From positions 124,001 to 188,000 of the forward strand of contig NZ_FOSK01000004.1 in assembly GCF_900114245.1 (NCBI RefSeq): 64,000 bases of DNA. Direction: 5' to 3'. Source of the stretch: Pseudovibrio ascidiaceicola (GTDB taxonomy: Bacteria; Pseudomonadota; Alphaproteobacteria; Rhizobiales; Stappiaceae). Positions within the stretch are counted from its first letter, which is position 1, and each line of letters begins with the position of its first letter. A program made the translations under genes and the position numbers. The notes below the pieces were generated by a model. The model was not told the DNA's origin. It worked only from the letters and a program-made list of their open reading frames with translations, and did not search any database. Below, piece by piece: positions 1-64,000 of the stretch.

Positions 1-72
1 TTATATGAGCGTTAATGTCGCCTCAATTTCAATCTTAAGATCAGGATGGAAGAGCTTTTTCTTTGAAATGGC
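1..72 (-). pseudogene. 3' remnant of a RidA-like gene
   Basis: On the minus strand, the reading frame ending at the TAA at 1-3 encodes the tail KLFHPDLKIEIEATLTL. This resembles the last beta strand of many Rid/YjgF proteins (pattern L-x-x-P-x-L-K-hydrophobic-EIEA). Upstream the frame runs straight into the scoB terminator hairpin, with no start codon and no further Rid sequence, so only about 23 codons of the body remain. I read it as a decayed gene tail. Chance resemblance is possible because the match is short. Confidence 0.3.
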
Positions 73-94
73 TCTGTTACTTTCTCCTAAAAGC

Positions 95-124
95 AAAAAG
101 CCCAACCAAAAAGGTTGGGCTTTT
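95..124 (-). terminator. Rho-independent terminator of scoAB
   Basis: A 12-bp inverted repeat (96-107 with 113-124, core GCCCAACC/GGTTGGGC) with a 5-base loop lies about 20 bp after the scoB stop. On the minus strand it ends in a run of U. The A/T arms on both sides mean it could work in both directions. Confidence 0.85.
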
Positions 125-146
125 AATTACACACGCTGAATAGCTG

Positions 147-776
147 TTAGTCTACCAAATTAGCTTCAGTTTTCTCTTTGATCTCGTCCAACGTTACACC
201 CTCTGCCATTTCGACGACTTTCAGGCCGCCGTCGACGATGTCGAAGACGCCGAGGTTGGTGATGATGCGGTCGACGCATTTTACACCTGTGAGCGGTAGA
301 GCGCATTTATGGAGGAGCTTTTTATCACCGCGTTTGTTGGTGTGATCCATAATGACCACAACGCGTTTAACGCCTGCAACAAGATCCATTGCACCGCCCA
401 TGCCCTTGACCATTTTGCCAGGGATCATCCAGTTTGCGAGATCTCCATCTTCGGAGACTTCCATCGCACCGAGGATGGACAGGTCGATATGACCGCCACG
501 GATCATCGCAAAACTGTCAGATGAAGAGAAGTAGCTGGTACGGTCCAGCTCAGTGATGGTCTGCTTACCTGCATTGATCAGGTCTGCATCCACTTCGCCT
601 TCAGTTGGGAACGGCCCCATGCCAAGCATGCCATTTTCCGACTGCAGCGCTACATTCATTCCATCAGGAATGTAGTTTGCAACCAGTGTCGGGATGCCGA
701 TGCCGAGATTTACGTAGAAACCATCTTGCAGTTCTTTTGCCGCGCGGGCGGCCATTTCGTCACGATTCCAAGCCAT
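147..776 (-). CDS. scoB: 3-oxoacid CoA-transferase subunit B
   Basis: Beta subunit of a family I CoA-transferase, most likely succinyl-CoA:3-ketoacid CoA-transferase, which activates acetoacetate with CoA from succinyl-CoA in the cytoplasm. The N-terminal region has the glycine-rich [10 protein letters not shown] stretch, and [10 protein letters not shown] carries the Glu that forms the glutamyl-CoA thioester in this family. At 209 residues it has the usual subunit length. It follows scoA by 15 bp, so the two form one operon and one heteromeric enzyme. Acetoacetate, 3-oxoadipate and butyrate/acetate CoA-transferases share this fold; substrate is inferred from overall similarity, and a thiolase at 26.7 kb would fit ketone-body or PHB use. 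Confidence 0.88.
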
Positions 777-791
777 GATTACTGCCCTCCC

Positions 792-1487
792 TTAAGCTTC
801 GCGTGTGGTGCGCTGCTCGATGCGCTTTTCGAACGAGCCAACAACGATGCGGTCAACAAAGATACCTGGAGTATGGATATGATCTGCATCCAACTCACCG
901 ATCTCCACGAGTTCTTCAACTTCAACAATAGTGGTTTTACCAGCGGTTGCCATCATTGGGTTGAAGTTGCGTGCTGTCTTACGGAAGATCAGATTGCCTT
1001 CTTTATCGGCTTTCCATGCTTTCACGAGAGACACGTCTGAAATCAGACCCGTTTCCATGATGTAGGTTTCACCGTTGAAGTCTTTGTGCTCTTTGCCTTC
1101 AGCAATCAGGGTGCCAACACCGGTTTTGGTGTAGAAGCCTGGGATGCCTGCACCACCAGCACGGATGCGTTCAGCAAGAGTGCCCTGAGGGTTAAACTCT
1201 AGCTCAAGATCACCGTCCAGATACTGACGTTCAAAGGTTGCGTTCTCACCCACGTAAGACGACACCATCTTCTTGATCTGGCGTGTCTGCAACAGCAGGC
1301 CCAGTCCGAAGTCATCAACGCCTGCGTTGTTGGAGATGGCGGTTAGGTCTTTCGCACCAGAATCTCGCAGCGCAATAATCAGGTTTTCAGGAATGCCACA
1401 GAGACCAAACCCACCTGCCATGACGGTCATGCCATCAAAGGTAAGTCCTTCCAGAGCAGCGGCAGCACTTGGATAAACTTTATTCAT
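792..1487 (-). CDS. scoA: 3-oxoacid CoA-transferase subunit A
   Basis: Alpha subunit partner of scoB, providing the CoA-binding half of the transferase. The early [16 protein letters not shown] segment is the typical CoA-transferase glycine-rich loop, and [16 protein letters not shown] is a conserved family signature. I start it at MNKVYPS (1487) rather than six codons upstream because a GGGAG ribosome-binding site lies just before this ATG. The product is 231 residues, normal for the family. First gene of the scoAB operon; its promoter must lie in the 300-bp gap upstream. Confidence 0.88.
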
Positions 1488-1788
1488 TATAAACTCCCAA
1501 TACATGAGTTGGTAAAACTCACGCTTCTCATTCTCCAGAACGCAAGCAATACCGCCTTTTCATGCTGGCAATGGGACCTGACCCTCCATCCGGATCAGCA
1601 TCCTGCCGTTCCCTCCTAGGGAAAATAGGTATAGCGACAGCAATGTTGATAGCCGTGTTTTATGTCCTCGCCAAGTGCTCTTTGTACAGAGAGCGACTAT
1701 TTATTGAGGTGAAAACCACAAAGCTGGGAGGAATGAGTGTTTGCAGTGCACAATTTTATGAAATTAATACTCAGACCCATGAAAATTC
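1488..1788. other. Intergenic region between potI and scoA (scoAB leader)
   Basis: No convincing gene here. It must hold the scoAB promoter on the minus strand. About 75-110 bp upstream of scoA is a structured segment: ATGCTG at 1595-1600 and CAGCAT at 1561-1566 (minus-strand reading) are complementary, and a smaller GGGTCAGGTCCC-type repeat lies inside. I could not match it to a known riboswitch. A short plus-strand reading frame (1562-1792) has no homology I recognise. Confidence 0.4.
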
Positions 1789-2610
1789 TTAAAGATGGGC
1801 TGCTGCGAGTCGCTCTTCTTCCATGCGCTTAAACCTCTGCCTTTTGGTGAGGAGAGAGGCCAAAATGACGCCAATCGTCACGATGACGACCAGTATCGTG
1901 CAAATAGCATTGATCTCAGGAGTTACGCCTAATCTTACCTGAGAATAAATCTTCATAGGCAAAGTGGTTGATCCGGGTCCGGAGTTGAAGCTCGCAATCA
2001 CCAAGTCGTCCAGAGACAATGTGAATGCCAGCATCCAACCTGCGAGCACTCCTGGCAGGATCTGAGGTAAGGTGATGCGGAAGAATGTTCTGACAGGAGG
2101 GCAGCCCAAATCCATTGCAGCCTCCTCCAAGGAACGGTCAAATCCAGATAGGCGGGATTGCACGACGATCGCTACGTAGCACATGGAAAATGTCGTGTGC
2201 GCAATCATGATTGTCCAGAAACCGCGATTTTGATCAATAGCCACGAAAAGCAGCAGCAATGACAACCCGAGGATGACTTCAGGCATCACGAGTGGTGCGT
2301 AGATCATCCCCGAGAACAAGGTACGTCCGAAGAAGCGTCCTTGCCGGGCTAAGACCAGCGCAGCTAACGTACCAAGAACCGTCGCTAGCGTTGCAGATGT
2401 GAGACCAATGCGGAATGTAACCCATGCAGCTTCCAACAGCTGTTCGTTCTGTAGCAGAGCTGCATACCACTTGGTGGAGAAACCGGCCCAAACCGTGACT
2501 AATCGAGATTCATTGAATGAAAAAACAATCAGAATGACGATAGGCAAATAAAGGAAGCTGAACCCCAAAACCAATGATGTGAGATTAAACCAGCTCGGTT
2601 TTGACGGCAT
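1789..2610 (-). CDS. potI: Putrescine ABC transporter permease PotI
   Basis: Inner-membrane permease of a polyamine importer (PotC/PotI type). The 273-residue protein has about six hydrophobic segments, the first being LTSLVLGFSFLYLPIVILIV, and near residue 180 the permease EAA loop (EEAAMDLGCPP, then LPQILPGVLAG) that docks on the ATPase. Its ATG overlaps the potH stop by one base (TAATG), implying translational coupling. It is the last gene of potFGHI. The spermidine PotABCD system is the alternative, but the gene order F-G-H-I and the ATPase N-terminus favour putrescine. Confidence 0.88.
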   Translation of the reverse strand: MPSKPSWFNLTSLVLGFSFLYLPIVILIVFSFNESRLVTVWAGFSTKWYAALLQNEQLLEAAWVTFRIGLTSATLATVLGTLAALVLARQGRFFGRTLFSGMIYAPLVMPEVILGLSLLLLFVAIDQNRGFWTIMIAHTTFSMCYVAIVVQSRLSGFDRSLEEAAMDLGCPPVRTFFRITLPQILPGVLAGWMLAFTLSLDDLVIASFNSGPGSTTLPMKIYSQVRLGVTPEINAICTILVVIVTIGVILASLLTKRQRFKRMEEERLAAAHL

Positions 2611-3611
2611 TACATGTCCCCTTCGTTGCGTCGGGTCTCATGCCGCTGAAACAGCAAGATTGGGATCACAAGTAATACCAGAAGAACAATTGCCACCGCA
2701 GACGCAACTGGCCAGTCCCTGTTGGAGAAGAACTCGACCCATAGAGTTTTCCCGATCATCAGTGTTGATGAGCCTCCCAACAAGTCAGGAATAACGAACT
2801 CTCCTACGGCTGGAATGAAGACTAGGAAACACCCTGCAATCACGCCCGGCATAGCAAGAGGGACTGTTACCCGCCAAAATGTCTTCCAAGGCGGACAGCC
2901 AAGATCTTCAGCAGCTTCTATGAGTGTCGTATCTAGCTTCTCCAAGGACGAATAGAGCGGGAGGACCATGAAAGGCAGGTAAGAATAGATAATGCCAATG
3001 TAGACAGCGATGCTGGTGTTGAGGATGACCAGAGGCTCACTGATGATACCGATCGCGATTAGTGCCTGATTGAGCAAGCCATCGGTTTTCAAAATGCCGA
3101 TCCACGCATAGACCCGGATCAGAAAGCTGGTCCAAAACGGCAGGATGACCATCATAACCAACGTTGGCTGCCAGCTCCTTGGTGCCCTTGCCATGCCGTA
3201 AGCAAGAGGGAAGCCAACGAGCAAAGTCAGCAATGTGGATATAAAAGCTATTTGCAGGCTGGAGACATAGGCACGCCAGTAGAGGTCATCCTCTGTTAGC
3301 CAGATGTAATTATCCAACGACCAGCGCTGCGCAGCCTCCCAAAGGCCAAGCAGGCCTCTGCCCCAATCAATTACCGGCAAGTAAGGCGGAATTGAAACGG
3401 CAGCTTCAGACAGCGAGATCTTGGCAACAATGACAAACGGAACAAGGAAGAAGAGCAGTAGCCAAACGTATGGCACGCAGATGAGTGCGAAGCGGCCCCA
3501 TTTTCCGGTTGGATTGGTCGGTGAGTTTTCTGGATCCTGAAGTTCATGACGCGGTGGTGGGATCGTTTCTGATCTCAAGAGGTCAGTTGATGAAAGGTTG
3601 GGGTCAGTCAT
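2610..3611 (-). CDS. potH: Putrescine ABC transporter permease PotH
   Basis: Second inner-membrane permease of the putrescine importer. The N-terminus is a soluble, proline-rich stretch of about 40 residues, followed by a strong first helix (ICVPYVWLLLFFLVPFVIV) and five more helices. The EAA loop reads EAAEDLGCPPWKTFWRVTVP and is followed by PGVIAG. A 333-residue length is slightly longer than typical PotH because of the N-terminal extension. It starts 10 bp after potG and is coupled to potI downstream. Confidence 0.88.
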   Translation of the reverse strand: MTDPNLSSTDLLRSETIPPPRHELQDPENSPTNPTGKWGRFALICVPYVWLLLFFLVPFVIVAKISLSEAAVSIPPYLPVIDWGRGLLGLWEAAQRWSLDNYIWLTEDDLYWRAYVSSLQIAFISTLLTLLVGFPLAYGMARAPRSWQPTLVMMVILPFWTSFLIRVYAWIGILKTDGLLNQALIAIGIISEPLVILNTSIAVYIGIIYSYLPFMVLPLYSSLEKLDTTLIEAAEDLGCPPWKTFWRVTVPLAMPGVIAGCFLVFIPAVGEFVIPDLLGGSSTLMIGKTLWVEFFSNRDWPVASAVAIVLLVLLVIPILLFQRHETRRNEGDM

Positions 3612-3621
3612 TTACCACCTC

Positions 3622-4773
3622 TCATCGTGTCAAGATCACGCCGGCATCGCTGTCCCATGACAGCCAGACCTGATCTTCCCAGGTGATCGGTCTTTCAACC
3701 AGTCGTGCTGTATTGGCGACAATCGCCCGCAGCGTCTCTGTCTCTGCCACTTTAATATGATAGATGGACACGTCTCCCATGTAGGCGATATCCCAGACTT
3801 CTCCTTGAATGGCATTGGTGCCCAGGCGTTCTGGTTTATCAAAGGAGATACGCATCTTTTCCGGGCGTATGGCCAGAGCGGCATGATCGCCGACGTTTGC
3901 AGCGGTTGGATAGCACACGTCCAAATGGCTACCCAGAACGGATGAGAACATCTTGACGTCCTCAAGTTCTTTATTGGTGACTTGCCCGTCCAGAACGTTG
4001 ATATCACCAATGAATTCCGCCACAAATCGGGAATTGGGTTGCTCGTAGATTTCTCCCGGTGTCGCATTCTGAAGGATCTTGCCCTTATCCATAACCGAAA
4101 TGCGATCTGCCACGGTCATGGCCTCTTCCTGATCATGGGTTACAATCAGGAACGTCATCCGCAGTTGTTCTTGCAGGTTGATCAATTCCAGCTGGGTTTC
4201 TTCACGAAGCTTCTTATCGAGCGCAGCAAGAGGTTCATCGAGAAGGAGCACTTTGGGGCGTTTGGCGAGAGATCTAGCGAGTGCAACGCGTTGACGTTGA
4301 CCACCGGACAACTGGTGCGGCTTGCGTTTGGCAAATCCTTCCAGCTTGACCAAGCTAAGCATCTCCATCACACGGCTTTTGATTTCTTTGGAAGGCAAGC
4401 CATCCATTTCCAAGCCAAAGGCGATGTTCTTTTCGACGTTCATGTGCGGGAAGAGTGCGTAGGATTGGAACATCATATTGACCGGACGTTTATATGGCGG
4501 CACGCCGGCGAGGTCTCGCCCTTCCAGAAAGATCTGACCTTCAGATGGAGCCTCGAACCCTGCAAGCATTCTCATCAAAGTGGTTTTACCGCATCCAGAC
4601 CCGCCCAACAGGGCATGAAATTCACGCTTGTAGATTTTGAGAGAAAGATTATCAACGGCGACAAAATTGCCAAAACGCTTGGTAATATTCCGAAATTCAA
4701 TAAAAGGCTGCTCGCTCGGGTCGTCCCAAGGTGAAAATGCACGACGTACGGGGCCAAGCGGTTTTTTCGCCAA
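3622..4773 (-). CDS. potG: Putrescine ABC transporter ATP-binding protein PotG
   Basis: Cytoplasmic ATPase that powers putrescine import. Walker A is GGSGCGKTT (57-65), the signature LSGGQRQR begins at 155, Walker B is LLLDEP with D179-E180, and the switch His is H213 in VTHDQEEA. The C-terminal 120 residues form the TOBE-type domain of the MalK/PotA branch. The N-terminal extension before FIEFRNITKRFG is typical of PotG. The start appears to be TTG at 4773, with AAGGA and GGAG just upstream and no better ATG before the Walker region. It lies between potF and potH. Confidence 0.9.
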   Translation of the reverse strand: MAKKPLGPVRRAFSPWDDPSEQPFIEFRNITKRFGNFVAVDNLSLKIYKREFHALLGGSGCGKTTLMRMLAGFEAPSEGQIFLEGRDLAGVPPYKRPVNMMFQSYALFPHMNVEKNIAFGLEMDGLPSKEIKSRVMEMLSLVKLEGFAKRKPHQLSGGQRQRVALARSLAKRPKVLLLDEPLAALDKKLREETQLELINLQEQLRMTFLIVTHDQEEAMTVADRISVMDKGKILQNATPGEIYEQPNSRFVAEFIGDINVLDGQVTNKELEDVKMFSSVLGSHLDVCYPTAANVGDHAALAIRPEKMRISFDKPERLGTNAIQGEVWDIAYMGDVSIYHIKVAETETLRAIVANTARLVERPITWEDQVWLSWDSDAGVILTR

Positions 4774-4816
4774 TACTCCAATCCTTTTCAGCGGCCTGCG
4801 TGGTCAATGGTTCAAG

Positions 4817-4846
4817 GTAGGGTTGCGTGTTACTGAGCAACCCTAC
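4817..4846 (-). other. Intercistronic stem-loop between potF and potG
   Basis: Perfect 10-bp inverted repeat GTAGGGTTGC (4817-4826) / GCAACCCTAC (4837-4846) with a 10-base loop and no U tract. It sits 20 bp after the potF stop, inside the operon. Such hairpins behind binding-protein genes often protect the upstream mRNA, which would give excess PotF over the membrane parts; that role is inferred. Confidence 0.6.
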
Positions 4847-4865
4847 ATTCACAGGCCCGTAGTTT

Positions 4866-5957
4866 TTAGTGACCGGTTTTGACAGTTGTGAAGGTGCGGT
4901 TCATCAGGCGCTGTGCTTTGAGCGGCTTGGCACCGATGGTGTAAAGACGCTGCTTCACCTCATCTGTCGGGTAGATGTTTGGGTTTGAGGTCACTTCTTC
5001 ATCCACCAGAACTGTCGCATCTTTGTTGCCGTTGGCGTAGTAGACATAATCCGACATTTTCGCGATCACTTCCGGGCGCATCAGGTAGTTGATGAATTCG
5101 TGTGCTTCTTCAACGTGCTCTGCATCAGCGGGAACTGCGATCTGGTCAAACCACATCTGCGCGCCTTCATTCGGCAGGATGTAGGTGACTTCAACGCCCT
5201 TATCAGCCTCTGCAGCACGATCCGCTGCCTGCAATACATCACCAGACCAGCCGTAAGCCAAACAGATGTCGCCGTTGGCAAGGCCGTTTACGAATTCAGA
5301 ATTGTGGAATTTGCGAATGTAAGGGCGGATCGTTTCCAGAAGTTCGCCAGCCGCTCGAATGTCTTTCGGGCTGTTGGAGTCGGGATTGAGACCGAGATAA
5401 TGCAGCGCTGCCGGGAACATTTCATCCGGCTCATCCATCACATATACACCACATCCCGCGATTTTTGAGAGCTCTTCAACGTCAAACAACAGATTCCAAC
5501 TGCCAATCGGAGCATCTGGATTGAGTGCACGCACCTTTTCCTCGTTTACCCCATAGCCAGAGGTGCCCCACATATAGTTGACGGAGAACTCATTGCCTGG
5601 ATCGAACACTTTAGTACGCTCTTGCAGAAGCGGATCCATGTGTTTGAGATTTGGAAGTTTGTCTTTATCGAGCTTTTGATAGACGCCAGCCTGAATTTGA
5701 CGCTGCAGGAAAGTGGCACTTGGAACAACGACGTCGTAACCAGTTTTACCAGTCAGTAGTTTTGTTTCTAAAACCTCGTTAGAATCAAAGGTATCATAGT
5801 TCACTGTGATACCTGTTTCTTTCTCGAAGTCTTTGAGAACCTGCGCATCAACATAGTCAGACCAATTGTAGATATTTACAATGCGATCCTTAGCGTTGGC
5901 GGCAGACAGAGAGAGAGCCAGCGCTGCTGCTCCTGATAGCAAAATTACAGTTTTCAT
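4866..5957 (-). CDS. potF: Putrescine-binding periplasmic protein PotF
   Basis: Periplasmic binding protein that captures putrescine for PotGHI. A signal peptide (MKTVILLSGAAALALSLS, cleavage after ANA) precedes the mature start KDRIVNIYNWSDYVD, the hallmark N-terminus of PotD/PotF proteins, in which the W-S-D-Y residues line the ligand site. Later conserved pieces include GYGVNEEKV and LAYGWSGDVLQA. I start it at 5957 because a GGAG site precedes that ATG and the signal peptide begins there. At 363 residues it is of normal length. First gene of potFGHI; a stem-loop separates it from potG. Confidence 0.9.
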   Translation of the reverse strand: MKTVILLSGAAALALSLSAANAKDRIVNIYNWSDYVDAQVLKDFEKETGITVNYDTFDSNEVLETKLLTGKTGYDVVVPSATFLQRQIQAGVYQKLDKDKLPNLKHMDPLLQERTKVFDPGNEFSVNYMWGTSGYGVNEEKVRALNPDAPIGSWNLLFDVEELSKIAGCGVYVMDEPDEMFPAALHYLGLNPDSNSPKDIRAAGELLETIRPYIRKFHNSEFVNGLANGDICLAYGWSGDVLQAADRAAEADKGVEVTYILPNEGAQMWFDQIAVPADAEHVEEAHEFINYLMRPEVIAKMSDYVYYANGNKDATVLVDEEVTSNPNIYPTDEVKQRLYTIGAKPLKAQRLMNRTFTTVKTGH

Positions 5958-6824
5958 TCTCAAATACTCCAATCTCAAATACAGGGGCTCAAAGCACCTC
6001 TACGAAGCGAACCTCTGCATACAGCCGCCATGGTATATCCTTCTGGTGGCAGATTAATTTCGGCCTACATTCCAACCCAATATTTTACAGGAATGCCATA
6101 GGTTCTTTGAGAGACTCATCCATCCAGCGCGTCTGTCCTCTCAACACTATCAGGATTTCTACTGAGCAGCCTCAACCTGTGTCCAGAGGCGGTTGGTTAA
6201 ACACCGCATTTTTGGAGGAAATACGGTGGTTTTATACAGAATTTCGATAAGTGCCCTAGGGAACACTTAGCAGCGGCGGCCTAAAACTTCTTTAGTTGCG
6301 TAGATGCATCTCGGGGCATTGCAAACCTTAGGTTTGCGACAATCTATTAGAATCAAAGGTTTTTATTGAGACCAGTGATTCCAGCTCCATTCTCAAAAGC
6401 CCTGAAAACATCTTCATCACATTGGTCACATCAATGGCTGATTATCTGAAGTGCCATTAGCTGTCTTGGAAGCCTGCAAAACCACATCATGTAATCAGGC
6501 CTTACAGGTTCCCTCCAACCAGCCAGGAAACAAGAAAGCGGTCTGTTCTCAATGCCATAGCTTAGTATCACCCCCAAAATATAACCTTGAGTAAGTGATG
6601 TAATTATCTGCGAACATAACGTAGATTTAAATTCAAAATATTTGAAGAGGTGATGGAATTGAACTTCCACAAAACAACATAATTTACGACTTGAGCTGAC
6701 CTCTGCTAAACTACTTTTCCAACCAGAAGCAAGCTGGACCTTCTAGCAGCCATAAAGAGCTGAATTACTTTTCATGAGTGAATGATTGCCATAACACTTG
6801 GCAGCAAACCCAATTGGAAGTCCT
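5958..6824. other. Divergent intergenic region potF / glutamine synthetase-like gene
   Basis: About 870 bp without a convincing gene. It must hold the promoters of potFGHI (minus) and of the gamma-glutamylputrescine synthetase-like gene (plus). The half nearer the latter is AT-rich. A 79-codon minus-strand frame at 6431-6670 has no recognisable homology or good ribosome-binding site. I could not identify an operator with confidence. Confidence 0.5.
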
Positions 6825-8225
6825 ATGAGTTCTGAAATTAATCCGGATGATGAAGCGGCGCTCAATATGCGCGGTGTGAGCAATCTTGAAGAAGCCCGCA
6901 CCTGGCTGCAAGCCCGGAACATTGGAGATATTGAGTGTGTTGTGCCTGACGTTGCCGGAGTACCCCGCGGCAAGATGATGCCGACAAACAAGTTTTTCAG
7001 CAGCAATACGCTGACAATGCCTTCCTCTATTTTTGCCCAGACCATTTCTGGCGACTATCCTGAGGATGATGATCGGTTTCAATATAATCCGACAGACGGT
7101 GATCTTTACTTCAAGCCCGATTATTCGACACTGACGATTGTGCCTTGGGAAACCGACCCAACAGCACAGCTCTTACATGATGCTTTCACCAAGGACGGAA
7201 AGCCCTTTCCGATTGCTCCGCGTAATGTCTTGAAGCGCGTCCTTGAGCTTTATGATGCCGAAGGCTGGAAACCGATTATCGCCCCTGAGGTGGAATTTTA
7301 TCTGGTAAAGCCGAATACTGATCCTGATTATCCCCTGGAGCCTCCTGTTGGTCGCTCTGGTCGTCCTGAGGTTGGCAGACAGTCTTATTCAATCTCCGCT
7401 CTCAACGAGTTCGACGAGTTGATTGACGACATCTATGATCTCTCTGAGGCTCAGGGATTGGAGATTGACACCCTTATTCATGAAGAGGGTGCTGCTCAGA
7501 TGGAAATCAATCTGAGACATGGCCATCCTTTGGAACTGGCAGATCAGGCCTTCATGTTCAAACGCACCATTCGCGAAGCTGCGCTGCGTCACAATATTTA
7601 CGCCACCTTCATGGCCAAAGCGATGTCCTCTCAGCCGGGGTCATCCATGCACATTCATCAGTCTATCCTTGATCGGGAGACAGGGCAGAACATCTTCAAC
7701 AGTGCAGATAACGAGGCAACGCCTGCCTTCTTCCATTTTATTGGTGGGCATCAGCATTACATGCCAGCCCTGATGCCGATTATGGCGCCCTACGTGAACT
7801 CCTACCGCCGTTTTGCACGGGATAGCGGCTCTCCAACCAACCTGTTTTGGGGCTACGACAACCGGACTGTGGGCCTTCGTGTTCCAAATTCATCTCCTGA
7901 TGCACGGCGGTTAGAAAACCGAGTGCCCGGGTCTGATGCCAATCCCTATCTCGTAATTGCTTCCAGCCTTGCTGCCGGATATTTGGGTATCAAGAATGGG
8001 ATTGAACCGGATAAACCGAGAGACACAGACAACAGTGAGGTGATGAGCAAACTGCCGCGTACATTGCTTCATGCCGTTGATGAGTTTGAAGCAGATGATG
8101 ATTTGCTGGAAATCTTTGGCGAACAGTTCGTCGCAACCTATCGTGCCATCAAGCTTGAAGAATACGAGACCTTTATGTCCGTTATCAGTGCCTGGGAACG
8201 TGAATACCTGCTGATGAACGTCTGA
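6825..8225 (+). CDS. puuA: Glutamine synthetase family protein, likely gamma-glutamylputrescine synthetase
   Basis: Cytoplasmic ATP-dependent ligase of the glutamine synthetase fold. It would join glutamate to putrescine as the first step of the Puu degradation route. The N-terminal beta-Grasp part contains the PDVAGVPRGKMMP segment, and the catalytic part has VEFYL, GAAQMEINLRHG and SSMHIHQS (metal and ATP ligands), then GYDNRTVGLRVP near the C-terminal third. Start chosen at ATG 6825 (GGAAG just upstream) rather than a TTG 27 bp earlier. The 466-residue length fits PuuA-type enzymes. The divergent position to potFGHI supports a polyamine substrate; other gamma-glutamyl-amine ligases cannot be excluded. 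No puuB/D genes are in the window. Confidence 0.75.
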   Translation: MSSEINPDDEAALNMRGVSNLEEARTWLQARNIGDIECVVPDVAGVPRGKMMPTNKFFSSNTLTMPSSIFAQTISGDYPEDDDRFQYNPTDGDLYFKPDYSTLTIVPWETDPTAQLLHDAFTKDGKPFPIAPRNVLKRVLELYDAEGWKPIIAPEVEFYLVKPNTDPDYPLEPPVGRSGRPEVGRQSYSISALNEFDELIDDIYDLSEAQGLEIDTLIHEEGAAQMEINLRHGHPLELADQAFMFKRTIREAALRHNIYATFMAKAMSSQPGSSMHIHQSILDRETGQNIFNSADNEATPAFFHFIGGHQHYMPALMPIMAPYVNSYRRFARDSGSPTNLFWGYDNRTVGLRVPNSSPDARRLENRVPGSDANPYLVIASSLAAGYLGIKNGIEPDKPRDTDNSEVMSKLPRTLLHAVDEFEADDDLLEIFGEQFVATYRAIKLEEYETFMSVISAWEREYLLMNV

Positions 8226-8688
8226 TTCCCGCCGGGTGGGGTGTGACTTTCACGCGAAACTGTGGATACCACACCCTTTAGTTGAGCCAATTAGGCCCAG
8301 CAATTTAAAATTTCATAATATTCATTAGGACCAATCACAGCAAAGTTCCTAAGAGATACTTTTGCAAAACAGAATTTAAACCGATTAATATTTCGAATTT
8401 AACTAATTACAAATACATATACGGATCTAATTTTCGTTAAAACATCACACAAATGTGATGTTATGCGAAATTATACTTACATATTTTTGAATTTACTGGG
8501 TATTTAATTTCAGAATTCCTAGTCTATCATGCAATTTTTGATTTTATTTAATTTTATCACAACTTTATGTCTAATTTTAAATACATTTCAAATATTGTTT
8601 ATTACAAGCCATATTCGAGGCTATTGATGGCGGTTAATAGGTTGCGAACGCAATTTTAATCGCATTTGCTGGTTTTTGAGGACATCAC
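8226..8688. other. AT-rich intergenic region upstream of pleD-like gene
   Basis: About 460 bp with no gene seen. Just after the ligase stop is an imperfect hairpin, GGGTGTG (8239-8245) with CACACCC (8270-8276), then TTTA, possibly a weak terminator. From 8290 to 8640 the DNA is very AT-rich, consistent with a promoter zone or silencer-bound DNA. A CACATCACAAATGTGATG-like palindromic patch near 8445-8462 resembles a CRP/FNR-type half-site arrangement but is not strong evidence. Confidence 0.4.
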
Positions 8689-9972
8689 ATGCCAGATCAG
8701 AAAAAGAGCATTCTTCTCGTTGAAGATGCCAATTTCTTTGCTCGCGTTACTGAAAGCGAGATTGAGCGTGCGGGGCATTATCATGTCACGACGGCGAAAA
8801 CGTATGCTCAGGCTAAAGCTATATTGGAAGAAGGGAAGGTAAAGCCGTTCCTTGCTCTTGTTGATCTGACGCTGCCAGATGCGCCGGATGGTGAGGTCGT
8901 GGATCTGACCATCAACGCCAGGCTGCCGACAATTGTATTTTCTGGGCGCTTTGATCAGGGCACTCGTCGATCCATCCTGAAGAAAGGGATCGTTGATTAT
9001 GTTCTCAAGGACTCCCCTGCCAGTCTTGGGTACCTTGGTGAGTTGGTCAATCGTGTAGACAGAAACCTCAGCACCAAAGTATTGATTGTGGACGATTCCT
9101 CGCATGCATTGGCGTTGTTAAAGAAACGGCTTCAGCTCTATTGCCTTCAGGTGATCACGGCAACTTCCGGCGAAGAAGCGCTGGAAACACTCAAGCAAAA
9201 CCCTGATATCAAGCTGCTGATCATTGATCACCTGCTACCAGGAGCGACTGGCTTTGAAGTCATGACGCAGATCCGCCGGAGGCATAGCTTCAGTACATTG
9301 GCGGTGATTGGGATATCGGCAACAGACGACCCAGCCCTCACCGCAAAGTTCCTGAAATCCGGCGCTAACGACTTCCTGAACAAAGCCTGCACGCCTGAGG
9401 AACTGATGCTGCGGGTTTCGCAAAACCTCAATCAGTTGGACCGTATAAGTGAACTGACTGAAATGGCTCATCGTGATCCAATGACAGGCCTGTTCAACCG
9501 GCGCCATCTCTACAACGTCGTCGATAAACTTCATAAAGACCAGATGCTCGCTGGCAAGGAGATGCGATATGCCATGATCGATATTGATCGCTTTAAGCAG
9601 ATCAATGACAAGTTTGGCCATGAAACCGGAGACAACCTGATTATCTCTGTCGCGCATCGCATTTCGGATCTCCTGCCACCACGAAGCGTTGCCATTCGCA
9701 TTGGTGGAGATGAGTTCTGCGTTGCACTGCCCGATATTGATGAACCAACATCCAAGCAGTTTCTTTCTGAGCTCAGAAGTTCCATGCCGGTCACAGATCC
9801 CGGGAACGACGAGCATACTTTTGCACCAACGATCAGTGTCGGTCTTTCAGCAGGCTCTGAGAAGTCACTGGCGAGCGCTCTGAGGGTTGCGGACCGTTGC
9901 CTATACAGAGCCAAGAAATCGGGCCGCAACCGCATTGTAACGTCTTCTGCAACCACTCTTGATGCCATGTAG
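8689..9972 (+). CDS. pleD: PleD-like response regulator: two receiver domains plus GGDEF diguanylate cyclase
   Basis: Cytoplasmic c-di-GMP synthase controlled by phosphorylation. Receiver 1 spans about 7-120 with D59 in LVDLTLPD; receiver 2 spans 129-250 with D180 in LLIIDHLLPGATG; the GGDEF domain follows, with the active-site motif RIGGDEF (GGDEF at 339-343) and an early DPMTGLFNRRHL signature. Both receivers keep an acceptor Asp. The usual inhibitory RxxD site before GGDEF is absent (P and S occupy those positions), so product inhibition may be weak. At 427 residues it is slightly shorter than Caulobacter PleD. No partner kinase (DivJ/PleC) or divK is nearby. GAGGA precedes the ATG. Confidence 0.85.
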   Translation: MPDQKKSILLVEDANFFARVTESEIERAGHYHVTTAKTYAQAKAILEEGKVKPFLALVDLTLPDAPDGEVVDLTINARLPTIVFSGRFDQGTRRSILKKGIVDYVLKDSPASLGYLGELVNRVDRNLSTKVLIVDDSSHALALLKKRLQLYCLQVITATSGEEALETLKQNPDIKLLIIDHLLPGATGFEVMTQIRRRHSFSTLAVIGISATDDPALTAKFLKSGANDFLNKACTPEELMLRVSQNLNQLDRISELTEMAHRDPMTGLFNRRHLYNVVDKLHKDQMLAGKEMRYAMIDIDRFKQINDKFGHETGDNLIISVAHRISDLLPPRSVAIRIGGDEFCVALPDIDEPTSKQFLSELRSSMPVTDPGNDEHTFAPTISVGLSAGSEKSLASALRVADRCLYRAKKSGRNRIVTSSATTLDAM

Positions 9973-9993
9973 TCTGACGGCACACCTCAGCCG

Positions 9994-10746
9994 TCAGATT
10001 GTCCTTCCTCCATCGACTTCCAAAGCAACACCCGTGATAAACTGGGCTTCATCTGAAGCAAGCCAGAGCGCTGCGTTTGCAATGTCTTCTGGTTTGGAGA
10101 AGCGCCCCAGAGGGATGCTATCACGAAACTGCTGGCGCTTTTCTGGGGTATCTTCGCCCATGAAGAGCGCCAACATGCCGGTTTCGCCAGCAACTGGGCA
10201 CAAGGCGTTGACGCGGATGTTTTGAGGAGCAAGCTCTACGGCCATGGATTTGGTTGCAGTTATGACCCACCCCTTGGAGGCATTGTACCAAGTGAGCCCG
10301 GGACGCGGACGGATGCCCGCTGTAGACGCGGTGTTGATGATGACGCCGCCACCTTGTTTTTCCAACTCAGGCAAAGCTTCAAGCGTTGTCAGGTAGATGG
10401 CTTTGGCGTTCACTTCAAAAATACGATCAAAGTTATTTTCATCTACCTGCTCCATCGGGCAATTGCGATGGGTGTAGCCAGCGTTGTTGACGACGACATC
10501 CAAACGCCCACTTATCTCAACTGCGTAAGCGACCATAGCTTTCACATCAGAGCGCACGGTGACGTCTGTCTCAATGGCATGCGCGTTGTCGCCGATTGCA
10601 TCAGCAAGATTTCTTGCTGCAATTCCATCGAGATCAGCGATGATGACCGCTGCGCCTTCTTGCGCATATTTTCGAGCGATACCTTCCCCGAAACCAGCGG
10701 CGCCACCAGTGATTATAGCCGTTTTTCCTTCCAATCGTCCTGACAC
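9994..10746 (-). CDS. SDR family NAD(P)-dependent oxidoreductase
   Basis: Classical short-chain dehydrogenase of 250 residues acting in the cytoplasm. It has the cofactor motif TGGAAGFGEG (13-22), NNAG at 87-90, and the catalytic set N113, S141, Y154, K158 (YNASK). The D38-L-D acidic pair after beta-2 suggests a preference for NAD over NADP. The C-terminus ends in the FabG-like ITGVALEVDGG. It starts at GTG 10746 behind GGAGGAAAAGC. It lies 30 bp downstream of an aldehyde dehydrogenase in the same direction, so the pair may oxidise an alcohol to an acid. The substrate is unknown; FabG of fatty-acid synthesis is unlikely in this setting. Confidence 0.8.
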   Translation of the reverse strand: MSGRLEGKTAIITGGAAGFGEGIARKYAQEGAAVIIADLDGIAARNLADAIGDNAHAIETDVTVRSDVKAMVAYAVEISGRLDVVVNNAGYTHRNCPMEQVDENNFDRIFEVNAKAIYLTTLEALPELEKQGGGVIINTASTAGIRPRPGLTWYNASKGWVITATKSMAVELAPQNIRVNALCPVAGETGMLALFMGEDTPEKRQQFRDSIPLGRFSKPEDIANAALWLASDEAQFITGVALEVDGGRTI

Positions 10747-10776
10747 GCTTTTCCTCCCCGCGTGTGAAAGTCCGCT

Positions 10777-12255
10777 TTAAGCGTGACTGACAACAATAGT
10801 TTTCAGAACAGAGAATTCTTTAAGTGCTTCAAAGCCTTTTTCCCTGCCGTGACCAGATTTCTTAACCCCGCCAAATGGCAGCTCAACCCCGCCACCTGCT
10901 CCGTAGGTGTTTACGAAGACCTGACCGGATCGGATGGCTTTGGCAACACGCGTTGCTCTTGCGATGTCTTTGGTCCAAATGCCGGCCACGAGCCCGTAAG
11001 GAGTGCCATTGGCAATGCGAATTGCTTCTTCTTCCGTTCGAAACGGAATGAGAGAGAGAACCGGGCCAAAAACTTCGTCCAGCGCAAGTGAGTGATCTGT
11101 TGGAACCGGACCGTAAACTTTTGCTGTGGTGTAGTAGCCTTCTGTCGGCGCGTCCGGCGCGATTGTCCCCTCCCCGATGAGCGGAATACCGTCGGCTTCC
11201 GCCTGCTCGCAAAAGGCATTCACACGGCGGAGCTGGCTCGCGTTAATCAATGGGCCGAGATCGCGATTGTCCTTGTATTGGCCTGAAACAGTACTTCTGA
11301 AGGCCGATCTGAGTGTATCAACTGTCTCTTCCCAACGACTTTGATGCACCAAAACACGAGATCCTGCAGAACAGGTTTGGCCGCCATTCTTCAAAATGCA
11401 GTCCTGAATAACAGGTAACGCTTTGCTCAAGTCAGCATCTTCAAAGATAATTTGCGGGGATTTGCCGCCAAGCTCCAATGTACAGCCGATATGATTGCGC
11501 GCGGCGGCAGACTGGATCATCGCACCAACATCCGGCGATCCTGTAAAGGTGATGAAATCCACCTCAGGATTGTAAGAGAGCGCAGCTCCGGCCTCTTCTC
11601 CCAGGCCTGTCAGGATGTTGAGCGTTCCAGCCGGAAACCCAGCTTCTACTGCAAGTTTGGCAGTCTCAATGACAGATAAGCAGGCATCTTCAGAGGGTTT
11701 AACGACCAGTGTGTTGCCCATGGCTAACGCTGCTCCTGCAACGCGCGCAAAGATTTGCATGGGGTAATTCCATGGCACGATGGAGGCAACGACACCATGC
11801 GGCTCGCGAACTGTCATAGCGAGGTAATCAACTGCAATCGGTAGCGTCTCTCCTGTGATTTTGTCAGCCGCCCCACCATAAAACCGGAAGTACTGTGCGG
11901 CAGCATCAATGTCCCCGTAGCCCTGGCTTAGGGGTTTACCGGTGTCACGTGCCTCAAGCTCTGCCAGATGATCCCGGTTTTGAGAGATCAATTCCGCAAG
12001 CCTTACTAAACGCTCTCCACGTTGCCCGGCAGATAGTGTGGCCCATTCCTTTGAGATGAGCGCTGCTCTTGCAGAAGAAACCGCTTTACCGACATCAGAT
12101 GCAGTACACCGAGGAATCGTTGCGTATGGCAAGCCCGTGCTTGGGCAGATCATATCAATGGTTTCTCCAGAGGACGCATCACACTGTAAGCCATTGATAA
12201 ATGATTGGTATTTTTTCAAATTCTGAGAATTGAGTGTTGCGCTAAACTCTGTCAT
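10777..12255 (-). CDS. Aldehyde dehydrogenase family protein
   Basis: NAD(P)-dependent aldehyde dehydrogenase of 492 residues. Catalytic residues are visible: N163 in PWNYP, E261 in LELGGKSP, and the nucleophile C295 in GGQTCSAGSR. FTGSPDVG is the cofactor loop. The C-terminal PFGGVKKSGHGREKG is common to betaine-aldehyde and gamma-aminobutyraldehyde-type enzymes. It is in an operon with a downstream SDR. Because a putrescine importer and ligase lie a few kilobases away, it could be the PuuC-type step, but spacing and orientation do not prove that. Substrate left open. Confidence 0.82.
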   Translation of the reverse strand: MTEFSATLNSQNLKKYQSFINGLQCDASSGETIDMICPSTGLPYATIPRCTASDVGKAVSSARAALISKEWATLSAGQRGERLVRLAELISQNRDHLAELEARDTGKPLSQGYGDIDAAAQYFRFYGGAADKITGETLPIAVDYLAMTVREPHGVVASIVPWNYPMQIFARVAGAALAMGNTLVVKPSEDACLSVIETAKLAVEAGFPAGTLNILTGLGEEAGAALSYNPEVDFITFTGSPDVGAMIQSAAARNHIGCTLELGGKSPQIIFEDADLSKALPVIQDCILKNGGQTCSAGSRVLVHQSRWEETVDTLRSAFRSTVSGQYKDNRDLGPLINASQLRRVNAFCEQAEADGIPLIGEGTIAPDAPTEGYYTTAKVYGPVPTDHSLALDEVFGPVLSLIPFRTEEEAIRIANGTPYGLVAGIWTKDIARATRVAKAIRSGQVFVNTYGAGGGVELPFGGVKKSGHGREKGFEALKEFSVLKTIVVSHA

Positions 12256-12344
12256 TCCGCCCCCCTCGGATGATAAGCTTTGTGCTGGTCATCCAAACGC
12301 TAGTTCATGTAGGAGGGCGGCGCAATTCTCTTCTTGGGGGAGTT

Positions 12345-14213
12345 TTACTGGGTTTCGGTTGGTGTCAGAACCGTTTCCGTATTCTTCACTCCATAAAACT
12401 GATTGTGCCAGAGCTCGGCATATATCCCATCTTTTGCCAGTAATTCCGCATGCGTTCCTGCTTCAACAATCTGCCCTTTGTCCATCACGATCAGACGATC
12501 CATTCTGGCAACCGTTGTCAGCCGGTGAGCGATTGCAAGCGTGGTTTTGTCCTTCATCACATCATTCAGGATCTCCTGAATATCTGCGTCTAGCTTAGTA
12601 TCCAGAGCGGATGTAGCCTCATCCAGAATCAGGATTGGCGGGTTCTTCAGGAATACGCGTGCCAACGCAATCCGTTGACGCTGTCCGCCGGAAAGCTTAA
12701 TGCCACGCTCGCCTACGAATGCCTCAAAGCCTTTACGGCCTTTATTGTCCTCCAGTGCCTCGATGAACTCCAATGCATGCGCTCTGCGGGCGGCTTCGCG
12801 CACGTCTTCCATCCCGACATCATCTTTTCCGATGGAAATATTATCAAAAATAGATCGGTGAAACAGAGATGTATCCTGCGTTACCAACCCAATTTCAGCA
12901 CGCAGAGACTCTTGCGTTAAGTTGCGAAGATCCTGATGGTCGATCATGATAGCCCCACCTTCAACGTCATACATACGCAGGAGCAAGTTCACGACGGTTG
13001 ATTTGCCAGCACCTGAATGACCGACGATGCCAACTTTCTCTCCGGGCTGGATTATGAAGTTCAAATTCTTCACAATTGCCGTTTGCTGGCCGTAAGCGAA
13101 GTCCACGTTGTTGAATTCAATCAGGCCCTTCTCATAGTTAAAGCTTGTGGCATCGGTATCATCAACAAGGCCCAGGGAATGCTCCATGGTTCTGGCGGTG
13201 GATTTAAACGATCCGTATGAACGAAACAGACCGGTTAGTTGAGCCAAAATTTCCAGCAGTTTGCTTTCCAAGCGAATGGCAAAACCGAGGACGATTGCAA
13301 CCTCACCAGTTGTGATTGCCTGCTGATGCCACAACACAAGGCTCAGGCCTGTGAAGGCTGCAAGACCACACGCTCCAACCAGAGCAACAAGCATTCGTGA
13401 TGTTACCACAGCTGCACGAAACCGAACGATAGCCTTTTTGAATCCTTTAAGCTGATCTGTGAAATTGCCAAGCGCACGGTCATTGCCCTGAAAGAGCTTC
13501 ACAGTCTGAATATTGGAATAAACATCAACGACCGAACCATTCACAGCGTGCGCAATGTCTGCCCCTTCTTTTGATGCATCACGAATGATTGGCACCCGGA
13601 AGTACGCAAGAACAGCAAACAAACCGATCCAGAGCAGCATGACGGCTCCAAGATACCAATGCAGCCATGACAATGCGATCAGGAGTGATCCGGCAAAAAA
13701 GAAATTTGGGATGACAACCCCGATACCTGCCCAGAACAGTTCCGCAACTTCACGCCCACCTACAAAGGTTTTGCTGGCGAGGTTTCCCGCAAACTCTTTT
13801 TGAAAGAACGCCATGTCCTGATTCAGTAGACGATCAAAGAACGTCACTCGTGTTGAGGTCAGAATATTAACGTGAAGAGTCAGAGAGATCAGAATCTCGT
13901 AGGCTATTGAAAATATTGGCTTTGCAATAAGAAATGCAACCGCAGCAGTCACAATCAGCCACATGTTCTGCTGCCAGAACAGCTCCGGTCCGCTCGCTTC
14001 CATCTGATCAATCAGGAAGCCCACGAATGACAGCAATGAGACAGTCAGTATAGTCTCAACCAGCACCACCAGCAAAAGAACCAGAGTGTGCTTTGGAAAG
14101 ATGAATACGAGAGAACGCAGTTGTTGCAGATGCGTTTTGCTCTCCCATTCCATATGTTGTTTGGCAAATGGGTCAACATGATTGGTTGCCCACTGATAAA
14201 GCGCATTCAGCAC
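12345..14213 (-). CDS. ABC exporter, fused permease-ATPase
   Basis: Half-transporter of the ABCB/MsbA class, 622 residues, expected to form a homodimer in the inner membrane. The N-terminal half has six hydrophobic segments (for example HTLVLLLVVLVETILTVSLLSF). The ATPase half has Walker A VGHSGAGKST, the signature LSGGQRQRIALARVF, Walker B ILILDEATSALD and H-switch AIAHRLTT. GTG start at 14213 behind GGAG. It is transcribed away from the 14.4-kb membrane protein and stands alone. Possible cargoes are drugs, lipids or glycans; nothing nearby settles it. A YdiG/YojI-type or multidrug label would be a guess. Confidence 0.82.
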   Translation of the reverse strand: MLNALYQWATNHVDPFAKQHMEWESKTHLQQLRSLVFIFPKHTLVLLLVVLVETILTVSLLSFVGFLIDQMEASGPELFWQQNMWLIVTAAVAFLIAKPIFSIAYEILISLTLHVNILTSTRVTFFDRLLNQDMAFFQKEFAGNLASKTFVGGREVAELFWAGIGVVIPNFFFAGSLLIALSWLHWYLGAVMLLWIGLFAVLAYFRVPIIRDASKEGADIAHAVNGSVVDVYSNIQTVKLFQGNDRALGNFTDQLKGFKKAIVRFRAAVVTSRMLVALVGACGLAAFTGLSLVLWHQQAITTGEVAIVLGFAIRLESKLLEILAQLTGLFRSYGSFKSTARTMEHSLGLVDDTDATSFNYEKGLIEFNNVDFAYGQQTAIVKNLNFIIQPGEKVGIVGHSGAGKSTVVNLLLRMYDVEGGAIMIDHQDLRNLTQESLRAEIGLVTQDTSLFHRSIFDNISIGKDDVGMEDVREAARRAHALEFIEALEDNKGRKGFEAFVGERGIKLSGGQRQRIALARVFLKNPPILILDEATSALDTKLDADIQEILNDVMKDKTTLAIAHRLTTVARMDRLIVMDKGQIVEAGTHAELLAKDGIYAELWHNQFYGVKNTETVLTPTETQ

Positions 14214-14375
14214 GATCTGCTCCGGGAAACAAAAAGAGAACAGTTAGAATATCTCGCGACTCGCTCAGTGAAAACCTAGAAGAATTCATCTAATCAAATT
14301 TGAACTCAAGACTGTGCGCTAATGTACCAATCCAAAGTTTATTCATAATTTACTATTTTAAATTCATACACTTAC

Positions 14376-14428
14376 CTTAATATTAGCATTTCCTAATTTT
14401 AAGTGTTGTTATTTTAGTATTTTCTAAT
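14376..14428 (+). promoter_or_regulatory. Two palindromic operator-like sites upstream of the 14,463 gene
   Basis: Two similar elements, TTAGCATTTCCTAAT (14383-14397) and TTAGTATTTTCTAAT (14414-14428), lie 31 bp apart, about three helical turns. The first sits inside a longer 28-bp palindrome (14376-14403) whose 11-base arms match at 10 positions. They occupy the 35-90 bp before the ATG, where a repressor would block a promoter. ATTAG-N-CTAAT palindromes recall ArsR-family repressor sites, but no such regulator is encoded nearby. Confidence 0.5.
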
Positions 14429-14462
14429 ATTATGATTTCAACTTCAAAAAAGGATTAGCCCA

Positions 14463-15671
14463 ATGCGTTATCTTAGCAATTTAGGTGAGCGGTATTCTCC
14501 TCTGTACTTTTTGTCTGCCGTTGGTGCAGGCGGGTTGGCCATTAGCTTCTTTATGTACCTGATGTGGATGACACCACATAAGGGATCTCCAATCGCCAAC
14601 TTTGCCTCATTGACTGAAGCCTTCAGCAACGGTTCCATCGCCATGCAGGCACTGATTGTTGTTGCCGCAGTTAGCATCATTTTCTTCTCACTACTGCATT
14701 TCCGTCTGTTGTTCTGGAACTTCTCTGAGTACGGAAAGTGGAAAAATACTAAGGTTTTTGAGGGCTTTAAGAACTCCAATGCGGAAAGTCAGCTGATGAC
14801 TATTCCATTGGCTCTTGCCATGACAGTCAATGTCAGCTTCATCGCGGGTGCTGTGTTTGTACCAGGCCTTTGGAGCATTCGTGAAATCCTGTTTCCCTTC
14901 TCCTTACTGGCTTTTGCAGCTATCGGAGTGTTGGGTTTCCGTATCTATCTGGACTTCATCTCCCGTGTCCTGACAGAAGGTGGATATGAGTGTGCGAAGA
15001 ACAACAGCCTTGGCCAGATGATCTCCGTGTTTGCATTTGCCATGATTGGCGTTGGGTTCTCTGCTCCGGCAGCTATGAGCCACACCAAAGTGATTGCAGC
15101 AATCGGCATTGCTGGTAGTGCTTTGTTCATTGGTGCTGCGATTGTGATGGGTACAATCAAGCTGATCCTCGGCTTCCGTTCCATGATGGAGCACAAGGCA
15201 GCGGGTGAGACCACACCAACGCTCTGGATCATTATTCCGTTTCTGACCGTTGTCGGCATCGCGATCTATCGCATAAAAATGAGCCTTGCACATAACTTTG
15301 ATGTGCCTCCAACTGCTGGTGGCATCTATGTTTTCCTGATCAACCTGTTCGCAATTCAGATCCTGTTTGGCCTGATCGGTTGGTCTGTCATGAAACGGGT
15401 TGGCTATTATGACCGTTGGATTGCTGGGCCGGATAAGTCTCCAGGTTCATATGCGCTGGTTTGCCCTGGTGTTGCACTGTTCGTCTTCGGTAACTTCGTC
15501 ATCAATGCAGGCCTTGTAAAGCTTGGTGTTCTTGGCTCTATGTCTATCGCCTACTTCGCGCTGTATGCCCCATTGATCGTGATCCAGATTGCAACAGTCT
15601 GGCTGTTCTTAAAGCTCAATGGAAAGATGCTTTCTGCGTCCAACCAGCTGCAAGCTCAACCAGCCGAATAA
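14463..15671 (+). CDS. Multi-pass membrane protein, TsoY/TDT-like
   Basis: Integral membrane protein of 402 residues with about ten hydrophobic helices and short loops, the pattern of the TehA/SLAC1 (tellurite-resistance/dicarboxylate) superfamily. The segment SPGSYALVCPGVALFVFG near residue 325 looks like the conserved core of what I recall as the TsoY family, in which some members carry selenocysteine; here the position is an ordinary TGC cysteine in ALVCPG. Family assignment is from memory and uncertain. AAAGGA precedes the ATG. It is monocistronic, with an operator-like pair upstream and a strong terminator downstream. An anion or sulfur-compound transport role is plausible but unproven. 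Confidence 0.55.
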   Translation: MRYLSNLGERYSPLYFLSAVGAGGLAISFFMYLMWMTPHKGSPIANFASLTEAFSNGSIAMQALIVVAAVSIIFFSLLHFRLLFWNFSEYGKWKNTKVFEGFKNSNAESQLMTIPLALAMTVNVSFIAGAVFVPGLWSIREILFPFSLLAFAAIGVLGFRIYLDFISRVLTEGGYECAKNNSLGQMISVFAFAMIGVGFSAPAAMSHTKVIAAIGIAGSALFIGAAIVMGTIKLILGFRSMMEHKAAGETTPTLWIIIPFLTVVGIAIYRIKMSLAHNFDVPPTAGGIYVFLINLFAIQILFGLIGWSVMKRVGYYDRWIAGPDKSPGSYALVCPGVALFVFGNFVINAGLVKLGVLGSMSIAYFALYAPLIVIQIATVWLFLKLNGKMLSASNQLQAQPAE

Positions 15672-15672
15672 A

Positions 15673-15706
15673 AAAAAGGCGGGTGCTTGGCCCGCCTTTT
15701 TTCTTT
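15673..15706 (+). terminator. Rho-independent terminator
   Basis: GGCGGG (15678-15683) and CCCGCC (15691-15696) form the stem, extended by A/T arms and followed by a T run. It starts two bases after the stop of the 14,463 gene and also faces the end of the cys operon, so it may serve both. Confidence 0.88.
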
Positions 15707-15730
15707 GAATTTGAGTGTCTTGATCTAAAA

Positions 15731-16261
15731 TCAGATTGGACGTCGCGCCCATGGTCTCGTACCAGCGGGCGCTTCTTTTCGCGCAAAGACTGGCTGCGTG
15801 TAGGCTGTGACCTCATTGAGGTTTCCGGACTCCAGATCAGCTCGCAAACGTGGGTTGTCCAATGCAAAGCTGTTGATGCCAACGCGGAGCATGAAGCCGA
15901 TCTGATCTAGAATGAACGGACCAACCGCACGGATCTCACCACCATAGCGTAGTCCATCTCTCAGGATGCGAGCAGCGGAGAAACCACGGCCATCTGCAAA
16001 GCTTGGGAAGTCCACTGCGATGAGTTCAAGCGCCTCAAGATGATCAGCCAGCTTTTCAGCCTTCTCACCAGCACGAAGTACAACACCTAAAGACAGCTTC
16101 GTCTGCTTAAGCTTTTGTTCTTCTGACAGAAAACGCTCCAGAGAGAAGATGAACTTCCCCTCAGCAGGCAGGGCATCATCCTCTGCGATGTAGGCCCAGT
16201 CATCGGCAATGATCTTGTCGTTCTTGAAGATCTCAGTGGTCTTTTTGAGTTCTGTTGTCAT
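15731..16261 (-). CDS. DUF934 family protein of the cys operon
   Basis: Small cytoplasmic protein of 176 residues that regularly accompanies cysI and cysH in alpha- and other proteobacteria. The recognisable core is LGVVLRAGEKAEKLADHL, then AVDFPSFADGRGFSAARILRD and the tail region GFMLRVGINSFAL. It starts at ATG 16261, 7 bp after the cysH stop, so it is translated from the same message. Its exact role is not established; an accessory role in sulfite reduction or electron supply is inferred from conserved context. Confidence 0.82.
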   Translation of the reverse strand: MTTELKKTTEIFKNDKIIADDWAYIAEDDALPAEGKFIFSLERFLSEEQKLKQTKLSLGVVLRAGEKAEKLADHLEALELIAVDFPSFADGRGFSAARILRDGLRYGGEIRAVGPFILDQIGFMLRVGINSFALDNPRLRADLESGNLNEVTAYTQPVFARKEAPAGTRPWARRPI

Positions 16262-16268
16262 TTGAACC

Positions 16269-17012
16269 TCAGATGCTTTGGGCTGCGCCGCCCTTGGACG
16301 CACTTGAGAAATGAATTCCACATTCGGTTTTGTCCTGACCACGCCAGCGGCCTGAGCGCGGGTCTTCGCCCGGAGCAACCTTGTCTGTGCAAGGCATACA
16401 CCCGATGGAGGGATACCCTTCTGCGACCAGTGGATGTGGTGGCAGGCCATTATCCTTTGCGTATTGAAGGACTTCGGCAGCCGTCCAGTTGGCCAGCGGG
16501 TTCACTTTGATGCGACCTTCTTCGACTTCAAAATGCTCCAGACTGGCTCGAGTGTCAGCCTGATGGCGTTTGCGACCTGATATCCAAGCTTCGAAACCAC
16601 CAAGTGCTTTTGCAAGTGGAACCACTTTACGAATGTGGCAGCACGCGTCCGTATCAGATGCCCAGAGAGCACCTTTTGGGTCTTTCACAGCAAGATCTTC
16701 TGGTTCAGGCGTGATGACACGCACGTCCAAAAGGCCAAGCTGCTCAACCAGTTCATCACGATAGCGCTTTGTTTCACCAAACAGTTTGCCGGTGTCGACA
16801 AACAGGACCGGTGTGCGCACGTCGATCTGAGAGACCATGTGAAGCAGCACGGAGCTGTCCGCGCCAAATGAGGACACCAGAGCAATCTCTCCAGAGAATT
16901 GCTCTGTGAGCGCGTGCTGCAGGATGTCCTGAGCATCGCGCTCAGAATACATCCGGTTCAGCAGCTTCACCTGTGCCTCCAAGGAGGCCTTATGTGATTG
17001 ACTATGCTCCAT
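16269..17012 (-). CDS. cysH: Adenylylsulfate (APS) reductase CysH
   Basis: Thioredoxin-dependent reductase that turns activated sulfate into sulfite. The 247-residue product has SSFGADSSVLLH (P-loop-like PP motif) and the C-terminal ECGIHF with catalytic C231. It carries both C124-C125 (DACCHIRK) and C205-x-x-C208 (GCMPCT), the [4Fe-4S] ligands that separate APS-using enzymes from PAPS-using ones, so the substrate is predicted to be APS. It starts at ATG 17012, overlapping the cysI stop by 11 bases. No sulfate adenylyltransferase gene is within the window. Confidence 0.9.
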   Translation of the reverse strand: MEHSQSHKASLEAQVKLLNRMYSERDAQDILQHALTEQFSGEIALVSSFGADSSVLLHMVSQIDVRTPVLFVDTGKLFGETKRYRDELVEQLGLLDVRVITPEPEDLAVKDPKGALWASDTDACCHIRKVVPLAKALGGFEAWISGRKRHQADTRASLEHFEVEEGRIKVNPLANWTAAEVLQYAKDNGLPPHPLVAEGYPSIGCMPCTDKVAPGEDPRSGRWRGQDKTECGIHFSSASKGGAAQSI

Positions 17013-18657
17013 AAAGAGCGTCCTTAAATGGCTGATCACCCAGGCGGCGGTAGGCTTCGATGAAGCTTTCGTCCTCATCCAGACGGTTCGCCAAATAGGT
17101 ATCGACAACAGTTTCGACAGCATCGGTGATCTCTGCTTCCGGGAAGCCGCGACCGATGATTTTGCCGATAGAGGTGTTTTGGTCCGCAGAACCTCCCAGT
17201 GTGATCTGATAGAGCTCTTCGCCTTTACGGTCTACGCCCAAAATGCCGATGTGGCCGACGTGGTGGTGACCACAGGCGTTGATGCAGCCGGAGATTTTCA
17301 GTTTCAGATCACCGATCTCATTCTGACGCTTAACCTCTTCAAACCGCTTGGAAATTTCCTGAGCGATCGGAATTGAGCGTGCGTTTGCCAGAGCACAGTA
17401 GTCCAGGCCTGGGCAAGCGATCATGTCGGTGATCAGGCCTGCATTGGAATCTGCAAGCTCGTTTGCCTTCAGGATCTTGTAGACAGTGGGGACATCTTGC
17501 AGTTTTACATGTGGCAGAACGAGGTTCTGCTCATGTGTGACGCGCAGCTCATTATGTCCAAACCGTTCTGCCACATCAGCAATTACATCCATCTGATCTG
17601 CGGTCGCATCCCCCGGCGCTCCGCCAATCGGCTTCAGCGAGATGGTGACAGATGTGTAGCCTTCTGCTTTGTGCGCATGCAGATTGCGGCTGGAGAACAA
17701 TGCCAGATCACGGTCTTCGCGCTTGGCTGCTTCCAGCTCTGTACTGATCTTTGGCATGGCTTCAAAAGACGGCGGGGCGAAGTATTCGTTGATGCGAACG
17801 ACTTCTTCATTTGGCAGGTCGAGGATACCGTTTTTGGTTGCCTCAAATTCAGTCTCAATGTCCTGCTTCAGCTCTTCCAGACCAGTTTCGTGAACCAGGA
17901 TCTTGATGCGAGCCTTGTACTTATTATCGCGGCGACCATAACGATTGTAGACACGCAGGATCGCCTCGCTGTATGCCAGCAAGTCATTTTCTGGTAGGAA
18001 ATCCCGTACCTTACGGCCAACCATCGGCGTACGACCCAAGCCACCACCCACGAAGACCACAAAGCCGATTTCCCCGTTTTCATTGCGGGTCAGCTGCAGG
18101 CCGATGTCATGGACCTGTACGGCTGCACGGTCATGTTCAGCACCTGTGATCGCAATCTTGAACTTGCGTGGCAAGAACAGGAATTCCGGATGCAGAGAGG
18201 ACCATTGGCGCAAGATTTCGGCGTAAACGCGTGGGTCTGCGAACTCGTCTGCGGCTGCGCCTGCGAACTGGTCGGAGGTGACATTACGGATACAGTTGCC
18301 AGAGGTCTGGATGGCGTGCATCTCGACGTCGGCAAGTTCATGCAGAATCTGCGGCGTATCAGAGAGCTTTGGCCAGTTGAACTGGACGTTCTGGCGCGTT
18401 GTGAAGTGGCCGTAGCCTCTGTCGTAAGTCCTTGCAATATGGGCAAGTTTACGCATCTGACTGCCGTTGAGCGTGCCGTATGGGATGGCAACGCGAAGCA
18501 TGTAAGCGTGCAGCTGCAGGTAAAGACCATTCATCAGGCGGAGTGGCTTGAACTCGTCTTCGGTCAACTCACCAGACATACGGCGGCGGACCTGATCTTC
18601 GAACTGGCTCACGCGCTGATTAACAAAGTCGCGATCAAATTCATCGTAGCGGTACAT
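17002..18657 (-). CDS. cysI: Sulfite reductase hemoprotein (nitrite/sulfite reductase family)
   Basis: Siroheme and [4Fe-4S] enzyme reducing sulfite to sulfide, 551 residues. Cluster ligands are visible as C415-P-G-L-D-Y-C421 and C458-I-N-A-C462 in SGCINACGHHH. The N-terminal half has TTRQNVQFNW and TSGNCIRNVT, siroheme/substrate-site segments of the ferredoxin-type family. Nitrite reductases share the fold, but adjacency to cysG, cysH and DUF934 points to sulfite. No NADPH flavoprotein (cysJ) is present here, so electrons likely come from ferredoxin or another donor. Preceded by DUF2849 by 24 bp. Confidence 0.9.
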   Translation of the reverse strand: MYRYDEFDRDFVNQRVSQFEDQVRRRMSGELTEDEFKPLRLMNGLYLQLHAYMLRVAIPYGTLNGSQMRKLAHIARTYDRGYGHFTTRQNVQFNWPKLSDTPQILHELADVEMHAIQTSGNCIRNVTSDQFAGAAADEFADPRVYAEILRQWSSLHPEFLFLPRKFKIAITGAEHDRAAVQVHDIGLQLTRNENGEIGFVVFVGGGLGRTPMVGRKVRDFLPENDLLAYSEAILRVYNRYGRRDNKYKARIKILVHETGLEELKQDIETEFEATKNGILDLPNEEVVRINEYFAPPSFEAMPKISTELEAAKREDRDLALFSSRNLHAHKAEGYTSVTISLKPIGGAPGDATADQMDVIADVAERFGHNELRVTHEQNLVLPHVKLQDVPTVYKILKANELADSNAGLITDMIACPGLDYCALANARSIPIAQEISKRFEEVKRQNEIGDLKLKISGCINACGHHHVGHIGILGVDRKGEELYQITLGGSADQNTSIGKIIGRGFPEAEITDAVETVVDTYLANRLDEDESFIEAYRRLGDQPFKDALYGA

Positions 18658-18681
18658 GGAAACTCCTGAATCTAAAAGGAC

Positions 18682-18987
18682 TTAGGCCGAACGCAGGTGG
18701 CGTTCGGCTTGCTTGCCGAGGTCGAGACGAGTGGTTGGCCCTTGGGCGCGAATGCGCTCTTTCAGGCTCTTTGGCTGCAGGTGGCCGTCTTTCAGTTCCA
18801 GATCAATCGCGTAGGTGCCGAGAACGTATTGCTTGTCTTCACCGGCTTTTGCGAAATCCAGAGCTGAGGTCATGTCTTCATCGGTGTTGAGGATCCAGGC
18901 TGCCTCAACAAACTCGACCCACTCTCCGTTGTGGCCGAGCCAGACGACATCACCATCGACCAGTCTGTTGGCGGTAATAGTTTTCAT
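18682..18987 (-). CDS. DUF2849 family protein
   Basis: A 101-residue soluble protein typical of alphaproteobacterial cys operons, found between cysG and cysI. Recognisable pieces are ITANRLVDGDVVWL at the start and KERIRAQGPTTRLDL near the end. Function is unknown; the fixed position suggests a helper for siroheme loading or sulfite reductase. It starts 11 bp after the cysG stop, with a GGGAGA site upstream. Confidence 0.8.
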   Translation of the reverse strand: MKTITANRLVDGDVVWLGHNGEWVEFVEAAWILNTDEDMTSALDFAKAGEDKQYVLGTYAIDLELKDGHLQPKSLKERIRAQGPTTRLDLGKQAERHLRSA

Positions 18988-18998
18988 CGGGTCTCTCC

Positions 18999-20468
18999 CT
19001 AGGCTGCGACAACAGCCGGTAAACTTGCATATTTAATTGGGCTTAGAGGGAGCGAACGCGACTGATCTGCGTGGGCCACTGCCTTACCGATGATGATAAG
19101 TGTGGGTCCGGTGACGCTGTCGTGTTGCTCGAAATTACAAAGGTCTTGCAGGGTGCCTGCAAAATTGCGTTCTTTTGTCTGGGCTGCGTTCTCAATCGCC
19201 ATGACTGGGGTGGATAAATCCAATCCGGATTTCACCAGAAGGTTGGCAACTTTTCCGGCAACGGTACGCCCCATATAAACAGCGGTTGTCGCTCCATTCA
19301 GAGCAAGATCCGCCCAGTCCGGGAGGATATCTCCATGCTGGTTATGCCCTGTAGCAAACACCAGCGAGGAGGCAACACCCCGTAATGTCAAAGGAATTTG
19401 CGCACTAGCCGCGGCAGCGAATGCAGCGGTGACACCGGGTACAATCTCAAAATCCACATCATGCTCACGCAGAGCTGCGATCTCTTCTCCAGCCCGGCCA
19501 AACACCATTGGGTCCCCTGCTTTCAGGCGGACAACCCGTTTGCCGGACTTGGCGGCAGAGACTAATAACTGGTTGATTTGCGTTTGCGTTGAACTGTGCG
19601 TTCCTTTGCGTTTTCCTACGCTGATGCGTGTAGCGTCGCGGCGGCCCATGGAAACCACGGCATCCGGTACCAATGCATCATAGAAAATAACATCTGCTTC
19701 TTGCAGGACACGCTGTGCGCGCAGGGTCAGCAGGTCTTCTGCTCCTGGGCCTGCACCCACGAGCCAGACATATCCCCGCTGATCCTGCTCACTGTTCAGT
19801 AAGCGATGCGCTTCGGTCAGAGCCTTTTGTGTCTCACCAGCAAAAGTGTTCGCAGCAACGGAACCTGAAAAAAATTCAGCCCAAAAGCGACGACGCGCAC
19901 TTCCCGAAGGCATCAGCTTACCAACTGTAGCACGGAAGCTGTCTGCCAACCTTGCGAGTTGACCGGCTTCACGCGGTAACAAGGCTTCGACCTGTGCGCG
20001 GATGTGGCGGGCATAAACAGGGCCAACGCCTGTTGAGGTGATCGCCACGGCAACAGGCGCGCGATTGACCATCGCACCGGTGTAAAAATCACAAAGCTCA
20101 GGACGGTCCACCGCGTTGACCGGGATGCCCTTCTCACGAGCTGCTTCCACAATTTCGCGATCCGACTCTTCTTCATCGGTGGCAGCAAACACGAGGACTG
20201 CGCCATCTAGATAAGCCGGGTTGAACGCGCTGAGCATGAAGACACCGTCTGCATCGGCAACGGCTTCAGCCAGAGCTGCGCTAGGGCGCTCATGGCTGAC
20301 AACGCGGATATGTGCTTTGGTTTGCGCCAAAAGCCTCACTTTCGCAGCAGCTTCATCACCACAACCAACAACAACAACCATTTTGCCTTCAACCTTGTGA
20401 AAGGTCGGAAAGACAGCGAGTTTATTGCTCTCGTCCTGTTGTGTGTTGAAGCTCTCTACCAAAGCCAT
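18999..20468 (-). CDS. cysG: Siroheme synthase CysG
   Basis: Trifunctional enzyme making siroheme from uroporphyrinogen III. The N-terminal half (about 1-215) is the precorrin-2 dehydrogenase/ferrochelatase: FHKVEGKMVVVVGCGDEAAAKVRLL holds the NAD-binding loop. The C-terminal half is the SAM uroporphyrinogen methyltransferase: VWLVGAGPGAEDLLTLRA, then VRLKAGDPMVFGRAGEE and TAVYMG. I start it at ATG 20468, six bases after GGAG, giving 489 residues against about 457 in E. coli. First gene of the operon that uses its product in CysI. Confidence 0.9.
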   Translation of the reverse strand: MALVESFNTQQDESNKLAVFPTFHKVEGKMVVVVGCGDEAAAKVRLLAQTKAHIRVVSHERPSAALAEAVADADGVFMLSAFNPAYLDGAVLVFAATDEEESDREIVEAAREKGIPVNAVDRPELCDFYTGAMVNRAPVAVAITSTGVGPVYARHIRAQVEALLPREAGQLARLADSFRATVGKLMPSGSARRRFWAEFFSGSVAANTFAGETQKALTEAHRLLNSEQDQRGYVWLVGAGPGAEDLLTLRAQRVLQEADVIFYDALVPDAVVSMGRRDATRISVGKRKGTHSSTQTQINQLLVSAAKSGKRVVRLKAGDPMVFGRAGEEIAALREHDVDFEIVPGVTAAFAAAASAQIPLTLRGVASSLVFATGHNQHGDILPDWADLALNGATTAVYMGRTVAGKVANLLVKSGLDLSTPVMAIENAAQTKERNFAGTLQDLCNFEQHDSVTGPTLIIIGKAVAHADQSRSLPLSPIKYASLPAVVAA

Positions 20469-20895
20469 TGCGCTCTCCAAGCGTTTTGGGATCATTGGGA
20501 GCGAGTTTACAGAGTGGAGTTCCTCTAAGCTCGGTATGGCATTCCAAAGCTGGATGACTGCGTAGAAAAGATTTTTTTCATGCGCTCGAACGGAGGAAAG
20601 ATACGCTGACCTGAAAAACGGCGCATGTGAAATACCATTCTACATTATCAGCAGATAGAGCCACGTAAGCCCTCAAAATTACCGCTGCATTTTATGATTG
20701 AGAAAATAAATCTACATATTGCTATTACTCGTTCGAACAACAAACAGCAAAAATGAAAACCTGTCAGTTTCGGACAACGCGCATTTTGAAGAATCTGGTT
20801 CTTCGTGTTTCACAGGCTGCTATCACGAGTTTTACGCCGAGTGCCAAGCCTATGAAATCTGTCCCGGCCTATCCTATTAAGTCTTCCAAACAGGA
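20469..20895. other. Intergenic region between a LysR gene and the cys operon
   Basis: About 430 bp. It should contain the cys operon promoter on the minus strand and the 3' end of the LysR message. I found no gene, strong hairpin or riboswitch in it. Confidence 0.4.
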
Positions 20896-21801
20896 TCAGA
20901 CAGCATAGCCAGCCTTGTCTTTTTCCATTTCACTCAATATCCAGTCTCGGAACAGCTTTATTTTTCGGTTGTTTTTCTGCGTTTCGCGGTAAACAAGCCA
21001 AACTGGATTTTCAGCCGTGCACTTTAATGGAAAAGGCTGGATAAGCAGGCCATCACGCAACGCACTTGAATGAAACAACGGTGTCAGGATCGCGACACCA
21101 TGTCCTGCAATCGCGATATTGCCATCAACCGTTTGCGTGCCCATTTGGGAAACGGGTTGGTTTGAAAAATCGGGGTCTTTCACGCCAGCTGCTTCAAACC
21201 AGTTTCTCCACCAAGGATCTCCTGTATCGATAATGGGAAGTTTCAGCAGATCTTCGGGCTTGTTCACACCGCCAATGCTGTCAGCAAGCCCCGGACTTAA
21301 CATAGGAGTATATGTAACTTCGGCTAGTTTGAAAGAACATAACCCAGGCCATTTTTTGGGGCTGTTTCTGATTCCTATATCGATATCAGAGGATGCAAAG
21401 TCGACAACATCGCCAGAGACTTCCAATTGAACAGCAATTTTTGGGTTCGCCATCTGGAACCCTCCGATACGCAACGAAAGCCAGTTCATGGCAAAGGTGG
21501 GAACCACACTTAGTTTCAGTGTCCCATCCTGCGTTCCTTGCACCGCCGAAAAGCCAGCCCGAATAGACTGGAAAGCCTCACTTGCAACTGCCGCAAGTTG
21601 CGCACCTGCATTCGTTAAAACAACTTGTCTTCCCACCCGATTGAACAAGGGTTTACCGGTACGATCTTCCAGCACTTTTATCTGATAGCTCACCGCTGCT
21701 TGCGTCATTCCCAGCTCCTCCGCAGCGCGGGTGAAGTTGGAATGTCTCGCCGCCGCTTCAAAGGCGCGAAGAGCGTTGAGTGGAGGTAGACCGTTCGGCA
21801 T
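20896..21801 (-). CDS. GcvA-type LysR transcriptional regulator
   Basis: DNA-binding regulator of 301 residues. The winged helix-turn-helix fills residues 1-65 (PPLNALRAFEAAARHSNFT, then AEELGMTQAAVSYQIK), and the rest is the LysR effector domain. The PPLNALRAFEAAARH start is the hallmark of the GcvA subgroup. AAGGAG lies upstream of the ATG. It is divergent from a small DUF1127-like gene 97 bp away, its most likely direct target along with itself. It could also regulate the cys operon downstream, but that is only proximity. Confidence 0.82.
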   Translation of the reverse strand: MPNGLPPLNALRAFEAAARHSNFTRAAEELGMTQAAVSYQIKVLEDRTGKPLFNRVGRQVVLTNAGAQLAAVASEAFQSIRAGFSAVQGTQDGTLKLSVVPTFAMNWLSLRIGGFQMANPKIAVQLEVSGDVVDFASSDIDIGIRNSPKKWPGLCSFKLAEVTYTPMLSPGLADSIGGVNKPEDLLKLPIIDTGDPWWRNWFEAAGVKDPDFSNQPVSQMGTQTVDGNIAIAGHGVAILTPLFHSSALRDGLLIQPFPLKCTAENPVWLVYRETQKNNRKIKLFRDWILSEMEKDKAGYAV

Positions 21802-21898
21802 TATTAATAAAATCTCCTTATGCTTTGATCCCTACATTCGATTGGACTGCAAATGCAACCTCCGGCATTAATTCCCCAACAACAGCAGGAGAAAAAGC

Positions 21899-22090
21899 AT
21901 GGCAGATTTCACCATAGAAACTCAGAAAACAAAAGCATTACCTAATACTTTCAATATCTTAAAAAAATTATTTGGAGACTTTCTCTTTTCAATGAAAAGC
22001 GGGAGTGAGCGTTTGGATGCACGTGATCTGCCAGCACATTTACAAAAGGATATCGGTGTCAACTTAGAGTCAGGGCCAATTATCAGATAA
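21899..22090 (+). CDS. Small DUF1127-like protein
   Basis: A 63-residue protein whose last third (RLDARDLPAHLQKDIGV) resembles the DUF1127 core, L-x-x-L-x-x-H/R-x-L-x-D-I-G. Such proteins are common in alphaproteobacteria and some bind RNA or affect phosphate and stress responses. AGGAG eight bases before the ATG supports translation. It is divergent from a GcvA-type regulator. Confidence 0.6.
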   Translation: MADFTIETQKTKALPNTFNILKKLFGDFLFSMKSGSERLDARDLPAHLQKDIGVNLESGPIIR

Positions 22091-22181
22091 AGCGACATAA
22101 GGATGTCATATGGTTCTTATCACCCTCTTTATCTCCTAAATCATTCCAAACCAGAAAATCCACACCAAGAATACAGGTGCA

Positions 22182-22580
22182 TCACCCACCATAATGCGCG
22201 CTTACGATGACGCGGACTTCTACCAGCGCGCCTTCGCGGCGGAGGCCGGCGGCCTCAATGGCGGTCCAGGCTGGGTAGGGTTTGGAGAAGAACTCGAGGC
22301 GGATGGAGTCAAACAGCTCGAAGTGCTCTCGCAAGCCTATATGGTAGCTGGTCATTTCGACGATGGCATCCATCTCGACATTCGCTTCATGGAGGATGCA
22401 TTCGATTTTTTTGAAGGTGTTGCGGAACTGGGCCTCAGGGTCTTCCGGCATCTGGCCGCTCATATCCGCGCCAGTCATACCACTCAGGAAGATGTGGTTT
22501 CCTGAGAAGATGGCTGGTGACATGTTGAGCTCTTCTGAGACGGACTGAAACTCATGCGGAAGCACTAAACGCTTGACCAT
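22182..22580 (-). CDS. Rid family protein lacking the deaminase arginine
   Basis: Member of the Rid/YjgF superfamily, 132 residues, normally a cytoplasmic trimer. RidA deaminates reactive enamines and imines using an arginine near residue 105 in a P-A-R-S/T motif; here the same place reads YPAWTAIEAAGL, with tryptophan at 105. The rest of the fold is kept: NHIFLSGMTGAD, AQFRNTFKKIE and the final LVEVRVIVSA strand. So it belongs to a Rid subgroup without the classical activity. Start at ATG 22580 behind AAAGG. It is 125 bp after the 753-residue gene in the same direction. Confidence 0.75.
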   Translation of the reverse strand: MVKRLVLPHEFQSVSEELNMSPAIFSGNHIFLSGMTGADMSGQMPEDPEAQFRNTFKKIECILHEANVEMDAIVEMTSYHIGLREHFELFDSIRLEFFSKPYPAWTAIEAAGLRREGALVEVRVIVSAHYGG

Positions 22581-22705
22581 AAAATACCTTTCACGGCGCA
22601 TCTCTAAGGAGTGTTGTTTACATTCAAAGACATGCAAACCTAAAACGCCCCCTGAACTTATCAGAGGGCGACACAAATCCAAATGGCATTGTCACATGCT
22701 GTTGC

Positions 22706-24967
22706 CTATTGCTTAAACTTGGATTCTATGAACTCAACGGCTTTACAAGGAATGTAGTTGCCGCGTCTGATCAGGTTGCGGGACTTAGATTTGTAGACCA
22801 CATCTCTAAGCACCAGATACGCAGGCAGTTTGGCGCCGGAGCCGTAGACTTTCATGATCATTTCCGCCCATTTCTTTGCCAGATCACTTGGCTTATCGAC
22901 GATAGGTACACCATTGTGCTTTTCACCGGTGTATTTGAGGATCAACTCCTTTTGAACCGCAGGCTTTGACAGGGCTGCCAGTGCACCTGTCAGCGAGGCT
23001 TCGTGATCCTTTGAACTGCCGTCTGTTTCTGTACGGCCACCTTCCGATGCACCGTCTGTCTCTTCGACTTCCTCTTCTTTTTCTTTGACGACGACATTGT
23101 AGAGATTCTTCTTGCCATTTGGGTCAGGCTTGAACTCGATCTCAAACATCATTGCCCAGGGCTGTTTACTTGCCCACTTCTTGATGTTCTTGAGGCTGGT
23201 ACCCTTGCCCATTTTGGCGATAACCTGATCAAGAATGTTTTTCTGCAGAGCATCGAATGCTTCGTGAGCTTCGCCAAAACTTTCCAGCAGGCCCTCGCCT
23301 TTGGAACTAAGGAACTTCTCAAGCTCTGCTTTATGTGCTTGCAGTTTCTCAGCTTTGCGGGCCTGATCTGCTTTGAGGTCAGCCATATTGTCTGCGAGGT
23401 CAGCCAGATCTCCGGCCATATTTTTTGGTGCTGTGCGAAGCTTTTGAGCTGCCTGAACGGACTCTGAGGTATCCTTATAAGTCACCACGTGGACTTTCTT
23501 TTCAGGCTTGCCGCGCTTGAGTTTTCCTTTAAGGCCAGAGCGGTTTTCGCGATACCAGACTTCCTTCACCTCCATATAGTCAGGCAGTTGATCCGATATG
23601 TCCTGGCCTTGCTTTTGCGCTGTTAGCAGGGTTTTAGCCCATGCCATGGAGGCCTCGCTGGGTATGCCCACGAATGGCACGTCATCCGGCCCTTTTTCTC
23701 CTGTTTCACGATGAGACATGGAAGCCATCATCTGATCTGAGCGAAGGCCGTTGAAGACCAGCTCCGGAGTGTTTGCCAGATCTGTTTTGGTTACAGCTTT
23801 GTGGGGCATGTCCACGTGGTTGTCGACCATCGGGTCGCCCGTGTTTGCTTGCGTTTCCGGCGCTGTACGCTGTTCTGAGGTGATGGAGTACTCACGTCCT
23901 TCCTTCTTAATGCTGACCTTCACCATCGGCGCCCATGGCTGTGTCTCTGCCCATGCAAGGGTCTTCTTGACGTTGTTGCTCTTGCCAAGGTGGGTGTGCA
24001 CCATTTCTTCTGCTGTGCGCTGCAATCCAGAGGAGGCGAAAACAGCTTTGGGCCGCTCATCAGACAGTTGTAGGACGGCTGCTTCAACCTCAGCTCCCCG
24101 ACTGATTGCTGCTTCCACGCAGTTGGTGCAATTGAGCGCGAAAGCCATTTGTTTGGAGGTGGCGGTGCCATAGGCGATGGCTTCTTCTTCCAGCTCGGCC
24201 AGTCGTTTCTTTTCGCGATCCGTCACCGCATTCGCTTTGGCTTCGTGCAGGGTCTTCATCATGGTGTCGCCAAAGGCTTTTTCGTGCATCAACTCGTTGG
24301 TTGTGGCCACCAGCTCATTGCCCAGCACCTTCATATTCTGGCTGAAGAACATGATGGTTTCGCGCTGAGCAGTCTCCATCTGGTTGGAGGGTGTATCACT
24401 GGCCTGACGGAGATAGGCTCTGAACTCAGGCGCGGTTGCCTGATCCTGAAATGCTTCACGGGTGAGCTGGCGAGATTGTTTTTTCAACTCAATTTCGTGC
24501 TGCATCAGCACCATTTGCCGGGCTTTACTATCACTCTCCCCTAAGGTGCCTTTGACCAGTCGGTCCCATTTGACGGCCTCCGGGTCTGCATAGGCTGCGC
24601 CCAACGGGTCTTCATCATAGTGGGATTTTTGGGATTGATAGGAGTTGAGCCGCTCCGTGAAACCTTCAGTAGGTCTGATACCTGCATCACTCAAAGCGGC
24701 AGTCAGCGGGCGCTTTTTACGTTCTTCAGCCGGTGTGCCAGCAACCACATAATCTGCGATATCAGGGTCAATGGTCCAATCCGGGGTATCTTCATCAGTC
24801 TCCTGACCGATGGCGACCGTTGCCTCAGAGGGTCTGCTGGTGACGCTTGTGGAGCGTTTCTTCCGGGCACCACCAACGAGATCATGGAACTTCCAGTTCA
24901 TCTCTGAATAGACTTTTTTCAGCCAATCATCGTATTTGGGGGCTGACTCTTGTCCTGGCATAGACAC
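22706..24967 (-). CDS. Unrecognised 753-residue protein with a duplicated module
   Basis: I do not recognise a family. It is hydrophilic, with no signal peptide or membrane helix, and Met/Gln/Lys-rich. The N-terminal 150 residues look disordered; 150-270 and 500-590 are charged helical, coiled-coil-like. Two copies of one module are evident: A, about 328-490 (AWAETQPWAPMVKVSIK, VPFVGIPSEASMAWAKTLL, LPDYMEVKEVWYRENRSGLK), and B, about 588-740 (KWASKQPWAMMFEIEFK, VPIVDKPSDLAKKWAEMI, LPAYLVLRDVVYKSKSRNLI). A CTNC pair is at 280-283. Start is GTG 24967 or ATG 24961, both served by AGGAGAGG. A secreted effector, toxin-like or structural protein are all possible; nothing shows which. Confidence 0.7.
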   Translation of the reverse strand: MSMPGQESAPKYDDWLKKVYSEMNWKFHDLVGGARKKRSTSVTSRPSEATVAIGQETDEDTPDWTIDPDIADYVVAGTPAEERKKRPLTAALSDAGIRPTEGFTERLNSYQSQKSHYDEDPLGAAYADPEAVKWDRLVKGTLGESDSKARQMVLMQHEIELKKQSRQLTREAFQDQATAPEFRAYLRQASDTPSNQMETAQRETIMFFSQNMKVLGNELVATTNELMHEKAFGDTMMKTLHEAKANAVTDREKKRLAELEEEAIAYGTATSKQMAFALNCTNCVEAAISRGAEVEAAVLQLSDERPKAVFASSGLQRTAEEMVHTHLGKSNNVKKTLAWAETQPWAPMVKVSIKKEGREYSITSEQRTAPETQANTGDPMVDNHVDMPHKAVTKTDLANTPELVFNGLRSDQMMASMSHRETGEKGPDDVPFVGIPSEASMAWAKTLLTAQKQGQDISDQLPDYMEVKEVWYRENRSGLKGKLKRGKPEKKVHVVTYKDTSESVQAAQKLRTAPKNMAGDLADLADNMADLKADQARKAEKLQAHKAELEKFLSSKGEGLLESFGEAHEAFDALQKNILDQVIAKMGKGTSLKNIKKWASKQPWAMMFEIEFKPDPNGKKNLYNVVVKEKEEEVEETDGASEGGRTETDGSSKDHEASLTGALAALSKPAVQKELILKYTGEKHNGVPIVDKPSDLAKKWAEMIMKVYGSGAKLPAYLVLRDVVYKSKSRNLIRRGNYIPCKAVEFIESKFKQ

Positions 24968-25071
24968 ACCTCTCCTGACCTTGCGTCACACAAGAGGTTT
25001 ACCACGTTCACATTGGCGTGATGATGGTGGTCTGGGGGCTTAGTTAGCGATTGGCTAGCGGCAAGGCCACA

Positions 25072-25103
25072 ATGCAAAAGAAAAGCCCCGGCAGGCCGGG
25101 GCT
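25072..25103 (-). terminator. Rho-independent terminator
   Basis: AGCCCCGG (25084-25091) and CCGGGGCT (25096-25103) form a GC-rich stem with a 4-base loop, followed on the minus strand by CTTTTCTTTTG. It would end the message of the Sel1-like gene (or of the remnant gene behind it) before the 753-residue gene. Confidence 0.85.
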
Positions 25104-25154
25104 CTCCTGATTATTCATCTGGCTTCACTGCGCTTATTTTAGGCGCTGCTGATC

Positions 25155-25215
25155 AGGCCCCGCCACCTTCGCACCAAACCGCAAGACCTTGTCTTGTGTT
25201 TACTGCATAGCTGTA
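25155..25215 (-). pseudogene. Possible 3' remnant of a thiolase gene
   Basis: Read on the minus strand, one frame encodes NTRQGLAVWCEGGGA then stop. G-L-x-x-x-C-E-G-G-G is the C-terminal active-site signature of acetyl-CoA acetyltransferases. One frame over, the sequence continues PDQQRLK and a stop, resembling the LQRLK end of the intact thiolase at 26,720. A frameshifted gene tail is the simplest reading, but the match is under 20 residues. Confidence 0.3.
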
Positions 25216-25232
25216 TGATTGGAGGGCCTATG

Positions 25233-26261
25233 CTATGAGCATACAGATCTTCTATAATCTGAGGCAACGACGCCTTGCGCTCTTAGGATGATCAATGGCA
25301 ACATAATGTCTGATCTCGTTTTCGCATATTCCTCAAATTCTGCCCAATCTCCACCGCCTTCCATTAATGCCAATGTCATCCATGTTAACCCACATCGTTC
25401 ATCTTTGAGGAAGGGCTTACCCAAGAACATGCCTCTACCAAGCTCCCATTGTGCTGTTTCACTACCTCTCTTTGCGAATTTTTCTAAGAGTATTTCGCGA
25501 GAGAGCGCTTTGAGCAAACCTTGATTGAGGCGCCGATTATAAGTCTGAACTTGATCTTTCACATAATCTAGATGTTCACTAGAGCGGCCCTCAGATTCTT
25601 TTATTTCTTCTTCGTGGTACTCGAATCTCCGAACCACGATCTCGTATATAGTTTGATGAGAAGGCACGCGGAACTGATATGCCAACTCAGCAATATCTAG
25701 AAGCTGCTCTGCGGTGAAATAATAACTCGAAAGAAGTTCAACGTAGAAGTCATGAGCAGGACCTTGGAGATGTTCAAGATTAAATTTGTAGCCCCAAAGC
25801 TCTTCGAGTCTTTGTTCCTGCCTTTTCCACTTTGCGGACGGTTCAAGGTCGGGAAACTCAAAGACGTGAACATCGAAATGAGAGTCGAGCCTCTGTGCGT
25901 CAAACTCGGTACCCAGCCCAACGTTTTCAACGAAAAGAGATGCGTAGGCGTCGACAATCCCTTTTCCCTCCAATTTCTGCGCTCTTATACCCCAATCAAT
26001 TGCAGAATTAACATCTTCAGAAGCTCCCAATCCCAGCTTAAACATTTTGGATAGTTGCCGTGCTGCTTGCGGATTTCCCGCCTCGGCTAGTGCTTTAAAA
26101 GCTGGAAGAGCTTCTTCATAGCGTTCAGCATCGAACAAACTCACGGCCTCTTCATAGGAGACATAAGGTGCCTTAGGCGGTGTCGACTCTGCAAATGTAA
26201 TTACCGGGACGAGCGAAAAGGAGAGTATCAAAACCAAAAATCGGATGCTTCGGGAAATCAT
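25233..26261 (-). CDS. Exported Sel1/TPR-like repeat protein
   Basis: A 342-residue protein with a clear signal peptide (SIRFLVLILSFSLVPVITFA, cleavage after FAES). The mature start YEEAVSLFDAERYEEALPAFKALAEAGNPQAARQLSKMF has the Sel1/TPR helical-repeat pattern, and a second Sel1-like piece occurs near residues 268-305 (GSETAQWELGRGMFLGKPF, then GLTWMTLALMEGG). The middle is not recognised. Such proteins are periplasmic scaffolds for protein contacts. A Zur-box-like palindrome lies 37 bp before the ATG, so expression may depend on a metal. It stands alone with its own terminator. Confidence 0.65.
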   Translation of the reverse strand: MISRSIRFLVLILSFSLVPVITFAESTPPKAPYVSYEEAVSLFDAERYEEALPAFKALAEAGNPQAARQLSKMFKLGLGASEDVNSAIDWGIRAQKLEGKGIVDAYASLFVENVGLGTEFDAQRLDSHFDVHVFEFPDLEPSAKWKRQEQRLEELWGYKFNLEHLQGPAHDFYVELLSSYYFTAEQLLDIAELAYQFRVPSHQTIYEIVVRRFEYHEEEIKESEGRSSEHLDYVKDQVQTYNRRLNQGLLKALSREILLEKFAKRGSETAQWELGRGMFLGKPFLKDERCGLTWMTLALMEGGGDWAEFEEYAKTRSDIMLPLIILRAQGVVASDYRRSVCS

Positions 26262-26297
26262 TGCAAATGCCTGTAGTAATCATGCGAAACAATTAGT

Positions 26298-26325
26298 TGT
26301 AATGTTGTATAATACAACCATTACA
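26298..26325 (-). promoter_or_regulatory. Zur-box-like palindrome upstream of the Sel1-like gene
   Basis: A 28-bp palindrome: left arm TGTAATGTTGTAT (26298-26310), centre A, right arm ATACAACCATTACA (26312-26325), the arms differing by one inserted base. It resembles the zinc regulator Zur's box (AATGTTATA-N-TATAACATT) with G/C swaps. It lies 37-64 bp before the ATG, and would overlap a -10 region (TATTAT on the minus strand). Confidence 0.45.
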
Positions 26326-26663
26326 GGCAAGCCTATTTGATATTAGTATTTTGCCAGTGTTTTATTCAATTCATTGCCCATCGACATGTAAAGCCGGACT
26401 GAGCTGGGTTTGAATAGCCGAGCGTTTGTCCTGAGCTCAACGAACCTGCATTTTTCTCCTAGAAGCAAGTTTAATGATATTGCCATGGAGTTGAAGCCTA
26501 TTAGTGGCTGGGTTGCACAATGGCTGGCCACATGTCAGCTATGCTCACCAAGCAACATGCTGCAATAGCAAAGGCTCTTTGACTGATGAACCGCGGCTAT
26601 AGCACTCGTTCAAAACGAGAGTTTCTTACTCTCCCGCACTTGCAAGATCTTTCTCCGAAAAAC

Positions 26664-26690
26664 ACAAAAGCCCCGAACAAACGGGGCTTT
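26664..26690 (-). terminator. Rho-independent terminator of the thiolase gene
   Basis: AAAGCCCCG (26667-26675) / CGGGGCTTT (26682-26690) with a 6-base loop, followed on the minus strand by TTTG. It lies 30 bp after the thiolase stop. Confidence 0.85.
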
Positions 26691-26719
26691 CATGCGTTTG
26701 CCGGTATCTCCAGTCGCGC

Positions 26720-27883
26720 TTACTTGAGGCGCTGAAGCACGGAGACGTAGTTGGCGACGGCTGCGCCGCCCATGTTGAAGATGCCGCCGAGTTCTGCGCC
26801 TTCTACCTGAATGCCACCAGCGGTGCCTGTGAGCTGCATGGCTGTGAGGGCGTGCATGGAAACACCGGTTGCGCCAATCGGGTGGCCTTTTGCCTTCAGG
26901 CCGCCAGATGGGTTGACCGGCAGTTTGCCGTCCTTCTGGGTCCAGCCTTCCAGAATAGCCTTTGCGCCCTGACCTTCTGGTACCAGCCCCATGGCTTCGT
27001 ATTCAATCAGCTCAGCGATAGTGAAGCAGTCGTGAGTTTCAACGAAGGACAGGTCTTCGATGGTGATGTTGGCCATGGAGAGCGCACGCTTCCAAGCTTC
27101 GGTACAACCTTCGAACTTGAGGATGTCGCGCTTGGACATTGGCAGGAAGTCCTGCGCATGACCCATGCCGCGGAAGGCAACGGCTTTTTTCGCGGAGAGT
27201 GCTGTGGTGGTGTCGGTGAGGACGATGGCTGCTGCGCCATCGGAGACCAGCGAGCAGTCGGTGCGTTTCAGCGGGCCAGCCACGAACGGGTTCTTCTCGC
27301 TCTCGTTAAGGCAGAACTCGACGCCAAGATCCTTGCGCATCTGCGCATATGGGTTTTCGACGCCGTTCTTGTGGTTCTTTGCAGCAATATGGGCCAGCGC
27401 TTCGCTCTGGTCACCATGCTTCTGGAAGTACATGCCAGCGATTTTGCCGAAGACACCTGCGAAACCAGCCGGGGTGTCGCCATCTTCCGGAAGGTAGGAA
27501 GCTTTGAGCAAGTTCGCACCGATTTCACGGCCTGGCGTGGTGGTCATCTGCTCAACACCAACGACGAGCACGAACTTGGCGTCGCCTGCCTTGATGGATT
27601 TGACGCCCTGATGCACTGCTGCTGAGCCAGTCGCACATGCGTTTTCAACGCGGGTGGTTGGCTTGAAGCGCAGTTTGTCATCTGCCTGAAGCACGAGACT
27701 TGCTGTGAAATCCTGCTTCGAAAAACCTGCATTGAAGTGACCCAGAACGATCTCATCAATGTCTTCAGCGGCGAGACCGGCATCGGCAATCGCTTGCTTG
27801 GCAACTTTTGTGACTAGAGTCTCTACAGTCTCATCTGCCAGTTTGCCAAACGGTGTGTGTGCCCAACCAATAATTGCGGCCAT
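26720..27883 (-). CDS. Thiolase (acetyl-CoA acetyltransferase, SCP2-like branch)
   Basis: CoA-dependent thiolase of 387 residues that condenses or cleaves acyl-CoAs in the cytoplasm. The nucleophile is C83 in VENACATGSAA. The catalytic His lies in KAKGHPIGATG near residue 335, and VETHDCFTIAELIEYE is the NEAF/HDCF-type motif of the SCP2 thiolase branch. The C-terminal Cys motif CxGGG of biosynthetic thiolases is replaced by IFNMGGAAVANY, as in that branch, so substrate and direction are uncertain. GGGAGAAG precedes the ATG. Alone in its transcription unit. Confidence 0.82.
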   Translation of the reverse strand: MAAIIGWAHTPFGKLADETVETLVTKVAKQAIADAGLAAEDIDEIVLGHFNAGFSKQDFTASLVLQADDKLRFKPTTRVENACATGSAAVHQGVKSIKAGDAKFVLVVGVEQMTTTPGREIGANLLKASYLPEDGDTPAGFAGVFGKIAGMYFQKHGDQSEALAHIAAKNHKNGVENPYAQMRKDLGVEFCLNESEKNPFVAGPLKRTDCSLVSDGAAAIVLTDTTTALSAKKAVAFRGMGHAQDFLPMSKRDILKFEGCTEAWKRALSMANITIEDLSFVETHDCFTIAELIEYEAMGLVPEGQGAKAILEGWTQKDGKLPVNPSGGLKAKGHPIGATGVSMHALTAMQLTGTAGGIQVEGAELGGIFNMGGAAVANYVSVLQRLK

Positions 27884-28259
27884 TTTCTTCTCCCAAAGAA
27901 ATTAAAGTGGGTGCCGAAAGTCTCGCCTCAAACCCGGCTCTCAAATGCGCGCAAATCGTTTCACCCCTGCGCGCGAGATGCAATCATACGGAAGTTGTAG
28001 TGAACGGGGCTATCCGAGGGACTTTATGCTAGGTTTTGTCGATCTGACAGTCATTTCCACCCAAGCAGGGTGATGGTTGCTGGTTAGCCTTCTCCGCGTG
28101 AGCAAGGTTAGACTGGCGGTGTGCGATGACTTTCTCATTCATCTCCCCTTATTTGATATTGATGGGTTTCTATTGGGTGAAAACAGTCCTTCATATTGAA
28201 CGAATTTCGGAATGTGTATGGGGGAGTAAACTCTAGATTATTGCGGATAATCCAAGAGT
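27884..28259. other. Divergent intergenic region thiolase / glycosyltransferase
   Basis: About 375 bp between divergent genes; it must hold both promoters. I saw no gene, strong hairpin or recognised operator. Confidence 0.4.
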
Positions 28260-29174
28260 TTGAGGCCCGATATCTCCACCCAGAGCAAAATCATCGACAT
28301 TGCAGCAAAGCGAGCCCAGCAAGGAAGGCCAACCGCTGACGAGCGATCTGATGAGGCCCGCATTCCGATATCTGTTTTCATCATCGCGATGAATGAGGAA
28401 GACCGTATCGGACAGACGATTGCCAGCTGCATTCACTGGGCTGATGAGGTCATTGTGATTGACAGCGGATCTACGGACCAAACCGTCACCGTCGCCCAGC
28501 GCATGGGGGCACGTGTGCTGCACAATGACTGGAACGGGTATGGCTTGCAAAAGCGGTTTGGCGAGGACCAATGCCGGAATGACTGGATCCTGAACATTGA
28601 TGCCGATGAGGTGGTTACGCCTGCATTGCGTGATGAGATACTGGGCTTGTTCCAGACCTCCGTTCTAGCGGAGAACGACTTTTGGGAGGTGGACATCTGC
28701 GATGTTTGGCCTCACGAAAAGACCGCTGCAAAACACGCTTACTCTCATAAGCAAATCCGACTTTACCGCAGGAGTGTAGGCCGTTTTTCTGCCAGCTCGG
28801 TGCATGACACAGTCCGTCCGCCCAGCGATGCCAAGGTGGGTATGCTGAAAGGGCATATGGACCACCGCAGTATTCCCAGTGTTGCCTTCCACTTTGAGAA
28901 GATGAACCGCTACTCCACCATGCAAGTGCATGAGATGCGTGGACGGGGTCGCAAGATGCCAAAGTCACGGCTGCTCTACGAGTTCCCCGCAGCCTTTCTG
29001 AAGGGCTATCTGGTGCGCGGATACTGCCGTTATGGCTGGTGGGGCCTAATTGCCTCGACCAATTACGCGGTTGGGCGATATCTGCGGGTCGCGAAGTCCA
29101 TTGAAGCAGATCTTCTGGGCCAAGCACATGCATCTCAGAGGGGTTCAGCTGCTATGCGGCAAGATAAGACCTGA
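28260..29174 (+). CDS. Glycosyltransferase family 2 (WaaE/KdtX-like)
   Basis: Cytoplasmic or membrane-associated GT-A glycosyltransferase of 304 residues. PISVFIIAMNEEDRIGQTI opens the domain, VIVIDSGSTD is the nucleotide-sugar site, and LNIDADEVV contains the DxD metal site. The middle (KQIRLYRRSVGRF, SVHDTV) matches the lipopolysaccharide-core beta-glucosyltransferase branch. A lipopolysaccharide or exopolysaccharide role is inferred. The start is uncertain: TTG 28260 behind AAGAG is the only reasonable one before the domain, leaving about 35 extra N-terminal residues. Next to another GT2 gene in the same direction. Confidence 0.75.
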   Translation: MRPDISTQSKIIDIAAKRAQQGRPTADERSDEARIPISVFIIAMNEEDRIGQTIASCIHWADEVIVIDSGSTDQTVTVAQRMGARVLHNDWNGYGLQKRFGEDQCRNDWILNIDADEVVTPALRDEILGLFQTSVLAENDFWEVDICDVWPHEKTAAKHAYSHKQIRLYRRSVGRFSASSVHDTVRPPSDAKVGMLKGHMDHRSIPSVAFHFEKMNRYSTMQVHEMRGRGRKMPKSRLLYEFPAAFLKGYLVRGYCRYGWWGLIASTNYAVGRYLRVAKSIEADLLGQAHASQRGSAAMRQDKT

Positions 29175-29295
29175 GTCAGCTTCCGCCCAGCATCCCAGAT
29201 TTTTCAAAGAAACGACGCAACATAACAAACGCTTAGCTACCTTCGCAGCCTCTGCTGGAAGACAAAAAAGCTTAAGCAGATAGGTGGCTTATTCA

Positions 29296-30258
29296 ATGGC
29301 TGAAAAGCAACAGCAGGACCCCGCCCCTCTTGTCAGCGTTTTGATCCCTGCGCGCAATGCTGCAAACACGCTTGGAGAAACTCTGAGCAGCCTGCTGGCA
29401 CAAAGCTTCACCGATTTTGCTGTTGTGTTGGTAGATGATGCTTCTACTGATGAAACCCGTGAGATTGCCGAGCATTTTGCTGGTCATTTTCCAAAGGGCC
29501 GGTTTCAGATCCTTGAAGGGCCGGGTCAGGGGATCTCAAATGCCCTGAATACCGGACTTGCGGTAATTGAGAGCCCCTTGGTTGCCCGCCTTGATGCGGA
29601 TGACTTGTCGGAGTCGCTTCGGCTGGAGCGGCAGGTCCGGATTATGAACCGGAACCCTGACTGGCAGTTGTGCGGAACAGAAGTTTCCGTGATTGACGAA
29701 GCCGGGCAGATCATTGACCAGATGGAATGCCCGAAAAGCTCGGTCGAAATCCGCAAACGCCTTTTTGAGAAGTGCTGCTTGTACCACCCGACTATCATGT
29801 TCCGCCGTGATGCTGTGCTGGCTCTTGGCGGGTATCGTCCGCATTTTGATGGTGCAGAGGATTATGACCTTTATCTGCGCTTGCTGGAATATGGGAAGAT
29901 TGGCGCTCTTAACGAGCGGCTTGTTCGGTATCGGCTGCATCCAGGTCAGGTGACGGCACGCAGCGGACGACCTTACCGGATGGTGGCTGATATGGCGTTG
30001 CTCTGTGCTGTTGCGCGGTTGCATGATGAAGAGGAACCGAATTTCAGCGAGGATACATTGGCGAATGATGTGGGCCAAGCATTGCGTGCCGAACTTCGGG
30101 AACGCGGCTTCTCGCATATCTCGCCAAAGGTGGCGCGGCATATGGCACAGCGGATCAAAAAATCCAAGGCGCGGTTGGAGTATCTGAAGGGACTGCTATT
30201 TATTGAGAACGCGAAGGCCCGGAACTACAAGGAAGCAACCAAGGCGTTGTTGGTGTGA
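29296..30258 (+). CDS. Glycosyltransferase family 2
   Basis: Second GT-A glycosyltransferase, about 320 residues. PLVSVLIPARNAANTLGETLSSLLAQ starts the domain, VLVDDASTDETREIA binds the nucleotide sugar, and ARLDADDLS holds the DxD metal site. HPTIMFRRDAVLALGGYRP and the GAEDYDLYLRL acceptor loop are typical of surface-polysaccharide transferases. I choose ATG 29296 because AGGTGG sits about ten bases before it; a GTG at 29284 is the alternative. It lies 121 bp after the first GT2 gene. Confidence 0.75.
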   Translation: MAEKQQQDPAPLVSVLIPARNAANTLGETLSSLLAQSFTDFAVVLVDDASTDETREIAEHFAGHFPKGRFQILEGPGQGISNALNTGLAVIESPLVARLDADDLSESLRLERQVRIMNRNPDWQLCGTEVSVIDEAGQIIDQMECPKSSVEIRKRLFEKCCLYHPTIMFRRDAVLALGGYRPHFDGAEDYDLYLRLLEYGKIGALNERLVRYRLHPGQVTARSGRPYRMVADMALLCAVARLHDEEEPNFSEDTLANDVGQALRAELRERGFSHISPKVARHMAQRIKKSKARLEYLKGLLFIENAKARNYKEATKALLV

Positions 30259-30463
30259 GGTTTTATTCTCAAGCTTGCAGTGATTGCACGGTCTCTACCA
30301 TCTGTGATGAGCACGAGACAGCAATTCTCCTTGACGTCCAATGTGGGATTGCTCAGGGGCTGTAGAAGCAGACATTGTTATTCATGCAGGTACGCTTTTT
30401 TGTATGCGCCTGCCCTGCGACCGATCTTTCGCTGATCGAAGCGACCAGTTTCACATGCCCGCC

Positions 30464-30901
30464 CTACTCTGGCTTGGTCCACTGCGCTAATTCTATTGTG
30501 ATTTTTTCTGGTCCGAACAGAAACACCAATTTTCTGTCGTTAAACTCCATGACTTCAGAGCGGGCTTTGAACCCGGCGGTTTGAAGCTTTGACAGTCTGT
30601 CCTCCAGATCATCAACCGCGAAACACAAGTGATTGTAACCTGTTCGGCAGAGGTCTTCGGGGTAAGGTTCACTACGTGGCTCTGGGTTGTGGTAGTGTAG
30701 CAGCTGAATTTCAAACCTTGGGCTATGGCCTTTCAGCACCAGCGTGACGTGCTCTGCTTCCAGTTCCGGAATGCCCATGTACTTTGAAAACACGGGACCG
30801 GAGATGACGAGAGATTTTTCTTCCTGAAAATCAAGCAGGGCAAAAAAGGAGCGCGCCTCCTCTAGATTGCGGACCGCCACCGTCACATGATCAGGGTGCA
30901 T
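30464..30901 (-). CDS. VOC family (glyoxalase/dioxygenase-like) protein
   Basis: A 145-residue vicinal-oxygen-chelate fold protein with two beta-alpha-beta3 halves: HPDHVTVAVRNLEEARSFF at the start and YNHLCFAVDDLEDRLSKL in the middle. Candidate metal ligands are H5, a Glu in FEIQLLHYH, H in YNHLC and E in ITIELAQW. The reaction is not clear: isomerase, epimerase, dioxygenase and resistance proteins share this fold. ATG 30901 has AGGAG nine bases upstream; the longer upstream frame lacks homology. It sits 75 bp after the GT4 gene, possibly co-transcribed. Confidence 0.72.
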   Translation of the reverse strand: MHPDHVTVAVRNLEEARSFFALLDFQEEKSLVISGPVFSKYMGIPELEAEHVTLVLKGHSPRFEIQLLHYHNPEPRSEPYPEDLCRTGYNHLCFAVDDLEDRLSKLQTAGFKARSEVMEFNDRKLVFLFGPEKITIELAQWTKPE

Positions 30902-30976
30902 TTTGTTGGTCTCCTCGCATGCAGGTACACTCCGAAGCCGACTTACGCCCTCTACCAGCCTCATACCTCGATTGCT

Positions 30977-32137
30977 TTATTCTGACACGAGCATGTGGTC
31001 GATGAGACCCTGTGTATTGTCGGAACCGCTGACGAAGTCGTCCCACAGGCTCATGAGCATGTCATCATAGTTTTCTGCGATCTGCTGGATGTTGAAGAGA
31101 CGAAGTACTCTTTCTCGTCCCGCCTCTGCCATGTCTTCGCGCATGGGTTGGTTATCAGCCAGATCGAGCAGTGCTGACGCAATTTCTTTGGGCGCTCTTG
31201 GGTTGATCACCTTGCCAGTTTCTCCGACCGCCTCCCACAAGCCGCCTGAATGCGTGGTGATCACCGCTGCACCGCAGCTCATGGCTTCAATCGCAGTGCG
31301 GCCAAACCCTTCTGCTACGATGGAGGGCACCACCGCGATGGATGATCTGGCGAGGCGTTTTTGGACATCTGAGGCATTGAGATTGGTCTCGATGGAGACG
31401 CTGGCAGCATGGTTTGAAAGCATTTGCCTGAGAGAGTTTGCAGTCGATTGCTCCCCTTCCTCGGTAACGGCCAGTACCAAGTTCAGTTTCCAGCCCGTTC
31501 GGTCCAGGCGGTCAGCGCAGGCAAGCCAAGCCTGGGCCAGGTCGAACACGCCTTTGTCTTCCCGCGCTCGGCCTACATAGATCACCGAGTTTTCTTTGGG
31601 AGCTGGGGACCAGAGGTCGCAATCTATGCCGTTGGGCACGACAACACTGCGGGCTTTCACTCCGGTGAAATTCTCGCAGAAATTATTGCGTGCATCCTCG
31701 CCAACCCAGATGATGCCTGCGAGGCGGTTCATTTTGCGAGTATACTTCCAGCGTTTGAAGGCGCTGTTGCGCTCAAACCTGCCATGCCTGTGCAAGACCA
31801 CAGGGGTGCCCGGAAAATCCGTGATGATCTGAAACGCTGTTTCCAGATGCTGATGCACGACAATCAGTTGCGGGCCGAACTCTGACAGCGGGTCGTAAAA
31901 CCTTGCTGGAGTTGGCTTTTTACCCGGTTCTGTCACTGCTAAAACATCAACATCCTCAAAAAGATCCTCCTCGCCCCCTGCAAAGATACGCAGGTTGCCT
32001 TTGTTCTGGCTATGAAGCGCAAGATCATGAGCGCACAGATCTATTGATGTGGCTCGAGACTGGCAAAAATGCATGTTACGCGGCATTACGATTGCAGTTC
32101 TCAATGCGGCCCCCACTCTACTGTTTGCATTCAGCAA
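30977..32137 (-). CDS. Glycosyltransferase family 4
   Basis: GT-B glycosyltransferase of 386 residues, transferring a sugar from a nucleotide donor with retention. The N-terminal strand is RTAIVMPRNMHF; VVVPNGIDCDLWSP marks the linker; the C-terminal donor site is VPSIVAEGFGRTAIEAMSCGAAVITT with the E-x7-E pair. A cell-envelope glycan is the likely product, given two GT2 genes just upstream on the other strand. The start is uncertain: TTG 32137 is used because the first strand begins soon after. Confidence 0.72.
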   Translation of the reverse strand: MLNANSRVGAALRTAIVMPRNMHFCQSRATSIDLCAHDLALHSQNKGNLRIFAGGEEDLFEDVDVLAVTEPGKKPTPARFYDPLSEFGPQLIVVHQHLETAFQIITDFPGTPVVLHRHGRFERNSAFKRWKYTRKMNRLAGIIWVGEDARNNFCENFTGVKARSVVVPNGIDCDLWSPAPKENSVIYVGRAREDKGVFDLAQAWLACADRLDRTGWKLNLVLAVTEEGEQSTANSLRQMLSNHAASVSIETNLNASDVQKRLARSSIAVVPSIVAEGFGRTAIEAMSCGAAVITTHSGGLWEAVGETGKVINPRAPKEIASALLDLADNQPMREDMAEAGRERVLRLFNIQQIAENYDDMLMSLWDDFVSGSDNTQGLIDHMLVSE

Positions 32138-32301
32138 AGCTTGAAGTGCGCGGACTGTACATTCCTTAGAAGTCTTCCTTCTAAAATCAGGGGTGCTTCT
32201 TTAAGGAGGTGAAAATCCCTGATGCTCCCTGGGCTACATCTGTGGGAGGGGGTGCTCTTCCTGCTTGTAATTGGCGGAAAACAAAGGCAATAGAGCTGTG
32301 A

Positions 32302-33555
32302 ATGTCATTGGCTGGAACCTCAATGACCTTAAGCGGATTGGATGGATCTTTGACAAAGCACGTTGCAATCATCGGGGCAGGCCCCGCCGGGCTGTTTGCT
32401 GCTCAACATCTGGCAGAAGCCGACGTGCGCGTGAGCCTCTTTGATCAACGCCCCTCTCCTGCCCGCAAGTTTTTGATGGCTGGGCTTGGGGGGCTCAATC
32501 TAACCCACAGTGAGGATCTGGAGGTTTTTCTGAGCCGCTACCGTCCTGCACACGCGCAATTGCTGAAGTCGGTGCGAGATTTTCCTCCTGCTGCACTGCG
32601 GGAATGGAGCGCGGGGTTGGGACAACCAACGTTTGAAGGCTCGAGTGGCAAGGTATTTCCTGAGAGTTTCAAGGCCTCTCCGCTGTTGCGGAATTGGTTG
32701 AAACGGCTTGATCAGCACGGTGTGACTCTACATACCAATACTCGTTGGCATGGATTTGATGAAGCTGGAAGTGTGCTGCTGCAGAAAGGCAATGAGCCCA
32801 TTGAAGCACAGGCATTTGACGCTGTGCTGTTGGCGCTTGGAGGAGGTTCCTGGGCGAAACTTGGGTCTGATGGAGCGTGGGTTTCGACATTGCGTAACAA
32901 GCAGATTGAAGTGAACGCGCTACTCCCTGCCAATTGCGGATTTGAGATTGCGTTTTCGGATCACTTCAAGAACCGTTACAAAGGTACCCCCCTGAAGAAG
33001 GTTGCCGTGTCCCACGGAGAGCGCCGTGTTGTTGGCGATGCCATGCTGGATGCTTCTGGGATTGAAGGCGGCGTGATCTATGCGCTCTCAGCTGATCTGC
33101 GTGATGCAATCCTTGCAACAGGGGCGGCCCAGATTGAGATTGACCTGAAGCCGGACGTTTCCGCTGATAAACTCGCGTCTAAACTGAAGCGGCCTCGTGG
33201 CAAGCAATCCATGAGCAACTACCTGCGTAAGGCGACTGGTTCGCCTGCTGCCGCTATCGCTTTGATGCGGGAAGCCGGGCCACTTCCGACTGAGGCTGAT
33301 GAACTGGCGGTGCGTATCAAGGCATTGCCGTTGCAGCTGACAGCGCCACGGCCTATTGACCGGGCAATCTCCAGCGCGGGCGGCATTTCGTTTGACGAAA
33401 TCGACGAGCACTACATGCTCACCAAACTGCCGGGTGTGTTTGTGGCAGGCGAGATGCTGGACTGGGAAGCTCCAACGGGTGGCTATCTGCTGCAGGCGGT
33501 GTTTGCCACAGGCCGCTCTGCTGCACTTGGCATGAACGCGTTCCTTCAGGACTGA
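32302..33555 (+). CDS. HI0933-type flavoprotein (TIGR03862-like)
   Basis: FAD-dependent oxidoreductase of about 417 residues. The dinucleotide-binding motif is AIIGAGPAGLFAAQHLAE, followed by the KFLMAGLGGLNLTHSE segment that defines this branch, and the C-terminal VFVAGEMLDWEAPTGGYLLQ closes the FAD site. Substrate unknown. An HI0933 paralogue occurs at 47,869. The start could be ATG 32302 or ATG 32323. Its 3' end overlaps the convergent ftrA gene by 10 bases. Confidence 0.78.
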   Translation: MSLAGTSMTLSGLDGSLTKHVAIIGAGPAGLFAAQHLAEADVRVSLFDQRPSPARKFLMAGLGGLNLTHSEDLEVFLSRYRPAHAQLLKSVRDFPPAALREWSAGLGQPTFEGSSGKVFPESFKASPLLRNWLKRLDQHGVTLHTNTRWHGFDEAGSVLLQKGNEPIEAQAFDAVLLALGGGSWAKLGSDGAWVSTLRNKQIEVNALLPANCGFEIAFSDHFKNRYKGTPLKKVAVSHGERRVVGDAMLDASGIEGGVIYALSADLRDAILATGAAQIEIDLKPDVSADKLASKLKRPRGKQSMSNYLRKATGSPAAAIALMREAGPLPTEADELAVRIKALPLQLTAPRPIDRAISSAGGISFDEIDEHYMLTKLPGVFVAGEMLDWEAPTGGYLLQAVFATGRSAALGMNAFLQD

Positions 33556-34535
33556 CGGGTTTGGAACTGACGCCTGTAGGCAGTTGGTGTGGTGCCATAT
33601 TTGCTTCGGAAGTGATGCCGCAAGGTTGCTGCTGAGCCGAACCCACACAGGTGGGAGAGCCTCTCCATATCCATAGTTTCCATTGCTTCCAGCAGGTGTT
33701 TTGCCGTCTCTAATTGCTTGGTACGTCGCCATTCTGCGGGCGCCAGTCCGGTTACCTTTGAGAACTTGCGAATGAAGGTGCGTTGGCTCATGCCCATCAG
33801 ATCTGCCATTTCTGGCACGGACATGGTGTAGGCGCGCTTCTTCTCCAGTTCTTCAAAAAGCGAGGCAAAGCGTTTGCTTTCTCGTTCATCTGGTACAGGC
33901 TGCTCTGCAAACTGGGTTTGCGTTCCTTCCCTGAACGGAGGCGCGACCAGTCGTTTGGCAACGCTGTTGGCGATCTGTGAACCGTAATCCTGCCGGATGA
34001 TGTGGAGCGCGAGGTCAATGCCTGCTGCACTGCCTGCGGAGGTAAACACCCTGTCGGTCTCCGAGTAGAGCCGGTCTTCTTCCACGTTGATGGACGGAAA
34101 CTCTGTTTGCAGCGCCTCGGCATAACGCCAGTGCGTGGTAGCTGTGCGGCCATTGAGTAAGCCCGACTGCGCCAGAACGAAAGCGCCGGAGCAGATGGAA
34201 GCAACACGGGCTCCACGATTGTAGGCCGTGCACAGGGCCTCAATCAGGTCCTCCGGCACCGGGGTATCAATGCCACGCCAGCCGGGGATGAGGATGATGT
34301 CGGCGTGCTCCAGCGCTTCCAGCTGCTTTTCTGCGTTGATTTCCAGACCACCCGCGGCTCGGATAGGGCCGTCCTCGATGGCAACGGTCTCATATCTGTA
34401 CCAATTCGCGCCAAGCTCTGGTCTTGGCAGGCCGAACAGCTCGTAGGCCTGACCGAACTCGAATGTGCACAAACCGTCGTAGATGAGCGTTGCAACAAGC
34501 GGGCCTTCAGGGCCGCGAGGTGTAGATTGGACCAT
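33546..34535 (-). CDS. ftrA: FtrA/GlxA-type AraC transcriptional regulator
   Basis: Regulator with an N-terminal DJ-1/PfpI-like domain and a C-terminal AraC DNA-binding domain. The first part has VATLIYDGLCTFEFGQAYE and VASICSGAFVLAQSGLL, where Cys is at the position of the amidase nucleophile. The second has MADLMGMSQRTFIRKFSKVTG and the second helix-turn-helix with HLCGFGSAATLRHHF. Divergence from a rhodanese gene is the conserved setting of FtrA. I start at ATG 34535; an ATG 51 bp upstream is the alternative. Confidence 0.82.
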   Translation of the reverse strand: MVQSTPRGPEGPLVATLIYDGLCTFEFGQAYELFGLPRPELGANWYRYETVAIEDGPIRAAGGLEINAEKQLEALEHADIILIPGWRGIDTPVPEDLIEALCTAYNRGARVASICSGAFVLAQSGLLNGRTATTHWRYAEALQTEFPSINVEEDRLYSETDRVFTSAGSAAGIDLALHIIRQDYGSQIANSVAKRLVAPPFREGTQTQFAEQPVPDERESKRFASLFEELEKKRAYTMSVPEMADLMGMSQRTFIRKFSKVTGLAPAEWRRTKQLETAKHLLEAMETMDMERLSHLCGFGSAATLRHHFRSKYGTTPTAYRRQFQTRQS

Positions 34536-34758
34536 CGGAAAATTCAACTCAAACAAGATTGGCGTATTTTTTACGAATATAGTCATTTGAGCCAGTTTTT
34601 TACAACCGGGAAATTCTCCAGATTACGTGAGCAGGCGAAAATCCTGTCATCACCCAAGACAGCTTGCCGAGGCACCCCTCATGTAAGCTGCTTTAAAATA
34701 AGTATTTTTGGTGCTCGACTCCCTAATTGAGAGCATCCTTGCAGATTTGGAGAAGTAC

Positions 34759-35172
34759 ATGTCCCCACGCGCACTCGAATATTCCCCAGCAGACCCAAAG
34801 CTGGCACTCTCGCATTTCCGTTCAATCCTGCAGTTCGAAACAGATTGCTCTGATGTGCAAGCAGATCTGGCAGATGGCACTGCAGAGTTTGTTTTGCTTG
34901 ATGTTCGCGGTGCTGCCCGCTTTGCGAAAGGACACGTGGATGGTGCGATCTGTCTGCATCACCGCGATCTGACTGAAGCGAACCTTGCCAAGTGGCCAAT
35001 GGATACTGTGTTTGTCGTCTATTGCGCTGGGCCGCATTGCAACGGGGCAGACAAGGCCGCCTATAACCTCTCCCGCTTGGGACGTCCGGTGAAGATTATG
35101 CTGGGCGGTATGACTGGCTGGATCGATGAAGGCTTTGAGCTGGTTTCCTCGAAAGCTTTACAGCCCGCTTAA
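34759..35172 (+). CDS. Single-domain rhodanese-like protein
   Basis: A 137-residue rhodanese fold protein, a cytoplasmic sulfur carrier or sulfurtransferase. FVLLDVRGAARFAKGHVDGAICL is the N-terminal signature and VVYCAGPHCNGADK holds the catalytic cysteine with a second Cys five residues on. GWIDEGFELV is the C-terminal motif. Start at ATG 34759, six bases after GGAG, not the upstream TTG. Divergent from ftrA, which probably controls it; the inducing compound is unknown. Confidence 0.82.
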   Translation: MSPRALEYSPADPKLALSHFRSILQFETDCSDVQADLADGTAEFVLLDVRGAARFAKGHVDGAICLHHRDLTEANLAKWPMDTVFVVYCAGPHCNGADKAAYNLSRLGRPVKIMLGGMTGWIDEGFELVSSKALQPA

Positions 35173-35181
35173 ATAACAAGC

Positions 35182-35200
35182 ACCGAGGCTTAGCCTCGGT
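35182..35200 (+). terminator. Hairpin after the rhodanese gene
   Basis: ACCGAGGC / GCCTCGGT with a 3-base loop, 10 bp after the stop. No U run follows, so termination is uncertain. The ACCGAGG arm is shared with the hairpin at 35,985-36,014 on the far side of the two small membrane genes. Confidence 0.4.
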
Positions 35201-35290
35201 ATGTCCCCAAAATCGCATGGATTTATTAGAGCACAGAAGCAATGTAACTAAGTATGCTACATATTAATATCAACTTCGGTCATATTTATC

Positions 35291-35557
35291 ATGCAGTTAT
35301 TTTTTACTTTAGCTTACCTATTTATTGGCTTTGTACAGCTCTTCGCCATCATGGACGGCATCGATTACGCTTTGGATATTGGCAGTGTTTTAAGCGCTAT
35401 TCTCGCATTCATCGTCACATATATCCCTCTTTTAGGTTCTGGATTAGGCATTTACGGTGCAATTAATGCTTGGGACTGGTCAACATTGCAGGCATTTGCC
35501 CTCTTCTTATGGTATGTTCCCGTTCTTTTGCTTTTCGCTATTTTTTCACGAAGCTAA
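35291..35557 (+). CDS. Small hydrophobic membrane protein
   Basis: An 88-residue protein with three likely membrane helices: residues 2-20 (LFFTLAYLFIGFVQLFAIM), 32-55 (LSAILAFIVTYIPLLGSGLGI) and 67-85. GSGLGIYGAINAWDW between helices 2 and 3 is a pattern I have seen in conserved hypothetical proteins, but I cannot name a family. No clear ribosome-binding site precedes the ATG, so the start may be weak or leaderless. A DUF805-like gene follows after 27 bp. Confidence 0.5.
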   Translation: MQLFFTLAYLFIGFVQLFAIMDGIDYALDIGSVLSAILAFIVTYIPLLGSGLGIYGAINAWDWSTLQAFALFLWYVPVLLLFAIFSRS

Positions 35558-35584
35558 GATTAGTTACGCTGCAGGTTCTTTGTG

Positions 35585-35959
35585 ATGCACCCTACGGAAG
35601 ATTGGTTTTCTTTGAGCACAAGGCGCAATCGAAGCAGTTATATTTTTGCTACCGTGATGCTAAATTTATTCTTGGCTATAGTTTTTTCAGCTTTGTATTT
35701 TTTTGAAGCTTCATATAGCTCAGGCCTATTCATTGCAGCAACCTTCGTAGTCCTATATGCGCTCGCAAATTTTACTTTGACAGCACAAAGGCTTCGAGAT
35801 TTCGATGTTTCTGGCTGGTTAGCTCTTCTGTGGATACCAATTATTATTTTGCCTAAACCATTTTCACTAGCCGCACTCTTAGCCGGTTTCATCATTCTAG
35901 CGACACTACCGGGGACAAGAGGCGCCAATAGATACGGACCAGATCCTCTTTCACAGTAA
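35585..35959 (+). CDS. DUF805 family membrane protein
   Basis: A 124-residue inner-membrane protein with three to four helices. AQRLRDFDVSGWLALLWIP is the conserved DUF805 segment, and LPGTRGANRYGPDPL is the usual C-terminal signature. The first residues (WFSLSTRRNRSSYI) match the family's F-x-x-x-G-R-x-x-R-x-x-Y opening, with Thr-Arg in place of Gly-Arg. Function unknown. ATG 35585 is preferred to a GTG one codon earlier. Likely co-transcribed with the upstream small membrane gene. Confidence 0.72.
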   Translation: MHPTEDWFSLSTRRNRSSYIFATVMLNLFLAIVFSALYFFEASYSSGLFIAATFVVLYALANFTLTAQRLRDFDVSGWLALLWIPIIILPKPFSLAALLAGFIILATLPGTRGANRYGPDPLSQ

Positions 35960-35977
35960 ATATTAAGGTGACCCTCA

Positions 35978-36135
35978 TAAAAAAGGCACCGAGGTGGGAG
36001 GATACCTCGGTGCCAAACAAAGCAGGCATAAAAAGGCCGATTGGGAGGGGAGGTACGGCCTTTAAAATCGTCGGGGTAAGACAACCTGCCTTGAAACAAG
36101 GGAGACCCACCAAGCAATGGAAACGGGTCACCCTT
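35978..36135 (-). ncRNA. Candidate trans-acting small RNA with anti-Shine-Dalgarno loops
   Basis: On the minus strand two strong hairpins follow each other. The first is AAAGGCCG / CGGCCTTT (36032-36039 with 36056-36063), loop TACCTCCCCTCCCAAT, then UUUUU. The second is GGCACCGAGGT / ACCTCGGTGCC (35985-35995 with 36004-36014), loop ATCCTCCC, then U6 at 35979-35984: a textbook terminator. A third small stem CCTTG/CAAGG lies upstream at 36089-36101. Exposed CCUCCC loops are the signature of alphaproteobacterial sRNAs that mask ribosome-binding sites (alpha-r14/NfeR1 and 'cuckoo' RNAs). No open frame fits. The 5' end is a guess. Confidence 0.5.
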
Positions 36136-36752
36136 CAGTTGTCCGCATAGTGATATGCAGATAATCCCTTTTCAGGACTTATTGTTATTTTGGTAATACT
36201 GACTGCAAAGCACTCAGTACTTAATGACGCCCTGTTAAACCAGTGTTCTTATTGCTATTGAAGGTATCAGGATCTTGTTATCATCAGGTTGTCAGAGATG
36301 GTGAACAAACACTTAGCCGACACACCTGCAGAGAGACGCGGCCTAACGGCTAATTGAGGTGTAAACAGGGCAAAATACGGCTTTTCCATGGCGCATGGCC
36401 GTCAGCTTGTCGCAGTGAAAGCGAGAGCAACCACAATGGCTTACAGTAAATTGCGATTTTTATCTGCTTTAACTGGCAACACAAAGAGTAATTGCAAATA
36501 ATTGACAAGCTTACAGATCACAAAAATCGATTTTTGATAAAAAATTATGGCTAGATGAAATTTATTTTCGAAAACAGCAAATACAAGTGATCTGCTCAAA
36601 CCTTAACAATTTGGCTCAATCTGGAATCATTGACTCCTTCCTAAATACATGCGTCAACTATCTTTACGTTGTTTAAGGGCAGGCTTGCGAAGTCTTTTGA
36701 AGCGGTGTTTGCGTTTAAGACGGCCCCGAGACAACGTGGGAGGGGGTTCATT
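36136..36752. other. Intergenic region upstream of the liv operon
   Basis: About 615 bp without a gene. It would hold the promoter of the candidate minus-strand sRNA at its left end and the liv operon promoter at its right, where the DNA is AT-rich (36,440-36,620). No operator recognised. Confidence 0.4.
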
Positions 36753-37955
36753 ATGCATAAATTACTAAGGGCCGCGGCAGTTAGCCTGGCGGCCAGCGCG
36801 TTTGCGCTTTCTGTTTCTTCAAATATTTCCTCTGCGGAAGAGCCAATCAAGATCGCCCATGTCTATGGTAAAACCGGTCCCTTTGAGGCCTATGCCAAGC
36901 AGTCTCATGTGGGTTTGATGATGGGGCTGGAATATGCCACTGGCGGCACAATGGAAATTGACGGCCGCAAAATTGAGGTCATCGAAAAAGACAGCCAGCT
37001 CAAGCCGGATATCGGACGTGCCATGCTGGCCGAGGCTTATGGCGATGATGAGGTTGATCTAGCAATTGGGCCGGTCTCCTCTGGTGTTGCCTTGGCGATG
37101 CTCTCAATTGCGGAGGAATACGAGAAGCTTCTGATCGTGGAGCCTGCCGTTGCTGACAGCATCACTGGCGCCAACTTCAACCGCTACATCTTCCGCACAT
37201 CGCGGAATTCCTCTCAGGATGCGATTGCGAATGCTGTTGCCCTTGGGCAGGACGGTGCTTCTATTGCCACTCTGGCGCAGGATTATGCGTTTGGGCGTGA
37301 TGGCGTGGCTGCGTTCCGCAATGCAATTGAAAAGACCAATGCCAAACTTGTGTTTGAAGAGTACGCGCCAACGGACACCAAGGACTTCACCGCGAGTGCC
37401 CAGCGTATCTTTGAGGCACTGAAGGGTCAGGAGGGACGCAAGTTCCTGTTTGTGATCTGGGCTGGTGGCGGAAACCCGCTGGCGAAAATCAACGCGATGA
37501 ACCCGGAACGTCATGGGATTGAGATTGCAACAGGCGGCAATATTTTGGCAGCTCTGAAAGCCTATAAGGCCATGCCGGGCATGGAAGGCGCGACCTACTA
37601 TTACTACGAGATCCCTCAGAACCCAGTGAATGACTGGTTGGTGAAGGAGCATAAGGCTCGTTACAGCTCACCGCCGGACTTCTTTACGGCAGGTGGTATG
37701 GCGGCTGGCATTGCGGCTGTTGAAGCGATCCGCAAGGCTGGCTCCACGGATACGGAAGAGCTGATTACTGCGATGGAAGGCATGGAGTTTGAAGGGCCGA
37801 AGGGGCTGATGAAATTCCGCGCAGAGGATCATCAGGCATTGCAGTCCATGTACCACTTCAAGATCCGCGTGGACCCTGAGGTTGAATGGGGCATTCCTGA
37901 GCTGGTGCGTGAACTCAAAATTGAGGACATGGATATCCCAGTTCAGAACCAGTAG
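36753..37955 (+). CDS. Branched-chain-amino-acid-type ABC substrate-binding protein
   Basis: Periplasmic type I binding protein, 400 residues. A signal peptide (KLLRAAAVSLAASAFALSVS) precedes IKIAHVYGKTGPFEAYAKQ, the family's opening strand. Conserved parts include GPVSSGVALAMLSIAEEY, YIFRTSRNSSQDA and LAQDYAFGRDG. Ligand unknown: this branch includes amide, urea, aromatic and short-chain carboxylate binders. I start at ATG 36753, behind GGGAGGGGG. First gene of a six-gene unit with a BASS carrier and livGFHM. Confidence 0.85.
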   Translation: MHKLLRAAAVSLAASAFALSVSSNISSAEEPIKIAHVYGKTGPFEAYAKQSHVGLMMGLEYATGGTMEIDGRKIEVIEKDSQLKPDIGRAMLAEAYGDDEVDLAIGPVSSGVALAMLSIAEEYEKLLIVEPAVADSITGANFNRYIFRTSRNSSQDAIANAVALGQDGASIATLAQDYAFGRDGVAAFRNAIEKTNAKLVFEEYAPTDTKDFTASAQRIFEALKGQEGRKFLFVIWAGGGNPLAKINAMNPERHGIEIATGGNILAALKAYKAMPGMEGATYYYYEIPQNPVNDWLVKEHKARYSSPPDFFTAGGMAAGIAAVEAIRKAGSTDTEELITAMEGMEFEGPKGLMKFRAEDHQALQSMYHFKIRVDPEVEWGIPELVRELKIEDMDIPVQNQ

Positions 37956-38129
37956 GTCCCAGTTTTACATAGCTCAGAGAGGGAGCGGACCACCTGCTCT
38001 CTCTGCTAAATCGCAAAAGATAACGCTCTGAAACCATGAGACATTTCTGCAGAATTGCTGACCTCATCCTCAGTTACAGATTGTCCCGCTCATGGATTAT
38101 CAGAGCCTCAAAGAGCGAAGTACAAGACC

Positions 38130-39029
38130 ATGGACATTCTCTTAAAGCTGTTTTTGCCGCTTTCGCTGGCGTTCATCATGTTCTCCCTCGGGATCTCCCT
38201 CACACTGCAAGACTTTAAACGTGTGTTGCAGATGCCGCGGGCTTTCAGCATTGGTATGCTAGGGCAATTGCTGGTGTTGCCCGTTATTGCCTTTCTCATT
38301 TTGCAAGTGGTGGAGCTGGAGCCTGCCATGGCATTTGGTGTGATGCTGCTTGCCTTCGCACCCGGTGGCGTCACCTCCAACATGCTGACACGGTTCAGCG
38401 GCGGGTCTGTAGCACTGGCGGTGTCGCTCACGGCAGTAACCAGTGTGCTGTGTGTGCTGACGGTGCCGGTTTTTGCAGCGGCATCCGCAAACTACTTTCT
38501 TGGCGCAGCCATGCCCAAGATTGATGTGACGTCCATTGGCATTTCCATGGCACTGATTACGGCTGTTCCCGTTGCGATTGGGGTTCTCGTCAATCATATG
38601 GCGCCATCGTTTACCGCGGCAATTTCCAAAGTGGTGTCGCTGTTGGCCTCCGTACTGTTTGTGGTGATCGTGCTTGGAGCCATTGCCACCAACTGGTCTG
38701 TGCTGACGGCTAACATTCTGGAACTGGGGCCAGTCCTTATTCTGCTGAATGTGGTGATGTTGCTGATTGGGTATGGCGGCGCCAAGCTTATGAAGCTCTC
38801 GCATCCTGACAGTGTTGCGATTGCAATGGAGGTGGGCGTCCAAAATGCCACGCTTGGGATAACCGTTGGGGCTTTGATCGCGATGAACGGCGAAGCGTTG
38901 CCGCCGTACAGTCTGGCCTCCGGCATTTACGGCATCACCATGTATGGCTGCGCCTTCCTCTTCATCCTCTGGGCACGGCGGAAAGCACGGGCAAATCCGA
39001 GCCTTCGTGCCCTAAGTGAACTCTCATAA
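38130..39029 (+). CDS. BASS-family (bile acid:sodium symporter-like) carrier
   Basis: Secondary carrier of 299 residues with about nine or ten membrane helices. FAPGGVTSNMLTRFSGGSVALAVSLTAVTS is the Na-binding crossover region of the BASS family; a second conserved part is MEVGVQNATLGITVGAL. BASS proteins move organic anions such as pyruvate, pantothenate or bile salts with sodium. It sits between a binding-protein gene and livG, ending 11 bp before livG, so it is co-transcribed with an ABC importer. ATG 38130 has only a weak GAAG site. Confidence 0.82.
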   Translation: MDILLKLFLPLSLAFIMFSLGISLTLQDFKRVLQMPRAFSIGMLGQLLVLPVIAFLILQVVELEPAMAFGVMLLAFAPGGVTSNMLTRFSGGSVALAVSLTAVTSVLCVLTVPVFAAASANYFLGAAMPKIDVTSIGISMALITAVPVAIGVLVNHMAPSFTAAISKVVSLLASVLFVVIVLGAIATNWSVLTANILELGPVLILLNVVMLLIGYGGAKLMKLSHPDSVAIAMEVGVQNATLGITVGALIAMNGEALPPYSLASGIYGITMYGCAFLFILWARRKARANPSLRALSELS

Positions 39030-39040
39030 AGGGCAGGTCT

Positions 39041-39838
39041 TTGGAATTGCAGAAAGACGAGAAGCCGGTTCTGAGTACGCGTGATCTGACCATTCGTTTT
39101 GGTGGTCATGTGGCTGTTGATGCAGTGTCCTGCGATTTTCATCGCGGGACACTGACTACCATTGTAGGGCCGAATGGAGCGGGCAAGACCACTTACTTCA
39201 ACCTGATTTCCGGTCAGCTCTCTGCCAGTGCCGGTCACGTCTGGTTTAATGGCGAAGACATCACGCGCCTTTCAGTTGCCGACAGGACGCTGCGTGGCAT
39301 CGGGCGGGCGTTTCAGATGACCAATCTGTTTCCCGGCCTGAGCGTGCGGGAGAATGCACGACTGGCGGTGCAGGCTCATCAACGGATGGGCATGGATTTG
39401 TTTTCCATGGCGGACAGTCATGTGGAGCTTATTGAACGGGCAGAGCACATTCTTGCAGAGGTGCATTTGCTGGATAAGGCCGAGCAGATCACTTCTGAAC
39501 TATCGCATGGAGATCAGCGCAAGCTGGAGGTGGCGCTGATGATTGCCATTGGTCCGCAGGTACTGATGTTTGATGAACCAACGGCTGGCATGAGCGTTGA
39601 TGAAGTGCCCATAGTACTCGACCTGATCCGCGAGCTGAAGCAGGACAAGGACCGCACAATTTTGCTGGTTGAGCACAAGATGGATGTGATCCGCTCCCTG
39701 GCTGATCGGATTATCGTGCTGCACAATGGAGAGCTGGTGGCAGATGGGGACCCTGCTGAGGTGATCGCCTCTCCTGTGGTTCAGCAGGCTTATCTGGGTG
39801 TTGCGCCTGAAGAGAAAACAGAGGGTGCGCATGTCTGA
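39041..39838 (+). CDS. livG: Branched-chain-type ABC transporter ATPase LivG
   Basis: Cytoplasmic ATPase, 265 residues. Walker A is GPNGAGKTT; IGRAFQMTNLFPGLSVREN is the LivG Q-loop region; ELSHGDQRKLEVAL is the LivG-type signature with SHGDQ in place of LSGGQ; Walker B is LMFDEPTAGM; the switch His is in LLVEHKMD. TTG start at 39041 behind AAAGGGCAGG. It overlaps livF by eight bases. With LivF it powers the LivHM pore. Confidence 0.88.
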   Translation: MELQKDEKPVLSTRDLTIRFGGHVAVDAVSCDFHRGTLTTIVGPNGAGKTTYFNLISGQLSASAGHVWFNGEDITRLSVADRTLRGIGRAFQMTNLFPGLSVRENARLAVQAHQRMGMDLFSMADSHVELIERAEHILAEVHLLDKAEQITSELSHGDQRKLEVALMIAIGPQVLMFDEPTAGMSVDEVPIVLDLIRELKQDKDRTILLVEHKMDVIRSLADRIIVLHNGELVADGDPAEVIASPVVQQAYLGVAPEEKTEGAHV

Positions 39839-40565
39839 TGCTCTTCTCAGCCTAAACGGCATTCACACGCATATTGGCCCCTACCACATTTTGCAGGGCG
39901 TTGATCTTGAGGTTCCACGCGGTGGTGTCACGGTTCTGCTTGGGCGGAATGGCGCTGGCAAAACGACGACACTGCGAACCATCATGGGCCTGTGGCAAGC
40001 CTCGCAAGGTACGATCCGTTTTGATGGAGCGGCAATTCAGAAAGAGACGACACCGGCCATTGCCCAGCGTGAGATTGCTTTTGTGCCCGAGGATATGGGC
40101 ATCTTCTCTGACCTGACCGTGCATGAAAACATGCTTTTGGCGGCACGGGGTGGAGCGATTGATGAGGAGCGGCTGGGATGGATTTTTGGCCTGTTCCCTC
40201 CCCTCAAAACATTCTGGCAGAGTGCGGCAGGTAATCTTTCTGGCGGACAAAAGCAGATGCTGGCCGTTGCTCGTGCGATCATTGAGCCGAGGAAACTGAT
40301 CCTGATTGATGAGCCGACCAAAGGGCTGGCACCTGCGATCATCAACGCCATGATTGCAGCCCTGAAAGAGCTGAAAGAGCTGAAAGAGATGCAGACCACG
40401 ATATTGCTGGTGGAGCAGAACTTTTCCATGGCGCGGGCGGTGGGAGACACTGTGGCCGTGATGGATGACGGGCGGATTGTTTATTCCGGCGACATGGCAG
40501 AGCTGGCAGCAGATACTGGATTGCAGGAGCGGTTGATGGGACTTTCACTGGAGGCACACCAATGA
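39831..40565 (+). CDS. livF: Branched-chain-type ABC transporter ATPase LivF
   Basis: Second ATPase, 244 residues. Walker A is LGRNGAGKTTTLRTIMG, the signature LSGGQKQMLAVARAI, Walker B LILIDEPTKGLAPA, and LLVEQNFSMA the switch region (Q for H, as usual in LivF). A nine-base unit CTGAAAGAG occurs three times in a row (40362-40388), encoding LKE-LKE-LKE between Walker B and the switch; it may have expanded by slippage. ATG 39831 follows GAGGG and overlaps livG; its stop overlaps livH (ATGA). Confidence 0.88.
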   Translation: MSDALLSLNGIHTHIGPYHILQGVDLEVPRGGVTVLLGRNGAGKTTTLRTIMGLWQASQGTIRFDGAAIQKETTPAIAQREIAFVPEDMGIFSDLTVHENMLLAARGGAIDEERLGWIFGLFPPLKTFWQSAAGNLSGGQKQMLAVARAIIEPRKLILIDEPTKGLAPAIINAMIAALKELKELKEMQTTILLVEQNFSMARAVGDTVAVMDDGRIVYSGDMAELAADTGLQERLMGLSLEAHQ

Positions 40566-41590
40566 GCAACAGCCTGATTAAACCACGCATCGAGCGCCCT
40601 TCCCTTTCTCAGATAATCGAGGCAAAAGCACCGCTGTTTCTTGTACCTGTGCTGATGCTAATTGGCCTGCTCGCGATTGGTTCCGGCTCCACCTGGTTGA
40701 CGCTGACGGCGGCGGGGCTGGCGATGGGGATGATGATTTTCATTATGGCATCCGGCCTTACCGTGATCTTTGGCCTGATGGACGTGATCAACTTTGGGCA
40801 TGGCGCCTTTATCTCGCTTGGAGCCTTTGCAGGGTTCACCATTTTAGGTCTGTTAGGCGGCTGGATCGAAAGCCCCAGTATTGCGCTTAATCTGGGGGCA
40901 GTTCTGCTTGCTGTGGCATTTGCCATGCTGGTGACGGGCCTTGCAGGCTATGGCTTTGAGCGGCTGATTGTGAAGCCGGTTTATGGCCAGCACCTCAAGC
41001 AAATCCTCGTGACCATGGGTGGGCTCGTTGTGACCCAGCAGCTGATCTATGTGATTTGGGGGCCGGATGAGATTGTACTGGCGCGGCCTGCAGCTTTTCA
41101 GGGATCCTTTGTGGTGCTGGGCGCGGCCATTGAGAAGTACCGTGTGCTGGCCATTGTGATCGGACTGGCATTGTTTGTTGCCATGCGGCTGGTGCTTAAT
41201 CGGACACGCATCGGGTTGCTGGTGCGGGCTGGCGTTCAGAATGGCGAGATGGTGGAGGCCCTGGGTTATCCGATAAAGAAGCTGTTTCTGGCAGTCTTTA
41301 TGGTGGGCTGTGCGCTGGCAGGGCTCGGCGGTGTGATGTGGGGCATGTATCAGGAAACCATTAGTGCTCATATGGGGGCTGAGGTGATGATCTCCGTGTT
41401 CATCGTGGTGATCATCGGCGGGCTGGGGTCCATTGAGGGCTGTTTCATCGGCGCGATGCTTGTGGGCTTGCTGACCAATTACACTGGCTTCCTCATCCCC
41501 AAACTGGCTCTGGTTTCGACGATCCTGCTGATGGGAGCTGTGCTGATGTGGCGGCCTCAGGGGCTTTACCCCGTTGTCAAAGCACATTGA
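40562..41590 (+). CDS. livH: Branched-chain-type ABC transporter permease LivH
   Basis: Inner-membrane permease, 342 residues with eight to nine helices. LTVIFGLMDVINFGHGAFISLGAF is the LivH hallmark, FERLIVKPVYGQ and the loop EALGYPIKKLFLAVFMVG follow, and GGLGSIEGCFIGAMLVGLL closes the family core. The first 35 residues are an extra cytoplasmic piece. ATGA overlap with livF; followed by livM after 12 bp. Confidence 0.88.
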   Translation: MSNSLIKPRIERPSLSQIIEAKAPLFLVPVLMLIGLLAIGSGSTWLTLTAAGLAMGMMIFIMASGLTVIFGLMDVINFGHGAFISLGAFAGFTILGLLGGWIESPSIALNLGAVLLAVAFAMLVTGLAGYGFERLIVKPVYGQHLKQILVTMGGLVVTQQLIYVIWGPDEIVLARPAAFQGSFVVLGAAIEKYRVLAIVIGLALFVAMRLVLNRTRIGLLVRAGVQNGEMVEALGYPIKKLFLAVFMVGCALAGLGGVMWGMYQETISAHMGAEVMISVFIVVIIGGLGSIEGCFIGAMLVGLLTNYTGFLIPKLALVSTILLMGAVLMWRPQGLYPVVKAH

Positions 41591-41602
41591 GGAGTTTGTC
41601 TG

Positions 41603-42658
41603 ATGATTGTAAAGCTCCTTTCCGGTGATCGTCCACGCAGCAAAATGCTTAGTGCAGTCTTGCTGCTTATTCTGTTTGGCTTGCTGTTTGCACCCTTTCT
41701 CTTTCCCGGCACGCGTTCCTTAGATACAGCTGCTCGCATCTGCATCTTCATTGTGCTGGTGGCCAGTTATGATTTGTTGCTAGGGTATACGGGCGTGGTG
41801 TCGTTTGCGCACACGATGTTCTTTGGCATTGGTGCCTATGGGACGGCCATTGCACTGGTAAACATGGGTGCCTCTTACAGCGCGATTGCGCTTGGCACTG
41901 TGTGCGGTGCGTTGGTTGCCGGGGCTTTTGCGTTTATGATTGCGCTGTTCTCGCTGCGGGTCAAAGCGATCTTCTTTGCCATGATGACGCTGGCTGTGGC
42001 CAGTGCGTTTCTGGTGCTGGTCTCGCAACTTTCTGGTTTCACTGGCGGTGAGGACGGACTGAGCTATCGTATCCCGCGAGAAATGACGCCTGCATTCAAG
42101 CTGGTTAAGGAGAAGGTGCTCGGCGTTCGCCTTAATGGCAAACTGATCACGTACTATGTTGTCTTCTTCAGCAGCCTGTGTCTGTTCCTTGTTTTGCTGC
42201 GCATGGTGAACTCACCGTTTGGCCGTGTTCTGCAAGCTATTCGTGAGAATGCATTCCGTGCTGAAGCAATTGGTTACAAGGTTGTGCGGTATCGCAGTGT
42301 GGCGACGATTCTATCTGCTGTGATGGCTGCGCTTGCCGGGTCTTTGATGGCCCTGTGGCTGCGCTATACGGGACCAGCGACAACACTCTCTATGGATATC
42401 ATGGTGGACATTTTGTTGATGGTTGTGATTGGCGGAATGGGGAGCATGTACGGCGCTGTCATCGGGGCTGTCCTGTTCCTTCTCACCCAGTCCTATTTGC
42501 AGAACCTCTTGGGTCTCCTTCAGGAATCGCTGGGTAGTCTGCCTATAGTGTCAGAGGTGGTTTCACCGGAACGCTGGCTGCTTTGGTTAGGAATGTTGTT
42601 TATCTGTAGTATTTACTGGTTCCCTAAGGGCATCGTGGGCCGTTTAAGAGGAACATAA
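41603..42658 (+). CDS. livM: Branched-chain-type ABC transporter permease LivM
   Basis: Inner-membrane partner of LivH, 351 residues. YDLLLGYTGVVSFAHTMFFGIGAY is the LivM signature, SPFGRVLQAIRENAFRAEAIGY the cytoplasmic coupling loop, and VVIGGMGSMYGAVIGAVLF the final conserved helix. GGAG lies before ATG 41603. Last gene of the operon; a short T run follows at 42,675-42,683 without a convincing stem. Confidence 0.88.
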   Translation: MIVKLLSGDRPRSKMLSAVLLLILFGLLFAPFLFPGTRSLDTAARICIFIVLVASYDLLLGYTGVVSFAHTMFFGIGAYGTAIALVNMGASYSAIALGTVCGALVAGAFAFMIALFSLRVKAIFFAMMTLAVASAFLVLVSQLSGFTGGEDGLSYRIPREMTPAFKLVKEKVLGVRLNGKLITYYVVFFSSLCLFLVLLRMVNSPFGRVLQAIRENAFRAEAIGYKVVRYRSVATILSAVMAALAGSLMALWLRYTGPATTLSMDIMVDILLMVVIGGMGSMYGAVIGAVLFLLTQSYLQNLLGLLQESLGSLPIVSEVVSPERWLLWLGMLFICSIYWFPKGIVGRLRGT

Positions 42659-42994
42659 TGCCTCAATTGGGCTCTTTTTTTAAATTGCACCTTGTGGATT
42701 TCTTAAGGAGCAACTACATCGGTAGGGACGAGCGAGCTAAGAGATTTGCTTATCCCGTAGTATTAGAGGGGCGACATATACCCCGCCTCACTATATGAAC
42801 CATTAGGACTGAATTCTTTTAGATAGAATGAGAGCTCAGACCTTATGACTGCGGGCTGTTATTAGAGACACGGTTGGCAGTGTTGCGGTGCATGTATCGG
42901 AACAATGTCCTTTTCTGCCTTTGATTACATTGCTCGTCACGACTGACCCGCCTTAACCAGGCGAGTTGACTTTTTTGGCTTAAAGGACGTTTCC
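42659..42994. other. Intergenic region upstream of the cold-shock gene
   Basis: About 335 bp. It probably contains the cold-shock gene promoter and a long 5' leader; the last part has AAAGGA before the ATG. No other element seen. Confidence 0.4.
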
Positions 42995-43207
42995 ATGCGA
43001 CAAGACGGTACCCTCAAATTCTTCAACCACGACAAAGGCTACGGCTTCGTTACTCCAGCTGACGGTTCCAAAGACATCTTTGTTCACATCACTGCTTTCG
43101 AACGCTCTGGCATCGCAGTTCCTGCTGAAGGTGCAGCGATCACTTTCGTTGCTGAAGAAGATCGTCGTGGCCGCGGTTTGCAGGCTTCCCAGATTGAGCT
43201 TGCTTAA
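42995..43207 (+). CDS. cspA: Cold-shock domain protein
   Basis: A 70-residue OB-fold RNA chaperone. The two RNA-binding motifs are intact: KGYGFVT (RNP1) and DIFVHI (RNP2), with F9-F10 and the following aromatic residues on the binding face. It melts RNA structure at low temperature or under stress. The opening MRQDGTLKFFNHDKGYGF fits the short alphaproteobacterial CspA branch. AAAGGA nine bases upstream; strong terminator downstream. Confidence 0.92.
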   Translation: MRQDGTLKFFNHDKGYGFVTPADGSKDIFVHITAFERSGIAVPAEGAAITFVAEEDRRGRGLQASQIELA

Positions 43208-43610
43208 TCTGTACGATTTGCGGGGCTCCAGAGTTTGTTTCAGCGCAAGCTGAATAAACTTTGTGACCGCCATATAATTGGCCTGATGCGCGCTGGCAAC
43301 TGCCAGGCGCCGTCAGGCCTTTTATTTTTTGCGTCAAGCCCACCTTCTCCATGGCCTGACCAGAGCTTGCCTAATGCTCTCCCTCCCCCATCTTTCAGAT
43401 GAGAACTTCTTAAAAGAGCCGCAATCACGGCTATTTTATCTGGCTCAACGAACATCGTTGTTTTCACTTCATAAATTTCGTGGTTCACATAACGACTTGG
43501 CCTCGCAAAGTTGTCGCTGATGGCCTATACTGACAAAAGTCGCAGATCTGCGCTTATAAGAACAACTTTTTTCTCTGCGACCTCTCGCAGAATTGGGCAA
43601 GGGACTCATT
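43208..43610. other. Intergenic region between cspA and the TetR gene
   Basis: About 400 bp. It contains the cspA terminator (43,280-43,330). The rest shows no gene I can support; an 82-codon minus-strand frame lacks homology and a ribosome-binding site. Confidence 0.4.
43280..43330 (+). terminator. Rho-independent terminator of cspA
   Basis: GGCCTGA (43280-43286) pairs with TCAGGCC (43313-43319), with an inner CTGGCA/TGCCAG stem, followed by TTTTATTTTTT. Confidence 0.9.
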
Positions 43611-44162
43611 GTGAAGGGCACGACCAAAGCCAGCAGAACGCAGCATCGCATTCTTGAAGCGGCCATCGACTATGTGCAAGCACAGGGCGGTGGGCAGTTT
43701 TCGTTGGATGCAATCGCCAAGCATGCAGGCGTTTCCAAAGGTGGGCTGCTCTATAACTTCCCAAGCAAACAAGCTCTCATCCGCTCCATGGTCCAATACC
43801 ATGTCGATGGCACGCGCGAAAACATTGCCACAGAAGAGCAGAAGCTTGCTGATGATCCCTACCGCCATAAACTGATGCGGGCTTTCCTGAAGGGGCTTTG
43901 CAGCAAGTTTAAAGAAGACAACAAAGCGGCCTCTGGCATGCTGGCAGCTATTGCAGACGACCCAAGCCTGCTTGACCCTGTCCGCGTCTTCCACAAAGAC
44001 ATGTACACGCGCATTCAGGACGAGTCAGAAGACCCTGAGCTGGCAACCCTTGTTTATCTGGCGGTTGAAGGCATTCACAGCAACGGGATGTTTCAGGTTC
44101 TTGATGAGGACCAGCTGAATGTAGAAGAGCAACTCGAGCGCATGTTCGAGATACTCAAGTAA
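43611..44162 (+). CDS. TetR family transcriptional regulator
   Basis: Repressor-type regulator of about 183 residues. The N-terminal helix-turn-helix is FSLDAIAKHAGVSKGGLLYNFPSKQAL, the TetR signature; the all-helical C-terminal part would bind a ligand. GTG 43611 is chosen for the AAGGGA seven bases before it; a TTG 18 bp earlier is the alternative. No divergent or adjacent transporter gene suggests its target; the TRAP binding protein gene 116 bp downstream is a candidate. Confidence 0.78.
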   Translation: MKGTTKASRTQHRILEAAIDYVQAQGGGQFSLDAIAKHAGVSKGGLLYNFPSKQALIRSMVQYHVDGTRENIATEEQKLADDPYRHKLMRAFLKGLCSKFKEDNKAASGMLAAIADDPSLLDPVRVFHKDMYTRIQDESEDPELATLVYLAVEGIHSNGMFQVLDEDQLNVEEQLERMFEILK

Positions 44163-44278
44163 AGCTCTCCCTGACTTGATTTCTTCTCAGCCCTGACCGC
44201 TGAAATATATCGCCAGACTCGCCTGCCCTCTGCTAGCATTAATACCTACGTATTTTATGAATTAGCGGAGACGGGCAG

Positions 44279-45367
44279 ATGAAACGCCGTGACTTTCTGA
44301 AAACAGCAATGGCAACTGGTGCTGCGGGCGGCGCTTCTGTCCTTGCTGCGCCAGCACTTGCAAACGCCACATTGAACCTGAAACTCGTTGGCTCTTTCCC
44401 AAAGGGTTTCCCGGGTGTGGGCACTTCAGCTGAGCAGCTGGGCAAACGCATTGAGGCGCTTTCTGACGGTAAGATCTCCATCAAGTACTTTGGCGGTGGC
44501 GAGCTGGTGCCTCCGTTCGAGACATTTTCAGCTGTTTCCTCAGGCACAGCTGATATTGGCCACAACGCGCCTTATTATCAGGTGGGCAAGATCCGCTCGA
44601 CCATGTACTTCACCACTCTGCCTTTTGGTCTGGATGCGACCGAGCTTTCCGGTTGGCTGCGTCATGGTGGCGGTCAGGCGCTGTGGGATGAAGCTTATGC
44701 TCCACATGGTGTTAAGCCCTTTTATGCGGGTAGCTCAGGCGCTCAGGCAGGCGGCTGGTTCAAGAAGCCAATCAAGTCTCTGGATGACCTTGTCGGGCTG
44801 AAGATGCGCATTGCTGGCCTTGGTGGCGACATCCTGCGCAAAGTGGGTGCAACCACTGTTGTGACACCTCCACCAGAGATCTACCCTGCCCTGCAGTCTG
44901 GTGTGGTTGATGCAGCTGAGTTTGTTGGCCCGTGGAACGATCTCGCTCTCGGCCTTTACAAAATTGCGCCGTACTACCACTTGCCAGCATTCCATGAGCC
45001 GGGCCCGGGGCTGGAAATGATTGTGAACCAGAACACCTATGAGAACCTGAGCCCCTGGTTGAAGGAAGTTCTGGCACAAGCAGCGACAGCACAGGCTGAA
45101 GAGAGCACGGCGGAGTTCCGCTACAACAACACCATCGCTCTTTCCACTCTGGTGGAGCGCGGTGCTATTCTGTCTTCCTTCCCACCGGATGTGATTGAAG
45201 CGATTGGCGCGGCTGCACGCGAAGTGATTGCGGCCTATCCTGCTGGGGACGCCATGAGCGAGAAGATCCATGGTTCCTACATGGACTACGTGAAAGCTTG
45301 TTCTCTGTATGGTGCTCGTATGGAAGGACAGCTTTATCAGGACCGTGCGCAGGTGTGGTCTACGTAA
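44279..45367 (+). CDS. Orphan TRAP transporter substrate-binding protein (DctP/TakP-like)
   Basis: Periplasmic solute-binding protein, 362 residues. The start KRRDFLKTAMATGAAGG is a Tat signal, so it is exported folded; cleavage is likely after APALA. Conserved parts: GKISIKYFGGGELVPPFETF, AVSSGTADIGHNAPYY, KMRIAGLGGDILRKVGA with the Arg that binds the substrate carboxylate, and TPPPEIYPALQSGVVDAAEFVGPWND. The TakP branch binds 2-oxo acids or aromatic acids. No dctQ/dctM membrane genes are nearby, so its partners are elsewhere. Confidence 0.82.
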   Translation: MKRRDFLKTAMATGAAGGASVLAAPALANATLNLKLVGSFPKGFPGVGTSAEQLGKRIEALSDGKISIKYFGGGELVPPFETFSAVSSGTADIGHNAPYYQVGKIRSTMYFTTLPFGLDATELSGWLRHGGGQALWDEAYAPHGVKPFYAGSSGAQAGGWFKKPIKSLDDLVGLKMRIAGLGGDILRKVGATTVVTPPPEIYPALQSGVVDAAEFVGPWNDLALGLYKIAPYYHLPAFHEPGPGLEMIVNQNTYENLSPWLKEVLAQAATAQAEESTAEFRYNNTIALSTLVERGAILSSFPPDVIEAIGAAAREVIAAYPAGDAMSEKIHGSYMDYVKACSLYGARMEGQLYQDRAQVWST

Positions 45368-45724
45368 GCCCCACCTGACCGAGATTTTGGAATGGAGAGC
45401 TTTGCTTTCCATTCCGCAAGCTGCTTAAACGAATCATCAAAAGCTGATTAAATAACGTGAATGCTCTTGTACTCGCTGAAAACTCAAGTATATTTCCGAA
45501 ATAGTAATCAATTGCAACCTGCACATATACTTAGGCACTAAGTATTTCACCTATTTATATTACTTAGGTGAGAATAAGTAGGCAGTTAGTACAAATCCAA
45601 GCAACAGAATAAACGCTCTATAAAGAATTACTGACTCAATTTATGCGTGTAATCACCAAACAGTCAAACGGGCTGTTTTGCTTCGCTCAAAATTGGAACT
45701 CGAGTTTCCCTTTCAGGTGCTCTC
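45368..45724. other. Intergenic region upstream of the chemoreceptor
   Basis: About 357 bp. A hairpin GGAATGGA/TCCATTCC (45389-45396, 45408-45415) lies after the TRAP gene but lacks a U run. Further on, TACTTAGG occurs at 45528-45535 and 45561-45568, 33 bp apart, and TACTTAG-gca-CTAAGTA (45528-45544) is a perfect palindrome; these may be regulator sites. Confidence 0.45.
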
Positions 45725-47770
45725 ATGCGTCGTATTCTTTTAAAGTATCGCATTATCGCGATATTCATGCTTGCATTTGTGCCCATGCTCTATTTTGCTG
45801 GCTCACAAATCACCACCGCCTATAACAAAAAGGTGGAAGCATCCTCTATTGGCCAGGTTGCAGAGTTTGTTCCTGTATTGAGTGCTGTTGTTCACGAACT
45901 GCAAAAAGAGCGTGGCCGCTCTGCCGGATATCTTGGAGCTAAAGGCAAAGCCTTTGCCGAGGGCCTTGCAGCTCAGCATAAGCTGACTGATAGCAAAATC
46001 CGTATCTACAAAACTGCGCTGGACAACATCCACCTTGCTTCCATTGATAAGGGTCTTGCAGCTCAGGTGGACATGGTGAACAGCCGTCTGGCGAACATCG
46101 ATCGGATCCGCAATAACGTCAAAAGCCTGAACACAACCGTTGGCGAGACTGTTGCTTACTACAGCGGCACCATCAACGAGGCTTTTAAGTTTTTGCCAAG
46201 CACAATTGCTGTGAGCCGCGATGCAAGCCTTGTTCGCAAACTGAGCATGTATGAAGAAGTTTTGCTTGGTAAAGAGAATGCAGGCATTGAGCGCGCAATT
46301 GGTGCAAACGGCTTTAGTGCTCAGGAATTCAATCCGACTATCTATCACCGTTTTGTACGCCTTAGCGCCAGCCAGGACACGCATTTCAAAACCGCCCGTT
46401 CTTTGATGACCGGTCCTCAGGTGAAGTTTCTGGAGAAGATCTTCAACCGGCCTATCATGAGCCAGGTAGATGCTGCCCGTAAGTTGGGTTACGCCGCTGC
46501 GTTTGGTGGCGATATCTCCTCTATCTCCGGTACTGAGTGGTTTGATCTGGCGACCGAACGTATCGACTCGCTGAAGGATTTTGAAGACTACCTTGCGGAC
46601 GAACTGGTGATGCATGCGCAAAAGCTGACTGCGAATGCACAGTGGGAGTTCATGCTCGCCCTGATCATCTCCGGCATCGTGACTGTGCTGGGTATTGGCG
46701 CGGCTTACACGATCATTCGCAGTGTATCTATTCCGGTAACAGCCCTACTTAGCGATGCTCGCAAACTGGCTGAAGGCGACACCACTGTGACGTTCGCTGG
46801 TGCGACTGGCGTTGATGAAGTTGGCCAGGTGGCGAACGCTGTTATGTCTTTCCGTGATACAGTTGCTGAGCAGAAGCGATTGCAGAGCCTTTCTGAGAAA
46901 GAACATGAGCAGGAACGCGACCGTCAGATGCATGTGGATCAGCTGATCAGTGTGTTTAATGATCAGGTTTCCAGCGTTCTTGACCGGGTTGATGACAACA
47001 CCGGCAAGATGCAGCAAACCGCTGACTCTCTCACGCACATCGCGACAACCACATCTGACCGTGCCAACAGCGCTGCAGGTTCTTCTGAACAGGCCTCACA
47101 AAACGTACAGACTGTGGCATCTGCTGCTGAGGAGCTTTCAGCGTCCATCGAAGAGATTGGCCGTCAGATCTCCCAGACCAAGCAAACCGTTGATGATGCC
47201 ACCAGTGTTGCCACTGCAACCAACGACCATGTGGCAGATCTGGATGTTGCTGCGCAGAAGATTGGCGAAGTGGTCAACCTCATTCGCGACATCGCCGAGC
47301 AGACCAATTTGCTGGCCCTGAATGCGACCATTGAAGCAGCGCGTGCTGGCGAGATGGGCAAAGGCTTTGCGGTTGTTGCTTCTGAGGTGAAGGAGCTGGC
47401 AACCCAGACCTCCAAGGCGACAGAAGAGATTTCCTCGCAGATCTCGGGCATTCAGGGTTCCACGAAGGAAGCCGTGACTGCCATTGAGCAGATTGCTGGC
47501 ACAATGCATCAGGTGAATGAATACACCAGCTCCATTGCAACTGCGATTGCTCAACAGAATGCGGCAACGTCCTCCATCAGCCAGAACATTCAACAGGCTG
47601 CGCAGGGCACTCAGGATGTGGCGGACAGCATGAGCGTTGTGACGAGCTCGGTTCAGGAAACCAACAGCTCTGCCAATGACGTGCTTGAGGCATCTTCCTC
47701 TGTTTCCAAACAGGCAACAGAGCTGCGCCAGACAATCTCCAGCTTCCTGAGAGATGTTGTTGCAGCTTAA
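45725..47770 (+). CDS. Methyl-accepting chemotaxis protein with NIT sensor domain
   Basis: Inner-membrane chemoreceptor, 681 residues. Helix 1 at about 8-27, then a periplasmic NIT domain (about 40-300) recognised from [16 protein letters not shown], which in this family detects nitrate or nitrite; helix 2 at about 308-330; HAMP ([19 protein letters not shown]); and a long signalling coil with the hairpin tip [24 protein letters not shown] where CheA/CheW bind. No CheR-tether pentapeptide at the end ([10 protein letters not shown]). No other che genes here. Confidence 0.87.
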
Positions 47771-47795
47771 GCATTGAGCATTACCGAAATGCATT

Positions 47796-47828
47796 GAGGA
47801 GGGCTCTGGCCCTCCTCTTTTGTTTGAT
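47796..47828 (+). terminator. Rho-independent terminator of the chemoreceptor gene
   Basis: GAGGAGGGC (47796-47804) pairs with GCCCTCCTC (47809-47817), then TTTTGTTT. Confidence 0.88.
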
Positions 47829-47868
47829 CCCGAGTTGACCTTGGCTGGAAAGCCCATATAAGAGCGCC

Positions 47869-49047
47869 ATGCAAAACATTGACGTTCTTATAATAGGTGC
47901 AGGCGCTGCCGGCCTGATGTGTGCCATTGAAGCTGGAAAGCGAGGACGCTCTGTGCTGGTGATTGACCATGCCAAGCGCCCAGCGGACAAGATCCGTATC
48001 TCCGGTGGCGGGCGGTGCAATTTCACCAATCTGCACGCATCTCCTGCAAACTATCTTTCTGAGAACCCACGTTTTGCTGTTTCCGCTTTAAAGCGTTTCA
48101 CCCAGCAAGATTTTATTGCGCTGGTAGATAAGCACCGCATCAGCTGGCACGAGAAGACATTGGGCCAACTGTTTTGCGATGACAGCGCGCAACAGATCAT
48201 CGATATGCTGCTCCAACTTTGCCAGCAGTCTGGTGTACGGATTCAACTGGGCACCAGTGTTACCTCTCTCACCAAACCTGATGATCGCTTCACCGTTGGC
48301 ACCTCCAGAGACACAGTGAGAGCGCAATCAGTGGTTGTGGCTTGTGGCGGACCTTCCATTCCCAAGATGGGAGCTACCGGCTTTGGCTATGAGATTGCCA
48401 AGCAGTTTGATCTACCGCTCGTCTCCCCTCGCGCTGCCCTTGTGCCGTTCGTCTTTGATGATGCCATGCGCGAGCGTACCAAACACCTTGCGGGTGTTTC
48501 AGTGGATGCTGTTGTGTCTTTCAAAAAGACCAGTTTCCGCGAAGGTTTGCTTTTCACTCATCGCGGCCTTTCCGGGCCATCTATTTTGCAGATTTCCTCT
48601 TACTGGGAAGAAGGCAAAGACATTCGCGTCAATCTATTGCCTGACACAGATGTTTTTGAAGCGCTGAAGTCCGCTAAACAAAGCCAGCCGAAGCAGGACA
48701 TTAAGACCGCTTTGGCGAGTTTGCTGCCCAAGAAGCTGGCCACACATATTGCTGAGGAGCATAAGCTGGGCGGACGATTAGCCGACATCTCCGACAAGGT
48801 GCTGCGCAAGGCTGCTCTGGCAATCAACGAGTGGACCCTCAAGCCCGTCGGCACCGAAGGCTACCGCACCGCAGAAGTCACCCTCGGCGGCGTGAGCACA
48901 AACGCCCTTTCCTCCAAAACTATGGAAACCAGCTCAGTCCCTGGCCTCTTCTTCATCGGCGAAGTCGTCGACGTCACCGGCCATCTCGGCGGCTTCAACT
49001 TCCAATGGGCCTGGTCCTCAGGCCACGCGGCGGGGCAGTTTGTTTAG
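47869..49047 (+). CDS. HI0933/BaiN-type NAD(P)/FAD-dependent oxidoreductase
   Basis: Flavoprotein of 392 residues. DVLIIGAGAAGLMCAIEAGKRG is the FAD-binding motif, RISGGGRCNFTNLH the HI0933 signature, VVACGGPSIPKMGATGFGYEIA the second FAD segment and LFFIGEVVDVTGHLGGFNFQWAWSSG the closing one. Physiological substrate is unknown; BaiN homologues reduce steroid double bonds. The last 70 codons have a marked excess of C at third positions compared with the rest of the gene. Paralogue of the gene at 32,302. Confidence 0.85.
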   Translation: MQNIDVLIIGAGAAGLMCAIEAGKRGRSVLVIDHAKRPADKIRISGGGRCNFTNLHASPANYLSENPRFAVSALKRFTQQDFIALVDKHRISWHEKTLGQLFCDDSAQQIIDMLLQLCQQSGVRIQLGTSVTSLTKPDDRFTVGTSRDTVRAQSVVVACGGPSIPKMGATGFGYEIAKQFDLPLVSPRAALVPFVFDDAMRERTKHLAGVSVDAVVSFKKTSFREGLLFTHRGLSGPSILQISSYWEEGKDIRVNLLPDTDVFEALKSAKQSQPKQDIKTALASLLPKKLATHIAEEHKLGGRLADISDKVLRKAALAINEWTLKPVGTEGYRTAEVTLGGVSTNALSSKTMETSSVPGLFFIGEVVDVTGHLGGFNFQWAWSSGHAAGQFV

Positions 49048-49296
49048 GCAAGCAAATTAAGATCGAAAAAATTACCTAAACATCCATAACCACAACCTGC
49101 CTAATAAAGACTACTGGTGCTGTTTTGTCTCGCGACAATTGCGCGCGTTTAATAGGAGTAGGTAGAATAGCTCAAATATATCAAAATTTTAGAGAAGTTT
49201 GAATTTGGTGTTTGTATTAGGCTTGGTGGATTGAAAATTTGGTGTGACGCGGTACACTTTTGGGGCTTAATCAAGAAACAATAGTAAAGCCAACAA

Positions 49297-50979
49297 ATGG
49301 CACTTATTCTTCATCTGCTGCAGCAAATGTGTGTGTATTTGGTGATCGTTTATATGGTCAGCAAAACGCCGCTGTTTAAAATCTTTACGGAAGACGCCCC
49401 TCGCCTGCCGCACAAGGTACTTATTTATCTGGTGTTCTCTGGCTTTTGCGTGATTGCCACAACATTCGGTGAACAGGTTGATGGGGCTATTGCTAACACC
49501 CGCGCTATGGGCGCGGTTCTGGGTGGCCTTTTGGGTGGCCCGGTTACGGGATTTCTGATTGGGTTGACGGGCGGTTTGCACCGCTACGGCTTTGGTGGGT
49601 TTACTGATCTGGCTTGTGCGATCTCGACCACCTCAGAAGGCCTGTTGGCCGGGATGACTGCATTCTATTTGCGCACGCATAACAAACGCGCACTGCTGTT
49701 TCGCCCGATGTTTGTGTTTGGCCTCACCTTTGTAGCGGAAGTGGTGCAGATGCTCATCATCCTGATTGTAGCCCGGCCATTTGATCAGGCTCTTGCGCTT
49801 GTCCAGCAAATTGCGCCCCCGATGTTGTTCGTCAACTCACTGGGAGCAGCTTTCTTTATGAGCATTGTCCGCGATCAGAAGACGATGTTTGACAAACTAT
49901 CATCAGCCTTCTCCAGTCAGGCACTAAAGATTGCAGAACGATGTGTCGGCGTCCTTGCTAAGGGGCTAAATGAAGTCTCTGGAGGCAAGGTTGCCCAGAT
50001 TGTTAAAGACGAAACGAATGTAGGGGCCGTCGCGATTACGGACCGTACCAAGCTGCTTGCCTTTATTGGTATTGGTTCGGATCACCACAAACCGGGGACA
50101 GAGATTTCCTCTCAACTGACTACTGATGCTATCGAACAAAACAAGGTTATGTATGCAGACGGTGTTGAAGAGCCATATGGCTGTTCGCTGTCATCCTCCT
50201 GCAAGTTGGGTTCATGCCTTGTTATTCCGCTTCATAGCGACTCTCAGGTGATCGGCACAATCAAACTCTACGAGCAGAAGAACAAGCTGTTTTTGAATAT
50301 CAACCGAACACTGGGCGAAGGCATTGCGAAGCTTCTCTCCAATCAGATCCTTTATGGAGAACTGGAAGAGAAACAGAGCCTTTTGACACGGGCTGAGTTG
50401 AAACTGCTGCAAGCGCAAGTGAACCCGCACTTTCTGTTCAACACGCTCAATACGATTGCGATCATTACAAAACGCGACGCGGAGAAGGCTCGGGAACTAT
50501 TGCTCCAGCTCTCCAAATTTTTACGCATTAACCTGAAGCGCACCTCTGGCCTCGTCACTCTTGGTGAAGAACTTGACCATGTGGACGCCTATCTGGCGAT
50601 TGAGAAAGCTCGTTTCCCGGACAAACTGGCTGTCGAGCTCGATGTTCCCGCTGAACTGCTATCCTTGAAAATTCCAGCATTTACGTTGCAGCCACTCATT
50701 GAAAACGCCATTAAGCATGGCATTTCGCAGAGCATAGACGGTGGATGCGTTAGAATCCGTGGGCTCTTGAGCAATGAGTATGTGGAACTTCAAGTGGAAG
50801 ACGATGCCGGGCTTTATGTGCCACCACAGAACCGCGAAGGACTTGGAGTTTCACTGGTCGACAAACGCTTGAAGAAACAGTGGGGGGAGGAGTTTGGCCT
50901 GCACATTGAATGGGAAGAGGACGCTTTTACCCGGGTTTCAATCCTACTCCCTGCTCCTATGTTGGAGGCAGCCCAATGA
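49297..50979 (+). CDS. btsS: LytS/BtsS-type sensor histidine kinase
   Basis: Membrane kinase, 560 residues. Residues 1-195 form the 5TM-LYT sensor with about six helices (GAVLGGLLGGPVTGFLIGLTGG is its signature). A GAF-like domain (205-345) contains C296, C302 and C307, and the kinase follows: QAQVNPHFLFNTLNTI with phospho-acceptor H378, N-box ENAIKHGI, and GLGVSLVDKRL. E. coli BtsS binds pyruvate; the neighbouring CstA-family gene suggests the same kind of signal here. ATGA overlap with btsR. Confidence 0.85.
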   Translation: MALILHLLQQMCVYLVIVYMVSKTPLFKIFTEDAPRLPHKVLIYLVFSGFCVIATTFGEQVDGAIANTRAMGAVLGGLLGGPVTGFLIGLTGGLHRYGFGGFTDLACAISTTSEGLLAGMTAFYLRTHNKRALLFRPMFVFGLTFVAEVVQMLIILIVARPFDQALALVQQIAPPMLFVNSLGAAFFMSIVRDQKTMFDKLSSAFSSQALKIAERCVGVLAKGLNEVSGGKVAQIVKDETNVGAVAITDRTKLLAFIGIGSDHHKPGTEISSQLTTDAIEQNKVMYADGVEEPYGCSLSSSCKLGSCLVIPLHSDSQVIGTIKLYEQKNKLFLNINRTLGEGIAKLLSNQILYGELEEKQSLLTRAELKLLQAQVNPHFLFNTLNTIAIITKRDAEKARELLLQLSKFLRINLKRTSGLVTLGEELDHVDAYLAIEKARFPDKLAVELDVPAELLSLKIPAFTLQPLIENAIKHGISQSIDGGCVRIRGLLSNEYVELQVEDDAGLYVPPQNREGLGVSLVDKRLKKQWGEEFGLHIEWEEDAFTRVSILLPAPMLEAAQ

Positions 50980-51686
50980 TTAGTTGTCTGATTGTTGATG
51001 ATGAACCTTATGCTCGTGAGGAGTTGAAGGATTTGCTCACTGGAGCAGATGGTATCGAAGTACTTGGCGAGTGCAGTAATGCGATTGATGCCCTTGGGTT
51101 TATAAATAAGCACAAGCCTCAACTGGTGTTTCTGGACATTCAGATGCCGCGCATCTCTGGCATGGAAATGATTGGCATGTTGGACCCGGAGACTATGCCG
51201 CGCATTGTGTTTTCTACCGCTTATGACGAGTATGCCATTAAAGCCTTCGAGCATCATGCTTTTGATTATCTGCTCAAACCAATTGAAGAGGACCGGCTTG
51301 CCAAGACACTTGGCCGGGTCCGGTCTGATCTGCGTCCGCAATTGATGGAAGAAATTACTCCTCAAGAGCTTCAGCACCTCCCCTGCTATCTTGGAAACAA
51401 GCTGAAGGTCGTTCCAGTGGCAACCGTTGAATATGTGTTTAGCGACTTGTCTGGAATCCATGTGGCGACCGCAGAGTCTTATGTCCACACACACCTCACC
51501 CTTAAAGTGCTGGAGCAAAGAACCGCATTGGCCCGTTGCCACCGCCAGTACCTCGTCTCACCGGATGCGATTTCGGAAATCGTGCTGCAAGAAACAGGTG
51601 CGGAAGTGGTGACGCACAACGGCACCAAGATCCCAGTTTCGCGTCGCTACCTGAAAAGCCTGAAGCAACATTTTGGATATTCATAA
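50976..51686 (+). CDS. btsR: LytTR response regulator (BtsR-type)
   Basis: Response regulator, 236 residues. The receiver spans 1-120 with D8-D9, phospho-acceptor D54 (VFLDIQMP) and K in YLLKPIEED. The C-terminal LytTR DNA-binding domain runs from about 135 (KLKVVPVATVEYVFSDLSGIHV, then ALARCHRQYLVS, and KIPVSRRYLKSLK). ATG 50976 has GGAGG ahead and overlaps the kinase stop. It probably activates the downstream cstA gene by binding the repeats at 51,751-51,799. Confidence 0.88.
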   Translation: MISCLIVDDEPYAREELKDLLTGADGIEVLGECSNAIDALGFINKHKPQLVFLDIQMPRISGMEMIGMLDPETMPRIVFSTAYDEYAIKAFEHHAFDYLLKPIEEDRLAKTLGRVRSDLRPQLMEEITPQELQHLPCYLGNKLKVVPVATVEYVFSDLSGIHVATAESYVHTHLTLKVLEQRTALARCHRQYLVSPDAISEIVLQETGAEVVTHNGTKIPVSRRYLKSLKQHFGYS

Positions 51687-51750
51687 GTGCGTATATACAC
51701 TTAGCCCTTGGGTCACTTCAAGTTTACGTGAAACTGTCGCGTCGCAATTA

Positions 51751-51799
51751 ACCGCTTATTTGTTTTAATTGCCGCTCACCTTGCCTCAACTGCCGCTTA
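51751..51799 (+). promoter_or_regulatory. Three direct repeats, predicted BtsR binding sites
   Basis: ACCGCTTA (51751-51758), GCCGCTCA (51771-51778) and GCCGCTTA (51792-51799), separated by 12 and 13 bp, so 20-21 bp centre to centre on one face of the helix. From memory, E. coli BtsR binds ACC(G/A)CT(C/T)A repeats 13 bp apart in front of its CstA-family target. The sites lie 69-117 bp before the cstA ATG, right for an activator. Confidence 0.6.
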
Positions 51800-51867
51800 G
51801 CTGAAACTTCAGCGCCTTGCCCTTGAAACCGGTCTAATCGCTCCCAGAGATTTGTGGAGGAAGAAAG

Positions 51868-53313
51868 ATGTCCTGGTTTCTCTTAAGTATTGGCCTGCTG
51901 TTCGGCGGCTATTTTATCTATGGCATGTTTGTCGAGAAGGTTTTCGGGATTAAGCCCGCACGCCAGACACCTGCCCATGCACATACAGACGGCGTCGATT
52001 ATGTGCCGATGTCCACCAAGAAGGTCTATCTGGTTCAACTGCTGAACATTGCAGGTGTTGGACCGATTTTTGGTCCGATCCTTGGAGCTCTGTATGGTCC
52101 AGCTGCGATGCTCTGGATCGTTTGTGGCTGCATCTTTGCAGGCGCAGTGCATGATTACTTCTCCGGCATGCTGTCCGTTCGCAACAAAGGGCAATCCGTC
52201 CCCAACCTTGCCGGTAAGTACCTTGGCAACGGTGCGAAGCACTTCATGAACATCTTTGCAATTGTTCTGCTTTTGCTCGTGGGTGTCGTGTTCGTGTCTG
52301 CTCCGGCAAGCCTGCTCGGCCGCCTGACTGGTGTTGATGTAACCATCTTCCTAGTTTGCATCTTCGCATACTACCTAATCGCCACCATCGTTCCTGTCGA
52401 CAAGATCATCGGGCGCTTCTACCCCTTCTTCGGCGCATTACTGGTGTTTATGTCTGTGGGCTTGACGGTCGCTTTGCTGCTATCCAGCGAACACACCATG
52501 CTGCCAGGTGTTGAAGTTGGCGATTTCTTCCAGAACCTGAACCCGAATGACATGCCACTGTGGCCTGCTCTGTTCATCACTATTGCTTGTGGTGCGATCT
52601 CCGGCTTCCATGCCACGCAGTCCCCTCTGATGGCCCGTTGCATGGAAAATGAGGAAAATGGTCGCTTCGTCTTTTACGGTGCGATGATCGGTGAAGGCGT
52701 CATCGCGATTATCTGGTGCGCAATTGCTCTGTCCTTCTTCGGCGGTGTTGAAGGCCTTGCAGAAGGCATGGGCGGCAATCCTGCGAACCTGGTTTATGAA
52801 GCATCCAACGGTCTTTTGGGCGCATTTGGTGGCTTCCTTGCGGTGCTCGGCGTGATTATTCTGCCAATCACTTCTGGCGATACTGCATTCCGCTCAGCGC
52901 GCCTGATCCTTGCTGAGTTCTTCAACATGCCGCAGAACCAGATGCCAAAGCGTTTGCTGCTGGCGATCCCGCTGTTCGTTGGAGGAGCACTCCTTACTCA
53001 GGTGGATTTCGGCGTGATCTGGCGTTACTTCGGCGTCGCCAATCAGGCAACTGCCGCACTGATGCTTTGGACTGCAGCTGCCTACTTGCTGCGCCACAAC
53101 AAGCTGCATTGGATCTGCACTATACCGGCAACCTTCATGACCACCGTTGTTGTGACCTTCCTGCTGAACTCCACCAAACTTGGGTTTGGCCTGCCAATGA
53201 CGGTCTCCACCATCGGCGGCATCCTCGCAGCCCTGCTGATTGCCTCAGCAGTCTGGGTGAAGGTGAAGGGTAAAGTCGTCGACCACGAAGACGTGCTTGA
53301 ACCTGGCGAGTAA
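51868..53313 (+). CDS. cstA: CstA-family carbon starvation protein / pyruvate transporter
   Basis: Inner-membrane carrier of 481 residues with about 13 helices, the shorter form of the family (E. coli CstA and BtsT are about 700). Signature pieces are LNIAGVGPIFGPILGALYGPAAMLWIV, FAGAVHDYFSGMLSVRNKG and CGAISGFHATQSPLMARCMENE. Members import pyruvate or peptides with protons. A BtsSR-like system upstream and its predicted binding sites point to pyruvate. GAGGAAGAAAG precedes the ATG; a strong terminator follows. Confidence 0.87.
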   Translation: MSWFLLSIGLLFGGYFIYGMFVEKVFGIKPARQTPAHAHTDGVDYVPMSTKKVYLVQLLNIAGVGPIFGPILGALYGPAAMLWIVCGCIFAGAVHDYFSGMLSVRNKGQSVPNLAGKYLGNGAKHFMNIFAIVLLLLVGVVFVSAPASLLGRLTGVDVTIFLVCIFAYYLIATIVPVDKIIGRFYPFFGALLVFMSVGLTVALLLSSEHTMLPGVEVGDFFQNLNPNDMPLWPALFITIACGAISGFHATQSPLMARCMENEENGRFVFYGAMIGEGVIAIIWCAIALSFFGGVEGLAEGMGGNPANLVYEASNGLLGAFGGFLAVLGVIILPITSGDTAFRSARLILAEFFNMPQNQMPKRLLLAIPLFVGGALLTQVDFGVIWRYFGVANQATAALMLWTAAAYLLRHNKLHWICTIPATFMTTVVVTFLLNSTKLGFGLPMTVSTIGGILAALLIASAVWVKVKGKVVDHEDVLEPGE

Positions 53314-53336
53314 CCCTCCCTCCGCTCGCCAAAGCA

Positions 53337-53375
53337 AAACAGCGCAAGGACCCTAGTCCCTGCGCTGTTTTTTTG
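53337..53375 (+). terminator. Rho-independent terminator of cstA
   Basis: ACAGCGCA (53339-53346) pairs with TGCGCTGT (53361-53368), inner GGAC/GTCC, followed by T7. Confidence 0.9.
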
Positions 53376-53553
53376 TACTTACCAGCCTTCCAACTTTCAC
53401 TATAAATAAGAAGAACTTATCGCATCGTGCAAAAGATGCAATTTCACTTAATGCTCCTGGAGATCTATATTCAGTCTAGAATTTGCTGGATGCATCGTTT
53501 CGTCACACCGCTTAAGGTAAACGCTACGTCAAAACCAGCAAGAGCCAAATTAG

Positions 53554-55746
<2,193 letters not shown>

Positions 55747-55756
55747 TAAATAAGAT

Positions 55757-55792
55757 AAGCCCGGACAGGACACTGCCCGGGCTTCCTCTTGC
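55757..55792 (+). terminator. Rho-independent terminator of katG
   Basis: AAGCCCGG (55757-55764) pairs with CCGGGCTT (55777-55784), followed by CCTCTT; moderate U content. Confidence 0.75.
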
Positions 55793-55867
55793 AACTCCAT
55801 ACAGGTGCCCTCTCTACCCCAGCTATATCCGGTTGCGTTCCTGTGGTTTTCCGGTTAAGAACCGCTT

Positions 55868-55955
55868 GACCTCGGGGTGCGCGTATTTGTCGTGCTGAGA
55901 TGCTTTAGTGGCGAACCCGTTGAACCTGAACCGGCTAGAACCGGCGGAGGGAAGG
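55868..55955 (+). promoter_or_regulatory. TPP riboswitch (THI element) upstream of thiBPQ
   Basis: The conserved blocks appear in order: CTCGGGGTGCGC, GTGCTGAGATG, GAACCCGTTGAACCTGAAC, CCGGCTAGAACCGGCGG and AGGGAAG. Thiamine pyrophosphate binding would lower thiBPQ expression. The thiB start codon lies about 47 bp after it, and its GGAGG site is outside the core, so control could act on translation or transcription. Confidence 0.93.
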
Positions 55956-56002
55956 GTACCGGTTTCATCCATCCTTGCCCTCTCGCCGCAATGGAGGATG
56001 AC

Positions 56003-56983
56003 TTGAAACATCTGTTAATTGCTGCGGGACTACTCACTGCAACATCAGCGATGGCTGCTGAGAAGCCTCAACTGACAATTTACACCTATGACAGCTTTGT
56101 TTCTGACTGGGGCCCAGGCCCAAGAGTGGAAGAAGCGTTTGAAGCTGTATGTGAGTGTGACCTGAAACTTATTGGCGTCGAAGACGGCGCAGCACTGCTT
56201 TCCCGCATTCGCCTTGAGGGTCAAAACTCAGATGCCGATGTGGTACTGGGCTTAGATACCAATCTCGTTGAGACTGCCAAGAAAACTGGCCTGTTTGCAC
56301 CGCACGCTGTTGAGGCCCAATACACGCTGCCAGTGGAATGGGCTGATGAAACCTTTGTGCCGTACGACTGGGGCTACTTTGCCTTCGTACACAAGAATGG
56401 CGAAACCGTACCAACCAACTTCCGCGAGCTTGCAAAGAGTGATACCAAGATCCTTATTCAGGACCCACGCTCCTCAACGCCAGGCCTTGGCCTGCTGCTA
56501 TGGGTGAAAGCGGCTTACGGAGATGAAGCTGCCGATGTCTGGGCGGACCTTTCCGACAACATCGTGACCGTTACAAAAGGCTGGTCCGAAGCTTATGGTC
56601 TTTTCCTTGATGGGGAAGCGGACATGGTGCTCAGCTACACCACGTCACCGGCATATCACCTGATTGCTGAAGAAGATAACAGTAAGACCACTGCCGCGTT
56701 TGAAGAAGGCCATTACATGCAGGTTGAAGTGGCGGCAAAGCTTGCCGGAACTGATCAGCCTGAGCTGGCAGACAAATTCCTGAACTTCATGGTTTCAGAC
56801 GCTTTCCAGACAATCATTCCAACGACCAACTGGATGTATCCTGCTGTGACACCAGAAGGTGGTTTGCCTGCTGGCTTTGACACATTAAAGGTGCCTGAGA
56901 AAGCTTTGTTCTTTAAACCTGAAGAAGCTGCTGCTGCAAGAAATGAGGCTCTGCCGGAATGGCTAGAAGCGCTCAGCCAGTAA
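56003..56983 (+). CDS. thiB: Thiamine ABC transporter substrate-binding protein ThiB
   Basis: Periplasmic thiamine/TPP-binding protein, 326 residues. Signal peptide KHLLIAAGLLTATSAMA, then EKPQLTIYTYDSFVSDWGPGP, the ThiB opening. Later YDWGYFAFVHKNG and the ligand-site Trp/Tyr residues in GWSEAYGLF and YTTSPAYH are family features. The start is TTG 56003, five bases after ATGGAGGATGAC's GGAGG; an in-frame longer reading would run through the riboswitch. First gene of thiBPQ; its end overlaps thiP by 25 bases. Confidence 0.9.
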   Translation: MKHLLIAAGLLTATSAMAAEKPQLTIYTYDSFVSDWGPGPRVEEAFEAVCECDLKLIGVEDGAALLSRIRLEGQNSDADVVLGLDTNLVETAKKTGLFAPHAVEAQYTLPVEWADETFVPYDWGYFAFVHKNGETVPTNFRELAKSDTKILIQDPRSSTPGLGLLLWVKAAYGDEAADVWADLSDNIVTVTKGWSEAYGLFLDGEADMVLSYTTSPAYHLIAEEDNSKTTAAFEEGHYMQVEVAAKLAGTDQPELADKFLNFMVSDAFQTIIPTTNWMYPAVTPEGGLPAGFDTLKVPEKALFFKPEEAAAARNEALPEWLEALSQ

Positions 56984-58506
56984 GTTCGCTTCCCGGTGTT
57001 GCCGCGGCATTTCTTGTCGCGGCACTTATACTTGGCACGCTGGCTGCAGTCGCATTGCGTGCAGAAGCGGGCCATGGCTTTTCCTCTTCCGACTGGGCTG
57101 CTCTCAAGTTTACGCTCACTCAAGCTGTGCTTTCTGCCGTGATCAGTGTGGCACTGGCTGTGCCCGTTGCACGGGCCTTGGCACGACGTCGGTTTCCAGG
57201 TCGCAGTTTGCTCATAGCATTGCTTGGTGCTCCCTTCATTCTCCCAGTTATCGTTGCCATTCTTGGGCTACTGCAAGTGTTTGGCCGTGCAGGCTGGATA
57301 TCTGATGTGCTTGTCTATTTCGGCGCTTCGCCTATCCGCATCTATGGCCTCCACGGTGTTGTGTTGGCCCATGTTTTCTTCAACCTTCCGCTTGCAACTC
57401 GATTGATTTTGCAAGGGTGGCAAGAAGTCCCTTCAGAGCGTTTTCGCCTTGCTGCACAGCTGGGATGTGATGGAAAAGCTCTGTTTCGACTGATCGAACT
57501 GCCCATGCTCGCGCGCATTTTACCCGGTGCACTGGCTGTGATCTTTGCTATCTGCCTGACAAGCTTTGCTGTTGCTCTGACACTTGGTGGTGGGCCACGG
57601 GCCACAACCATTGAGCTGGCGATCTATCAGGCATTTACATATGACTTTGATCTTGGGCGGGCCGCGCTGCTTTCTGCATTGCAACTCACGCTCACTGCTG
57701 CAGCAGCCTTTGCAGCCCTAAAGCTTTCGCACGGTGAAGGGTTTGGTGCAGGACTGGACCGTGCGATCCAGCGCTGGGATGGAGGTGCGCCTGTTGCAGA
57801 CGCCTTCTGGATTTTGCTTGCAACATTCTTTTTACTTTTGCCGCTCAGTGCCGTTGTTCTTTCAGGCCTTAGCGGTCTGTTTTTGGTGCCCTTTATTGTG
57901 TTGAAGGCGGCGCTTGTTTCCGTTGCTGTCGCTGCGGCCAGCACGGTGATCTTGTTGCTGTTCGCATTGCCTATGGCAGCAGCCGTTGCCGTTCGCCGAC
58001 ATAGCGTGGTTGAGCTTGTCGGAATTTTGGGGTTGGCAGCCTCTCCACTGGTGATCGGAACGGGCTTGTTTATCATCATACGCCCGTGGGCAAACCCGTC
58101 TGACCTTGCTCTTCCCGTGACGGCACTGGTCAACGCGGCGATGGCGTTGCCGTTTGCGCTTCGTATTCTAGTCCCTGCTGCGCGGGATACCGTTTCGCGT
58201 CATGGACGGTTGGCCTTGTCACTGAACATGGAAGGTTGGGTGTTCTTCTCACGCGTCCTCATTCCACGTATGCGACCCCAAATCGGGTTTGCTGCAGGGC
58301 TTGCAGCAGCACTTTCCATGGGAGATCTTGGCGTGATTGCCCTGTTTGCAGATCCGGAAATTGCAACGCTGCCTCTACAGATCTACCGCTTGATGGGGGC
58401 ATACAAGATGCAGGCAGCAGCTGGCGGCGCACTTTTGCTGCTCGTGCTTTCAATGACACTATTCTGGATTTTAGACCGAGGAGGCCGCTGGCATGCTGAA
58501 GCTTAA
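56959..58506 (+). CDS. thiP: Thiamine ABC transporter permease ThiP
   Basis: Inner-membrane permease of 515 residues formed from two fused permease halves, about twelve helices. The two EAA-type loops are visible: ERFRLAAQLGCDGKALFRLIELP in the first half and RHGRLALSLNMEGWVFFSRVLIPRM in the second. Overlaps thiB by 25 and thiQ by 14 bases, so translation of the three genes is tightly coupled. Confidence 0.9.
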   Translation: MARSAQPVSSLPGVAAAFLVAALILGTLAAVALRAEAGHGFSSSDWAALKFTLTQAVLSAVISVALAVPVARALARRRFPGRSLLIALLGAPFILPVIVAILGLLQVFGRAGWISDVLVYFGASPIRIYGLHGVVLAHVFFNLPLATRLILQGWQEVPSERFRLAAQLGCDGKALFRLIELPMLARILPGALAVIFAICLTSFAVALTLGGGPRATTIELAIYQAFTYDFDLGRAALLSALQLTLTAAAAFAALKLSHGEGFGAGLDRAIQRWDGGAPVADAFWILLATFFLLLPLSAVVLSGLSGLFLVPFIVLKAALVSVAVAAASTVILLLFALPMAAAVAVRRHSVVELVGILGLAASPLVIGTGLFIIIRPWANPSDLALPVTALVNAAMALPFALRILVPAARDTVSRHGRLALSLNMEGWVFFSRVLIPRMRPQIGFAAGLAAALSMGDLGVIALFADPEIATLPLQIYRLMGAYKMQAAAGGALLLLVLSMTLFWILDRGGRWHAEA

Positions 58507-59185
58507 CTCTTGTCTCATTGCCAATGGCGCGTTCGAGTTGCATGCCAATTTGTACGTTGAAGCTGGCAGCAGCGTCGCCGTTATTGGTCCTTCTGGCGCG
58601 GGGAAATCAACTCTGCTTGAGGCCATTGCTGGATTCCGCGAGATATCGCAGGGGCAGCTTTTCTGGAAAGAAGGTGAAATCACCAAACAGGTTCCGGGAA
58701 AACGCCCAATCGCCATGTTATTTCAAGATGGCAACCTGTTCCCTCATTTAACAGCCGCACAAAACGTGGCTCTTGGTTTGCGGCCTAACGGAAGGCTCTC
58801 AAAGCCTGAGCAAGAGCAAGTCACAGCTGCTCTTTCACGGGTTGGACTGGCAGCTATGGGAGAGCGTAAGCCAGCTGAGCTATCCGGTGGTCAACAGAGC
58901 CGCGTCGCCCTTGCCCGTGTTCTGGTTCAGCACCGTAATCTGTTATTACTCGACGAGCCCTTCGCCGCCCTCGGCCCTGCTCTTAAGGCTGAGATGCTGG
59001 ATCTTGTCGCGGAACTCATCGCAGAAACTGGCACGACGCTTCTTATGGTCAGCCACGACCCACAAGACGCCCGCCGCATTACCAGTCAAGCAATCCTCGT
59101 CGCCAACGGGTCAGCGCACCCACCGGCTGAGACCGATCAACTCCTCAACAACCCTCCGCCAGCATTGCGGGAGTATTTGGGGTAG
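58493..59185 (+). CDS. thiQ: Thiamine ABC transporter ATPase ThiQ
   Basis: Cytoplasmic ATPase, 230 residues, normal for ThiQ. Walker A is GPSGAGKSTLL, the Q-loop LFQDGNLFPHLTA, the signature ELSGGQQSRVALARVLV, Walker B LLLLDEPFAALGP, and the switch VSHDPQDA. GAGGAGG precedes the ATG. Last gene of the thiBPQ operon; no clear terminator follows in the 208-bp gap. Confidence 0.9.
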   Translation: MLKLNSCLIANGAFELHANLYVEAGSSVAVIGPSGAGKSTLLEAIAGFREISQGQLFWKEGEITKQVPGKRPIAMLFQDGNLFPHLTAAQNVALGLRPNGRLSKPEQEQVTAALSRVGLAAMGERKPAELSGGQQSRVALARVLVQHRNLLLLDEPFAALGPALKAEMLDLVAELIAETGTTLLMVSHDPQDARRITSQAILVANGSAHPPAETDQLLNNPPPALREYLG

Positions 59186-59393
59186 CATCTTCGCTCATGA
59201 GGTCCATTTTAAGTTGGCTGGCACCGTCTACTCAAAAGCGTGATTGGTGTAATTGGCGCATCTCTGATTTTATCTAGCTACTCTCTGATGCGAAAATGTG
59301 AATGCCAGATGGCTTCAGTTGATCTTCATGAGAGCATTTAATTTTCAGACATATCACTAAAGATGTCTATCTACGTGAGGTGGCGTTCAGATC

Positions 59394-60392
59394 ATGGGTT
59401 TACTTCAAGATGGTCGTTGGGTCGATCAATGGTATGACACCTCAAAAGCAGGTGGTCGCTTTTTGCGCAAGGCCTCTCAGTTTCGGAGTTGGATCACTCC
59501 TGAAGGTGCTTCTGGCCCAAGCGGTCAAGGTGGCTTTAAGGCAGAAGCAAACCGCTATCATCTATATGTCTCACTCGCCTGTCCATGGGCGCATAGAGCC
59601 CTGATCTTTCGCAGTATCAAAGGATTAGAGTCTCAAATCTCCCTTTCCGTTGTACATTGGCACATGGCAGAAAATGGCTGGACATTTAAAGAAAGCGACG
59701 GCGTCGAACCAGATTGCATTCATCATTCAGATTTCATGCATCAAGTATATACGGCAGCACAGGCGGATTACTCAGGTCGTGTGACCGTTCCAGTTCTATG
59801 GGACAAGAAGAAAAACACTATAGTCTCTAATGAATCCTCAGAAATCATCAGGATGTTTAACTCAGCTTTTGACAAGATCGGTGCGAAACATGGAGACTAT
59901 TATCCTGAGGCCAGACGATCTGAAATTGATGCACTGAACGAGCGTATCTATCCCACAGTGAACAACGGTGTTTACAAAGCCGGCTTTGTTACCACCCAAG
60001 CTGCCTACGAAGAAGCGGTCCTAACTTTGTTTGACACATTAGACTGGCTTGAGAACCGGCTTGGCGCCCAGCATTATCTGACAGGTAACAAAATTACAGA
60101 GGCTGACTGGCGCTTGTTCACGACGCTTGTCCGATTTGATCCTGTTAATGTCGGACATTTCAAATGTAACTTGCGACGCATAATGGATTACCCAGACTTA
60201 TCGGGTTATGTGCGCGACCTATATCAAGAACCGGGCATCGCAGAGACTGTCAATATGGATCACATCAAAGATCACTATTACACCAGTCATGACACGATAA
60301 ACTCAACACGGATTATCCCTGCTGACCCACAGATCGATTACACCTCTGCCCCACCAACGTGCAGTGTTGAGATGATCCTTGATAACAGCTAA
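59394..60392 (+). CDS. yqjG: Glutathionyl-hydroquinone reductase (YqjG/ECM4 type)
   Basis: Xi-class glutathione transferase, 332 residues, which removes glutathione from glutathionyl-hydroquinones in the cytoplasm. The catalytic Cys is C63 in LACPWAHRALIF; the thioredoxin-like part ends with VPVLWDKKKNTIVSNESSEIIRM, and the helical domain has YLTGNKITEADWRLFTTLVRFDPV, a family hallmark. It ends 14 bp before a convergent AraC gene. Confidence 0.9.
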   Translation: MGLLQDGRWVDQWYDTSKAGGRFLRKASQFRSWITPEGASGPSGQGGFKAEANRYHLYVSLACPWAHRALIFRSIKGLESQISLSVVHWHMAENGWTFKESDGVEPDCIHHSDFMHQVYTAAQADYSGRVTVPVLWDKKKNTIVSNESSEIIRMFNSAFDKIGAKHGDYYPEARRSEIDALNERIYPTVNNGVYKAGFVTTQAAYEEAVLTLFDTLDWLENRLGAQHYLTGNKITEADWRLFTTLVRFDPVNVGHFKCNLRRIMDYPDLSGYVRDLYQEPGIAETVNMDHIKDHYYTSHDTINSTRIIPADPQIDYTSAPPTCSVEMILDNS

Positions 60393-60406
60393 CAGCTCAT
60401 ATGCCC

Positions 60407-61414
60407 TTAAGACTTCGCCTTTCGGAATACTGCAGGGGTGGCGCCGGTCCAGCGTTTGAAGGCGACGGAGAAGGCGGCTTGGTCGGCGAAGTCGAGCAGG
60501 AATGCGACTTGCGCGATGCTGTCAGTTCCCACCAACAAGCGCTTTGCCAGATCACAGCGGGCAGACTCTACCAGTGACTTGAAATTGGTGCCTTCCTCGG
60601 AGAGTTTGCGCGTCAGGGTCCGGCGGGTCATGCAAAGTTCTTTGGCAACTTCATCGCCGCTCGGCAGGCTACCGGGCAAACGGGAACGCACCAGCTTGAT
60701 GACTTTGGCAGACAGCCCGGTTCGGTTTTGCGGCAGCTGGTTCAGTCGTTCCTCTCCATGCTTCAGCAAATGCTCTCGCAAAGCTGTGTCGGAAGTCGCG
60801 ATCTGAAACTCGAACCCACCAGTGGGCAACCTCACACCGTTGATCGATTGAACGCCTGTAACCTCGCAGTCTGCCAACTCAGAAAGACGTGCGCAGTGCT
60901 CTGTGTCCTCACATTCCAACATGACGGACATCTTTCCAAATCCATCACCCGCAATTTGCTCTGTGCGCTTGAGCAAGCCAAATACCAGAAACTCGCGATG
61001 TCTTGGGAATTGATGCGCGCTGAGAATGTCACTGCTCAGGCAAATGGTGGGCTCAGCTTCACTGCCATCCAGATCAAAGCGAAGATCCGGGTCTTCCAAT
61101 GCGTAGTATTTTTGCGCGAAGCGAAACACCTGTCCGATGTTGTCACTGGCCTGAGCCAAATACGCCAGTAGTGTCTTCGCTCCCGGTGATGCGAGGCCAG
61201 CGCGAGCCGCGAAGGTTGGGTCCTCCAAAGCCTCGCAGGCTGTTTCCAGCGCGGCGGCTTCTCGTTGCAGATCTATTCTGGCTGTTGCGTTGCTCAGCTC
61301 GTCCACTGAAACACCGACAGCCTCCAGGATCTTGTCAAAGCCGAGAGCCGCATTTGGCTCCCGCCCATATACTTGCGCTGCATGGCGCAATCGGTAGGCG
61401 CTTATGCGTGTCAT
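60407..61414 (-). CDS. AraC family regulator with arabinose-binding-like (OruR-type) domain
   Basis: Regulator of 335 residues. The N-terminal 200 residues are the DUF/arabinose-binding-like sensor of the OruR/VirS branch (GFDKILEAVGVSVDEL, FRFAQKYYALED, FGLLKRTEQIAG). The C-terminal AraC domain has LCMTRRTLTRKLSEEGTNFKSLV and the second helix-turn-helix SIAQVAFLLDFADQAAFSVAFKRWTG. Divergent from the small membrane/HlyD pair 191 bp away, which it may control. Confidence 0.85.
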   Translation of the reverse strand: MTRISAYRLRHAAQVYGREPNAALGFDKILEAVGVSVDELSNATARIDLQREAAALETACEALEDPTFAARAGLASPGAKTLLAYLAQASDNIGQVFRFAQKYYALEDPDLRFDLDGSEAEPTICLSSDILSAHQFPRHREFLVFGLLKRTEQIAGDGFGKMSVMLECEDTEHCARLSELADCEVTGVQSINGVRLPTGGFEFQIATSDTALREHLLKHGEERLNQLPQNRTGLSAKVIKLVRSRLPGSLPSGDEVAKELCMTRRTLTRKLSEEGTNFKSLVESARCDLAKRLLVGTDSIAQVAFLLDFADQAAFSVAFKRWTGATPAVFRKAKS

Positions 61415-61605
61415 GCTGACTCCACCATTCTTAAAGAAGCCAGTTTTCTGCTTATCTGCAGATTTAGCCTCTCAAATGTCCAGAAATCAAAAACCGATGA
61501 CCAGAACTCTAAAGAACGTCCTTTGCTCATCCGTTAATTTACGAACATCAACAAACGGTGCTGCCTAGGACGGTAGCTTTCTAATCAAAGCAAAGGACAT
61601 CCACC

Positions 61606-61986
61606 GTGAAGTCGATCATCCTTTCAAGCGTCATGGTAATGGGCGCATTCACCACGCAAGCCTCAGCGGCAGGTGGTGAACCAAGCTGGTGGGTTCCACC
61701 AGGACAGTCTGATAGCTACTCCATTGTTAGTCTTGTTGTTTTCTTTCTGGCCTTTCTTTTGGTTGTGCATCTTTATTCCCGTTTTGACCGCTATGCGGAA
61801 CACAAAGCAAAGGGAACACCGCTTCGCACAACAGTGCCCGTGATGCTCACAGTGGCTCTTGCTTACGAGGTTATGCCCGCGCTGTCTCATTTCAGCGTGT
61901 TGCTTCCAGCGGCTCTTATCCTCACAGCCATCGCTCGCGATTTTATGCTGTGGTGGAACCCTAAAATGCAGGAGGCAGGCAAATGA
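61606..61986 (+). CDS. Small membrane protein paired with HlyD
   Basis: A 126-residue protein of no family I can name. A signal-like first helix (IILSSVMVMGAFTTQASA), then helices at about 39-58 (IVSLVVFFLAFLLVVHLYS), 77-90 and 97-113. GTG start behind AAGGA. Its stop overlaps the HlyD start (ATGA), so they are made together. Pairs of a small membrane protein and an HlyD adaptor without a pump are known (AaeX-AaeA, YibI-YibH), and this may be a similar arrangement. Confidence 0.65.
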   Translation: MKSIILSSVMVMGAFTTQASAAGGEPSWWVPPGQSDSYSIVSLVVFFLAFLLVVHLYSRFDRYAEHKAKGTPLRTTVPVMLTVALAYEVMPALSHFSVLLPAALILTAIARDFMLWWNPKMQEAGK

Positions 61987-63197
61987 TTGAGCTTCTTGTA
62001 ACCTCTTTTCCCTTCGTGTTGCGGGTATGGTACCTGCGCTGGAAGGGCATGCCGATCACCCTTTACAACGTGCACTACGCCTTGGTTTTGTGGATATTCA
62101 TGGCTCTCGCCGTCTTCTTTGCGGTGTTCTATTACTACCCGAAGTCGTTCACTGGCATCGTGCCTTTCAAAACGGTTCCTGTTGTTGCCGAAAACGGCGG
62201 AACAGTCACGGAAGTCTTCGTGGAAGGTGGAGATCGCGTCAAAGTAGGCGACCCATTGTTCTCCACTGAAAACGCGATGGAAAAAGCCAAAGTCGAACAC
62301 GCCACCCGCAAGATTGATGAAATCAAGAGCGCCATCAAAACAGCGCACCTTGAAGTGGAAACAGCAGATGCCGCCCTGGATGCAGCCAAGACAGGCTTGA
62401 ATCAGGCAGAGATGACACTGGCAGACCATGAAGAGCTCAAGATGAAAAACTCTGCAGCATTTCAGCGAGCCCGGTTAGAGCGTGCCATCTCTCAACGAGA
62501 CACAAGCGTGGCAGATGTGAAAGCGGCAAAAGCGAAACTGGAAGCAGCTAAAGTTCAGGCTCATTCCACGCTTCCATCCCAGCTGGCCAGTGCGCAAGCC
62601 ACATTGGAACAGGCACAAATCGAGTTGAAGAAAACAAAGGTTTACAGTCTGGTTGATGGTGTCGTTGAGCAAGTAACCTTGCATGTTGGAGCACGAGCTG
62701 CTCAGGCTGCCATGGCTCCGGCAATGGTGATCATCCCGGATCGCACCAAACGTGAAGGTTCCCGAGTGGTCGCAGGTTTCTCTCAGGTTTCTCGCACCGA
62801 ACTTTACGAAGGTATGGCCGCTGAGATCGCTTGTGAAAGTAACTTCAACATCGCGATGTACCACACGGTTCTTCCAGCACGAGTTTCTCGCATCCAGCAG
62901 TCTATCTCCTCAGGCCAGATGGCACCGACAGGTCGGCTGATGGAACCAGGAGAACGCGCCAAACGTGGTCAGGTCGTGGCTCACCTCGATCTGGTCTACC
63001 CGGAACACCAGAAGTACCTGGTTCCTGGCAGTGGATGTGTTGTGCAGACCTATACGACAGACCTGAAAGGTGACATGGCAGGCGGTGTAACAGCCCACAT
63101 AATCTCAGCCCTCGGCGTCATCAAAGCAGTCGGCCTTAGAGTGAAAGCATGGCTTGGCCTTGCAATCGGAATTGGCCTTGCAGGATCCACTCACTAA
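61983..63197 (+). CDS. HlyD family membrane-fusion protein, orphan
   Basis: Periplasmic adaptor, 404 residues, anchored by an N-terminal region with one or two helices (LVLWIFMALAVFFAVFYYY). A biotinyl-lipoyl half (VVAENGGTVTEVFVEGGDRVKVGDPLFS) leads into a long alpha-helical hairpin (about 95-215, Ala/Lys/Glu-rich), then the second lipoyl half (KVYSLVDGVVEQVTLHVG). Such adaptors link an inner-membrane pump to an outer-membrane channel; neither is encoded nearby. Confidence 0.85.
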   Translation: MIELLVTSFPFVLRVWYLRWKGMPITLYNVHYALVLWIFMALAVFFAVFYYYPKSFTGIVPFKTVPVVAENGGTVTEVFVEGGDRVKVGDPLFSTENAMEKAKVEHATRKIDEIKSAIKTAHLEVETADAALDAAKTGLNQAEMTLADHEELKMKNSAAFQRARLERAISQRDTSVADVKAAKAKLEAAKVQAHSTLPSQLASAQATLEQAQIELKKTKVYSLVDGVVEQVTLHVGARAAQAAMAPAMVIIPDRTKREGSRVVAGFSQVSRTELYEGMAAEIACESNFNIAMYHTVLPARVSRIQQSISSGQMAPTGRLMEPGERAKRGQVVAHLDLVYPEHQKYLVPGSGCVVQTYTTDLKGDMAGGVTAHIISALGVIKAVGLRVKAWLGLAIGIGLAGSTH

Positions 63198-63428
63198 GAG
63201 CGCAGTTTCAAAAAGTTTCTCCCGATGACGGAAAGCAAACCGATCAAGAACTCAAGGATCCGGACTGGTTCCACTCGGGAGTACCATCGAAGAGAGCAGC
63301 CCTAACTGGCAATCTGAGCAATCCGTTCTCTTCAAAGCAACCCAGTGGTCAGAGCAGTAAGGACCAACGGCGAGAACCCTGAAAGCCGAAGCAAAGCCTT
63401 ACGACCACCAATAAAAAGAAGAAGAAAA

Positions 63429-63740
63429 ATGTCTATCAAAGCCCTGACAATCGCAGCAGTTGCCCTCTCCGTTGGTTACACAGTGGATTATAACCCAAGA
63501 CCTTCGCAGCCTGGCACCAAGTCCATCTCACCAATCTCCTTCAAGATAGGTGAGGCAAATGCCCAGACAGCAGAACGCAACGCAGCCCGCCGGACCGCAC
63601 GCCGCACATCCCGCCGTGTAAATCGTCGCCACGATATCGCAGGCTGTACCCCATACAACGCTTACTACAACTGCGGTGGCGTCTACTATCAGGCCATCGT
63701 CGAAAACGGCACAACAGTTTACGTGGTTGTAAATCCATAA
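63429..63740 (+). CDS. Small exported Arg-rich protein
   Basis: A 103-residue protein. The N-terminus (MSIKALTIAAVALSVGYTV) looks like a signal or anchor; residues 45-68 are Arg/Ala-rich (ERNAARRTARRTSRRVNRR); the tail CTPYNAYYNCGGVYYQ with two cysteines and ending in TVYVVVNP is a pattern I recall from alphaproteobacterial hypothetical proteins. ATG 63429 follows AGAAGAAG. No function known. Confidence 0.6.
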   Translation: MSIKALTIAAVALSVGYTVDYNPRPSQPGTKSISPISFKIGEANAQTAERNAARRTARRTSRRVNRRHDIAGCTPYNAYYNCGGVYYQAIVENGTTVYVVVNP

Positions 63741-63800
63741 GGGAGATTACCGTCCCTCCCAGATGTCCCACCGTCCTGACATCATGGATGGACAACCACA

Positions 63801-63832
63801 AAAGGCCTCTCATCACGAGAGGCCTTTTTTCT
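63801..63832 (+). terminator. Rho-independent terminator (bidirectional)
   Basis: AAAGGCCTCTC (63801-63811) / GAGAGGCCTTT (63817-63827) with a 5-base loop and T run. It can serve the plus-strand gene before it and the minus-strand LysR gene after it. Confidence 0.9.
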
Positions 63833-63867
63833 GTTTGCGGTTAGTGGTGAGAGTGCAGGATTTCAGA

Positions 63868-64000
63868 TTAAAGCAGCCCCTTGTCCCAATAGGGCTTATC
63901 GCCGCCGATTTCGGTGGAGATGAAATCAATGAAGCTACGGGTTTTGGTGGGGAGGTATTGGCGGTTGGGGTAGACGGCGTACATGTATTGGGTTGGTAAG
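63868..64000 (-). CDS. LysR family regulator, 3' end only
   Basis: Minus-strand frame running off the window, ending at the TAA at 63868-63870. The 44 visible residues include MYAVYPNRQYLPTKTRSFID, then PYWDKGLL at the end; YAVYPNRxYLPxKxRxFID is typical of the C-terminus of LysR effector domains. The rest, including the DNA-binding domain, lies outside the window. Confidence 0.75.
   Translation of the reverse strand, partial: LPTQYMYAVYPNRQYLPTKTRSFIDFISTEIGGDKPYWDKGLL

Follow-up and report, generated by a model that had tools for sequence, protein, structure and literature searches.

Which product does the minus strand encode in the 793-nt gap between two plus-strand genes of Pseudovibrio ascidiaceicola, a species of a marine genus that is often sponge-associated? 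The gap lies in the 64-kb stretch of DNA that was analysed as a whole (the window), and an earlier note had described two minus-strand hairpins with pyrimidine loops in it, the last one a terminator with U6. All of these elements were present on inspection. Anti-Shine-Dalgarno (aSD) hairpin 1 (36063-36032, minus strand) reads AAAGGCCG, loop TACCTCCCCTCCCAAT (loop 1, 36055-36040), CGGCCTTT, while aSD hairpin 2 (36014-35985, minus strand) reads GGCACCGAGGT, loop ATCCTCCC (36003-35996), ACCTCGGTGCC, followed by TTTTTT, the U6 at 35984-35979. A terminator scan and covariation assign the latter hairpin (P6, 35979..36014, minus strand) as an intrinsic terminator with a stem of 11 bp, which the scan lists on the minus strand only. 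The 171-nt stretch folds with -68.9 kcal/mol (z -5.8), and 0 of 200 shuffled sequences were equally stable. A scan for hairpins with CCTCC in the loop and a stem of at least 8 pairs returned five in the 64-kb window, with the sole close pair at this locus; 100 dinucleotide-shuffled windows contained 0.41 such hairpins on average (maximum 5) and 0 close pairs. Further single CCTCC-loop hairpins of the window are located at 53304-53331 (plus strand), overlapping the end of a reading frame, and at 6202-6228 (minus strand). The window also harbours a TPP riboswitch on the plus strand (55863-55969; 69.5 bits, above the gathering score).

The structured region is longer than first described. The earlier note had set its limit at 36135, but covarying hairpins run on to 36220, giving a minimum extent of 242 nt (35979..36220, minus strand) with the 3′ end set by the terminator. 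Barring processing, the RNA is probably longer than the 90-160 nt that had been expected. The fold of positions 35977-36222 (246 nt) has a z-score of -7.8. On the minus strand the 5′ part comprises the hairpins H1 (36196..36220), H2 (36164..36178), H3 (36142..36161) and H4 (36098..36135), with an A-rich linker, AAU-AAC-AAU-AAG (36178..36189), between H1 and H2. The closed domain (36018..36093, minus strand) consists of stem P5 (CAAGGCAGG/CCTGCTTTG) around a 4-bp P5a and aSD hairpin 1 (P5b).

DNA matches to the locus were found in 10 of 61 genomes, that is in 10 of the 16 genomes of the genus (the own genome included) and in 0 of 45 outside it. With R1, a covariance model built for the 3′ part, an eleventh copy was recognised among 87 genomes of the family (G013, E 1e-8), about 50 nt from the end of a gene for an HI0933-like flavoprotein. 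This gene is present in all 87 family genomes, and inspection of the same site in 20 more genomes revealed the RNA beside it in G008 and G012. The refined model R3 gave 13 matches with 67.6-134.4 bits, all in Pseudovibrio, the next score being 30.5 bits. This family search was run with stricter filters, which lose weak matches; no RNA copy was recognised by R3 in G001, G011 and G014 among the 87 family genomes. In 71 genomes of six other genera R3 yielded weak matches in 8 (23.6-29.1 bits, E 0.002-0.04); in G013 it gave one more weak match in addition to the main one. Two weak R1 matches, L119 (19.8 bits) and L100 (14.1 bits), have no aSD loop and were dropped. Beside the flavoprotein gene of G014 and G001, the loci L101 and L103 share a conserved stretch, GGGACGAGCAGTCAATTTA ... 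CCGGGTCTTAAACAACAGCCCG, which by eye is free of aSD loops and occupies the position of the RNA in other species. At three loci of other genera (L105, L106, L113) strong terminators with TTCCTCCC loops face the flavoprotein gene in convergent orientation and, judged by eye, seem to follow small protein genes; P5 is absent from them, so they were not counted as the RNA.

In 13 of 13 carriers the RNA and the flavoprotein gene share a contig and converge, at a distance of about 30 nt to 2.4 kb; in the window this constant neighbour (TIGR03862; 32302..33555, plus strand) lies on the convergent side. The identified genes on both flanks are on the plus strand. Divergent from the RNA is a gene for a livK-like periplasmic binding protein (Peripla_BP_6; 36753..37955, plus strand), followed by genes for an SBF-family transporter and two urea/branched-chain-type ABC ATPases. 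Within the roughly 3 kb compared for each of the ten close loci, the livK-like protein is encoded upstream of the RNA in all ten and a rhodanese (34708-35172, plus strand) downstream of it in nine. Over all 13 carriers, the livK-like gene adjoins the RNA in ten and is absent beside it in G008, G012 and G013. The livK-like homologues of these three genomes and of G001 lie elsewhere in the genome, and no RNA copy was seen in the approximately 1.5 kb before them. The DUF805 gene (PF05656; end at 35959, plus strand, convergent with the RNA) had been taken as an unusual setting. It is an incidental neighbour, because it occurs beside the RNA in only one of the ten close loci, namely this window, and the same count applies to the 88-aa plus-strand frame without Pfam match between the rhodanese and DUF805 genes.

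Comparison of the copies reveals that the stems of the 3′ part change and the loops stay. Alignment A8 (12 sequences, 11 distinct) covers this part and leaves out the G005 locus, because a second match there (L016 946-1002) adds a plain terminator with the loop TTTCTTTTCT. Two-sided changes occur in 19 of 33 pairs of A8 (shuffle mean 5.5, 0 of 500 shuffles as high), and 96.3% of the cells pair. They affect 7 of the 10 pairs of P5, 2 of 4 in P5a, 6 of 8 in P5b and 4 of 11 in P6, where every cell is paired. Inclusion of the G005 locus and an extra row (A7; 14 rows, 13 distinct) resulted in 20/33 pairs. Both alignments were fitted to the covariance model. A plain alignment of the ten close copies (A5) has two-sided changes in only 3/33 pairs; it is the three distant genomes that contribute the covariation signal of the 3′ part. 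As a check, G008, G012 and G013 were folded without constraints, and all form P5 with the aSD hairpin inside, plus the aSD terminator. According to the predicted pairing, the CCUCC of loop 1 is present and unpaired in all 13 genomes. The terminator loop retains CUCCC in all 13 and the full CCUCC in 11. The earlier note had named relatives without compensatory stems and conserved CCUCC loops as an observation that would speak against its proposal; this check did not refute the proposal, as 13 of the 16 genus genomes carry the RNA and all 13 retain CCUCC in loop 1 and CUCCC in the terminator loop. Replacement of the stems across the genus with retention of the aSD loops and of the 3′ fold points to selection on the presentation of the loops.

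The 5′ hairpins were evaluated in alignment A6 (10 sequences, 9 distinct), in which 12 of 37 pairs of H1-H4 have two-sided changes (shuffle mean 6.2, 0 of 500 as high) and 92.7% of the cells pair. Further pair types in A6 are not unusual, since 67 of 500 shuffles reach the observed value. H1, which also appears in single-sequence folds, is the weakest helix (two-sided changes in 4/11 pairs, 84.8% of cells paired); the values are 1/5 pairs and 95.5% for H2, 2/8 and 97.2% for H3, and 5/13 and 95.7% for H4. RNAalifold was applied to seven orthologues after three near-duplicates were dropped, with 60 column shuffles and one shuffle distribution shared by the strands. It gave z -10.7 for the minus strand versus -5.1 for the complement over the middle hairpins, -15.3 versus -10.6 over the 3′ 269 columns, -8.4 versus -7.0 for the aSD part alone, and -1.2 versus 0.0 for an upstream control. 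We conclude that the locus very likely specifies a conserved, structured RNA on the minus strand. A covariance model of H1-H4 (R2) did not recognise G008, G012 and G013, and its best E beyond the close copies, 0.6, was in a genome without the RNA. Hence, the 5′ part is conserved in sequence in the ten close genomes only. By eye, four hairpins and an A-rich linker are found in the 5′ part of G008 and G012, and G013 has a different set of 5′ hairpins.

In the nine distinct sequences of the linker, seven of the eight A columns are invariant and all four third positions vary. The chance of such an (AAN)4 pattern is about 0.01 for a fixed phase and 0.03 for three phases, in a stretch that was chosen after being seen. 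ARN repeats are the ligand of the distal face of Hfq, as stated in an excerpt of PMC8121710, and the 3′ end of the RNA is closed by a U-run. The pattern suggests that the linker is an Hfq-binding site.

Upstream of the RNA, a further conserved block (36225..36440, strand not assigned) has a strong match in the same 10 of 87 genomes. It was considered both as a piece of the RNA and as a plus-strand riboswitch, but neither reading was adopted, and the block is not included in the RNA. Its alifold z-scores are -2.0 (minus strand) and -5.3 (plus strand), with a z of -0.4 for the single plus-strand fold. Broken cells including gaps amount to 29/420 (minus) and 42/540 (plus), and two-sided changes were found in 4/42 pairs (minus) and 6/54 pairs (plus). 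An Rfam scan of the block returned only a chance match to SNORD2, and a short plus-strand frame noticed by eye was rejected, since it ends early in G015 as well as in G005 and is shifted in G003. The block is possibly a promoter or regulatory region, or another RNA. In a promoter search (sigma-70, alpha consensus and nfeR1-type) no candidate exceeded the shuffle level, and the nearest promoter-like site upstream on the minus strand is one of 4 per kilobase versus 1.3 expected. In the stretch that separates the RNA from the livK-like gene, a dyad-like motif pair, TTGACT ... ATGCGTCAACTA (plus strand, about 36625-36660), is kept in close orthologues; a regulator of the transporter operon may bind there.

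Does the RNA belong to a known family? The layout had been likened to alpha-r14/NfeR1 and to the cuckoo RNAs. CIN1/cuckoo RNAs are alphaproteobacterial sRNAs that are grouped by structure and have aSD loops. Of this comparison the general type, an sRNA with aSD loops and a terminator as last hairpin, stood up, but neither membership in alpha-r14 nor a CIN1/cuckoo-type locus did. The covariance search with the Rfam alpha-r14 model, proposed by the earlier note as a check, gave 43 bits (E 1.3e-6 in 601 bases) versus a gathering score of 58.8, and the gathering-level Rfam scan of the window returned no ar14 match.

The match with RF02344 leaves room for the reading that the RNA is a diverged true member of alpha-r14, in which one aSD hairpin would have disappeared from the NfeR1 lineage and a 5′ domain been added; we consider this possible but rather unlikely. 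The likeness to alpha-r14/NfeR1/Smr14C2 includes aSD loops on sequence-hypervariable stems, an aSD terminator hairpin, several copies per genome and predicted transport targets, as far as the cited portions of PMC10746234 and PMC7143759 describe them. True relatives of alpha-r14 are common in the family: matches to ar14 at E 0.01 occur in 85 of the 87 family genomes (above the cut-off in 61), and sub-threshold ones elsewhere in the own genome. In another genus, a weak R3 match (G035:C1:594780, 28.1 bits) falls on the site of an ar14 match. Against membership, the score is below gathering and the RNA occupies a distinct syntenic site. Only two aSD hairpins are found where alpha-r14 has three, none of H1-H4 being one, and P5 closes over one of the two. 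The exact motif CCUCCUCCC of the alpha-r14 loops is absent from both loops, which read UACCUCCCCUCCCAAU and AUCCUCCC (in the RNA, ACCUCCCCUCCC and UCCUCCC). In addition, the RNA has at least 242 nt, in contrast to 123 nt for alpha-r14/NfeR1, and possesses the extra 5′ domain, the closing stem and an ARN-type linker, whereas NfeR1 is described as Hfq-independent. Model R1 scored only 17.3 bits (E 0.005) at the ar14-like locus on contig C23, and the ar14 search up to E 1 also matches 3 of 14 control genomes, none of them above the cut-off. The best fit to the nfeR1-type promoter CTTAGAC-N17-CTATAT upstream of H1 was 9/13, which 184 of 200 shuffles matched.

The own genome has multi-hairpin aSD loci on contigs C23 and C27. 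L001 (G000:C23:102709-102856, minus strand) and L003 (G000:C27:53293-53530, plus strand, adjoining prmA) contain about four hairpin loops with TCCTCCCA each, compared with three aSD loops in canonical alpha-r14. Pairs of CCTCCCA within 18-48 nt occur 12 times in the genome, the RNA locus included, versus 0 for the reversed pattern. The weakly ar14-matching L005 (E 0.011) and L006 (E 0.327) lack a clear aSD hairpin, so they were not counted as aSD loci.

AbcR1/AbcR2 (alpha-r15, RF02345) resemble the RNA in having two aSD motifs and an A/U-rich Hfq region (cited portions of PMC3712013 and PMC7143759). They differ from it in length (114-120 nt) and in their location beside lsrB, and no ar15 covariance match was listed at the RNA locus up to E 5. 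An AbcR-like locus next to a LysR-family gene, L004 (G000:C27:190053-190189, plus strand), has sub-threshold scores for both ar14 (33.4 bits) and ar15 (31.6 bits). The CcsR1-4 RNAs of Rhodobacter are cut from a transcript that contains a DUF1127 gene (excerpt of PMC10253847); a Pfam scan found no DUF1127 among the eight neighbouring proteins of the RNA. The sibling sRNAs SisA-D of Caulobacter and MmgR (alpha-r8) share an aSD-type motif, UUUCCUCCCU in SisA-D (excerpts of PMC12559287 and PMC7143759). It is an internal single-stranded stretch in SisA-D, unlike the hairpin loops of the RNA, and lies in the first loop of the 77-nt MmgR. A literature search by title found no publication on Pseudovibrio sRNAs, and the founding alpha-r14/cuckoo papers could list the locus. 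Taken together, the RNA is likely an anti-SD sRNA, and by analogy it would work like the alpha-r14 and AbcR sRNAs.

For an anti-SD sRNA, targets can be predicted from the complementarity of its loops. The ribosome-binding site of the livK-like gene, GTGGGAGGGGG (36736..36746, plus strand), contains a 9-nt perfect complement of loop 1. In a ranking by loop-to-RBS duplex energy the gene takes place 1 of 50 window genes with -21.1 kcal/mol, versus -17.4 for the next; this ranking covers a single window with mechanically chosen starts, and any strong SD is favoured in it. In the genome, 20 sites of the form GGGAGGGG-N3-10-ATG were found versus 6 for the reversed pattern. Eighteen of the 20 precede frames of at least 150 aa, and six of these 18 are transport components, namely TctB, LysE, two ABC ATPases, a solute-binding protein and the livK-like protein. 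In Sinorhizobium an aSD loop of AbcR1 pairs with the livK ribosome-binding site and silences it with Hfq (excerpt of PMC3712013). NfeR1 silences binding-protein mRNAs and the ntrB mRNA via three aSD motifs (excerpt of PMC10746234). The sequence of the RNA is compatible with Hfq binding and livK silencing of the AbcR type, and the livK-like neighbour is its plausible leading local target.

Alternatively, the loops might serve as a general decoy that binds G-rich RNAs broadly, or might themselves be the target of a sponge RNA. They are indeed generic complements of SD sequences, several aSD loci exist in the genome, and Caulobacter has a sponge for aSD sRNAs according to the cited part of PMC12559287. 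The siblings with aSD motifs studied so far, as covered by the excerpts of PMC3712013 and PMC10746234, silence defined mRNAs instead, and the livK-like site with its 9-nt complementarity has the top score in the window. We therefore regard a decoy or sponge function as improbable.

There is little to recommend the view that the locus is a mere terminator, or pair of terminators, of a neighbouring gene with accidentally C-rich loops. A strong terminator is present, and those with TTCCTCCC loops accompany the same flavoprotein gene at the three loci of other genera. Nevertheless, eight helices extend over the 242 nt with at least one compensating pair in each, the loops are kept in every carrier, none of the shuffled windows had a close pair, and the T-run is on the minus strand only, with the identified genes of either flank on the plus strand; this makes termination as the only role highly improbable. 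A small minus-strand protein gene is hardly credible, as the open frames that exist in the window (e.g. 159 aa, 36117-35638, or 79 aa, 36131-35892) cross the terminator into the DUF805 region that is special to one of the ten close loci, and one-base length differences in loop 1 and elsewhere break the reading frame between species. No conserved frame with a synonymous bias was seen.

We favour the interpretation that the locus is the gene of an RNA of about 240 nt or more whose two aSD loops block ribosome binding to mRNAs, and hold it with good, if not full, confidence. The RNA would start within the 793-nt gap and end at the terminator hairpin at 35979. Its loops, presented on the closed 3′ domain and on the terminator, would pair with purine-rich SD sequences of mRNAs and thereby block ribosome binding, probably in a redundant way similar to that of NfeR1. 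Stability and Hfq loading would most likely be the role of the 5′ hairpins and the (AAN)4 linker. The livK-like transporter gene, which is read away from the RNA, would be the likeliest target nearby, and further targets would belong to transport and metabolism. Since the exposed loops match ribosome-binding sites, the RNA is probably a brake on protein production, and with the livK-like gene as likeliest nearby target the locus may link an uptake operon with a brake of its own.

More tentatively, and with somewhat more doubt than trust, we propose an sRNA family specific to Pseudovibrio that joins a structured 5′ domain, which includes an Hfq ARN site, to a closed aSD domain and an aSD terminator. 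In 10 of 13 genomes the RNA is divergent from a neighbouring livK-like operon, whose ribosome-binding site is its best match within the window. If this holds true, an uptake operon would carry its own broad-range translational brake. Anti-SD sRNAs are one of the means by which Alphaproteobacteria tune nutrient uptake, and the RNAs of the families considered above are short and have one to three aSD motifs. The locus offers a natural series for asking why only some aSD sRNAs are equipped with an Hfq-type site and a scaffold.
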